Below are positions 1-38,550 of a DNA stretch of 38,550 nucleotides, in pieces (the stretch's first letter is position 1; every line of letters starts with the position of its first letter). Source of the DNA: Nitrospira sp. (lineage in GTDB: Bacteria > Nitrospirota > Nitrospiria > Nitrospirales > UBA8639); NCBI GenBank assembly GCA_020430245.1, contig JAGQKG010000007.1, forward strand, positions 1 to 38,550, in the 5' to 3' direction. The translations under genes and the position numbers were made by a program. Under the pieces are notes generated by a model. The model saw only the letters and a program-made list of their open reading frames with translations. It was not told the DNA's origin and made no database searches.

Positions 1-412
1 TTGACCAGGGAGAAAAACTGGTGCAATATACTTGAGGAGCAACAGCAGTCATATGTGACCCCACTTTGGAGTCAGACACCAGCCCCTCAGGCCACGGAGC
101 GATACCAAAGGCCCACTCTCCTTCCAGGCTTCTCGTGTCTTCATAATACACGTTAAAGCCAATGTATCCTTTCCCAGTAGTTGTGCAATAGACATTGTAG
201 GGTGGTAATTGAATATCAACATGGAAAATGTAGCCATCTTCCACCCAGGAATCCCCAAATTCGATAGTTAGTTCATTAGCCGAGGCTGATGTGGTCAGAC
301 TCAAGGAACAGAAAAAGGCCAGAAAAACACCACAACCCAGGGTTAAATACTTCAATGATTTTGAGGTTTTCCTGCGAAAAAAAGGAAAGGTTGATGAGAC
401 ATGTATATTCAT
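1..412 (-). CDS. Secreted protein of unknown function, C-terminus beyond the left edge
   Basis: An open frame of 137 codons starts at an ATG at 412-410 and runs off the window. The start is preceded by GAGGGG about eight bases upstream, a good ribosome binding site. The product begins with a basic N-terminus (RRKTSKS), then a hydrophobic stretch (about residues 22-41) ending in TSASA-NE, a typical Sec signal peptide with signal peptidase I site. The mature part starts ELTIEFGDSWVEDGY and has scattered aromatic residues and two Cys (one near residue 72 and one near 131). I recognise no family. It is likely periplasmic or exported. Only the N-terminal part is visible, so total length and any domain are unknown. 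Confidence 0.75.
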   Translation of the reverse strand, partial: MNIHVSSTFPFFRRKTSKSLKYLTLGCGVFLAFFCSLSLTTSASANELTIEFGDSWVEDGYIFHVDIQLPPYNVYCTTTGKGYIGFNVYYEDTRSLEGEWAFGIAPWPEGLVSDSKVGSHMTAVAPQVYCTSFSPWS

Positions 413-497
413 TTTGCTATCCCCTCACTGCTGTATTGATGGATTAGACAAACAGATTCTATTCATCTGACTCATGCTAAGGCTGTCAGTTTCCCCT

Positions 498-528
498 ACT
501 ATAGCGATAATTTTTTAGATACCGTCAA
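498..528 (-). promoter_or_regulatory. Candidate sigma-70 promoter for the secreted protein at the left edge
   Basis: On the minus strand TTGACG (528-523) is followed after 19 bases by TATAGT (503-498). The -35 matches five of six consensus bases and the -10 five of six, but the spacer is long. It lies about 90 bases upstream of the ATG at 412 and points toward it. Position and orientation fit, the spacing is the weak point. Confidence 0.35.
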
Positions 529-626
529 TACAGAATAAGGAGGGGAAGGGGTTGAAAGCTTTTATGAAAAAAGTGAGAGAGGAAACATGGATGTTTTATA
601 GATGCAAGGCGGGATGGAGGATCGGG

Positions 627-1640
627 TTAGATACCAATCGAAAAGAGATTCGGGTTTTCTCCAAAATGTCGCAAAGCTTTTGAGGTGATTTGGCGGCCTC
701 GGGCCGTTCGATCCAGATATCCAGATTGAAGCAGAAAAGGTTCATAAACATCTTCTAAGGTGGATTTTTCTTCTTGGACTGCTGCGGCCAATGCGTCGAT
801 GCCAACCGGTCCCCCTTTAAATTTTCTGATTATGGTCAAGAGTATTTTGCGGTCCATTTCATCAAAACCCGCCTGATCGACTCCTAGCCAGAGCAAGGCT
901 TTCTGTGCGACCGATTTCGTGATTAATCCTTCGGCCTTGACTTCTGCAAAGTCACGCACACGTTTGATTAACCGATTAGCAATACGGGGCGTTCCACGAG
1001 CCCGACTGGCAATTTCTCCTGCTCCTTCCTCATCAATGTGGACTCCCAGTAGACTCGCGGAGCGGGCAATGATGACCTGTAAGTCTTCAGGCAGATAAAA
1101 ATCTAATCGATAAACAAGCCCAAAACGTTCTCGCAGAGGAGAGGTGAGGGAGCCTGCACGTGTGGTGGCTCCAATGAGGGTAAAAGGCGGGAGATCTAAT
1201 TTCATGGTGCGGAGGGAGGGGCCCTGTCCAATCACCAAATCAATTTGGTAATCCTCCATGGCGGGGTACAATACCTCTTCAGCTGCTGGGGGCAATCGAT
1301 GAATTTCATCGATAAATAGAACATCCCGTGGTTGAAGATTTGCCAAAATGGCGGCGAGGTCTCCCGCATGGGTGAGAACCAGCCCTGAGGTAGAACGAAT
1401 AGTCCCTCCCATTTCTTTGGCGATAATATGAGCGATGGTGGTCTTACCTAATCCAGGTGGCCCATAGAAAATGGCATGGTCTAGGGCTTCTCCTCTACCC
1501 GTTGCCGCGTCAATACAAACCCGAAGCGATTCTTTCATCCGCTCCTGTCCGATATACTCCGTTAAGCTTTGAGGTCGAAGGGTTCCCTCAAGACTTTGCT
1601 CTTCTTCTATGAGATGAGTGGTAAGAATTCTGTCGTCCAT
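627..1640 (-). CDS. ruvB: Holliday junction branch migration helicase RuvB
   Basis: RuvB is the AAA+ motor that, with RuvA, drives branch migration of Holliday junctions during recombination repair in the cytoplasm. The 337-residue product has the usual family length. Visible motifs are Walker [10 protein letters not shown] (residues 60-68), Walker B LFIDEIH (108-114), sensor 1 GATTRAG (157-163) and the arginine-finger segment SPLRERFG (about 167-174). The C-terminal winged-helix part contains the typical [12 protein letters not shown] segment and ends [10 protein letters not shown]. The start ATG at 1640 lacks a clear Shine-Dalgarno, but the N-terminal sequence aligns naturally with the family there. 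No ruvA or ruvC is adjacent in the window. Downstream lies the left-edge gene on the same strand, about 215 bp away. Confidence 0.97.
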
Positions 1641-1796
1641 ATATGGAATCAGTCTAAACAGAACTATTGGAAGAACAGCATTCTGGACGATGCTGGGAAA
1701 ATGGAAGAGGGAGGATGACTTCCTCTTTCGGGAAATGACTCAAAAACTGACAGCAGGCTGGGAAAAGAGATGAAGCTTCGGCTCCAAGCAGGCTTC

Positions 1797-2354
1797 CTAG
1801 AATCCTGAAAATAGATCCTGACAACCAAGACAGAATTCCACATTTACTTGTCGTTCTAGGAAATTTACAAGAAACCCTTGCTTTTCATACAAGAGTTTAG
1901 CCCCCATCAGTGTTTCATTGGGGAAATCCTCTGGTCCCAGCAGGTCTCGAATTTCTTTTGTAGATTTTGCACCGAGGATGTGTCGGAAGATGCCGCGGAC
2001 TTTATGGGCAAATCGATTATTTATAAATATGAGATCCACTTTTCCGTCCGTGATACGGACTCCTGCCATTGCACCAGTTGGATTTTCTTTGTCCCACAAC
2101 AAAATAAAGGTACCCTCTTGCTCTGCCCGAACACCCGAAATCCTTGCCTCGACAAGGGCCTCCACGGCAGTGGCTTCAGGGTCCCCTAATTTCACTCGAT
2201 AGAGGGAAATTTCTGCAGCATTAATTTCCTTCGCTTCTTCAATGCTATTCCGAGTGAGTTCGTATTTGGCGGCCCATCCTGGTGGAGGAAATGAAAAAAG
2301 ACTCGTCAGAATAATAGTGGCAGTCAAGAAACAGGCTGCTTTCAAATTCTTCAT
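1797..2354 (-). CDS. Secreted protein of unknown function
   Basis: I place the start at the ATG at 2354-2352 because GAGGA sits six bases upstream; a longer frame reaching 2423 has no ribosome binding site. The 185-residue product begins MKNLKAACFLTATIILTSL, a Sec signal peptide, with likely cleavage after GWAA. The mature region has KYELTRNSIEEAKEINAAEISLY, a charged helix, and a C-terminal CLGC pair (two Cys separated by LG) that could bind a metal or form a redox disulfide. It contains a segment (VEARISGVRAEQEGTFILLW) that reads like a beta-rich domain. No family is recognised. It sits between ruvB and the divergent uvrA. Confidence 0.75.
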   Translation of the reverse strand: MKNLKAACFLTATIILTSLFSFPPPGWAAKYELTRNSIEEAKEINAAEISLYRVKLGDPEATAVEALVEARISGVRAEQEGTFILLWDKENPTGAMAGVRITDGKVDLIFINNRFAHKVRGIFRHILGAKSTKEIRDLLGPEDFPNETLMGAKLLYEKQGFLVNFLERQVNVEFCLGCQDLFSGF

Positions 2355-2515
2355 GAAATTCCTCATCAATAAGGGAAATAGAAATAAGGTTGGGAGAAAA
2401 ATGGTGCGATTCCGTCTATTCAAAATGGTCCATGAAGCCTGCGAGATTGTATCCGACCTTTTGTGTAAGGGTCAATTCCAATGGTCAAGGAGAAGCCACA
2501 GTCAAGGGGATTCGT

Positions 2516-5050
2516 ATGATATACTCGGCTTCCATGAATAACTCTATCGTGATTAGGGGCGCTCGCCAACATAATCTCAAGAATCTCGACTTGGAGATTC
2601 CTCGGGATCAGTTGGTGGTAATTACGGGTTTAAGTGGATCAGGTAAGTCATCTTTGGCTTTTGACACGATTTACGCCGAAGGCCAGCGTCGATATGTCGA
2701 ATCACTCTCCGCCTATGCCAGGCAATTCCTTGACCAAATGACGAAACCGGATGTGGATTCCATTGAAGGGCTTTCGCCTGCGATTTCCATCGAACAAAAG
2801 ACGACGAGTCACAACCCTCGGTCCACGGTGGGAACGGTCACGGAGATCTACGATTATTTTCGTCTATTATTTGCCAGAATCGGACAACCCTTTTGCCATC
2901 TTTGTGGGAATGCCATTGCGGCGCAAACGGTACAACAAATGGTGGATGCCATAATCGGGTTGCCTCTTGGCACTAAAATCCAAATATTGGCCCCCATTGT
3001 GCGAGGACGTAAAGGCGAATATCGCAAAGAATTATTGGCAGCTCGCAAAGCTGGATTTGTTCGGGCTCGTATTGATGGAGGCATTCGGGATCTCGGGGAG
3101 TCTATTCATTTACATAAACAACACAAACATACCATTGAGATTGTGATTGATCGACTCATCGTCAAGCCAGAGGCCGGGGTGATTCGGCGTTTGGCAGATT
3201 CGGTAGAAACGGCCCTCAAGATGGCACAGGGTCTCGTGGGGGTCATGACAGAGGATGCTCAAGTTCGAGTCTATAGTGAACACATGGCGTGTATTCAGTG
3301 TGGTGTCAGCTATTCAGAAATTTCCCCAAGAATTTTTTCATTTAACAGCCCCCATGGGGCATGTGAAGGATGTGATGGCATTGGGTATAAAGCTTCCAGT
3401 CATTTGGAATGGGAGGAATGGACCTTCGATACTCCCTGTCCGATGTGTAGCGGAGGCCGACTGAAGAAGCAAAGCCTTGCCATAAATATCGGAGGGAAGT
3501 CTATTGCTGAAGTGACCCACCTGTCTGTGCGGAATATCCTGGAATTTATGGATGCCTTAATTCTCACCGATCGTGAACAGATGATTGGACAGCGAGTGCT
3601 GAAAGAGATTCGGGAGCGGTTGGAGTTTTTACTCAACGTCGGATTGGGCTATCTCACCCTGGATCGTCCTGCTGCTACTTTGTCGGGAGGAGAAGGACAA
3701 CGGATTCGATTAGCCACGCAAATCGGATCGGGATTGGTAGGCGTGCTGTATATCCTGGATGAACCCAGTATCGGGTTGCATCAGCGGGATCACCGACGGT
3801 TACTCCAAACGTTATTACGATTGCGGGATATGGGGAATACCGTCGTGGTGGTTGAGCACGATGCCGAGACCATGCACGCTGCCGACTATATTTTGGATTT
3901 AGGGCCGGGAGCTGGCGTGGAAGGTGGACAATTAGTTGCCCACGGTCCTCCCTCGGTGGTGATGGCTCATCCAAGTTCGCTGACTGGCCAATATTTAAAA
4001 GGGAGTCGCCGAGTGTCCTTGACTCAACGTGCCAGGCAACCCAAAGGATTTTTGACCGTCGTGGGTGCGGAAAAGCACAATCTTCAGCACGTGACCGTAA
4101 ACTTTCCCTTGGGCCTGTTGACCTGTGTCACCGGTGTGTCAGGTTCAGGGAAAAGCACTTTGGTTGTAGATGTGTTGTTCCGATCCCTTGGGCAAGGTTT
4201 TTCCCAGAAGAAGCCGGTGTTTGAGGGATGTCGGGACATACGTGGACTTGACCAACTGGATAAACTTATTGATATTGATCAGTCTCCAATTGGGCGGACT
4301 CCTCGTTCGAATCCCGCCACCTATACCGGCCTCTTTAGTTTCGTTCGTGATCTGTTCGCGCAATTACCGGAATCTCGAGTGCGAGGCTACAAGCCTGGCC
4401 GCTACAGTTTCAATGTCAAAGGTGGGCGATGCGAGGCGTGTCAGGGTGATGGCCTCATAAAAATTGAAATGCATTTTCTCCCGGATATTTATGTGACCTG
4501 TGAGTCCTGCAATGGTCAACGGTACAATCGCGAAACCTTGGATGTGACCTACAGGGGGCGAACAATTGCGGAGGTCTTAAATATGACAGTGGCTGAGGCC
4601 CTGGAGTTTTTCGTGAACATTCCGCCACTTCGGACACGACTGCAAACCTTATCAGATGTAGGTCTGCATTACATTAAACTCGGGCAATCGGCGACAACTT
4701 TGTCCGGTGGAGAAGCCCAGCGGGTCAAGCTTTCCAAAGAACTCTCGAAACGTCCCACTGGTCGTACGCTCTATATTCTCGACGAACCGACAACAGGGCT
4801 ACATTTTGTGGATATTCAACGGTTGTTGGATGTGCTCGATCGGTTAGTCGAGACCGGGAATACGGTCCTCGTCATTGAGCATAATGTGGATGTGATTCAG
4901 AACGCGGATTGGGTCATTGATTTGGGGCCGGAAGGTGGAGATCAAGGAGGATGTGTGGTGGCGGAGGGCACCCCGCAATCCGTGATGAAGGTCACGGCAT
5001 CGTGGACAGGGCAAGTGTTACGAGAAGATTCTAAAAGCCGAGCCTTCTGA
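2516..5050 (+). CDS. uvrA: UvrABC excinuclease subunit A, lacking the insertion domain
   Basis: UvrA is the ABC-type damage sensor of nucleotide excision repair; it loads UvrB on DNA. I start at ATG 2516, which has AAGGGGA five bases upstream; an ATG at 2534 ([15 protein letters not shown]) is the alternative and is closer to the family N-terminus. Walker A motifs are GLSGSGKS (about residue 38) and GVSGSGKST. Signature motifs LSGGEGQR and LSGGEAQR and both D-loops ([18 protein letters not shown]) are intact. The UvrB-binding domain is present (VQQMVDAI...[13 protein letters not shown]). Zinc module 1 is C259/C262/C283/C286, and module 2 is CEAC-x19-CESC. The protein has 844 residues against about 940 usually. 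The whole deficit lies between C286 and the CPMC motif at 308-311, where about 120 residues are normal, so the insertion domain is absent. The reading frame is uninterrupted there. Confidence 0.96.
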
Positions 5051-5067
5051 GAAAGCCTAGGCTTTCT
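5050..5067. terminator. Palindrome between convergent uvrA and a 59-codon gene, probable bidirectional terminator
   Basis: AGAAAGCC-TAG-GCTTTCT-type 18-bp perfect palindrome (5050-5067). It begins on the last base of the uvrA stop codon and contains the stop codon of the opposite gene (5057-5059). A T-rich tail (TTCTTCTT) follows on the plus strand. The stem can form in RNA from either strand with a four-base loop. The short stem makes it a modest terminator. Confidence 0.5.
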
Positions 5068-5236
5068 TCTTGTAAATATTCAGTCCGATTTTCTCTTCCC
5101 GATCAGGTATTGAGACATTGCCTTCGGTTGAGGCAATGATCGTTGTTTTGCCTGATGAAGAAGGACCAAAATCCTTCGACAGGTCTACCGTAATTGTTAG
5201 CATGGTTCCATTGACCGTCAATTCCACATTTTTCAT
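5057..5236 (-). CDS. Conserved-looking 59-residue protein
   Basis: A short frame starting at ATG 5236-5234 with GAGAGGAA nine bases upstream. The product begins MKNVELTVNGTMLTITVDLS, continues with KDFGPSSSGKTTIIASTEGN and ends in a basic tail (YKKKA). The pattern of alternating hydrophobic residues suggests a small beta-sandwich or beta-hairpin protein. The SGKTT stretch resembles a P-loop by chance but the protein is far too small for an NTPase. I have the impression that similar small proteins (FGPS-SGKTTIIASTEGN) occur in other nitrifiers and methane oxidisers, but I cannot search. It converges on uvrA with six bases between stop codons and is probably the last gene of the 5926-5057 minus-strand group. 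Confidence 0.75.
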   Translation of the reverse strand: MKNVELTVNGTMLTITVDLSKDFGPSSSGKTTIIASTEGNVSIPDREEKIGLNIYKKKA

Positions 5237-5300
5237 GGTTGGTTCCTCTCTCAGAAGTGTAAATCAATACAGGTTCCAGGGTACTGGCAGAAGGGCTGCC

Positions 5301-5609
5301 CTATTCTGACAGGTCCGCGAGGACCAAGAGTGCTCCTGCTCCGAGTATATACGGAAGAACACAGGTATAGAACACCGATTCAATGGAAGAATATTTCCAT
5401 GTGGAAGTAGGACGTGACAACTGGTTCTTGTAAATGAATTCATAGGAAAAAATGAGCATGCCAATGGTTAGGACGATTACCCGGCTGGTTCGAGGCCAGG
5501 TATAGAGACCAACAATGAGGTAGCTGGCAGTATGAAAACCGCTAAATGCACAAAGGACAGGGGCAAGAAAAAAATGGAGAAATGATGCTGAGAGTCGAAG
5601 AGAACCCAT
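5301..5609 (-). CDS. Small membrane protein of unknown function
   Basis: A 102-residue frame with three to four hydrophobic segments: about residues 7-30 (SASFLHFFLAPVLCAFSGFHTA), 42-58 (SRVIVLTIGMLIFSYEF) and 80-98 (FYTCVLPYILGAGALLVLA). It is presumably an inner-membrane protein. No family is recognised, and I see no convincing ribosome binding site before the ATG at 5609, which lowers confidence. It lies 32 bp after the zinc-finger gene and 64 bp before the 59-residue gene, all on the minus strand, which fits a three-gene unit. Confidence 0.6.
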   Translation of the reverse strand: MGSLRLSASFLHFFLAPVLCAFSGFHTASYLIVGLYTWPRTSRVIVLTIGMLIFSYEFIYKNQLSRPTSTWKYSSIESVFYTCVLPYILGAGALLVLADLSE

Positions 5610-5641
5610 AGCATGCGAGGTTTAAAGCCCTGGATATTCCA

Positions 5642-5926
5642 TTATTTGACTTCGGCAGGCACCGAAGGCGTGGACATGGCAGGTTGGGGCAAGGTCTGCT
5701 GGTCTGCACACCTTTTGCATACACGCGGGCGTCTTTTCAGATAGGAGATCTTCCCGCTAGCCAGACAACTATAATGAACAAAATGTTCACAGATGCTGCA
5801 ACGAGACCACCCTCCACGGAGCATGGTAAGATTTCGGTACAGACCTTCGTGGCACACCCCACACATTTCGGGTTCGATACCCAATAACAGGGGTTCCCAA
5901 TCTCCGGCTTGATTTCGAATGCTCAT
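5642..5926 (-). CDS. Small protein with a PHD/RING-type cross-brace zinc finger
   Basis: The 94-residue product has the metal-ligand order C22-x2-C25-x17-C43-x2-C46-x4-H51-x2-C54-x15-C70-x2-C73. This is the C4-H-C3 spacing of PHD fingers (consensus roughly C-x2-C-x8-25-C-x2-4-C-x4-5-H-x2-C-x12-46-C-x2-C), a fold common in eukaryotes and rare in bacteria. The aromatic residue that PHD fingers carry two positions before the seventh ligand is missing (RRPRVCKRC). A binuclear RING/FYVE-like treble clef or two separate zinc ribbons are alternatives. The tail is Pro/Ser-rich and low in structure. There is no ribosome binding site; a good promoter ends only a few bases before the ATG, which suggests a leaderless mRNA. 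Cellular role unknown; cytoplasmic. Confidence 0.7.
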   Translation of the reverse strand: MSIRNQAGDWEPLLLGIEPEMCGVCHEGLYRNLTMLRGGWSRCSICEHFVHYSCLASGKISYLKRRPRVCKRCADQQTLPQPAMSTPSVPAEVK

Positions 5927-5935
5927 AAGAAGAAA

Positions 5936-5964
5936 AGTATACTGAGTAGCTCAGATGAAAACAA
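5936..5964 (-). promoter_or_regulatory. Sigma-70 promoter for the zinc-finger gene, leaderless layout
   Basis: On the minus strand TTGTTT (5964-5959), a 17-base spacer and TATACT (5941-5936). Transcription would start about seven bases further on, only a few bases before the ATG at 5926. This explains why that gene has no Shine-Dalgarno. Confidence 0.6.
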
Positions 5965-6100
5965 TAAAGAAATCTTTGAGGAACCGTTTACTGAACTAAT
6001 ATCCCTGTCCTTAAAGCTCGCAATTTGACACTCCAAAAATCCATTTGATAGGGTCACCAACGATTTCATCCATCCTTCCACGGCGTATATTCGCTCCTTT

Positions 6101-6991
6101 GTGAACATTCAAACCTATTTAGACCAACAGCGCCAACGGGTTGACCGGTTTTTGGAGCAAATTGTTCCTCAGGCCTCGGCTCAACCTCAACGACTGTACG
6201 AGTCCATGCGGTATAGTCTCTTGGGTGGAGGGAAGCGCATTCGTCCGATTTTGACCATTGCGGCCGCCCAAGCCCTGGGGTATGAGGATGATGCCATGTT
6301 GCCGTTTGCCGCTTCGTTGGAGTTCGTTCACACGTATTCCCTCATTCATGATGACCTTCCTGCGATGGATAACGATGACTATCGGCGAGGCCGGTTAACT
6401 AATCATAAGGTATTTGGAGATGGTATGGCGATTTTGGCAGGTGATGGATTGTTGACCATGGCGTTTGAGTTATGCAGCCGGAGTGATGGAGCAGGTGAGT
6501 TTTCAGCTGCTCAACAATTAGACATTGTGCGGGAATTGTCCCATGGTTCTGGTCACCAGGGAATGGTGGGCGGACAGGTGATGGATATCCAGGCCGAAAA
6601 TCAGGGGATTGATTTGGATCATCTCCAGAAAATACACAGTTTTAAAACGGGACGTCTGATTCGTGCCGCCGTCCGGATTGGCAGCATTATCGGCAAGGCC
6701 ACTCCTCAACAAACACAATGCCTAACCGACTATGCGGAAGATATTGGCCTGGCTTTTCAGATAGCGGATGATGTTTTGGACATGGTGGGGACACGGGATG
6801 AATTGGGAAAGGACGCAGGGACGGATGAAAGAAGAGGGAAGCAGACCTACCCTTCGTTTTTTGGGATTGAAGGGGCCAGGAAACTGGGAGAGGAATGTGT
6901 CCAACGTGCGATAGCCCGATTGAATACCTTTGATAAACAGGCCGACCCCTTACGACACATTGCCACTTATATAATGGCGCGACGGTCTTGA
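6101..6991 (+). CDS. ispA: Polyprenyl (farnesyl/geranylgeranyl) diphosphate synthase
   Basis: This enzyme condenses isopentenyl diphosphate with allylic diphosphates, giving C15-C20 precursors for quinones, hopanoids and carotenoids. The 296-residue product has the family length and the GGGKRIRP motif (42-49), the first aspartate-rich motif DDLPAMDNDD (84-93), GQVMDI (158-163), KTG (182-184) and the second aspartate-rich motif DDVLD (223-227). Start is GTG 6101; no clear Shine-Dalgarno is present but the N-terminal alignment fits. The residues before the first motif (HTYSLIHDD) resemble farnesyl diphosphate synthase, but chain length cannot be decided by eye. It precedes hpnA and a carotenoid gene relic, consistent with an isoprenoid neighbourhood. 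Confidence 0.93.
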   Translation: MNIQTYLDQQRQRVDRFLEQIVPQASAQPQRLYESMRYSLLGGGKRIRPILTIAAAQALGYEDDAMLPFAASLEFVHTYSLIHDDLPAMDNDDYRRGRLTNHKVFGDGMAILAGDGLLTMAFELCSRSDGAGEFSAAQQLDIVRELSHGSGHQGMVGGQVMDIQAENQGIDLDHLQKIHSFKTGRLIRAAVRIGSIIGKATPQQTQCLTDYAEDIGLAFQIADDVLDMVGTRDELGKDAGTDERRGKQTYPSFFGIEGARKLGEECVQRAIARLNTFDKQADPLRHIATYIMARRS

Positions 6992-7118
6992 GCCTTTGGT
7001 ATCTGACGCTGCAGGCTTGAAACGATTTTGGACTGATTTCACCTTCCCATATTACACGGTATCAACAGTGTAGGCCATGCTGAATGGTTGTTTAATGCGT
7101 TGGCAACTTTAGATTTTC

Positions 7119-8105
7119 ATGAAAGTACTCATTACAGGGTCTTCGGGTTTCATTGGGGCTGCGGTGACGCGAGCAGTCATTGCGAATGGCGATGAGGTCC
7201 GTGTCCTTATTCGGCCTACCAGTAACCTGGATAACCTTAAAGGGTTGCGCGTCGAAACGGTTCAGGGAGATTTGCAGGATCCTCTGTCGCTCAAGAAAGC
7301 CATTGCCGGCTGCGAAGGGCTTTATCACGTGGCTGCGCATTATGCGTTATGGGATCAAGATCCTTCTACCTTTTATGCCATCAATGTCGAGGGGACCAAA
7401 AATTTGTTCCGTGCAGCAAGAGAGGCAGGCGTTCAACGAATCGTCTACACTAGTACCATTGGTGCGATCGGGTTACCTGATCAAGGGGGCCTTGGGAATG
7501 AAACACTCTTTCCAACGTTGGCCCAGCTGGCAGGCGATTATAAGCGATCTAAATTTTTGGCAGAGCAAGAAGTCCTCCGTATGGCTCAAGAGGGATTGCC
7601 TGTGGTTATTGTCAATCCAACCGCTCCAGTGGGAGAGCGAGACATCAAACCCACTCCGACTGGCCAAATAATTGTGGATTTTATGCGTGGCCGAATGTTG
7701 GCATACATAGAGACCGGAATGAATTTGGTGGATGTTGATGATGTCGCTATAGGGCATATACGGGCGATGGAGCGTGGTCGGTTGGGTGAGCGGTACATTC
7801 TGGGTAATCAGAATCTTACACTGAAAGAAGTGTGTCAGATACTCAGTCGACTAACGGGAGTGCCTGTCCCGCGTCTTCGATTGCCTTGGAGGCTCGTGCT
7901 TCCCATGGCGCATCTGAATCAATGGATTGCCAATCTGGTGACCCACCGTCCTCCCAGAATTCCTTTAGAAGGGGTGCGGATGGCCAAGTATCATATGCAT
8001 TATGATTGCACGAAGGCGCACCAGGAACTGGCCCTTCCCCATACCCCGGTGGAAACGGCTTTAAAAAAGTCGGTAGAGTGGTTTCGCCAACAAAAATACG
8101 CCTGA
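7119..8105 (+). CDS. hpnA: Hopanoid-associated sugar epimerase HpnA
   Basis: An extended short-chain dehydrogenase/reductase of 328 residues. The NAD(P)-binding motif GSSGFIG is at 7-13, the acidic/cofactor region GDLQD at about 50-54, and the catalytic Tyr-x3-Lys pair is Y141/K145 (YKRSK). The segments NLKGLRVETVQGDL, LYHVAAHYALW and GMNLVDVDDVAIGHI are typical of HpnA, the NAD-dependent epimerase/dehydratase found in hopanoid biosynthesis clusters. The exact substrate in hopanoid side-chain chemistry is not settled. It follows ispA by 127 bp on the same strand and is followed by a decayed carotenoid gene, so the original locus was isoprenoid-centred. Squalene-hopene cyclase is not in the window. 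Confidence 0.88.
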   Translation: MKVLITGSSGFIGAAVTRAVIANGDEVRVLIRPTSNLDNLKGLRVETVQGDLQDPLSLKKAIAGCEGLYHVAAHYALWDQDPSTFYAINVEGTKNLFRAAREAGVQRIVYTSTIGAIGLPDQGGLGNETLFPTLAQLAGDYKRSKFLAEQEVLRMAQEGLPVVIVNPTAPVGERDIKPTPTGQIIVDFMRGRMLAYIETGMNLVDVDDVAIGHIRAMERGRLGERYILGNQNLTLKEVCQILSRLTGVPVPRLRLPWRLVLPMAHLNQWIANLVTHRPPRIPLEGVRMAKYHMHYDCTKAHQELALPHTPVETALKKSVEWFRQQKYA

Positions 8106-8144
8106 GATTCCTTCTCAAGTATTAATTGTTCTCATTGAGGAAGC

Positions 8145-8735
8145 CTACCTTTGGAATTCTTTTTCTTATTCGCCACCACCTCATTTCCCGGCCCTAAGTC
8201 TCTCCTTTTTTAGCGCTCTCCCTTTTATGTGGGGGATAACTCTTAGGATGATGGTGGACGGGTCGGCTTATTGGGCTCATCACCTGGGCTATGGCGTTTT
8301 TATGTGAGTATGGCTCAACACGGATCGGGATCCCTTTTGGTAATGCCCTTTATGGATTCCCTATCCCTCTTGTTTTTATTGTTTGTCATTTAATTGGTTG
8401 GCTCTTGTGTTCATTCTCCCCGCTGTGAAGCAGACCGGGCAGCAAGGCTGGCGTAGTTTGATCTGATGCTACGAACTCCGTGGCCGGTAGTGGGCTTAAC
8501 CGTCATGTCTGCTACCATTTTAGATGTGATAATTGATCTAGTGGGCCTCAGGGGGAACGGTGGTCTTTAAGGAAAATTTATGGTTGTTCAAAGGAGGCCA
8601 CATATTTTGGTGTTCTCCTCACGAATTTTTCAGTATGGGTCGTGGTCGGATATCTCTCACATCCGAGCTACCGTTGTTTGGGACGAGGCTCATTTGCGTC
8701 GTGAGTTTGTGGCGAGGATGGTTCAATCCCAGACA
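8145..8735 (+). pseudogene. Relic of a CruF-type carotenoid biosynthesis membrane protein, multiple frameshifts
   Basis: No long frame exists here, but four pieces in alternating frames read as one membrane protein in order. They are LEFFFLFATTSFPGPKSLLF (about 8151-8210, then TAG), GLITWAMAFLCEYGSTRIGI followed by PFGNALYG (8273-8430), PWPVVGLTVMSATILDVIID followed by LVGLRGN (8466-8568), and KEATYFGVLLTNFSVWVVVG (about 8590-8660). The WxxxFxCEYGSTRIGIPFG, xxxxLDxxxDxVxxRG and YFGVxLxNFxxW patterns match the carotenoid 1,2-hydratase/CruF (DUF422) family as I know it. At least three frame changes and in-frame stops separate them. Neighbouring genes are intact, so a general sequencing problem is less likely than real decay. 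Confidence 0.65.
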
Positions 8736-8839
8736 GGGATGAGCCTTGAGGCAGGAGCAGGGTTGCCCCAAGACGCTTTTGACCCCATTGCGGGTTGTGT
8801 CGCTTGAGGCCACGACCGCAAGGTCGGTATGATGCAAAC

Positions 8840-9241
8840 ATGAAGGGATTTCTTATTCGATGTGGGATCACGGGGTTTGCGGTATTGTTGGCAAGCCAGA
8901 TAATCCCTGGTATTGAAATTACAGGGATCGCGCCGGGCATCGCTGCCGTGGTCATTCTTGCCTTTCTCAATTCCATCATCCGTCCCGTTCTTTATCTACT
9001 ATCAGCCCCATTTATTTTCGTCACGTTAGGGCTATTCATGGTTCTCATCAATGGATTTCTCCTCTATCTGGTATCAATTCTGGTCAAAGGATTTATTGTC
9101 TCCGGATTTTGGCCAGCGGTGGGCGGTGCGCTCATTATTAGTCTGGTCAGTGGGATATTAAATCTCTGGATTTCCGAGCAAGGCCGAATAGAAATTGTCA
9201 CGCATCCTTCATCCGGTCGAAAAATTCGTCATATTAATTAA
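8840..9241 (+). CDS. Phage-holin-family (DUF360/YvlD-like) four-helix membrane protein
   Basis: I start at ATG 8840 (MKGFLIRCGITGFAVLLASQ), which matches the family N-terminus; an upstream extension to 8795 has no hydrophobic or conserved content. The 133-residue product has four hydrophobic segments: about 8-22, 28-52 (the PGIAAVVILAFLNSIIRPVL segment with the family NxxIRPxL motif), 55-80 and 88-112. The family is named after mycobacterial phage holins, but most bacterial members are ordinary inner-membrane proteins of unknown role; there are no phage genes nearby. It follows the carotenoid relic and precedes the GAF kinase gene. Confidence 0.8.
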   Translation: MKGFLIRCGITGFAVLLASQIIPGIEITGIAPGIAAVVILAFLNSIIRPVLYLLSAPFIFVTLGLFMVLINGFLLYLVSILVKGFIVSGFWPAVGGALIISLVSGILNLWISEQGRIEIVTHPSSGRKIRHIN

Positions 9242-9384
9242 CGGGACAACTTCTTGGATATTTCATCCTGGCGTTGAGGAGACATTCAGGACTATAGCGG
9301 GCTTGAGAAGGAACACTTCGGCTCTTAACCATCGGTATATCCGACAATTTATTGTGCGCAAATATTCTGAGAGGAAACGCATGC

Positions 9385-11187
9385 ATGTCCAACCGTCTTG
9401 AATCCACACTAGCTACCAAGCAACAAAGTACCCTCCAAAAAATTCTGACCTCCGTGGTCAATGAGGTCGGGATGGAAGCGGTCTTGGTCGCGATTATGAC
9501 TCATGATGGCGGACCATTAGTCGAGCAGGTTTCCCGGGGGTTTTCCCCAAGAGAAGTTCGCGCGATTCTCCGTGCGCTTTCGATGGAGGATTTGAAAAGT
9601 CTCGCCGTCCGTAATGGGATGGGTGGGGAGCTGGAGAGCGTACTCAGAATTCGCATGGTGACTCCTGGGAGCAAGGTCGCGTTGGTCCTTCCATTAAAGT
9701 TTGGCGGCCGAGTGTATGGCACGTTGGTACTGGCCAGGAGAGAAAATTCCGCGCTGACCAAAAGAGAAAAGACGACCCTCTCAACCAGTGTCTCGCATAT
9801 TTCTACAGAATTAAAGAAAGCGGGACTATTTGGTTCCTCTCTGATTTTGAGTAAGCCAGTAGTGGGTAATGAGCCTGTGGCATTGGCTGTGGCGGGGGAA
9901 GAGGGTCATGCGCCCATGGCTCGAACGTATTCGAATGCGGAAGTCCAAGAACGGATTGGGACAATTTTGACAGATGAAGTGGGTGGGGGGCTTGCTGTTG
10001 ATCGTGGCTGGGTTAGTATTTATGACCCTTTGGCTGCGACGCTGGAGGTGTTGGGTGTATTTGGAACTCAGAAACGGGATGTGAGTCCAGGTCAGCTTCT
10101 CTCTTTGGATGATTCCGCTTCTGGGTGGTCGGTTCGTCATCGAAAGCCTCGATGTGACAATAATTTGGCTTCGACCCAAGGGCGGTTTCATGATTATAAG
10201 CAGCTGTATCGAGATCGGTTCGCGTCGACAATTGTGGTTCCTTTTTACGTTAGGGGAAGAGTGGCGGGTACGGTCACGTTAGCATCAAAAACTCCTAATA
10301 ATTTCGATCAAGTTGGGAGCGATTCAAAAAGCCTCGAGGCTATTACCACCAAATTGGTGGAATTGTTTGAAGACCCATCATGTCACCTCTCTGTTATGGA
10401 TGTTGCCCCGGTTCAACCGGAACAACCTGCTCTCAAAGGGCAGGTGCCTGTTGCTCCACCGGAGGGAGGGGATGTACGTAAGGAAGAGCGACGTGCCGCC
10501 CTGCATGAAGTGAGCTCGTTTCTGGCCACAGAAATCCGTGAGCCTATTGGGTTTATTAGAGCTCAGCTAGAGGAAATTACAACCGACGCCGACCTTGATT
10601 TCGATTCGCAAACCCGGGTGGAAAATGCCATGCGGGATATGATTCGTATTGAAACAGTATTAAATGAGATTCTGGACTTTGCTAAACCGTTGGAACTTGA
10701 TCGAAAGATGTGCAGGGTTCAGGATTTATTGGATAAGGCTTTTTCGTTGGTGTCCACGGACATTCGCGTCAATCGGATTGAGGTCATCAAAAAAGTGCCG
10801 GCTCGGTTGGCCCAGGTCCGGTGGGATGAAGTAAAAATGCAACATGTTTTCCTGTGTATTTTTAAAAATGCTATTGAAGCCATGTCTCCAGGAGGGCATT
10901 TGCGGGTGGAAGTCATGCTCACCAGAGCCCGAAAGCCGGAGCTTCAGATAATTATTGCCAATGATGGAGTGCCCATTCCGGACGAATTTGTGGATAAGGT
11001 GTTTGAGCCTTATTTTACCACAAAGCGATCAGGGACTGGATTGGGTTTGGCGACCGTGAAAAAGGTCGTTGAGGAGCATCAGGGTCAGATCAGTATTGCG
11101 AGTGAGCCGGATAAAGGAACGACGGTCACTATGCTCATGCCAGCCCCACGACCAAGAACTCCGTATCGGCCACGTCGTCCAGCTTGA
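9385..11187 (+). CDS. GAF-GAF sensor kinase-like protein with phosphoacceptor His replaced by Thr
   Basis: Start is ATG 9385, with GAGAGGAAA eight bases upstream; an overlapping ATG at 9381 is in another frame. The 600-residue product has an N-terminal GAF-like domain (about 10-150), a second GAF domain (about 175-345, ending VVPFYVRGRVAGTVTLASK), a Pro-rich linker, a HisKA-like helix and a C-terminal HATPase. The ATPase region shows the N-box (FKNAIEAM), a G1-like NDGVPIP, the F-box FEPYFTTK and G2 GTGLGLA. In the dimerisation helix the usual AHEIRNP reads ATEIREP, with Thr at residue 382 (codon ACA 10528-10530). The only nearby His is H374 in LHEV. There is no transmembrane segment, so it is cytoplasmic. 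It could be a non-phosphorylating ATPase sensor, or could use H374. The C-terminal tail is Arg/Pro-rich. Confidence 0.85.
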   Translation: MSNRLESTLATKQQSTLQKILTSVVNEVGMEAVLVAIMTHDGGPLVEQVSRGFSPREVRAILRALSMEDLKSLAVRNGMGGELESVLRIRMVTPGSKVALVLPLKFGGRVYGTLVLARRENSALTKREKTTLSTSVSHISTELKKAGLFGSSLILSKPVVGNEPVALAVAGEEGHAPMARTYSNAEVQERIGTILTDEVGGGLAVDRGWVSIYDPLAATLEVLGVFGTQKRDVSPGQLLSLDDSASGWSVRHRKPRCDNNLASTQGRFHDYKQLYRDRFASTIVVPFYVRGRVAGTVTLASKTPNNFDQVGSDSKSLEAITTKLVELFEDPSCHLSVMDVAPVQPEQPALKGQVPVAPPEGGDVRKEERRAALHEVSSFLATEIREPIGFIRAQLEEITTDADLDFDSQTRVENAMRDMIRIETVLNEILDFAKPLELDRKMCRVQDLLDKAFSLVSTDIRVNRIEVIKKVPARLAQVRWDEVKMQHVFLCIFKNAIEAMSPGGHLRVEVMLTRARKPELQIIIANDGVPIPDEFVDKVFEPYFTTKRSGTGLGLATVKKVVEEHQGQISIASEPDKGTTVTMLMPAPRPRTPYRPRRPA

Positions 11188-11253
11188 TTGGACCATAGGA
11201 ATGTACCTGAAGCTGGGCCAATTTGAAATTTTAGCCATTTTTGGTGGGCAAGC

Positions 11254-11282
11254 TTGACACTACCGGTCAATCTGAATAAGAT
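11254..11282 (+). promoter_or_regulatory. Sigma-70 promoter with an overlapping inverted repeat
   Basis: TTGACA (11254-11259), 17-base spacer, TAAGAT (11277-11282). The -35 is perfect consensus. TTGAC (11254-11258) and GTCAA (11266-11270) form an inverted repeat with a seven-base gap covering the -35, a possible repressor site. The promoter points to the secreted protein gene at 11372, leaving a leader of about 80 bases. Confidence 0.6.
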
Positions 11283-11371
11283 CGCTTTTTCTATTTGAAT
11301 AACTCGGGCAATGGACATATCCAGACCATTTTCTATTGTTAACCAGTCTTAACCAACAAAGGAGCGGTCTT

Positions 11372-11725
11372 ATGAAAGGGATTGGAATTTTTCTTGGAAC
11401 GGTGGGTGCTAGCACCTTCGCCCTATCAATGGCCTTTGCTAATCCAGGGTTGTTGCCAGCCCACCCGGGGTATCCGGCTGCTGGGAAGTCTCCGGTGACC
11501 GGTCAACCTACCGCCAATGACCCTGGCCAAACGAATGTAGGAGGAGAGACAAGTCTGTTGTCTTCTCAAGGATTTGGTAGCAAAGCTGCTAAGAATGACG
11601 TTAGTGATCCTAATCGGGCGCGGATCCAAAAGTCGGCGGGGGCCGGTCGCTTGCCTGAAGTTGAAGGTCCGCTCAACAAAATTACCCCGAATCCAGCTGG
11701 GGCCAAATCGACTGTTATTAAGTAA
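11372..11725 (+). CDS. Small secreted protein of unknown function
   Basis: The start is ATG 11372 with AAAGGAG nine bases upstream. The 117-residue product has a Sec signal peptide (MKGIGIFLGTVGASTFALSM, then AFA-NPG as the likely cleavage site). The mature part is rich in Gly, Pro, Ala, Ser and Asn (LLPAHPGYPAAGKSPVTGQ...) with no Cys and no predicted helix-forming block, so it is likely a disordered or surface-associated protein. It has its own promoter at 11254 and a strong terminator at 11757, so it is a monocistronic unit and probably well expressed. No family is recognised. Confidence 0.75.
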   Translation: MKGIGIFLGTVGASTFALSMAFANPGLLPAHPGYPAAGKSPVTGQPTANDPGQTNVGGETSLLSSQGFGSKAAKNDVSDPNRARIQKSAGAGRLPEVEGPLNKITPNPAGAKSTVIK

Positions 11726-11756
11726 TTTCATTTTTGCAGTTTGAATACTTCGGGAG

Positions 11757-11785
11757 AAGGGTGCCATTACTGGCACCCTTTTTTT
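11757..11785 (+). terminator. Rho-independent terminator
   Basis: Stem AAGGGTGCC (11757-11765) and GGCACCCTT (11772-11780), loop ATTACT, followed by a T run to 11785. It lies 30 bases after the stop codon of the small secreted protein gene. Confidence 0.9.
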
Positions 11786-11883
11786 GTATGGCTTATTTTA
11801 TCCCCATCATTTTTCATAATCTGCTCATACCTCGTTCCATGGTTTTTTCACTTTCAACATCAACAAATTAGCCTGGACTTGCC

Positions 11884-12951
11884 GTGAACAGGATAGAGAC
11901 GGAGCTTGGCAATGCCTTAAAAGCTAAAATTCGAACGCAAGGGCCAATGACCTTCAGGGACTTTATGGCTGCGGCTTTATATGATGAAGCTATGGGATTT
12001 TATGCAAGAGCACCAAGGATTGGGAGTCCTGATGGGCCGTTTGATACCAATGCAAAATTCCAGGCTTTCGCATATGCCATGGCCAAAGCCATCATTTATG
12101 CCGAGAAGGCATTGGGTTTTCCCCTACGGATCTTGGAATTAGGTGGGGGAACAGGCCAGTTGGGGAAAAATATCATCTTTTTTCTTGAAAATGCTCATGA
12201 ATACCTAGTTCTGGACCCAAGTCCAGGTTTGCGAGCCAAACAAAAGCAAAGAGGATTGCATGCAATCAAAGACATTGACTGCTTACCTCCAGGACCGACC
12301 TTTGTGTTTGGAAACGAAGTGCTTGATGCGTTGCCTGTTCATCGAGTAATGGGTATGGGCGATGAGGAACCGTTGGAATTGTATGTGGATCTTGATGAGG
12401 ATGGAGAGTTTTGTGAACAACCGAACCCCCTTTCAACCATGAAATTAGTCGAGCGGTTGAGTGGCGATAGGGTACAGCTTGGGCGAGGGCAAGTCGCAGA
12501 AATTTGTTTGGAGTTGAAGCCCCTCCTTAAAAGCATAGGGAGGGTTGTGGATCCAGGGTATGTGATTTTTGTTGACTATGGTGATCGCGCATCAAATTTA
12601 TATTCACATCGGCATAGAAATGGGACTCTTCGTTCTTATTATCACCAGCAACATGCGTATGACCCGTTTTTTGCTGTGGGCCAACAAGATTTAACGGCTG
12701 ATGTGGATTATACCGCTGTATACGTCATCGCAGAAGAGGTGGGTTTTGAGGTAGAGGAGCCTGTCTCACAAGCAACATGGCTGCGAAATCTGGGAATTAT
12801 GGATTATAAAGGGACTACAGGTGATAGACAGTCTGATCAAGAAGAGGTTGATGTGCTCACTAGGCCAGCTGGTTTGGGGAGCGCCTTTGATGTTCTCATA
12901 TTCAAAACAAAGGGTCTTCCTGAGGGACCAGGTCTCCAACCAGTTTCATAA
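11884..12951 (+). CDS. SAM-dependent methyltransferase, MidA/NDUFAF7 family
   Basis: A 355-residue protein of the PF02636 (Methyltransf_28) family. The N-terminus has the typical GPMTFRDFMAAALYDEAMGF motif (residues 20-39). The SAM-binding motif I is LELGGGTGQLG (about 83-93), and LVLDPSPGLR (about 110) is motif II. FGNEVLDALPVHR (about 142-154) is the characteristic family motif with the Asn-Glu-x-x-Asp core. VIFVDYGDRASNLY (about 227-240) is also well conserved. The mitochondrial homologue methylates an Arg of complex I subunit NDUFS2; bacterial substrates are unknown. Start is GTG 11884, with no clear Shine-Dalgarno. It follows the terminator at 11757, so it is independently transcribed. 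Confidence 0.88.
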   Translation: MNRIETELGNALKAKIRTQGPMTFRDFMAAALYDEAMGFYARAPRIGSPDGPFDTNAKFQAFAYAMAKAIIYAEKALGFPLRILELGGGTGQLGKNIIFFLENAHEYLVLDPSPGLRAKQKQRGLHAIKDIDCLPPGPTFVFGNEVLDALPVHRVMGMGDEEPLELYVDLDEDGEFCEQPNPLSTMKLVERLSGDRVQLGRGQVAEICLELKPLLKSIGRVVDPGYVIFVDYGDRASNLYSHRHRNGTLRSYYHQQHAYDPFFAVGQQDLTADVDYTAVYVIAEEVGFEVEEPVSQATWLRNLGIMDYKGTTGDRQSDQEEVDVLTRPAGLGSAFDVLIFKTKGLPEGPGLQPVS

Positions 12952-13259
12952 ATGATACTGTCAAAATATCCACTAGCCATGTCCAAATCTCACCATATTT
13001 TTCTTTGGACGGACATAGGTGAAGGGAAATAGGAATAGGTTGAGAGAAAAGTCAAACACGTAAATATTTTAAAAATGAACAAGATGCCTAATTTGTAGCC
13101 ACTGTTTTCAGAGCACACAAAATGTATGTTCCCTCTATTTTTTTATCACAAAATATTGTAGACTCCAAAAATTCATTCGATTATCTAGTGATCTCCTTTC
13201 ATTTTCTGCAATCATACACACCTAATTAATTGGTGCTTTTCGAGATATCACGTGGTGCG

Positions 13260-13274
13260 TGGCACGCGTGATGC
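13260..13274 (+). promoter_or_regulatory. Sigma-54 promoter upstream of the zinc-ribbon protein
   Basis: TGGCAC-GCGTG-ATGC (13260-13274): the invariant GG (13261-13262) and GC (13273-13274) are separated by exactly ten bases, and only one position departs from TGGCAC-N5-TTGC. Transcription would start about 13286, leaving a 45-base leader with a strong ribosome binding site before ATG 13332. I see no GTTAAC palindrome upstream, so a different activator is likely. Confidence 0.65.
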
Positions 13275-13331
13275 AGTGACTCACCTGTTGAGAAGAGTGG
13301 GAAGCAGGAGGCTTTCAAAGGAGGGAGAGTT

Positions 13332-13562
13332 ATGAAGTGTGTACGATGTAATGGGCTTATGGTGGTTGATGATTGTCTGGACATTAAGGGAGCGATGGGT
13401 GAACTTTGGATTAAAGCGTATCGATGTATTATGTGTGGGAACCTGATGGATCCCGTTATTAATCATCATCGCACTGATGGTCCAGTTCAAGCGCAGGTTA
13501 TTCCATTTCGTAAGCGGCTACGGAGAGCTCCACGGACTCCTGTTGCTCGATTGACGGCCTGA
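13332..13562 (+). CDS. Small zinc-ribbon protein
   Basis: A 76-residue protein starting at ATG 13332 behind AAAGGAGGGAGA, an excellent ribosome binding site. It has two CxxC knuckles, C3/C6 (CVRC) and C32/C35 (CIMC), separated by 25 residues: a rubredoxin-like or zinc-ribbon layout. The second knuckle is followed by GNLMDPVI. The C-terminal third is basic (FRKRLRRAPRTPVAR), suggesting nucleic acid contact or a disordered tail. Function unknown. The sigma-54 promoter at 13260 implies that expression responds to a specific stress or nutrient signal. The gene stands alone, with a hairpin shortly downstream. Confidence 0.8.
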   Translation: MKCVRCNGLMVVDDCLDIKGAMGELWIKAYRCIMCGNLMDPVINHHRTDGPVQAQVIPFRKRLRRAPRTPVARLTA

Positions 13563-13589
13563 AAAGGCGGAATGAAAATTTTGAAAATC

Positions 13590-13626
13590 CGGTGTGCCTT
13601 GGGAGTAACACATCTCCCAGGCACCG
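13590..13626 (+). terminator. Imperfect hairpin after the zinc-ribbon gene
   Basis: CGGTG-TG-CCTTGGGAG pairs with CTCCCAGGCACCG across an eight-base loop, with bulges. It starts 27 bases after the stop codon. There is no T run, so this may be a weak terminator or a 3'-stabilising stem. Confidence 0.4.
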
Positions 13627-14173
13627 ATTGACTTCTGGCTCAGGGTGAAATTCGCATGCTCCTCTGTGACAGGGATGTGTTACCAAAATAGATCAGTATT
13701 CTGGTTCTTCTGACGTTTTTGAGGTGGGTTCGTTTAGGAATAATTTTCTTATTCACACGACCTTCGGTATTGTGCTTTCCTCGAACCTCTGCCAATCTTC
13801 ATCTGCAATTATTCTGGCATGACTGCTTGAGTCTGTCTGACAATTCTTGCTTAAATTAACCGTAGAACATATTCCATAGGGTTTACGAGATTTCTCCAAG
13901 ACCGCATTTAAGCATGCTGGCCGGTGTCCCTCTCTTTGCCTGAGCATTCCTATCTGTCTGTAAATCTCTTTTTTCCTGCTGAATGGGGCTTGTGGAACAT
14001 TCAATTGCCAACCTTGATAGACTATAGGTTTTAAGAAGTCTCAAAATGACCTAAGTGCTCAACGCAGGGGCGTATAGTTTTATTACGATCTAATCTTAGG
14101 ACAGTTTTGGTAATTTCCTTCCCGTTCCCGACCACATGATCGATGTCCTGATATAGATGGAGTCTTCCTGTTT
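13627..14173. other. Intergenic stretch without a recognisable gene
   Basis: Between the zinc-ribbon gene hairpin and the SLC13 permease I see no supported gene, repeat or RNA. A minus-strand frame around 13753-14004 uses a TTG start, has no ribosome binding site and no recognisable protein character. Confidence 0.5.
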
Positions 14174-15994
14174 GTGAACAGTGACCACCTCTTTTTCCTG
14201 GGCCTATTGGGAATCCTGTTGGTATTCTTTATCTGGGAACGATGGCGCTATGACTTGGTTGCCCTTACTGCCTTGCTTCTCTCAACGGTGTTGGGGTTCG
14301 TTCCCTCTGAAGAGGCATTTTTAGGGTTTGGTCATCCTGCAGTCGTCACCGTGGCGGCCGTGTTAATTATCAGTCGTGGATTGAGTAACGCGGGGGGCGT
14401 GGAAATTCTCACGCGTTTTGTTAGGGGTGTCACGTCTTCTTCCCCCTCTCTCCATGTGGCCGTCTTGTCCTCCCTGGGGGGATTGATTTCAACCTTCATG
14501 AATAATGTGGGAGCACTGGCCTTATTAATGCCAGTGGCTATTCAATCTTCTGTCGAAGTCAAGCGATCCCCCGCTATCGTTTTAATGCCCCTGGCGTTTG
14601 GAACGATTTTGGGCGGTATGGTTACGCTGATCGGAACACCTCCTAATATCATTGTGGCCCATTTCCGCGCAGAGGTTGCCGGCAAGCCATTTGGAATGTT
14701 CGACTTCACTCCTGTGGGAGGAGTCGTGGCCTTTGTGGGAATTCTCTTTGTGGCCCTTGTGGGTTGGCGGCTCCTTCCCGTTGCTCGACGCTCTCAAAAT
14801 GCTCCACAGGACTTGTTTTCGATACAGGAATACTTAACAGAAGTCGAAGTGCCTGAAAATTCCAAAGCGATAGGCAAGTCTTTGTCAGAGCTTGAAATGG
14901 CCACAGAGGATTCCGATGCATTAATTATTGGCCTGGTGCGGGGTGACCAATCTATTCGGGGAGCGGCTTGGAGGGAACACATTCAAGTCGGTGATGTCCT
15001 CATTCTTGAAGCGGGCCCACAAGGCATTAATAAATTTGTGTCTACATTGGGCTTAAAGTTAACGGGAACCCAGCCAAAGGAAGAAGTTCAGGATTCTGAA
15101 CCAAAGCCACCTGCCGGCAAGAATGAAGATATGCTGTTGGAGGCTGTTGTGCCTCCTGATCGTTCGTGGTTGGTTGGGCGGCTGGCGGGTTCTTTGAAAC
15201 TGCGAAGTCGGTTTGGGATTAACTTATTAGGGGCATCCCGCCAAGGGACTCCCTATCGGGGTCGCCTGCGGGAATTTCGGTTTAAAGCCGGAGATGTGCT
15301 TCTGTTGCAAGGGGAAAAGGAGCGGGTCTTGGAAGTGATTGGTTTGCTTGGATGTCTTCCCTTGGCCGAGCGAGGACTCCAATTGGGAAAGCCTGGACAG
15401 GCATCTTTGGCTATTGGGTTATTTGCCGTGGCATTGGGAAGTGCCATATCAGGCTTGGCATCACTTCCGATTGCTTTGATTTGTGCCGCGCTAGGGATGG
15501 TGCTGTTAAACATCGTTTCTCCGAGAGATGTGTATCTAACCGTTGATTGGCCGGTCCTGGTGTTGTTGGGGGCTATGATTCCTATTGGGCGAGCGCTGGA
15601 ACAAAGTGGAACAACGACCGTCTTAGCGGGGTATTTGGTCACTGTGACGGAAGGGTTTCCTCCGATTATGCTCTTAGCCCTCATCATGGTCTTGACGATG
15701 ACGTTGTCAGATGTCATGAATAATGCCGCGACGGCAGTTGTGATGGCCCCATTGAGCGTGGCTGTGTCCCAGTATCTTGGTGTCGATGCTGATCCGTTTC
15801 TCATGGCGGTGGCTATCGGGGCTTCGTGTGCATTTTTGACTCCAATTGGTCACCAAAATAATTTGTTGGTCATGGGACCCGGAGGATATCGATTTGGGGA
15901 CTACTGGCGGATAGGGTTGCCCTTAGAACTTTTAATCCTCATGGTCTCCCTTCCCCTATTGGTCTACATGTGGCCTTTAACGGGTCAAGGGTAA
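14174..15994 (+). CDS. SLC13/DASS-type permease with two RCK_C (TrkA-C) domains
   Basis: A 606-residue inner-membrane transporter. Hydrophobic segments lie in two blocks, about residues 5-200 and 415-600. The paired family motifs are STFMNNVGALALLMPVA with LIGTPPNIIV in the first half, and LSDVMNNAATAVVMAPLSVA with TPIGHQNNLLVMGPGGY in the second half. These are the Asn/Pro-containing substrate/Na+ hairpins of the SLC13 family. Between the blocks are two RCK_C-like beta domains (about 215-300 and 315-400, each ending VGDVLILEAGP or AGDVLLLQGEK). Substrates in the family include dicarboxylates, sulfate and other anions; sequence alone does not decide. Start is GTG 14174. The K+ channel gene follows by 26 bp on the same strand, so they form a probable operon. 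Confidence 0.9.
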   Translation: MNSDHLFFLGLLGILLVFFIWERWRYDLVALTALLLSTVLGFVPSEEAFLGFGHPAVVTVAAVLIISRGLSNAGGVEILTRFVRGVTSSSPSLHVAVLSSLGGLISTFMNNVGALALLMPVAIQSSVEVKRSPAIVLMPLAFGTILGGMVTLIGTPPNIIVAHFRAEVAGKPFGMFDFTPVGGVVAFVGILFVALVGWRLLPVARRSQNAPQDLFSIQEYLTEVEVPENSKAIGKSLSELEMATEDSDALIIGLVRGDQSIRGAAWREHIQVGDVLILEAGPQGINKFVSTLGLKLTGTQPKEEVQDSEPKPPAGKNEDMLLEAVVPPDRSWLVGRLAGSLKLRSRFGINLLGASRQGTPYRGRLREFRFKAGDVLLLQGEKERVLEVIGLLGCLPLAERGLQLGKPGQASLAIGLFAVALGSAISGLASLPIALICAALGMVLLNIVSPRDVYLTVDWPVLVLLGAMIPIGRALEQSGTTTVLAGYLVTVTEGFPPIMLLALIMVLTMTLSDVMNNAATAVVMAPLSVAVSQYLGVDADPFLMAVAIGASCAFLTPIGHQNNLLVMGPGGYRFGDYWRIGLPLELLILMVSLPLLVYMWPLTGQG

Positions 15995-16020
15995 CGGGTT
16001 TCTAGAAACAAGAGGAAAAA

Positions 16021-17094
16021 GTGGCTTCCTTATTCCGAACCCATTCTTCCCGAAAGGCCTCCCGCCTCTTTTTTAAGCGTGTGGTCTACATGCCCACCGA
16101 CCTTGATCCGTTTCGCACCCTTCTGAGCCGGGTTATTTTGGTAGCAATGTTGTTTTGTTTCTTGACGGGGATACTTTGGTTGGATCGAAACGGCCTCAAG
16201 GATCAAATAGATGGGGAGATCTCATTTTCAGATGTGATTTATTTCACGATGGTCACAGTAACGACGGTCGGCTACGGGGACATTGTGCCGGTCACCACGC
16301 GCGCGCGTCTGATTGATGCATTGGTCGTCACGCCGGTTCGCATCTTTCTTTGGGTCATTTTTTTAGGGACCGCTTATCAATTGGCGTTCAGGCAATTTAC
16401 CGAGGTATTTCGCATGGCAAAACTCCAGAGGTCTCTCGATCACCATGTCGTCATTTGCGGGTTCGGGCATACCGGATACTCGACCGTCAAAGAACTGCTC
16501 GCCAAGGGCACAAACCCTGACCATATCCTGGTTATTGATCCCGGCGAGGAACGAGTACGCATCGCGGGAGAGTTAGGAGTCGTGGCACTTCGAGGTGATG
16601 CCACGCAGGAAGGACTGTTGAAATTTGGTGCGTTCCTCAATGAAGCCAAAGCCGTCATTATTGCCGCCGGGCGCGATGATACCAATGCCCTCATTTTGTT
16701 AACCGTCCGGAATTTGAATTCCCGTTGCCGGGTGATTGTCAGTGCGAAGGAAGAAGAAAACGTCAAACTGTTTCGGCAGGGTGGGGCGCAAACCATTATT
16801 TCCCCGGCAACGTATGGCGGATATATGTTAGCCGCTGCGGTGGACCAACAATATTTGGCGGATTACTTAGAAGATTTTTTAACAGCGGGGGGAAAAGTCA
16901 ATATCCAGGAGCGAATAGTGGAGAAGCAGGATATCGGAAAGACCGCGTCGGATCTACAGCCGGATGTGCTACTACGGGTGTATCGACAAGGAACAATTAT
17001 TTCTCCCTGGGAATTTCAAAAAAACCATACACTGGAACAGGGCGACGTCATGTTATTGTTTAAACCGGTTTCGAGTGAGACGACTTCTTCTTGA
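16021..17094 (+). CDS. Two-helix K+ channel with RCK (TrkA-N/C) gating domain
   Basis: A 357-residue ligand-gated potassium channel of the MthK/Kch layout. There are two transmembrane helices (about 36-54 and 100-122) around the pore loop with selectivity filter TTVGYGD (81-87). The following RCK_N domain has the Rossmann motif GFGHTG (147-152) and ends with a RCK_C domain near 280-350. Start is GTG 16021 with AGAGGA four bases upstream; ATG 16090 is an alternative that would remove a basic N-terminal tail. It lies 26 bp after the SLC13-type permease, which also has RCK_C domains, suggesting joint control by the same small ligand (nucleotide or cation). It converges with the TauE-family gene, 18 bp apart. 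Confidence 0.92.
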   Translation: MASLFRTHSSRKASRLFFKRVVYMPTDLDPFRTLLSRVILVAMLFCFLTGILWLDRNGLKDQIDGEISFSDVIYFTMVTVTTVGYGDIVPVTTRARLIDALVVTPVRIFLWVIFLGTAYQLAFRQFTEVFRMAKLQRSLDHHVVICGFGHTGYSTVKELLAKGTNPDHILVIDPGEERVRIAGELGVVALRGDATQEGLLKFGAFLNEAKAVIIAAGRDDTNALILLTVRNLNSRCRVIVSAKEEENVKLFRQGGAQTIISPATYGGYMLAAAVDQQYLADYLEDFLTAGGKVNIQERIVEKQDIGKTASDLQPDVLLRVYRQGTIISPWEFQKNHTLEQGDVMLLFKPVSSETTSS

Positions 17095-17112
17095 ATGAGG
17101 TCCATCTTATCT

Positions 17113-17901
17113 CTAAAAGAGGAGTGGCCGGGCATTGGCCACGATCAAGAGCATTCCGATCATCCCGATTAAGATGGCCACGCCTCGTCTTAAATGATGA
17201 GCAGGAATCGATTGGGTGACTAGTGAGCCAAACATTAAACCGAGAAGACTGCCAAGTAACACCAAGCCCGTTAACACAAAATCCAGGTGTGCTCCCTTGA
17301 AATGGCCGATTACCCCGCCAATGGAAGTAAGTGCGATGATGAGAAGTGATGTGCCAATAGCTAAACGAATGGGAAATCCCATGAGAAACATCAGGGCGGG
17401 AACAATGAGAAACCCGCCTCCAACACCAAAAAATCCTGTCAATAGGCCAACTCCCCATCCGAACGTGAGGGCTTTCAACGCACAGCGAAAGGAGAATTCC
17501 TTTGCGCATCCGCTCGGGACGTCGTTGTGTTCTCCCTCATAATTTTTCCAAAACGTCCACATGCTAATAAACAGGAGCAGATTGCCAAATGCAAAAAGGA
17601 CCAAGGAGTCCGGGACGAGTTGGTGGCCATGAGCTCCAACCCAAGCACCGATCATACCGGTCAGGCTGAACAAAAGAGCAGAGACAAAGTGAACACGTTG
17701 TTGCCGGCTCTCATGCCATGCCCCAAAGAGGGCCGAATAGCCAACCACGATGAGTGACATGGTTGTGGCATTTTGAACCGGTACGCCAACGACATACACT
17801 AATAAGGGAATGGCCACTAACGATCCGCCCCCTCCTGTAGCCCCTAACAGTATGCCGACGATCCCGCCAGACAGAAGCCCCAGCAGATAGTGGAAGTTCA
17901 T
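17113..17901 (-). CDS. TauE/SafE family anion exporter, probable sulfite exporter
   Basis: A 262-residue membrane protein with about eight hydrophobic segments in two repeated halves. Each half starts with a glycine-rich signature: GIVGILLGATGGGGSLVAIP (residues 14-33) and GLLTGFFGVGGGFLIVPALM (about 154-173). This is the TauE/SafE (YfcA) fold, whose members export sulfite, sulfoacetate or other organosulfur anions. The family is broad, so the substrate is inference. Here it lies at the far end of a minus-strand island with a sulfite dehydrogenase and rhodaneses, which favours sulfite. The gene is separated from that island by 1.6 kb without genes. No clear Shine-Dalgarno before ATG 17901. 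Confidence 0.88.
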   Translation of the reverse strand: MNFHYLLGLLSGGIVGILLGATGGGGSLVAIPLLVYVVGVPVQNATTMSLIVVGYSALFGAWHESRQQRVHFVSALLFSLTGMIGAWVGAHGHQLVPDSLVLFAFGNLLLFISMWTFWKNYEGEHNDVPSGCAKEFSFRCALKALTFGWGVGLLTGFFGVGGGFLIVPALMFLMGFPIRLAIGTSLLIIALTSIGGVIGHFKGAHLDFVLTGLVLLGSLLGLMFGSLVTQSIPAHHLRRGVAILIGMIGMLLIVANARPLLF

Positions 17902-18622
17902 GAGAAATTAATTCGAAAGAGGAAAGGGTGAAAGAATACGGCCTAAAGCGTCAGAGTTCTGCGACATACTTTAAAAAACAAAATGGAAAATGTAAGCAAT
18001 CATAACCGGCAATGAAATGTTTCTGGAAGAACAATAGGAAAAGATGAGAGGAGAATGTGTTCCACTTCCTATGGATGCCATAAAAGGGCAGAAAGGCCGA
18101 TCATCTATATCGTGATGTAACGAATTATGCCCCAGATTAACCTGATTTTTCAGATGATATGCATCCCTTCAGCACCAGGGGGCGCTCCACTCTATGTGAA
18201 GGCGAAGATTGTAATCTTGATTCCCACAGGCCGTATGACTTATCAAGGTCATTTCGATAAGTACTCGGACATCATAAACTTCATGAAATTTTCTGAGAAT
18301 AATTGAAAAAATCATTTTTAGAGGAGTATGAGTTCATTGTATGGGGAGAAAGCAAATGAGACAAGAGTCTTCAGATCAAACAAAGGTGTTCGCACCACCC
18401 TCGATTCAAAGATTGGTAGTATCAAAAAATTCCTCTTTTAGCGTGTCATGGATGAAGTGGACTTAAGTAACCTGAAGAGTATCAATGACCGGCATAAAAA
18501 TGTCAGTCAGGGTGTGTTCAAAATTTCTATGGTTAGCAGAAAGAAATCCTTTCAAGGAGGGGAGAGGCAGGGCTATCCCAAAGAGATGCTGAACGCACAT
18601 CATACCAGCCAGATAATCTGAG
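17902..18622. other. Intergenic stretch without a recognisable gene
   Basis: No frame with ribosome binding site or protein character is seen. A short inverted repeat (CTTATC/GATAAG with an 11-base gap) lies at about 18239-18261. The region looks like decayed or regulatory DNA between the TauE gene and the sulfur island. Confidence 0.4.
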
Positions 18623-18659
18623 ATGACGAACTGTTCCCAGATGGCGAAGTTTCGGTTTT

Positions 18660-19115
18660 ACCTAACAGACTTTTCTCTGCATGTAACGCGCCATGCAATA
18701 CGGGGTGATAGGTGGCGGGCCTGGGTTGTCTTACGGGTCTTGGGTGGTCTTGCCGTGATGGCCCTTCATTTTCGCTTCAACGGTGCGATCAAGGATCAAT
18801 TTCACGGGATCTTCATCGTTCCCGGCTATACCCTCAACGATCATTCTGTGGCTTGGGCTGCTTTTAATGAGGAATTTGTTCCCAGATTTATCCTGTTCCC
18901 TTGGAACTTGAAGCCGACGGGAAAAACACTACCTGGCTCGAGAAGACCACGTCATGAAGAAGGTCCCGGGTATGATTGCTACGGTCATTGGCAATAACTG
19001 TCTTGACGATCGGTCATGTGGTTTTCTTTTCACAATTTTTGTCAAAGGTCTCAGGGACCGAAATGTTGTGTTGGATTTTTAAGTCATGGTTTATGCTCCA
19101 CTCAGGTCGTTGCAT
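18660..19115 (+). pseudogene. Possible frameshifted relic of an unrecognised protein gene
   Basis: Three frames in succession carry protein-like sequence: NGAIKDQFHGIFIVPGYTLN with SVAWAAFNEEFVPRFI (about 18780-18893), then VPLELEADGK (18895-18924), then HYLAREDHVMKKVPGMIATV followed by IGNN (about 18928-18998). Joining them needs two frame changes, the second at a run of five A. The last piece continues to TAA at about 19080. I do not recognise the family. The alternative is chance open frames in intergenic DNA. Nothing in this stretch has a convincing start signal. Confidence 0.3.
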
Positions 19116-19492
19116 TGATGGAGTCCAGCTAACCCGATTCGCCACAGCCCGTCCAGCCCAAGACGGAGTATAGAGAAAAATTGGGCACAGCCCTCTCCAT
19201 GCCTTTAGCAGAAAAGGAAAAGCCGGCCATGTCTTCGGAGCTGACATGTTTCCAAGAGCCACACCAGAATCGACGAAAGAAGAAGGATATGAGTCAGATG
19301 CTCCTCATAGGGCTTCCTTTTCCGTGCCGCCTCGCCTCTCCTGGAAAAAGCCCGATTAAGAAAGGCCGATGGGTATCGACGTGGAATTGCCTGCAGGGAA
19401 AATGAGGGAATACTTAATAAGGGGAGAACGTTGTGAGCCAGAAACAAACCACAACAAAAATGGGTTAGAAAATCGATGGTGCAAATTTTCTC

Positions 19493-19519
19493 AAAATTCA
19501 GACTTGGTAAAGTCTGAAT
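19493..19519 (-). terminator. Rho-independent terminator of the sulfur-island end
   Basis: On the minus strand ATTCAGACTT and AAGTCTGAAT form a perfect ten-pair stem with loop TACC, followed by TTTTG. It lies 24 bases after the stop codon of the double-PAS histidine kinase. Confidence 0.85.
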
Positions 19520-19542
19520 CTTCCTCATATTGCATGGTCAAG

Positions 19543-21156
19543 TTATGTGTTTCCAGGCTTGGTTGGAGATGAAGCGATTTGAGTTATCGGAAGGACAAGA
19601 TGAAAAATTGTTCCGCGGCCTTCTTCACTTTCGACCGTAATGTGACCGTGATGGAGATCAATGGCATCTTTGACAATTTTAGTACCGAGGCCCGTTCCTT
19701 CTTTTTTGGTGCTAATGGCCTGAGTGGTAAAGAGCCGCTCTCGAACTTCAGGTGGCATGCCTCTCCCGGTATCCGCTACAGTTAACTCGACAGTGTCCGG
19801 ACGCTGTCCGGGAGATCCGCCCACCGTGACTGATCCTCCACGTGGAACTTCCGGGATGGCATTGTTAATGAGATTGTAAAAGGCGTTGAACAAGCGACGT
19901 TCATCCGCATCGATGACAGGTAGGGCATCAAGACCATTGGTCAGGAGGGAAATGCCTTTTTCTGCCGCGTAGGTGCGAAGCGTGTCGAGCACTCCATCGA
20001 CAATATCCCCTGTGCGACAGGGCGTGAAATGTGGAGGGCTGGTGACGCCTTTGACGGCGTCGGCAATTTCACGAACACGGTCCTGAATGCGTCGGGCATT
20101 AGTGACGATCATTCGTATTAGATCCAGACTGTTGGCATAACTGGCCTCTGCCCCTTTCGCCTTTTCCCGGATCAAGGTGGGAAATTGTTCATCCAATTCA
20201 TCCTTTAATAAATCTGCGCCCGAGAGCACAGGCATTAACATATTTTTGATATCGTGCCCGATATCTCCGAGGACTCTGGTCACTTCCGCAAGTTTGGCTT
20301 CCTCCAACAACTGAGCGGCCATACGTTTCTTTTCGGTGATATCCTGAAACGTGACCACAGCCCCCGCCAAAGTTCCCTCGTTATCCCAGATTGGGGTGCT
20401 TGTATACCGCGCAGGAAAGCTCGTTCCATCTTTTTTCCAGAACACTTCGTCCTCACCCTGGTGAACCAATCCATCCTTATAGGCCCTGTAAATGGGGCAT
20501 TCCTCGGCAGGATAAGGGGAACCGTCAGCTCTGGTATGGTGCCAGGTGATACGACTGGGCTTTCCAAATAACTCGCCAGGTTCATATCCTAACAATCTGT
20601 TGGCGGCCGGATTCACAAAGGTATGGTTGCCTTCGAGGTCCAAACCGAAGATTCCTTCCCCGGCTGCCTGTAAAATCATGTCGGTATGCCGGCGAAACTC
20701 TGTGATCGTTTTTTCGCATTGCCGACGATATGTAATGTCTTGAAAGACGACCACGGCACCAACCAAAGCACCCTTGGCATCTCGAATGGGCGTGCTGGTG
20801 AATTCGGCGGGAAAACTGCTGCCATCTTTCCGCCAAAAAACTTCGTCCTCCCCTCGATGGACCTGCCCATCTTTGTACGCCCTATAATTCGGACATTGTT
20901 CCTTGGGATAGGGTGTCCCGTCGGCTTTGGTATGGTGCCAGAGGGAGTGGCTGGGTTGGCCGATTAATTCCTCGGGTTCATAGCCCAACATTTTGGCTGC
21001 CGCCGGGTTCACAAAGGTATGCCGGCCGTCCAAATCCAACCCGAATATCCCTTCACCGGCGGCCTGTAAGATGAGCGCGTGATGTTGTTCAAGATGTTTC
21101 AGCATTTGTGAAATGTCCGTCTTGTCCTGCTGTAAATTTTCTGGTGCTGTGGTCAT
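19543..21156 (-). CDS. Double-PAS histidine kinase
   Basis: A 537-residue cytoplasmic sensor kinase starting at ATG 21156 with AGGAAGAG eight bases upstream. Two PAS/PAC units (about 25-145 and 157-277) are near copies at a spacing of 132 residues: both contain QAAGEGIFGLDL, LGYEP, WHHT-ADG-PYP, CP-YRAYKDG and GEDEVFW-KDG-SFPA. The kinase core has H301 in GDIGHDIKNMLMPV, an N-box (FYNLINNAIPEV), G1 DTGRGMP, the F-box LFTTQAISTKK and G2 GTGLGT. No transmembrane helix. It follows the tetraheme cytochrome gene on the same strand, with a strong hairpin between, and a receiver-only response regulator lies just upstream of that. The two are a plausible pair. The conserved His and Cys in each PAS could bind a cofactor. 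Confidence 0.93.
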   Translation of the reverse strand: MTTAPENLQQDKTDISQMLKHLEQHHALILQAAGEGIFGLDLDGRHTFVNPAAAKMLGYEPEELIGQPSHSLWHHTKADGTPYPKEQCPNYRAYKDGQVHRGEDEVFWRKDGSSFPAEFTSTPIRDAKGALVGAVVVFQDITYRRQCEKTITEFRRHTDMILQAAGEGIFGLDLEGNHTFVNPAANRLLGYEPGELFGKPSRITWHHTRADGSPYPAEECPIYRAYKDGLVHQGEDEVFWKKDGTSFPARYTSTPIWDNEGTLAGAVVTFQDITEKKRMAAQLLEEAKLAEVTRVLGDIGHDIKNMLMPVLSGADLLKDELDEQFPTLIREKAKGAEASYANSLDLIRMIVTNARRIQDRVREIADAVKGVTSPPHFTPCRTGDIVDGVLDTLRTYAAEKGISLLTNGLDALPVIDADERRLFNAFYNLINNAIPEVPRGGSVTVGGSPGQRPDTVELTVADTGRGMPPEVRERLFTTQAISTKKEGTGLGTKIVKDAIDLHHGHITVESEEGRGTIFHLVLPITQIASSPTKPGNT

Positions 21157-21178
21157 GATGCTCTTCCTAATTGTTAGG

Positions 21179-21213
21179 TTCAGGGACTGGAAAAGCTGTC
21201 TCCAGTCCCTGAA
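21179..21213 (-). terminator. Strong hairpin between the tetraheme cytochrome and kinase genes
   Basis: TTCAGGGACTGGA (21179-21191) and TCCAGTCCCTGAA (21201-21213) form a perfect 13-pair stem with a nine-base loop. There is no T run on the minus strand, so it may set relative expression of the two genes or stabilise the 3' end, rather than terminate fully. Confidence 0.6.
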
Positions 21214-21257
21214 ATGAAATTTCTTGTCACCTCGAAGGGTCTAACCCGATTTCCAGG

Positions 21258-22691
21258 TTATTTGGCCAAAGTCCGGAGGTACTGAATCAATTGCCAGACT
21301 TGGTCATCGGGCATACCGGAAAAGGCCATCATGCCGGTTCCTGCAGATCCGTTTTTAATAATCCAATACAATTGTCCGTCAGAAATATCTTTCATCGTTT
21401 CTCCACAGGTAAAGTTTCGAGGATGTGGATTCAACGCCGCGCCCATTGGACCCTGCCCGTCACCTTTCTCGCCATGACATTGCTTACAGGCCAAGGGTTG
21501 AGCGGTTTCGTGATACAGCTTTTCTCCCGCTTTGATGTGCTCTTGAGAGGGGGGGAACGGACTGGTCAGATTGCGAAATTTTCCGGGCGCCTGCTTTGTG
21601 TTGCGTGGTTGCGGACATACCCCTGAAGGACCGCCTGATGATGAAGCTGTCCCGACCACCTCCGGGGCACCCTTAAATGTGGTTTTCAAATAGGCAATGA
21701 CATCGGATACGCCTTCTGTCCCGCCTATGGTCAGTCCCCAATAGGGCATCATGGAAGACTTCCCAATAGCTTTCCCACCGTAATAGATCACGTTATACAA
21801 ATAATCCAGAGGAATTTTTTCAAAGGGAATATTGGCATGCACCGCCGGTTTGGGTTCCAAGCCTGAAGCCGCCGGACCATCCCCTTTGCCCTCCGCCCCA
21901 TGACATTGTGCGCAATATTCTTGATAAATCTTAGCCCCGTTTTCAACATTTGGGTGGTTGAAATCGGCGCTCTTCCACGGTTCAAAATAGGGGAAATCCT
22001 CATTCCCTCGAGTGGCGATAAACCCCGTGACATATCGCAGCCCCAATGCACTGACATCCCCGACAAACTCTCCACTGTGTGGCACAAAGTCGGGGGGATC
22101 GGAGTTGAAGCGATAAATCCAATCAGCCTTCAGCCTTTTCCCTGAGTTAAAAAATGAGGCGCTTTGCGGGCCACCGGTCTTTTTCCCATCCACCATAATC
22201 TGATGACAGCCAATACAGGAATGTTGAATAAAGATTTCCTCTCCAAACTTCGCCTCCTGTTTACTAAAGGTTGACATATCAATGGCACCCGGTTTTACTC
22301 GCGGATCCTGAAGGTGTGTCTCGAAATAGTCGGCCAGTCCCTCAGCTTCCTGTTGAGAGACGGTCATGTGCTGGTCAGGTTGTTGGCCCTGATCCCACCG
22401 GTAACTCTTGGCATACAGCATCGGTTCTTTCCCCGTCAGCCATCCAATCAGCCAATCCCGCTGAAACTTGCTTCCACCCCACATGAGATCCGGAGCCTTT
22501 AAGTGAAAGCGACTCTCCCCCTCACCCTGAAACTTATGGCAGGTCGAACATGTGGTGCTGATCAGGGATTCTGCATCTTTTCCGTCAGCCGCAAAAAGCA
22601 AAAAGGGGAACAGAAAATAGAGAAGGATACTCATCGTGAGCATGGGAACATGGCCGTTTGCCTTCGAGTGAACATTCCTCATGTGAGTCAT
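21258..22691 (-). CDS. Periplasmic tetraheme c-type cytochrome
   Basis: Start is ATG 22691 (MTHMRNVHSK), eight bases after GGAGG; an overlapping upstream ATG is part of that ribosome binding site. The 477-residue product has a signal peptide with a hydrophobic core at about residues 16-35 and four heme-binding CXXCH sites: CSTCH (48-52), CIGCH (159-163), CAQCH (260-264) and CKQCH (402-406). It looks like four class I cytochrome c domains in series. Possible axial Met residues are in SSMMPYWG and GTGMMAFSGMP. The last two domains have the GKGDGP/GDGQGP signature shared with the SorB and the monoheme cytochrome in this island. Likely role: electron transfer from sulfur or nitrogen oxidation to a terminal oxidase. 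Neighbours: response regulator upstream, histidine kinase downstream. Confidence 0.92.
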   Translation of the reverse strand: MTHMRNVHSKANGHVPMLTMSILLYFLFPFLLFAADGKDAESLISTTCSTCHKFQGEGESRFHLKAPDLMWGGSKFQRDWLIGWLTGKEPMLYAKSYRWDQGQQPDQHMTVSQQEAEGLADYFETHLQDPRVKPGAIDMSTFSKQEAKFGEEIFIQHSCIGCHQIMVDGKKTGGPQSASFFNSGKRLKADWIYRFNSDPPDFVPHSGEFVGDVSALGLRYVTGFIATRGNEDFPYFEPWKSADFNHPNVENGAKIYQEYCAQCHGAEGKGDGPAASGLEPKPAVHANIPFEKIPLDYLYNVIYYGGKAIGKSSMMPYWGLTIGGTEGVSDVIAYLKTTFKGAPEVVGTASSSGGPSGVCPQPRNTKQAPGKFRNLTSPFPPSQEHIKAGEKLYHETAQPLACKQCHGEKGDGQGPMGAALNPHPRNFTCGETMKDISDGQLYWIIKNGSAGTGMMAFSGMPDDQVWQLIQYLRTLAK

Positions 22692-22962
22692 TGGTAAAAC
22701 CTCCATACATGTTTGGCCAAAAATACAAAGTCGTATTTAGACTTGGGGGACCGAGATTTCAGAGAGTTTCTTGTGATAATTCTATGGAATGAATTTCCCC
22801 ATTTGCGTCGTATTCTACTTGGGGTCTTTTGACTCATAAAGCCCAATTTCATCTCTTTCCGGATTTATAGAACAAAATTAATAGAAAGGCTAAGCAAAGT
22901 CCTCACATTTATATCGAAAGCCTTTTTCGGTCATTAAAGTGAGAGGGCAGGTATTTCCCTGT

Positions 22963-23409
22963 TTATAGATGATTGATTTCCCGTTGTTCCATGGCCTTAG
23001 CAACTGCTGTCAAGAGTTTTTCTTTTTCAACAGGTTTGACCAGATAGTCAATAATCCCATTCTTCATCAAGGATGTGGCTATCGTTAAATCTGGAAATCC
23101 AGTCAGCACAATCAACGAAACATGAGGAAATTCTGTTTGAAAAAACTGAATGGCTTCCAGTCCATTTAGTTTGGGCATTCGAATGTCAGTGAGGATCACG
23201 TCCACCAACAGAGGATTTTCTCCGTTTTTGATTTCTCGCACAGCCTGTTTACCGTCTTCGGCTTCGATCACGTCGTATCCGGTTTTTTCCAAATACAATC
23301 GCACAACTTTCCGAACGTCCGGTTCGTCATCAACGACCAGGATCCGCCCCAGTGACCGTTGACCGCTGAACATTGCTGCGGTTCCAGATTTACCTGTTGT
23401 TTGTTCCAT
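22963..23409 (-). CDS. Receiver-only response regulator
   Basis: Start is ATG 23409, with GGAGGAAGG six bases upstream; a longer frame to 23487 crosses this site and the sigma-54 promoter and is rejected. The 148-residue product is one CheY-like receiver: acidic pair D27/D28 (VVDDEPDVR), phosphoacceptor D75 (VILTDIRMPKLNG), T103 (VLTGF) and K125 (LVKPVEKEK). There is no output domain, so it acts by protein contact, for example in a phosphorelay with the double-PAS kinase at 19543-21156. An N-terminal tail of about 20 residues precedes the domain. A sigma-54 promoter (23479-23493) and upstream palindromes at 23576-23618 sit in front of it. Confidence 0.92.
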   Translation of the reverse strand: MEQTTGKSGTAAMFSGQRSLGRILVVDDEPDVRKVVRLYLEKTGYDVIEAEDGKQAVREIKNGENPLLVDVILTDIRMPKLNGLEAIQFFQTEFPHVSLIVLTGFPDLTIATSLMKNGIIDYLVKPVEKEKLLTAVAKAMEQREINHL

Positions 23410-23478
23410 GGGCACCTTCCTCCGGTAAAAAATTGTTAAGGGACCTTTCGATTTCTCTTCTTCATGCCAATAACAACA

Positions 23479-23493
23479 GCAAACCAAATGCCA
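23479..23493 (-). promoter_or_regulatory. Sigma-54 promoter of the response regulator gene
   Basis: On the minus strand TGGCAT-TTGGT-TTGC (23493-23479). GG and GC are separated by exactly ten bases and only one base differs from TGGCAC-N5-TTGC. Transcription would start at about 23467, giving a leader of roughly 58 bases with a strong ribosome binding site. Confidence 0.75.
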
Positions 23494-23575
23494 AATGCAG
23501 CAAGTGACAAAAATATGAATAACATCAGTTGCTTATAGTGAAATGTGCAATGTGTATCAACGAAAATATGGTGGA

Positions 23576-23596
23576 CCGTTAAGCCTGATTTAACGG
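23576..23596 (-). promoter_or_regulatory. Second upstream palindrome, CCGTTAA-N7-TTAACGG
   Basis: Perfect inverted repeat CCGTTAA (23576-23582) and TTAACGG (23590-23596). Its centre is about 22 bases, two helical turns, from the neighbouring GTTAAC palindrome and about 120 bases upstream of the predicted sigma-54 start. It shares the GTTAA half-site, so a pair of activator-binding sites is likely. Confidence 0.6.
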
Positions 23597-23598
23597 AT

Positions 23599-23618
23599 GT
23601 GGTTAACACGTTAACCAC
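23599..23618 (-). promoter_or_regulatory. Upstream activator site GTGGTTAAC-AC-GTTAACCAC
   Basis: A 20-base palindrome with nine perfect pairs on each side of AC. It lies about 140 bases upstream of the predicted sigma-54 transcription start, the usual place for an enhancer-binding protein. The core GTTAACACGTTAAC matches the site at 33965-33978 at 13 of 14 bases. Confidence 0.7.
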
Positions 23619-23668
23619 TCCAGCTTTCAAAGATTTACTGGTTTACTTGGATTGAGGGGAATCGAATT

Positions 23669-25321
23669 TTATTGAGGGAAGCTTAAATAGCCACCGGTGA
23701 GGTTGAAGACATGGGTGAAGCCATGTTGGAGGAGAATGCGAGCCGCAAGGTACCCGCGTAATCCGACACGACAATAGACAACCGTTTCCTGTGAGGGATC
23801 AAGCTGCTGAAGCTGGTCTCTCAGCTCATCAATCGGAATGAGACGGGCCTGAGGAATATGAGATTCTTGATATTCGTTCGTGGTCCGGACATCTAACAAT
23901 TGGAGCAAAGGATTTATTTCCAATTTTTTTTGTAATTCTTTGCCTGTGAGCGTGTTGACCTCCCCGCGTAATGAATTGGCGGCCACGAAACCTGCCATAT
24001 TAATGGGCCCTTTTGCAGAATTAAATTGGGGTGCATAGGCCAAATCCAATTGTTCCAGATCCTGGACCTTTAGTTTGGCATGTATGGCAGTGGCCAAGAC
24101 ATCAATTCGTTTGTCCACTCCCTGATCCCCCACAATTTGAGCCCCTAACAATTTCCCCGTCTGTTGCTCTACGACTAATTTCATGTGAATCGCTTCTGCT
24201 CCAGGATAGTACTCGGCGTGATCCAGGGGGTGGGTGAGGGAGATAAAGTAATTCAAGCCGTGGATCTTGGCTTCGCGTTCGCTTAATCCCGTTTTGGCAG
24301 CAGTGATGCCCATGCTTTCGACAATGGCTGTGCCCAGGGCTCCATGAAACTGTAAGTCTCCGCCTGCAGCGTTGGCCCCGGCGACCCTTCCCTGCTTATT
24401 GGCCGGCCCGGCTAACGCGATTCTTGCGTGTTTCCCCGTCACGAGGTGGAGAACTTCAACTGCATCACCCGCTGCATAGATGTCGGGATCAGATGTCTGT
24501 TGCCGTGTATTCACGACTATGCCTCCTGATGGCCCAATTTCAAGCCCCGCTTCTCGTGCAAGTTTGAGTTCCGGCCGGACGCCGATCGACAGAATGGCGA
24601 GGTCCATCGGAAGTCGCTTCCCACTCTCCAGTTCGGCTTCTTTGGCGAACTCCCCTTCCTGCCGAAATGCCGTGATGCCGTCACTAGTAATAATCTTCAC
24701 TCCCTTTTCTTGCAGATGATGAGCGACCAGGGTGGCCATATCAGGATCAAATGGAGGAAGGAGTTGGGGAGCCTTTTCCACGATTGTCACTCTCCGGCCT
24801 CGGTGCTTCAGTGCCTCAGCCGTTTCCAGTCCAATAAATCCGCCACCTATGATAATCGCCTGTTGAGTGCGATAATTTTTCAGAAAAGTCTTGATAGCGT
24901 CGGAATCAGGGACGGTTTTGACTGTAAAGATGTTTTTGGCGTGAATGCCAGGTATGTTGGGCATGATGGCCCCGGCACCGGGTGCCAGAATGAGCCTGTC
25001 ATAGGGGTGCGAGGTGATTTCATGAGTCATTAGGTTTTTCACCTGTACGCATTTCGCTGTTCGGTCTATGGCAATGACTTCGTGTAAGACCTGGACCTGG
25101 ATCCTGAAGCGTTTCCAAAATCGTTCCGGGGTTTGAAGGAGAAGGTCATCGCGATCCTGAATGGTCTCTCCGACATAGTATGGGAGGCCGCAGTTGGCAA
25201 AGGATACATAGGGACCTTTTTCGAACATCATGATATTGGCAGCTTCGTTGGTTCGACGCGCCTTGGCAGCCGCGCTCGCTCCTCCAGCCACGCCTCCGAT
25301 AATGATGATCGTAATGGACAT
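23669..25321 (-). CDS. CoA-disulfide reductase-rhodanese fusion (NADH-dependent persulfide reductase)
   Basis: A 550-residue flavoprotein. The FAD-binding motif GGVAGGASAAAKARR starts at residue 9, the redox-active Cys is C44 (SFANCGLPYYVGE), the NAD-binding motif is IIIGGGFIGLETAEAL (about 157-172) and the second FAD motif is DIYAAGDAV. After the dimerisation domain (GLNYFISLTHPLDHAEYY...NMAGFVAAN) comes a C-terminal rhodanese domain with active-site C517 (VVYCRVGLRG). Characterised homologues reduce CoA-disulfide, CoA-persulfide and polysulfide with NAD(P)H. The gene lies 26 bp downstream of pyruvate kinase and likely shares its transcript. The domain complement fits persulfide handling, along with the dioxygenase and rhodaneses upstream in the island. 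Confidence 0.93.
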   Translation of the reverse strand: MSITIIIIGGVAGGASAAAKARRTNEAANIMMFEKGPYVSFANCGLPYYVGETIQDRDDLLLQTPERFWKRFRIQVQVLHEVIAIDRTAKCVQVKNLMTHEITSHPYDRLILAPGAGAIMPNIPGIHAKNIFTVKTVPDSDAIKTFLKNYRTQQAIIIGGGFIGLETAEALKHRGRRVTIVEKAPQLLPPFDPDMATLVAHHLQEKGVKIITSDGITAFRQEGEFAKEAELESGKRLPMDLAILSIGVRPELKLAREAGLEIGPSGGIVVNTRQQTSDPDIYAAGDAVEVLHLVTGKHARIALAGPANKQGRVAGANAAGGDLQFHGALGTAIVESMGITAAKTGLSEREAKIHGLNYFISLTHPLDHAEYYPGAEAIHMKLVVEQQTGKLLGAQIVGDQGVDKRIDVLATAIHAKLKVQDLEQLDLAYAPQFNSAKGPINMAGFVAANSLRGEVNTLTGKELQKKLEINPLLQLLDVRTTNEYQESHIPQARLIPIDELRDQLQQLDPSQETVVYCRVGLRGYLAARILLQHGFTHVFNLTGGYLSFPQ

Positions 25322-25347
25322 GGTCCTAACGTTCTCTCCCCGGGAAT

Positions 25348-26787
25348 TTATACGACCAAATGGGCTTTGATGATATTGGTTCCGAAGGCATGCCCCAAGC
25401 GTTCCCCGGTGACGATGACCATGAGTCGGCCTTCATGAAGCAGTCCCAGGGTTTTGAGGTGATCCTGGGCGGCATGGATTCGTTCATCGGTGTCATCAAT
25501 TTGGGGGAATACAAATGAGACGATCCCCCAGACTAACGCTAATTGACGTGTGACGATTGGGGAGGGAGTCAGTGCGATAATCTGAACCGTCGGTCGATGG
25601 CGGGCCAATAGCTTGGCTGTATGGCCGGATTCGGTGAAGACCACGATGGCTTGGGCGTCAACAGATGTTGCAAGAGAGACGGCAGCCTCACAGACCGCTT
25701 CCGGAGTCGAACGCACGACTCCTTTAGGCGAAAGGAGGTTTTGGCTCTTGCGGAACATTTCTTTTTCTGCTTGTCGAATAATCCGATCCATGACCTGGAC
25801 CGCTTCGAAAGGAAAATTTCCCATTGAAGTTTCGGCCGACAACATGACGGCATCCGTTCCGTCCAGCACGGCGTTTGCCACATCCGAGGCTTCCGCGCGA
25901 GTGGGGGAAGAATTTCGAGTCATCGATTCCAACATTTGTGTGGCGGTGATCACAGGCTTACCCATACGATTGGCCTGTGCGATGATCTGCTTTTGCAAAA
26001 GTGGAACTTCTTCCGGGCTCATTTCCAGCGCCAGGTCTCCTCTGGCAACCATTACCCCATCGGCGGCATCAAGGATTTCATCAAGACAGGTCAGGGCTTC
26101 AGGCCTTTCGATTTTGGCAATGAGAGGGATCAGGGCTGATCGATCGGCCAAAGCACTTTGGAGTAGGTGAATATCCTTCGGACTTCGAACAAACGAGAGG
26201 GCGACATAATCGGCTTCAACGTCGATGGCCACTTGAAGGTCGTCAGCGTCTTTCTGCGTAAAACCAGTAATGTCGAGCGGGAGGCGAGGGAAATTGACAC
26301 CTTTATGTGAGGTGACCTTCCCTCCAACCAGGATTTTGCAGATCAGTCGGTTGGGTTCTTGTTTCTCCACGATGAGGGACAAGTTCCCGTCATCAATTAA
26401 GACGATTTGCCCTGGTTCCATTCGATCCGGGAAATGGAGAAGATTAACCGGCAGTGAATCCCCCGATGCGTTTTGCCCTGAATTTTGATGGTAGGGGTCT
26501 GAATTCGTAACAAGAATGATATTCCGGCCTCTCTGCAAGACGGTTTCTTCGTCTGGGATGTCTCCCAGGCGGATTTTGGGGCCTGCCAAGTCTACAAGGA
26601 TGGCAAGTGGCGTTTTTTCCACAAGAGCAAGGCGTCGAAGTCGTTGTATGGTTGTCTTGTGCCAATCAGCGGTTCCATGGGACATGTTAAATCTGGCGAC
26701 ATTGATCCCGGCATGCAAGAGTTGTTTTAAATTTTCTTGGGAGCAAGTCGCAGGACCAATCGTGGCTACAATTTTTACATGGCGCAT
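25348..26787 (-). CDS. pyk: Pyruvate kinase
   Basis: Converts phosphoenolpyruvate and ADP to pyruvate and ATP. I start at ATG 26787 (MRHVKIVATIGPAT), the canonical N-terminus; the frame extends upstream without similarity. The 479-residue product shows the family motifs NMSHG (about 34-38), LVDLAGPKIR (about 63-72), IDDGNLSL, the barrel motif SFVRSPKD, LIAKIERPEAL with the catalytic Lys, and MVARGDLALE with Asp/Glu for Mg2+. VITATQMLESM and DVANAVLDGTDAVMLSAETS are intact. The C-terminal allosteric domain (AQAIVVFTESGHTAKLLARHRP) is present. It is unexpected in a sulfur island; co-transcription with the persulfide reductase may couple carbon flux or pyruvate supply to sulfur stress, or the gene order may be incidental. 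Confidence 0.96.
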   Translation of the reverse strand: MRHVKIVATIGPATCSQENLKQLLHAGINVARFNMSHGTADWHKTTIQRLRRLALVEKTPLAILVDLAGPKIRLGDIPDEETVLQRGRNIILVTNSDPYHQNSGQNASGDSLPVNLLHFPDRMEPGQIVLIDDGNLSLIVEKQEPNRLICKILVGGKVTSHKGVNFPRLPLDITGFTQKDADDLQVAIDVEADYVALSFVRSPKDIHLLQSALADRSALIPLIAKIERPEALTCLDEILDAADGVMVARGDLALEMSPEEVPLLQKQIIAQANRMGKPVITATQMLESMTRNSSPTRAEASDVANAVLDGTDAVMLSAETSMGNFPFEAVQVMDRIIRQAEKEMFRKSQNLLSPKGVVRSTPEAVCEAAVSLATSVDAQAIVVFTESGHTAKLLARHRPTVQIIALTPSPIVTRQLALVWGIVSFVFPQIDDTDERIHAAQDHLKTLGLLHEGRLMVIVTGERLGHAFGTNIIKAHLVV

Positions 26788-26866
26788 GAGAATGGTCTCA
26801 ATATTGGCTAAATGTGGGCTAACAGAGTTTGGTGGGGGAAGCAGGACCTTTAGTGCCCACAACTAC

Positions 26867-26887
26867 CAAAACCTCCCCGAGGTTTTT
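26867..26887 (-). terminator. Hairpin between SorB and pyruvate kinase genes
   Basis: AAAACCTC (26867-26874) and GAGGTTTT (26878-26885), loop of three, 117 bases after the SorB stop codon and 80 bases before the pyruvate kinase start. On the plus strand it has a TTTTTT tail, on the minus strand TTTTGG. It would separate the SorAB and pyk units. Confidence 0.6.
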
Positions 26888-27003
26888 TCTCATGGTTCAG
26901 GAAGCACGGAACGGAAAGTATCGGTGCAATTGGGGAAACCTAAGAAATATTTTCTGATGCTGAGGGAATAGCCTATTAATCAAGCTCGCAGTATTCATCG
27001 GTG

Positions 27004-27672
27004 TTATGGAGTTAATGTTCGAAGAAATGAAAGAAGATGATTCAGCTCTAATGCATTCAAATCGTTTTTCCATGAAGGCATAGCTGTTCCCGGGCGGCCG
27101 TTTCGAAGTGTCTCAAGAACGGTTTTATCTGATTGTTTGCCGAGTAACGTGAGGTTGGCCGCTGGGGGGATCAGGGCCTGTCCAATGGGACCGTCTCCTT
27201 TGCCACCCGGTCCATGGCACGTGAGACAGTGGCGTTTATAGAGGGATTCCCCTTTTAGAGGATCCCCAGAGTGATTGGGGGATCGACCGGCGATTTCCTT
27301 TTTTTGCTCGTCGGATTGGACAGGCGGGGCAGAGGGGGAAGGTTGGAGTGAATTTTGTGTCACCAAATAGTCGGACAATGGAGCCATGTCCTCATCTGAA
27401 ATTGGACAACCAAAGGTTGTTTGCATTTTGTTGACGATTTCCATCCATTGCTCACGGGAATGCGGTGGTTGCATATACACATATTCGGCCGAATGACATA
27501 TGAGGCAGTAACGGTTGGCGAGGTCACTCCCTGGACCGGGTTGAAAGGAAATCGGATCAGAAGGAAGATGGAGAATGGATACTTGTTCTCGGCTACCGCC
27601 ATCGGCCGGAAGCCCCCAGGCGAAATCCGTGGCCCCAATTAACAACAACAGGAATATCCAAACACGGATCAT
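27004..27672 (-). CDS. sorB: Sulfite dehydrogenase cytochrome subunit (SorB-like), diheme
   Basis: A 222-residue periplasmic cytochrome with a signal peptide (MIRVWIFLLLLIGATDFAWG). Two heme sites are visible: CLICH at 56-60 and CLTCH at 149-153. The first domain has the YCLICHSAEYVYMQPPHS pattern followed by W-x-x-x-V-x-K-M-x-x-x-x-G-C-P that is typical of the cytochrome c subunit of sulfite:cytochrome c oxidoreductase. The second domain is an ordinary class I cytochrome c (GPGGKGDGPIGQALIPP) joined by a Pro/Ser linker (about 110-140). SorB of Starkeya-type enzymes is monoheme, so this is a fusion with an additional electron carrier. It starts nine bases after the SorA stop codon, a tight operon. 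Confidence 0.88.
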   Translation of the reverse strand: MIRVWIFLLLLIGATDFAWGLPADGGSREQVSILHLPSDPISFQPGPGSDLANRYCLICHSAEYVYMQPPHSREQWMEIVNKMQTTFGCPISDEDMAPLSDYLVTQNSLQPSPSAPPVQSDEQKKEIAGRSPNHSGDPLKGESLYKRHCLTCHGPGGKGDGPIGQALIPPAANLTLLGKQSDKTVLETLRNGRPGTAMPSWKNDLNALELNHLLSFLRTLTP

Positions 27673-27681
27673 GAGTGGGCC

Positions 27682-28914
27682 TCAGGTGGCATGAATTTTC
27701 ACCGTTTCGACCACATTGCGAAGATAGCCACTTGGATTCCATCGGGCACTGAAACGCTGTGATTCTCCAATTCGATTGATGGCCAGTGATTGGAGTGAAT
27801 ATGTCTTGCCGGGCTCAGGAGTAAAGGGTGCCTCCCAAAGACGAAAGCTGAAGTCTCCAAAGTCCTTTCCTAATCGGGCGGATTGCCATTGTTGTCCTCC
27901 ATCCACGGAGAACAACACGCGGTCAATGCCATACCCCTGGTCAAAAGCAATGCCTTTAATGGTGTAAGGTGCTCCTCCCGGTATGGATCGACCATCTTCC
28001 ATATTAGTGATAAAGGAACGAACTGGCATTTTCCCGATTGGCACAGTATCTGTTAAGTCTTCTCCAGGTTTCATGCAGTGACAGGGATCAGCCGGCAAGC
28101 GATAGGCACGTGTCGTCCAAAAATTTTGATCGGCCTGGTTTAGCACTTCAATATCAGCCAGCATCTTTACCCAATAAGTGGCATACCATCCCGGTACCAC
28201 TAGGCGAAGTGGAAAACCGTTCAGCATGGGAAGAGCCTCCCCATTCATGGAATGAGCGACCAGCACCTCTTCATGGAGTGCATCCTCAAGGCTTAGGGAT
28301 TTTCGGAAATCAGGCGTGGCTTGTGCGACCGGTTGGTCCAGCCCATCGAATCTCACCTGGACCGCATCAGTCTCTATTCCGGCCCGGTGAAGGAGATCAC
28401 GAAGTCTGATTCCCTTCCAGTTGGCATTTCCCATTGCTCCATTTCCCCATTGTCCACCGGGCACCCGAGGTTGAAAAAACCCGCGACTATTTCCCGCACA
28501 TTGGCAAACGGCTGCAATTTCGACTTGGTCAAATTGGGTTTGTAATTCCTGAAGACTCAAGGATAGTGTTTGATTGACCCGGCCGCGAATGGTCAGCCGG
28601 AAGGTATTCACGTCTATTGTCTGAGGGATATTGGCAAGATGCCAGCGAACAAAAAATGCATCATTTGGGGTGAAGATGTCCTCATTAAAAATATGAAAGG
28701 GGGTTTCCAGTTGGGGAGGTCTTGTAGTCATCACCATGAGAGGCCGCTTTTGTGGAAACGCAATCAATGGACGGCGACCCCGCTCGAAAGGAAGGGTGGC
28801 AGTCGAGGAATCGTTGGCCGAAAGGCCTCTTGGGGTGAGAAAACTTGCCAATCCAAGAGCCAGGCTCCCCTTCAATAAATGTCGCCGGTCAATTCCGGGT
28901 TTTTCCCCATTCAT
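27682..28914 (-). CDS. sorA: Molybdopterin sulfite dehydrogenase, catalytic subunit (SorA-like)
   Basis: Oxidises sulfite to sulfate in the periplasm. The 410-residue product has a Tat-type signal (DRRHLLKGSLALGLASFL, residues 9-26). The molybdenum ligand is Cys139 in the VCQCAGNSRG motif (QCAGN is the sulfite-oxidase signature). Other conserved blocks are GAMGNANWKGIRLRDLL, NGEALPMLNGFPLRLVVPGW with the substrate-site Arg/Trp, and WVKMLADIEVL. The C-terminal dimerisation domain (about 290-405) has IKGIAFDQGYGIDRVLFSVDGG and ends GYLRNVVETVKIHA. It is followed nine bases later by the diheme SorB. Electrons would go to SorB and on to the cytochrome pool. Confidence 0.93.
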   Translation of the reverse strand: MNGEKPGIDRRHLLKGSLALGLASFLTPRGLSANDSSTATLPFERGRRPLIAFPQKRPLMVMTTRPPQLETPFHIFNEDIFTPNDAFFVRWHLANIPQTIDVNTFRLTIRGRVNQTLSLSLQELQTQFDQVEIAAVCQCAGNSRGFFQPRVPGGQWGNGAMGNANWKGIRLRDLLHRAGIETDAVQVRFDGLDQPVAQATPDFRKSLSLEDALHEEVLVAHSMNGEALPMLNGFPLRLVVPGWYATYWVKMLADIEVLNQADQNFWTTRAYRLPADPCHCMKPGEDLTDTVPIGKMPVRSFITNMEDGRSIPGGAPYTIKGIAFDQGYGIDRVLFSVDGGQQWQSARLGKDFGDFSFRLWEAPFTPEPGKTYSLQSLAINRIGESQRFSARWNPSGYLRNVVETVKIHAT

Positions 28915-29230
28915 AGGTCAATCTACCTTGTCATTTTTCAAAGAAACCATGAAGCCTTCCCCCTCTACAATTCAGACCTCCATCTTTACCTTTAGTTTTG
29001 CGAATGAACGAGTTCGCTCAATCACTTGCCTTATCCGGTCATCAGCCATCCTGGAAAACAGCATCCCGTCCGCTCATGGATTCCCATTTTAATTATCTAA
29101 ATACAGTTGATCCTCGTGCAGATCATTCATCTGAAACGGAGTTTTTGATGAGGCCAAGGCCTTCGTCGACCTGCCAGTGATCAGATTGAGAGTTGAGTGA
29201 AGAGACCCTAACTGGTGAAGTCGCTTGTGC
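28915..29230. other. Intergenic stretch upstream of sorA
   Basis: No gene is seen. A Shine-Dalgarno-like AAGG lies about 15 bases before the sorA start. I find no sigma-54 -24/-12 element and no GTTAAC palindrome here, so sorAB does not obviously belong to the palindrome regulon. Confidence 0.5.
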
Positions 29231-29638
29231 CTAGCAGGGTTGTCCGTTAAATGTGCAAGGTTTATAACGGCTCACGTCAAAATCGGTTTCTTCCTGATAG
29301 ACCTGTTCGTTGCCGTTGACGCCATCGATAAACGGGTCATTCCACATCGTATGGTTCCACCAATAAAAAATGGGAAACTCTAATGTGTAATATACCGGGT
29401 TTCCGTAGGTGCTTCGCACATGTTGTTCGACAGTCCGTCCCGTGACGTAATCAGCTTTTCCATTCCCTTTCAGGGAATACAGGGACAACAGAAGACGAGA
29501 CTCCTGATCGTAGATTTCATCGATGCGCGTACTTTCGTCGGGTTCTGAAGGCAAAGTTAAGGTTGTTGAGGGGGAGGAAGTTTCAACTGAGGTGAATGCT
29601 AACCAGGTTGCAAGAACGACTAGAGGCATAACCGTCAT
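29231..29638 (-). CDS. Exported protein of unknown function
   Basis: A 135-residue protein starting at ATG 29638 after GAAGGAGGACTT, a strong ribosome binding site. It begins with a hydrophobic segment (MTVMPLVVLATWLAFTSVET) that may be a signal peptide, although it has no positive charge at the N-terminus. The mature part is rich in Thr, Ser, Asp and aromatic residues, with VYYTLEFPIFYWWNHTMWND near residues 81-100 and two Cys close to the C-terminus (PCTFNGQPC). I recognise no family. It lies between a monoheme cytochrome and sorA, so it may assist sulfur oxidation in the periplasm. Confidence 0.7.
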   Translation of the reverse strand: MTVMPLVVLATWLAFTSVETSSPSTTLTLPSEPDESTRIDEIYDQESRLLLSLYSLKGNGKADYVTGRTVEQHVRSTYGNPVYYTLEFPIFYWWNHTMWNDPFIDGVNGNEQVYQEETDFDVSRYKPCTFNGQPC

Positions 29639-29900
29639 ACGCCAAGTCCTCCTTCCTAGATGTGTTTGCCAGAATGGTTCCGAGGGGTCAGATTGCGCGG
29701 TGCACGGAATTATTGAGTCATAGTCATCTCGCAGAACTTATGAACCTCTCCTGTCATTCCCATCTCCTAATGTTACTGGATTTGGGGCATTCAATCAATT
29801 CTCCGCATATACCGGTCACCAGGTCGATCCCGGTATTTTGATTGTGAATCCATATGACCTAAATCTGTTGCCATGAAACATCTGCTTGTGCGTATGGTTC

Positions 29901-30377
29901 CTATTCTTTTGCTGATTCTGTGCCATTTCCAAATGATCTCACATACAATATCACAAACCAGGCTTCTTCTTCGGTCAAGACCAGAGGGATAAAGGAGGCC
30001 ATGTCCGTCCCCGGACTGCCATTTTTTAAAATCCAAAAAAGTTCGCCATCGGTACGAGCTGCCTGCCAGGTCTTATCCGTAAAGTTTCGGGGTAACTTCC
30101 CTCTTAGTCCAGGAATGTTTCCCAACCCTTTGCCCTCGGGGCCATGACAGGTGACACAAAATGCCTTACCGTGAAAAATGCGCTTGCCCTTCTCAATATT
30201 CTCGGGGTTTGAAGGAAAAGGATTCGTCCAGGTTTTCGCTTCTTGAATCTGAGCAGAAGGAACTCTTGGTTTCAACACTTCCTGATCAGTGGCATGCCCG
30301 GGGCCACTTCCCAATATTCCCGCAACAAAGATGAACGGCACAACCTGATATGTACCCTTAAGCAGGTTCAAGATCAA
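29901..30377 (-). CDS. Monoheme class I cytochrome c
   Basis: A 158-residue periplasmic cytochrome with one heme site, CVTCH, at about residues 74-78, and GPEGKGLGNIPGLRGKLPRN after it. The axial Met is likely in GSPGTDMASF. The N-terminus is a signal peptide (VVPFIFVAGILGSGPGHA). The start is uncertain: the frame opens at TTG 30377, but TTG 30371 has better spacing to AAGGGG. The C-terminal portion is similar to the last domain of the tetraheme cytochrome (DGELFWILKNGSPGTDM against DGQLYWIIKNGSAGTGM). Likely electron carrier for sulfite or persulfide-derived electrons. Confidence 0.85.
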   Translation of the reverse strand: MILNLLKGTYQVVPFIFVAGILGSGPGHATDQEVLKPRVPSAQIQEAKTWTNPFPSNPENIEKGKRIFHGKAFCVTCHGPEGKGLGNIPGLRGKLPRNFTDKTWQAARTDGELFWILKNGSPGTDMASFIPLVLTEEEAWFVILYVRSFGNGTESAKE

Positions 30378-30396
30378 CGCCCCTTCTAACCCGGAT

Positions 30397-30425
30397 CCCG
30401 GAGATTCCTTCCTGGAATCTCCGGG
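30397..30425 (-). terminator. Strong hairpin between the DUF1264 and monoheme cytochrome genes
   Basis: CCCGGAGATTCC (30397-30408) and GGAATCTCCGGG (30414-30425) form a perfect 12-pair stem with a five-base loop. It lies 11 bases after the DUF1264 stop codon on the minus strand and has no T run. It could be a terminator or an mRNA-stabilising stem. Confidence 0.6.
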
Positions 30426-30436
30426 AACGGGTTTAA

Positions 30437-30967
30437 TTATTCCGGTTGATTAAAGATGTGTCCGAGTGATTGTGGATAGGTCACGGTCCCATCCGGGAAT
30501 TCCTTTCCCTTTTGCCATAGATGATAAATGACCCCATCTGTCTTTGACGCGGCGTCAGCAATGGCTTTCACCTTTTCCTGATCTTCAATATCTAAAATTT
30601 GCACGCGGCCGGTGGCGATTTCTTGTTTATGATCATGGAAAAACCGATGCCACTGGATCAACGGCAAGGTTCGGGAAAGATCCTTGGATACGAAATATTC
30701 GATGGCCACAAGAGGGGCATTGGCCTCCGTGGTTTCAAACAGGAGACATTGCAAGATCTTGTCATTAATTCCTTTGCAATAGTGGTGAAATGGTCCACCT
30801 GGTGTGCCATCCGGCATTAAGTGAGGAGCCTGCACATGGATATCATATCCCTGGGCAGGTCCTGGGGCAGGGCCCCCCCCCTCGCTCATCGCAGGGGTGG
30901 TCATGCACACCATGGCTAATAGACTAAAAGTCCCTACCGTTAAAAATGAACGGATTGAACGCTGCAT
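30437..30967 (-). CDS. DUF1264 family secreted protein
   Basis: Start is ATG 30967 (MQRSIRSFLTVGTF), with AAAGGAGGTTGCT directly upstream. The 176-residue product has a signal peptide ending about TTPAMS-EGG. The mature part starts GYDIHVQAPHLMPDGTPGGP and continues FHHYCKGINDKILQCLLFE, with the YHHYCK-like and QWHRFFHDHKQEIATGRVQI segments of the DUF1264 family (also called oil-body-associated protein like). The many His residues (HVQAPH, FHHYC, WHRFFHDH, GHIF) could bind metal. Function is unknown in bacteria. It is transcribed with its neighbours in the sulfur island. Confidence 0.85.
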   Translation of the reverse strand: MQRSIRSFLTVGTFSLLAMVCMTTPAMSEGGGPAPGPAQGYDIHVQAPHLMPDGTPGGPFHHYCKGINDKILQCLLFETTEANAPLVAIEYFVSKDLSRTLPLIQWHRFFHDHKQEIATGRVQILDIEDQEKVKAIADAASKTDGVIYHLWQKGKEFPDGTVTYPQSLGHIFNQPE

Positions 30968-31115
30968 AGCAACCTCCTTTGTGTTGATCAGTAATGATCC
31001 TCCAGCCACGTAGAAGACCTTGAGACCCGGGTGAAAATATGCCGCATACTACCATGGAGTCCTCTGAACGACCATTCAGTCCATAACTCCATCTATCTCT
31101 ATAAAGTTTTGCACC

Positions 31116-31637
31116 TTATTTAACGTCAAGGCTCATAATGACGAACGGCTTGTTCAGTTGACTTCCCTGATGCGGTTCAACGTATGTGCCGTCATAGTAG
31201 TACCATTGGAGGGGTTTCATTTCGCCGAGTTTCTCCGGATGCCGGGGCAATTTGGCCACATCAAGCCCGTTAGCGATAAACTGTTCAGGGTTTATGTAAT
31301 ACACGATATCTTCTGTGGTGTGTTCGGGGTGTTGGTTGAAATGTACCATATTATGCTTGGAAACGGTTTCCAGCATGCACATTTCCCCACTGGCTTTGGT
31401 GGCGTCGATGGATTTTAATTTTGAATTATCGGATAACAAATTGGCAATCGCATTGATCTCTTTTTGGGCATTGCCTTCTAATTGCAACACCGGCCCAAAT
31501 TTCGCCTGGATGTCATTCAACTGAGTTGGGGCCTCAGAATTTTCGGCAGCCTGAGCCACTGCGGCTGAGCCAATCATCAAAGCCAATATTAATAGCTTTC
31601 TTGCATCCACATTCAACAGACTTCTTCCCTGACCCAT
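31116..31637 (-). CDS. Secreted protein of unknown function
   Basis: Start is ATG 31637 (MGQGRSLLNVDARKLLILAL), with AAGGAGGTTTTCG upstream. The 173-residue product has a Sec signal peptide ending AQAAEN. The mature part begins with an acidic amphipathic region (APTQLNDIQAKFGPVLQLEG) and contains CMLETVSKHNMVHFNQHPEH, with one Cys and several His that could bind a metal. I recognise no family. It lies between the YgaP-like rhodanese and the DUF1264 gene and is probably periplasmic. Confidence 0.75.
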   Translation of the reverse strand: MGQGRSLLNVDARKLLILALMIGSAAVAQAAENSEAPTQLNDIQAKFGPVLQLEGNAQKEINAIANLLSDNSKLKSIDATKASGEMCMLETVSKHNMVHFNQHPEHTTEDIVYYINPEQFIANGLDVAKLPRHPEKLGEMKPLQWYYYDGTYVEPHQGSQLNKPFVIMSLDVK

Positions 31638-31681
31638 CGAAAACCTCCTTAGGTATAATGTCCAGAAAATTTCAAGCATGA

Positions 31682-31717
31682 AAATAATTGCAAAAATATC
31701 ATGTGGAGCAATTATTT
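31682..31717 (-). terminator. Hairpin after the rhodanese operon
   Basis: AAATAATTGC and GCAATTATTT (31682-31691 and 31708-31717) form a perfect ten-pair stem with a 16-base loop, and TTTTC follows on the minus strand. The stop codon of the YgaP-like rhodanese lies inside the upstream arm. Confidence 0.6.
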
Positions 31718-32266
31718 CCGAATCCGGTTGTAGGGCAGATTGCTCAAGAGCATTCCCATCAGGCAGGAGTCGGTAAGGCCTGCATGAAGAAGTCCAACCC
31801 CCACTATCGTCGGAAGCAGAAGGAACCCGGAATGGATTGTCAGACCCAATCCGACCCCTACCAGGATCAGCACCCCTGCGATGGCTCGAACCTGTCCTTC
31901 AAGGGACATTCGATGTTGTCCCCTGACCACAGGTTTGCCCTGATTAACCCAGGCAGTGATGCCTCCTTCCAGAATGCCGCAATTCGTCAGACCTTGGTTA
32001 ATCAAATATTCGTAGGCAATTTTCACCCGGTTCTGTGTTCGACAAATCAACATGATGGGGTGCGCATGAGAGAGGGTTTTCAGTTCGTCCACATATCTAT
32101 GTAAATCTGGTAGAGGAATATTTCGAGCACCTGAAATATGCATACCTTCAAATTCTTGTGGTGTTCTGACATCGATATACAGGGGATCCTTCAATGAAGG
32201 AGGCGACACCTGATTTTCCTTACCCGTTCCGGATTCTGCTTCTTGCTCTAATACCAATGCGTTCAT
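31712..32266 (-). CDS. Membrane rhodanese (YgaP-like), rhodanese plus DUF2892 helices
   Basis: Start is ATG 32266 (MNALVLEQEAESG) with GGAGGACAAC upstream. The 184-residue product has an N-terminal rhodanese domain (about 26-120): YIDVRTPQEFEGMHISGARN and the active-site Cys C75 (LICRTQNR). Two transmembrane helices follow (about 129-175) with the DUF2892 motif GLTDSCLMGMLLSNLPYNR. This matches E. coli YgaP, a membrane rhodanese that transfers sulfane sulfur. It starts 21 bases after the persulfide dioxygenase fusion stop codon (32287) and is the second gene of that sigma-54-driven operon. Confidence 0.9.
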   Translation of the reverse strand: MNALVLEQEAESGTGKENQVSPPSLKDPLYIDVRTPQEFEGMHISGARNIPLPDLHRYVDELKTLSHAHPIMLICRTQNRVKIAYEYLINQGLTNCGILEGGITAWVNQGKPVVRGQHRMSLEGQVRAIAGVLILVGVGLGLTIHSGFLLLPTIVGVGLLHAGLTDSCLMGMLLSNLPYNRIRK

Positions 32267-32286
32267 TTGTTGTCCTCCTGTCCTGT

Positions 32287-33717
32287 TTATTTCGCGCATG
32301 CGGTCGTAGTTTCGGGTTGAACCTTTTGGCGTGGATGACTCCATGTGGTAAGCCAGGCGTCATGCCCACCGACGAGATCCATGGCCTGGCTTCGTCCGGC
32401 TAGCTCCAAAATCCCTATGGCGGTAGATGATCGATATCCACTGGCACAATGGACCACCACAGGGGTATCTGCAGGGATGTCATGAATATGTTCGGCCAGG
32501 TGAGGCAAAGGGATGTTAATGCTTCGGTCAATATGCCCGGACTCCCACTCTTTTTCCGATCGCACGTCGATGACCATTGGTGGATGAGAGGTCGTCAGCA
32601 GTTCCGCAAGTCCCTGAACGGAGATGCGTTGGACTTTTTGGACCACATCAGGGTTCCCCTCAAGGGATTGCATTCCATCCTTCAGATAGCCCAAGACGCG
32701 GTCAAACCCAATGCGGCCTAATCGTTGAATCGCCTCTTTTTCATATCCAGGCTCTGAGATGATGACAATGGAGCGTTTGGGGTCTAGAACCGTCCCGGCC
32801 CAGGTCGCAAATTTCCCTCCTAATCCAATGTTGAGACTCCCCTTCAGGTGCCCCCCCGCATATTCAACGGCATTTCTGACATCAAGGACTTGAGCCCCAT
32901 TTTTCTGATGATCCAAGACCACTTGCAGGGAAAGAGGAGTAAGGCTGTTCCGCACCACATCATCCAGAACAGGATGCTGTTCCCTATTCATTCTTGCGTC
33001 ATATCCAAAGTACGAAGGTGCTTCAGGTTGATCGGCCGTGACCAATTCAATAAATTTTTCTTTCGTCATAGGTTGAAGCGCATAGTTTTCCCAACGCTGT
33101 TTGCCCAATGTGGACACCGTGTCACTGCTTAAATGTTTTCCGCACATGGATCCCGCTCCGTGTGCAGGATAGACCAGCGTTTCATCGGGAAGACGCATGA
33201 GTGTATTGCGTAGCGAATCGAATAATTGTCCTCCTAACTCTTCGGCGGTGACACCAATGGAGGCCATAAGGTCCGGTCTGCCCACATCGCCAATAAACAA
33301 GGTATCTCCCGTCAGCACGCAGTGCGGGCGATCGGTGCTCTTGTCCAGATCGTAAACCGCAAGCGAAATACTTTCCGGGGTATGACCTGGGGTTTCTAAC
33401 ACCTGAATGCGCACCGACCCAAACTCAAGAACCTCTTTGTCCCGAAAATTTCGAATGGGAAAGTCGGTCTTGGCTTTAGCGCCCAGACAAATCTCAGCTC
33501 CGGTTTGTCGTTGAAGTTCAAGGTGCCCGGCGAGAAAGTCTGCATGAAAATGGGTGAGAAACACATAACGAATTTTCCAGTTGTGGCGTCGGGCTTCCTG
33601 AAGGTATTGCTCGACGTCCCGTTGAGGATCCACGACCACAGCGGTTGAGGTTTTGTTATCCCCAATCATGTAAGACGCATGAGCTAAACAACTCAAATAA
33701 AATTGTTTCACAATCAT
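32287..33717 (-). CDS. Persulfide dioxygenase (metallo-beta-lactamase fold) fused to two rhodanese domains
   Basis: Start is ATG 33717 (MIVKQFYLSCLAH), with GGAGGGGAGGG upstream; a frame to 33816 crosses the sigma-54 promoter and is rejected. The 476-residue product has an ETHE1-like metallo-beta-lactamase domain (about 1-230) with iron ligands H56, H58, D60 (THFHADFLAGH), H114-type GHTPES, and GDTLFIGDVGRPDL and YPAHGAGS. Two rhodanese domains follow. The first (about 270-355) lacks an active Cys (IVIISEPGYEK). The second (about 370-460) has C424 (VVHCASGYRSS). ETHE1 enzymes oxidise glutathione persulfide to sulfite; the rhodanese may deliver the persulfide. The next gene is a membrane rhodanese 20 bp downstream. 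Confidence 0.93.
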   Translation of the reverse strand: MIVKQFYLSCLAHASYMIGDNKTSTAVVVDPQRDVEQYLQEARRHNWKIRYVFLTHFHADFLAGHLELQRQTGAEICLGAKAKTDFPIRNFRDKEVLEFGSVRIQVLETPGHTPESISLAVYDLDKSTDRPHCVLTGDTLFIGDVGRPDLMASIGVTAEELGGQLFDSLRNTLMRLPDETLVYPAHGAGSMCGKHLSSDTVSTLGKQRWENYALQPMTKEKFIELVTADQPEAPSYFGYDARMNREQHPVLDDVVRNSLTPLSLQVVLDHQKNGAQVLDVRNAVEYAGGHLKGSLNIGLGGKFATWAGTVLDPKRSIVIISEPGYEKEAIQRLGRIGFDRVLGYLKDGMQSLEGNPDVVQKVQRISVQGLAELLTTSHPPMVIDVRSEKEWESGHIDRSINIPLPHLAEHIHDIPADTPVVVHCASGYRSSTAIGILELAGRSQAMDLVGGHDAWLTTWSHPRQKVQPETTTACAK

Positions 33718-33819
33718 GATGAATACCCTCCCCTCCTTCATGAAAAGGAGCATTGGACGAAATCGGCTGAACTCGTTTCGAAATATTCTTTTAAGATTCT
33801 TTCCATGAAATACCATTAC

Positions 33820-33834
33820 GCATGGATTGTGCCA
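33820..33834 (-). promoter_or_regulatory. Sigma-54 promoter of the persulfide dioxygenase-rhodanese operon
   Basis: On the minus strand TGGCAC-AATCC-ATGC (33834-33820). GG and GC are ten bases apart and a single base departs from TGGCAC-N5-TTGC. Start would be near 33808, leader about 90 bases. Confidence 0.75.
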
Positions 33835-33964
33835 GGTTATGCTTCGCAGCCGTATTTTAAAATTTTCAATAAAATCAATTGCCTAATTGATTGATAAAGG
33901 TAAAGAAAGGCCTGAGTGGGGTCTTAAATTCGGATGGACTGAACAGAATGCGCTAACTGTTAAG

Positions 33965-33978
33965 TTAACGCGTTAACG
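33965..33978 (-). promoter_or_regulatory. Upstream activator site GTTAACGCGTTAAC
   Basis: A perfect 14-base palindrome seven bases beyond the stop codon of the sigma-54 activator gene, about 163 bases upstream of the predicted start of the dioxygenase operon. It matches the response regulator site at 13 of 14 bases. A partial second copy, CGCTAAC-N7-GTTAACG, overlaps it at 33951-33971 with the same seven-base gap as at 23576-23596. Confidence 0.75.
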
Positions 33979-33984
33979 ATTTGA

Positions 33985-35370
33985 TCATGTGCTGGGATGG
34001 GTCTGAAGCTGTTTGATTTTCTTCCAGAGTGTGACTCGACTCACTCCAAGTAGCTTGGCAGCTTCCGTTTTGTTGCCTTTTGTCCGTTGAAGGGCTTCAG
34101 CAATACGAGCTTCCTCATCCGGTGGAAGGGAGGGCTCTGCGTTGGATGAGGGGGGGCGGAGGCTTCTGGAGCTTGGAGGATGTTGAACTTCTGAAGGGAG
34201 GTCCCACAGGGTGAGGCAATCGCCGTTGACGGTGACGAAGGCATGTTCGATTGCATTTTTTAATTCGCGGACATTTCCTGGCCAGTTATAGTCAATCAAT
34301 CGTTGAAGGGTATCCTGGGCAATGTCTCTTATTTCGCGACGAAACGTTTTGGAGTTGGCTGCCATGAAATGGTGAACCAAAAGAGGAATATCTTCTCTTC
34401 TGGCTCGCAAAGGTGGAAGGGTAATCTCGAACACATGAATCCGATAATAAAAATCTTCCCGAACCGTGCCTTCCGCCATAAGAACTTTCAAATCCCGATT
34501 GGTGGCCGTAATGAGGCGAACGTCGACCCGCATGCCCCGATCATCTCCAACCCTGCGTATTTCACTTTCCTGCAGAACCCTGAGCAATTTCAATTGCAGG
34601 AGAGGGCTGGTATCTCCGATTTCATCCAAAAATAACGTACCACCGTCGGCGGCTTGAAAGACCCCGATTTTATCACGTATGGCCCCGGTGAATGCCCCCT
34701 TCACATGCCCGAAGAGTTCACTTTCAAGCAAGGTTTCTGGAATCGCTGAGCAATTGATGGCGAAAAACGGTTTATCGTTTCGATCACTTAGGGTGTGAAT
34801 GGCTCTGGCCGCCAGTTCTTTCCCGGTGCCGGATTCCCCGGTAAGCAATACCGTGACATCACTTTGCGCAGCCAGTCGTAGCCGGCGAAACACCTCTTGC
34901 ATCGCTGGGCTTTTTCCGATGAGCTGTTGAAAAGACTCACGGGATTTTGCCTGTTCCTCCAGCACCGCAATTTTTTGGTTATTCAAAATAAATGAGGTGA
35001 GGTCGGTAAAGGTTCCGACAGCACCCCCGACCTGCCCTTGTTCATCTCGGATGATCGAGACATTGCCGAAGAGGTAGAGTTCCCGGCCGTCTTTCCCCAG
35101 CACTTTGCATTCCTGGTTGCAGATCCCCCAAGGATATGGGGTGGGGTTGTCCAAAAACTCCGTCAGGGTGCGAAACCCCTTACAATTTTGACCTTCTAAA
35201 ATATGGCAGGATTTCCCCAGGATATCCTGACTGGAATATCCCGTAATGCGAGCTGCTCCGGTGCTCCAGGCGACAATGTGGCCTTTGGCATCGACCGTGA
35301 ACACGCCATCTGCCATCACGTCTACCATGTTGCTGAGGATAGCGGGATTTTTCCGGAAATCTAGCTCCAT
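33985..35370 (-). CDS. Sigma-54 activator with Cys-rich PAS sensor (FisR-like)
   Basis: A 461-residue enhancer-binding protein. I start at ATG 35370; a TTG-initiated frame to 35442 overlaps the terminator of the upstream gene. The N-terminal PAS domain (about 12-125) has four Cys: C55, C63, C84, C88 ([15 protein letters not shown] and [10 protein letters not shown]). The AAA+ domain has Walker A GESGTGKE (178-185), the sigma-54-contacting GAFTGA (225-230) and Walker [10 protein letters not shown] (about 245-253). The C-terminal Fis-type helix-turn-helix is [20 protein letters not shown]. FisR proteins sense sulfane sulfur through Cys residues and activate dioxygenase genes; this one has a different sensor domain but similar context. 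Its likely targets are the two GTTAAC palindromes. The N-terminal domain would sense persulfide, inference. Confidence 0.9.
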
Positions 35371-35442
35371 GGTAAGTGAATCAGAGAAGAGTTCTGAGGG
35401 AAAGAGGGACCGTGTTGAAAAAAAGAGGGAAGGTGAACCCAA

Positions 35443-35486
35443 AAGGCTGGAGAATGTTCATTGAGACAATACGATTCTCCAGCCTT
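35443..35486 (-). terminator. Rho-independent terminator of the 587-residue gene
   Basis: AAGGCTGGAGAAT (35443-35455) and ATTCTCCAGCCTT (35474-35486) form a perfect 13-pair stem with an 18-base loop; the minus strand continues TTTTGGG. It is 60 bases after the stop codon of the upstream gene and isolates the sigma-54 activator gene transcriptionally. Confidence 0.75.
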
Positions 35487-35545
35487 GGGTGGTCGTCAGT
35501 TTGTCCGGGACACCGCATGTGATAGCTTCATGAGGCCGCTCACAC

Positions 35546-37309
35546 CTATTTTGTGGGCTCCAACTGTGCTGCGAGCAATGACTTGAAGGCGGGATCATTC
35601 TCGACTAATCCCTTCAGCGTATCGTTGTGCAACATATACGCCCAGCTTTGTGGGCTTGAACCGGGAGTTTTCTCAAACCAGTCACGGGCTTGCTTCAGGA
35701 GACCCAGCATCGCCTGATTGTCACGGGGTACGTGAAACGCCAGGCTATAGGCCATCGCATAGGCTGCCGTAAATTTGTTGAGCGGATCTTTCGTGAGCTC
35801 AAACGCTTTCTGAGCCGCCTCATAACCTCTCTGAATATCGGGATCGTCAAAGTGTCGATTCCAGGCTACTTTCCCAATCCGGGCCCATGCCAACTCTAAG
35901 AGCACCTGTGCCCGAAGCTCTTCCTGTTCGGTTGGCACTTCGGTCAATAATTCCTGTGGAGCGGATAGGGCCGCCATTTGATCGTTCGTCCATCGGTAGG
36001 TGGAGGATAATCGAATCCGGTTGTTGAAATCACCGGGCTCCAGAGATGCTAATGCCTCCATCACCGGGATCATTCGATAGAGGTAATCGGCTGGCATCGG
36101 CTCAGGCTTCCCGCCTATTTCCATTCCCAGGGACAGATCAAACCGATCGGTTTGGGATTGCACCGTCCAATACAGTTCGTTGAACCGTTGGGCCAGACGC
36201 TCATCACCCAATTGAAGGCCGTTCAAACGACCTCCATAATCAAGAAACCCTTTGTACAATTGATCTGAAAAAACTTCCAGTGTAGGTTTGTGGGAGGGGC
36301 CAATCAGCAAAACACGGTTCAGCCTCATCACGGATTCCAGTCTGGTCGGTGCGGCTTGTGCCTGTTGAATGCCTGTTTGGATGGCCGCCAGGCTCTCTGG
36401 AAGGCCAAACCATTCTGTTGAGCGCGGAACATAGCCACCCGGGTCCACGACGAATGGAATGGTTGTGCCACGGGGGCCATCGAGAACCAGATCCAGCACG
36501 GCACGATCCGTAGGAAAACCCAATTGTTTCAGATCTGAGAGCACGACCCACTTGACGTTGACGGATTTTACGACTCGCTGGGCTTTTTTATAGGGTACGG
36601 TCCAATCCTCGGCTCCCGGTGCATTGGCGATGGGTGCCGTCAAGGCATTCGGATAGGACACCTTGGTGGTGAGAAAGGCTGTGGGTGCGGCTACCACCCT
36701 GGTTTCATCTGGAGAAGGAAATGAGGCATGGGGCAGGGTTCCCGATTCCACGGTCTCAAGGATAAATGGGGTTGTGGGTTCCTGGACGGCAATGGCCTGC
36801 ATGACGAAAAACGATGGAGCCAATTGCTGATTGAGTGTTTCCGCAATAAAAAATCGTTCGAAATCGGAAAAATCGACTAGTTTCCCAGGTCCCGGCCAGA
36901 CATTATCCAATGCCCGGTCTTTTTGTTGAATGACTCGTTGGTGGGCCTCCTGCCGACGGTGGTCACACCATTCATAGATGGGATGAGCCGGGTCGGGAAA
37001 GTTCCCGTTTGAAAACAGCTGCTGTTGGGCCATTTGATGTAAGCACACAAAATCCCGTTGGCCGGCCGCAACCCGATCGCCGTTTCCTACCGCTTGGGCA
37101 TATTCCCGAACGGTGGTGAGCAATCCTTCTTCATTGACGGGCGCTGGCTCAGCGGCCCACACAGGAGTGAAAGCCAATAGCCCGGAACAGTACAGGAGGC
37201 CTACCCATTTGAACGTAGGCCACATCCGGCGAATAGGGGAAACGAGGCGGAGTTCCGCCTCAGATTGCAGGCTATCTGTCATAATTGGTTGGTGACGAAC
37301 AATACTCAT
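35546..37309 (-). CDS. Large secreted protein of unknown function
   Basis: A 587-residue protein, start ATG 37309 with GGAGG 11 bases upstream. A hydrophobic segment at about residues 33-51 (FKWVGLLYCSGLLAFTPVWA) ends in a likely signal peptidase site after AAEP, so it is exported despite a long N-terminal extension. The mature protein has no clear catalytic motif. About 60-80 residues in it has DFVCLHQMAQQQLF. The C-terminal half is helical (WARIGKVAWNRHFDDPDIQR, YEAAQKAFELTKDPLNKFTA) and reads like TPR or SEL1-type repeats. I recognise no family. It may be a periplasmic scaffold. It lies after the cupredoxin gene and before the terminator ahead of the sigma-54 activator. Confidence 0.8.
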   Translation of the reverse strand: MSIVRHQPIMTDSLQSEAELRLVSPIRRMWPTFKWVGLLYCSGLLAFTPVWAAEPAPVNEEGLLTTVREYAQAVGNGDRVAAGQRDFVCLHQMAQQQLFSNGNFPDPAHPIYEWCDHRRQEAHQRVIQQKDRALDNVWPGPGKLVDFSDFERFFIAETLNQQLAPSFFVMQAIAVQEPTTPFILETVESGTLPHASFPSPDETRVVAAPTAFLTTKVSYPNALTAPIANAPGAEDWTVPYKKAQRVVKSVNVKWVVLSDLKQLGFPTDRAVLDLVLDGPRGTTIPFVVDPGGYVPRSTEWFGLPESLAAIQTGIQQAQAAPTRLESVMRLNRVLLIGPSHKPTLEVFSDQLYKGFLDYGGRLNGLQLGDERLAQRFNELYWTVQSQTDRFDLSLGMEIGGKPEPMPADYLYRMIPVMEALASLEPGDFNNRIRLSSTYRWTNDQMAALSAPQELLTEVPTEQEELRAQVLLELAWARIGKVAWNRHFDDPDIQRGYEAAQKAFELTKDPLNKFTAAYAMAYSLAFHVPRDNQAMLGLLKQARDWFEKTPGSSPQSWAYMLHNDTLKGLVENDPAFKSLLAAQLEPTK

Positions 37310-37391
37310 GGACCCAAAATCCTCCTCACAAATTTGCCTGGTTAATGATTTTGTGTAGTAAAGAGGGGAATGTCCCTCATAATCCAGGTCG

Positions 37392-37874
37392 CTAATCTAC
37401 CACACCCTCATTCTTGTGTACTACGATGGTACCCCGCATCACATGGCCGGGTAAATCGCAAAAATAGGGGAACGTGCCGGGATGAGATGGGATAAAGACA
37501 ATGTCCGTTTGGCCTCGGGTGGGAAGCAAAACGCGGCTGAGACCTTCTTTGGAAAACTGTGGGGCACCACTTCCGCTGACATTCAGGTGGATATCTGTGA
37601 GTAAGCCGACTGGCAGAAATGCATGCAGTTCCGTATCCAAGTTTTTGAGGACCAGCCGGGTTTTTTGCCCCACCGTGACTGAAAGGGTGTTGGGGCTGAA
37701 TTCACGTGATTTAATCTTAATGGTCACAACGGTTTCTTGGGTATCAGCGGCGGGAGCGAGACTGACCGGCGTGGCTCCCCATACTATGGCCAAATCCAGG
37801 GGTGCAACCACCATGAGACTCAGCATCAGAACACAGGCCTGAAAAAATCTAAGTGAGGGCAGGGAGAACATCAT
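37392..37874 (-). CDS. Secreted cupredoxin (blue-copper-like) protein
   Basis: I place the start at ATG 37874 (MMFSLPSLRFFQA); upstream sequence is poor in coding character, and a TATAAT box sits ten bases before it. The roughly 160-residue product has a signal peptide (hydrophobic core about 10-32). The cupredoxin domain (about 50-155) has beta-strand pattern and probable copper ligands H84 (TELHAFL), C139 and H144 (YFCDLPGH) and possibly M146. The spacing C-x4-H followed by Met resembles plastocyanin and CoxII-like domains. It could carry electrons to or from the cytochromes in this island. The 587-residue gene follows 82 bp downstream. Confidence 0.85.
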   Translation of the reverse strand: MMFSLPSLRFFQACVLMLSLMVVAPLDLAIVWGATPVSLAPAADTQETVVTIKIKSREFSPNTLSVTVGQKTRLVLKNLDTELHAFLPVGLLTDIHLNVSGSGAPQFSKEGLSRVLLPTRGQTDIVFIPSHPGTFPYFCDLPGHVMRGTIVVHKNEGVVD

Positions 37875-37883
37875 AATGAATGC

Positions 37884-37889
37884 ATTATA
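37884..37889 (-). promoter_or_regulatory. TATAAT -10 box of the cupredoxin gene
   Basis: A perfect -10 hexamer on the minus strand (37889-37884). Only a weak -35 (TTTCGC, 18 bases upstream) is visible. It would give a very short or absent leader before ATG 37874. Confidence 0.5.
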
Positions 37890-38029
37890 CCGGTTACTGA
37901 TTATGGCGCGAAATAAGCGAGAAAAATTGTTTGGTGAATCTATAAAAAATATGGCACAGACGTAAGTGAAAATATGTATAAATGGAAAATGACTTGGGAG
38001 GGAAGAGCAAATCTTAAGATCGAGCGGAA

Positions 38030-38260
38030 ATGACCGAAAAACATGAGAATACAACAGGAGAACAGTTCACCGTGCATCTCTTAGAATTATTTATGGGGCA
38101 TGACCCCGTTTCGATGGGTATAGCCCTTGTGTTGGTTCTGAGCGTGTTGGCGTATGGATGGTTTGAGGTTCGTCGAACCGCCCGCCTCCCTCATATCGGG
38201 ATGGTCCTGATTAAAAACCGATTGAAGACGACCAGCAAATTCCCAACTCCGCGCCGATAG
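38030..38260 (+). CDS. Possible small membrane protein
   Basis: A 76-residue frame with one hydrophobic helix (about residues 28-45, MGIALVLVLSVLAYGWF) between an acidic N-terminus and a basic C-terminus (RRTARLPHIGMVLIKNRLKT). Positive-inside would place the C-terminus in the cytoplasm. It is divergent from the cupredoxin gene. The ribosome binding site is weak (GAGCGGAA). No family recognised. Confidence 0.4.
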   Translation: MTEKHENTTGEQFTVHLLELFMGHDPVSMGIALVLVLSVLAYGWFEVRRTARLPHIGMVLIKNRLKTTSKFPTPRR

Positions 38261-38550
38261 CAAACATTCCCCCAATCCTCTCGATTGCCGGCTTCAAGAC
38301 GCAACCCCGACAAACCCTAGCTCTTGCGGTTCCCTGTCCGCAGTTGTGACCTATATTTGTCCTCCGGACGGGGTTACACACTTCTCCGGTCTGCCATCCT
38401 GCAAACGAAATTTCAGCATCAGACAAGGGTGAACGCTCTCTAAAAGGAAGCTGGTGATGGGGAGAGAGAGGCGGTTGAAAGGGGGCGACGGCCAAGGTGT
38501 CGTGTGAATGCTTGTCGAAGGCGGAGTCCATGATCGTGGCAGATCCCGTG

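Follow-up and report, generated by a model that had tools for sequence, protein, structure and literature searches.

An undescribed family of putative FYVE/PHD-type zinc fingers across the bacterial order Nitrospirales, usually encoded beside a predicted membrane protein

Does a small bacterial frame with the ligand spacing of a PHD finger encode a true zinc finger, and if it does, to which family does it belong, how did it reach its host and what might it do there? The question is raised by a 94-residue protein encoded in the window, by which we mean the whole stretch of DNA analysed here (38,550 nucleotides of contig JAGQKG010000007.1, Nitrospira sp. assembly GCA_020430245.1). Discussions of binuclear cross-brace fingers usually treat them as eukaryotic, and the first-pass annotation accordingly described the protein as an unusual stand-alone bacterial version, possibly an ancestral treble-clef adaptor or a horizontally acquired element. 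We found instead a gene that is nearly fixed and vertically inherited in a bacterial order, and that is usually followed by a second gene. The features of the locus are collected in Table 1.

Table 1. Features of the zinc-finger locus, in positions of the window
Feature	Position	Strand	Description
Partner gene	5301..5609	-	102 aa; predicted small membrane protein with three or four helices; second gene of the presumed operon
Coupled-ATG region	5610..5642	-	ATG 5642-5640 overlaps the finger stop codon; in-frame TAA 5624-5622
Zinc-finger gene	5642..5926	-	94 aa, ATG start; finger at residues 22-73, then a variable tail
Eight ligand positions (C22 C25 C43 C46 H51 C54 C70 C73)	5708..5863	-	codons 22-73, with invariant GGWxRC and KxRPRxC
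-10 box TATACT	5936..5941	-	9 nt ahead of the finger ATG
-35 element TTGTTT	5959..5964	-	17-nt spacer to the -10 box
Polyprenyl synthetase	6101..6991	+	divergent neighbour, with homologues close to the finger in 28 of 39 loci, not all of them complete

The exact C4HC3 spacing claimed at first was borne out. Residues 22-73 read C-x2-C-x17-C-x2-C-x4-H-x2-C-x15-C-x2-C, with His51 as the fifth ligand; the protein has cysteines at positions 22, 25, 43, 46, 54, 70 and 73, and histidines at 26, 48 and 51. None of 300,000 shuffles of the protein's own residues matched the broad PHD pattern, and this frame alone matched it among the window's 265 open frames with 60 or more residues, so the ligand pattern is not due to chance. 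When the gene was compared with 14 relatives, NG86 dN/dS was 0.046-0.128 in eight and 0.076 in a ninth (dS 1.54), while dS was saturated or unusable in the remaining five. Values of 0.05-0.13 wherever dS could be used, along with the retention of the ligands among homologues described below, establish that the frame is a real gene under purifying selection. The N-terminus, MSIR..GxWEPLLLGI, is retained in most f1 and f3 copies and differs in f2 and f4. We also noted a 67-aa antisense frame over the finger (5684-5887, plus strand), which recurs in 30 of 39 loci, most likely because the coding strand opposite it is conserved.

A search of 102 loci, 101 of them with a finger homologue, yielded 69 distinct sequences. 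The ligand pattern is kept in 68 of these, with loops of (17,15) in 62 and (17,13) in six, and the fifth ligand is His in 67 and Cys in one. Loss of the His or of the last Cys pair among homologues had been named as a possible objection to the original reading; apart from the single Cys for His, both are kept. The sole sequence that misses the pattern, L075 from the draft genome G015, is frameshifted, with two matches in different frames, and may reflect either a sequencing error or a real loss. The finger of L046 (genome G022) has Cys for His at ligand five (FVCYAC), which makes it an all-Cys finger. In an alignment of 26 homologue rows, 25 of which are 45-76% identical to the window protein, seven Cys are invariant throughout, and ligand five is His in 25 rows and Cys in one. 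The non-ligand residues L15, V24, R31, T34, G38, G39, W40, R42, V50, L55, K64, R66, P67 and R68 are also invariant, and the constancy of W40, R42, K64, R66, P67 and R68 exceeds what zinc binding needs. The tail beyond residue 73 varies among homologues.

To which family the finger belongs was less easily settled. Searches against Pfam returned a VAL1-type finger, STL11, PHD, C1, RING and others, all under the cut-off, and no match was found in NCBIfam or PHROGs. PHD (PF00628) scored 14.7 bits where the gathering cut-off is 24, and RING 10 bits (PF13639, cut-off 27.3) and 10.3 bits (PF13923, cut-off 27). By E value, and not by gathering cut-off, the C1_1 profile is matched by 25 of the 26 aligned members (best 2.5e-5) and the PHD profile by 24 of 26 at E<=1 (best 0.0013). 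Where PHD fingers usually carry an aromatic, two positions ahead of ligand seven, this finger has an arginine, R68, in 26 of 26 rows. Given this substitution and the low PHD score, PHD finger is not supported as a name for the family.

Structure prediction tentatively pointed to the wider group. An AlphaFold model, built from ten alignment rows and without zinc atoms, had a mean pLDDT of 63, rising to about 84 in residues 41-50. The top rows of a Foldseek search with this model were PHD, FYVE and FYVE-related fingers, with a best E value of 0.017 and none at or below 0.001. In VIA-align, FYVE and FYVE-related domains took ranks 1-7 (Z 6.5 to 4.7), followed by PHD at 4.6, although Z values below 8 may, by the tool's own caution, reflect a common arrangement only. 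With modest confidence, therefore, this modest model, which lacks zinc atoms, would fall among FYVE/PHD fingers and away from zinc ribbons. Two independent zinc ribbons are not favoured, since the DZR profile is weak (12 of 26 members, best E 0.0053) and FYVE and PHD head the fold lists. The eight ligands fall in four pairs and are conserved across homologues, as in a binuclear treble clef, and we would class the finger with the binuclear treble clefs of the FYVE/PHD type, as an undescribed family within them rather than as a PHD finger proper. Neither Pfam nor NCBIfam nor PHROGs has an entry for the family, while the type of fold is already known.

The distribution of the gene bears on its origin. 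We sampled 295 genomes of the phylum, 98 from the window's order (Nitrospirales) and 197 others, and detected the finger in 96 of the former and none of the latter, which include 15 genomes from other orders of the same class. Among relatives it was present in 55 of 59, including 40 of 40 good-quality genomes, and the four without a match were G001, G034, G045 and G047. Nearly all genomes listed have one match each. No match was found in plasmids, phages or viral contigs. A genome-contig scan with the single window sequence, which reaches close relatives only and is the one search covering phyla other than the host's, returned nine loci, all titled as Nitrospirales, Nitrospiria, Nitrospiraceae, Nitrospirota or Nitrospirae. 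Because the finger is nearly universal in the order and absent from the 197 other genomes of the phylum, it behaves as an order-wide, vertically inherited core gene without recent import, and is a candidate order-specific marker gene. The proposal of horizontal acquisition is not supported: presence tracks the order and nothing matched among plasmids, phages or viral contigs, with other phyla hardly sampled.

The same genomes allowed us to consider whether the finger serves the Pup-proteasome system as an E3-like protein or substrate adaptor. RING-like cross-brace fingers act in this way in eukaryotes, and homologues of the Pup ligase (PF03136) occur in all 98 sampled genomes of the order. However, PF03136 is also found in 48 of the 197 genomes outside the order (146 of 295 overall), including 15 of 15 from the class's other orders, in which no finger was found, and the RING profiles score far below their cut-offs. 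We consider such a role highly improbable, and a Pup-system link specific to the finger is rejected because PF03136 is not confined to finger-bearing genomes.

The description of a small stand-alone C4HC3 protein holds for the protein itself but overlooked a partner encoded immediately after it on the same strand. The partner is hydrophobic, with conserved YTWPRxSR and YEF[VI]YK motifs, and no Pfam family matched the window copy above cut-off. Its AlphaFold model is mostly helical (helices 3-22, 25-37, 40-64 and 75-101) at low confidence (pLDDT 57), and a membrane protein is predicted from hydropathy and these helices. In the 295-genome sample, the partner profile matches 68 genomes of the order and, outside it, gives one weak match (G086, E 4.6e-4) inside an 804-aa frame. 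In 68 of 68 it lies downstream of the finger on the same contig and strand, with a gap between matches of 43-352 nt (median 72). By locus, the partner is present in 36 of 39, the copies of L053 and L074 being cut by contig ends, and in a larger count in 92 of 97, where it is missing from L030, L043, L044, L045 and L053.

The 28 finger-bearing genomes without a partner match all belong to genus g12, where 38 sampled genomes carry the finger. In the four g12 cases examined (L030 and L043-L045) finger, ligands and promoter are intact, but the frame that follows is shortened or missing; in L043-L045 an overlapping frame reads into a truncated remnant. The partner is therefore usual, not obligatory: since the finger survives in these genomes without it, the membrane protein is not required everywhere and the finger probably has a function of its own. 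Some further small frames were seen nearby. In L030, L043, L044 and L045 one such frame lies downstream of the finger on the same strand with two CxxC pairs, [IT]CSSCKSAHYLTV and RLRCADCRR.YEL, and looks like another zinc-binding protein; an ORF cluster over the region of this frame is found in 9 of 9 f3 loci. In the window, the stretch that separates the membrane gene from uvrA contains a 59-aa frame (5057-5236, minus strand) that has homologues in 17 of 21 f1 loci and no family match in Pfam or NCBIfam.

The junction between the two genes is tight. In nine named-contig loci the partner ATG overlaps the finger stop codon by one base (eight loci) or abuts it (one locus), which suggests translational coupling. 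This coupled ATG is a choice, because in several of these loci the partner could also start at codons that lie within the finger gene, upstream of it. In the window the coupled ATG meets the in-frame stop after six codons, and a conserved second ATG (5609-5607) is therefore the likely start of the partner.

Of 67 distinct sequences upstream of the finger, 62 have TATACT at 6-10 nt from the start codon. The misses include L075, measured from the wrong place owing to its frameshift, where TATACT can be seen by eye 8 nt before the ATG, and L053, with TAGACT 9 nt before an ATG. The f4 copies L052, L054 and L056 have no TATACT box there; two of them have a GAGG word ahead of the ATG and so may carry an ordinary leader. 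Of 59 distinct upstreams, 58 have TTG at a spacing of 17 or 18 nt from the box, compared with a shuffled mean of 5.1 of 59, and the 59th (L083) is cut off. Between box and start, none of the 59 contains a Shine-Dalgarno-like word (GGAG, GAGG or AGGA). Transcription starts about 7 nt after a -10 box. As the expected start falls at or next to the ATG, the finger mRNA should be leaderless. The evidence for this is conservation at the finger locus and not the motif, because TATACT-N6-10-ATG is not enriched genome-wide (47 occurrences versus 81 for a reversed control). A consensus promoter scanner did not list the finger promoter, in which TTGTTT has three bases in common with TTGACA, and no Rfam match to an RNA element was found in 5050-6150.

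Tentatively, and at somewhat less than an even chance, we propose that the finger is a zinc-stabilised small housekeeping adaptor that is usually held at the membrane by its partner. The starting points, all read directly from the sequences, are the ligands, the selection, the distribution, the gene pairing and the position of the promoter; that the protein binds zinc with cross-brace topology, is transcribed in an operon, docks at the membrane and binds a target is inferred. A constant promoter of sigma-70-like type would give rise to a leaderless mRNA. Judging from ligand spacing and the model, two zinc ions would hold the 94-aa protein in a cross-brace of the FYVE/PHD type, and its invariant Trp, Arg and Lys residues (in GGWxRC and KxRPRxC) may provide a surface for binding some target conserved in these bacteria. 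The partner, presumably made from the same mRNA, would in most lineages dock the finger on the cytoplasmic membrane at its inner face, a placement supported by the gene pairing. On the other hand, the two genomes of the order without a finger match (G267 and G298) are 100% and 95% complete, which counts against a housekeeping adaptor, as the 28 finger-bearing genomes of g12 without a partner match count against a membrane protein that always holds it.

The main rival is nucleic-acid binding: the finger would be a regulator, or a protein associated with the ribosome or RNA polymerase, that presents its basic KxRPR strip to RNA or DNA, with the membrane gene as an operon passenger. The invariance of R31, R42, K64, R66 and R68 and the persistence of the finger in the 28 genomes without a partner match are in keeping with this, and order-wide spread, mostly as one match per genome, suits information processing. 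Yet wherever the partner is found it is adjacent, more than a passenger needs, and zinc proteins that bind nucleic acids gave weak, partial matches; we judge this explanation unlikely. The seven invariant Cys and the two-gene unit with a membrane protein could also suggest a zinc- or redox-sensing switch, in which oxidation or zinc loss unfolds the finger and so alters how active the membrane partner is. However, zinc sites of the structural kind are usually stable, the copies read show constant promoter elements, and the finger persists in genomes without a partner match; we consider a switch very unlikely.

The adaptor reading can be set beside known systems. The nearest structural neighbours of the finger, together with FYVE domains (2yw8, 1joc and 1vfy), are the FYVE-related fingers of Rab effectors, namely Slac2-a/melanophilin (2zet), the Rab3A effector (1zbd) and RIM (2cjs). 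The model aligned with 2zet_C over 63 residues (Z 6.5, rmsd 3.4) and with 2yw8 over 55 (Z 5.3, rmsd 3.8). Like these domains, the finger has two zinc sites of the CxxC type; unlike them, with an identity of about 18-28%, it has His at ligand five and is a separate small bacterial protein. This likeness raises the possibility of a FYVE-like sensor that itself binds lipid head groups. The ranking of FYVE domains ahead of PHD and the predicted membrane protein next door would fit, as would the end RPR[VI]C, which we take to resemble the RVC end of FYVE domains. In FYVE domains, however, lipid is bound by an R(R/K)HHCR motif that leads up to and includes the third ligand. That motif is absent here, where the stretch up to the third ligand is GGWxRC in all 26 rows, and the fold scores lie in the range that may show a common arrangement only. 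Phosphoinositides are not known as usual bacterial lipids. We consider a lipid sensor quite improbable.

PHD fingers are also among the closest known systems. The finger shares with PF00628 the C4HC3 order and spacing and HxxCL at ligands five and six, and the PHD finger of BHC80 (2puy) was the first Foldseek match; unlike PHD fingers that read histone tails, it resides in a bacterial host in which no histone tails are expected. RING fingers have C3HC4 in place of C4HC3. In the open-licence literature we found no report of a Nitrospira PHD finger and no related report of bacterial or prokaryotic PHD or FYVE fingers (one match concerned an unrelated oxygen-sensing 'PHD'), and the match for FYVE or treble-clef was fungal only. 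As to finger-to-membrane adaptors of eukaryotes, it is doubtful that we have here a bacterial counterpart, by descent or convergence, which is order-wide, has a dedicated membrane partner and is expressed from a nearly invariant leaderless promoter. A finger with a partner gene and a constant promoter provides a clean, testable case for such folds outside chromatin and ubiquitin biology. The finger resembles other prokaryotic binuclear treble clefs in placing this fold in a bacterium; Burroughs et al. reportedly described these, with a RING finger among them, in 2011. The B-box, according to PMC4506424, is found in prokaryotes and has a part there in membrane-protein functions.
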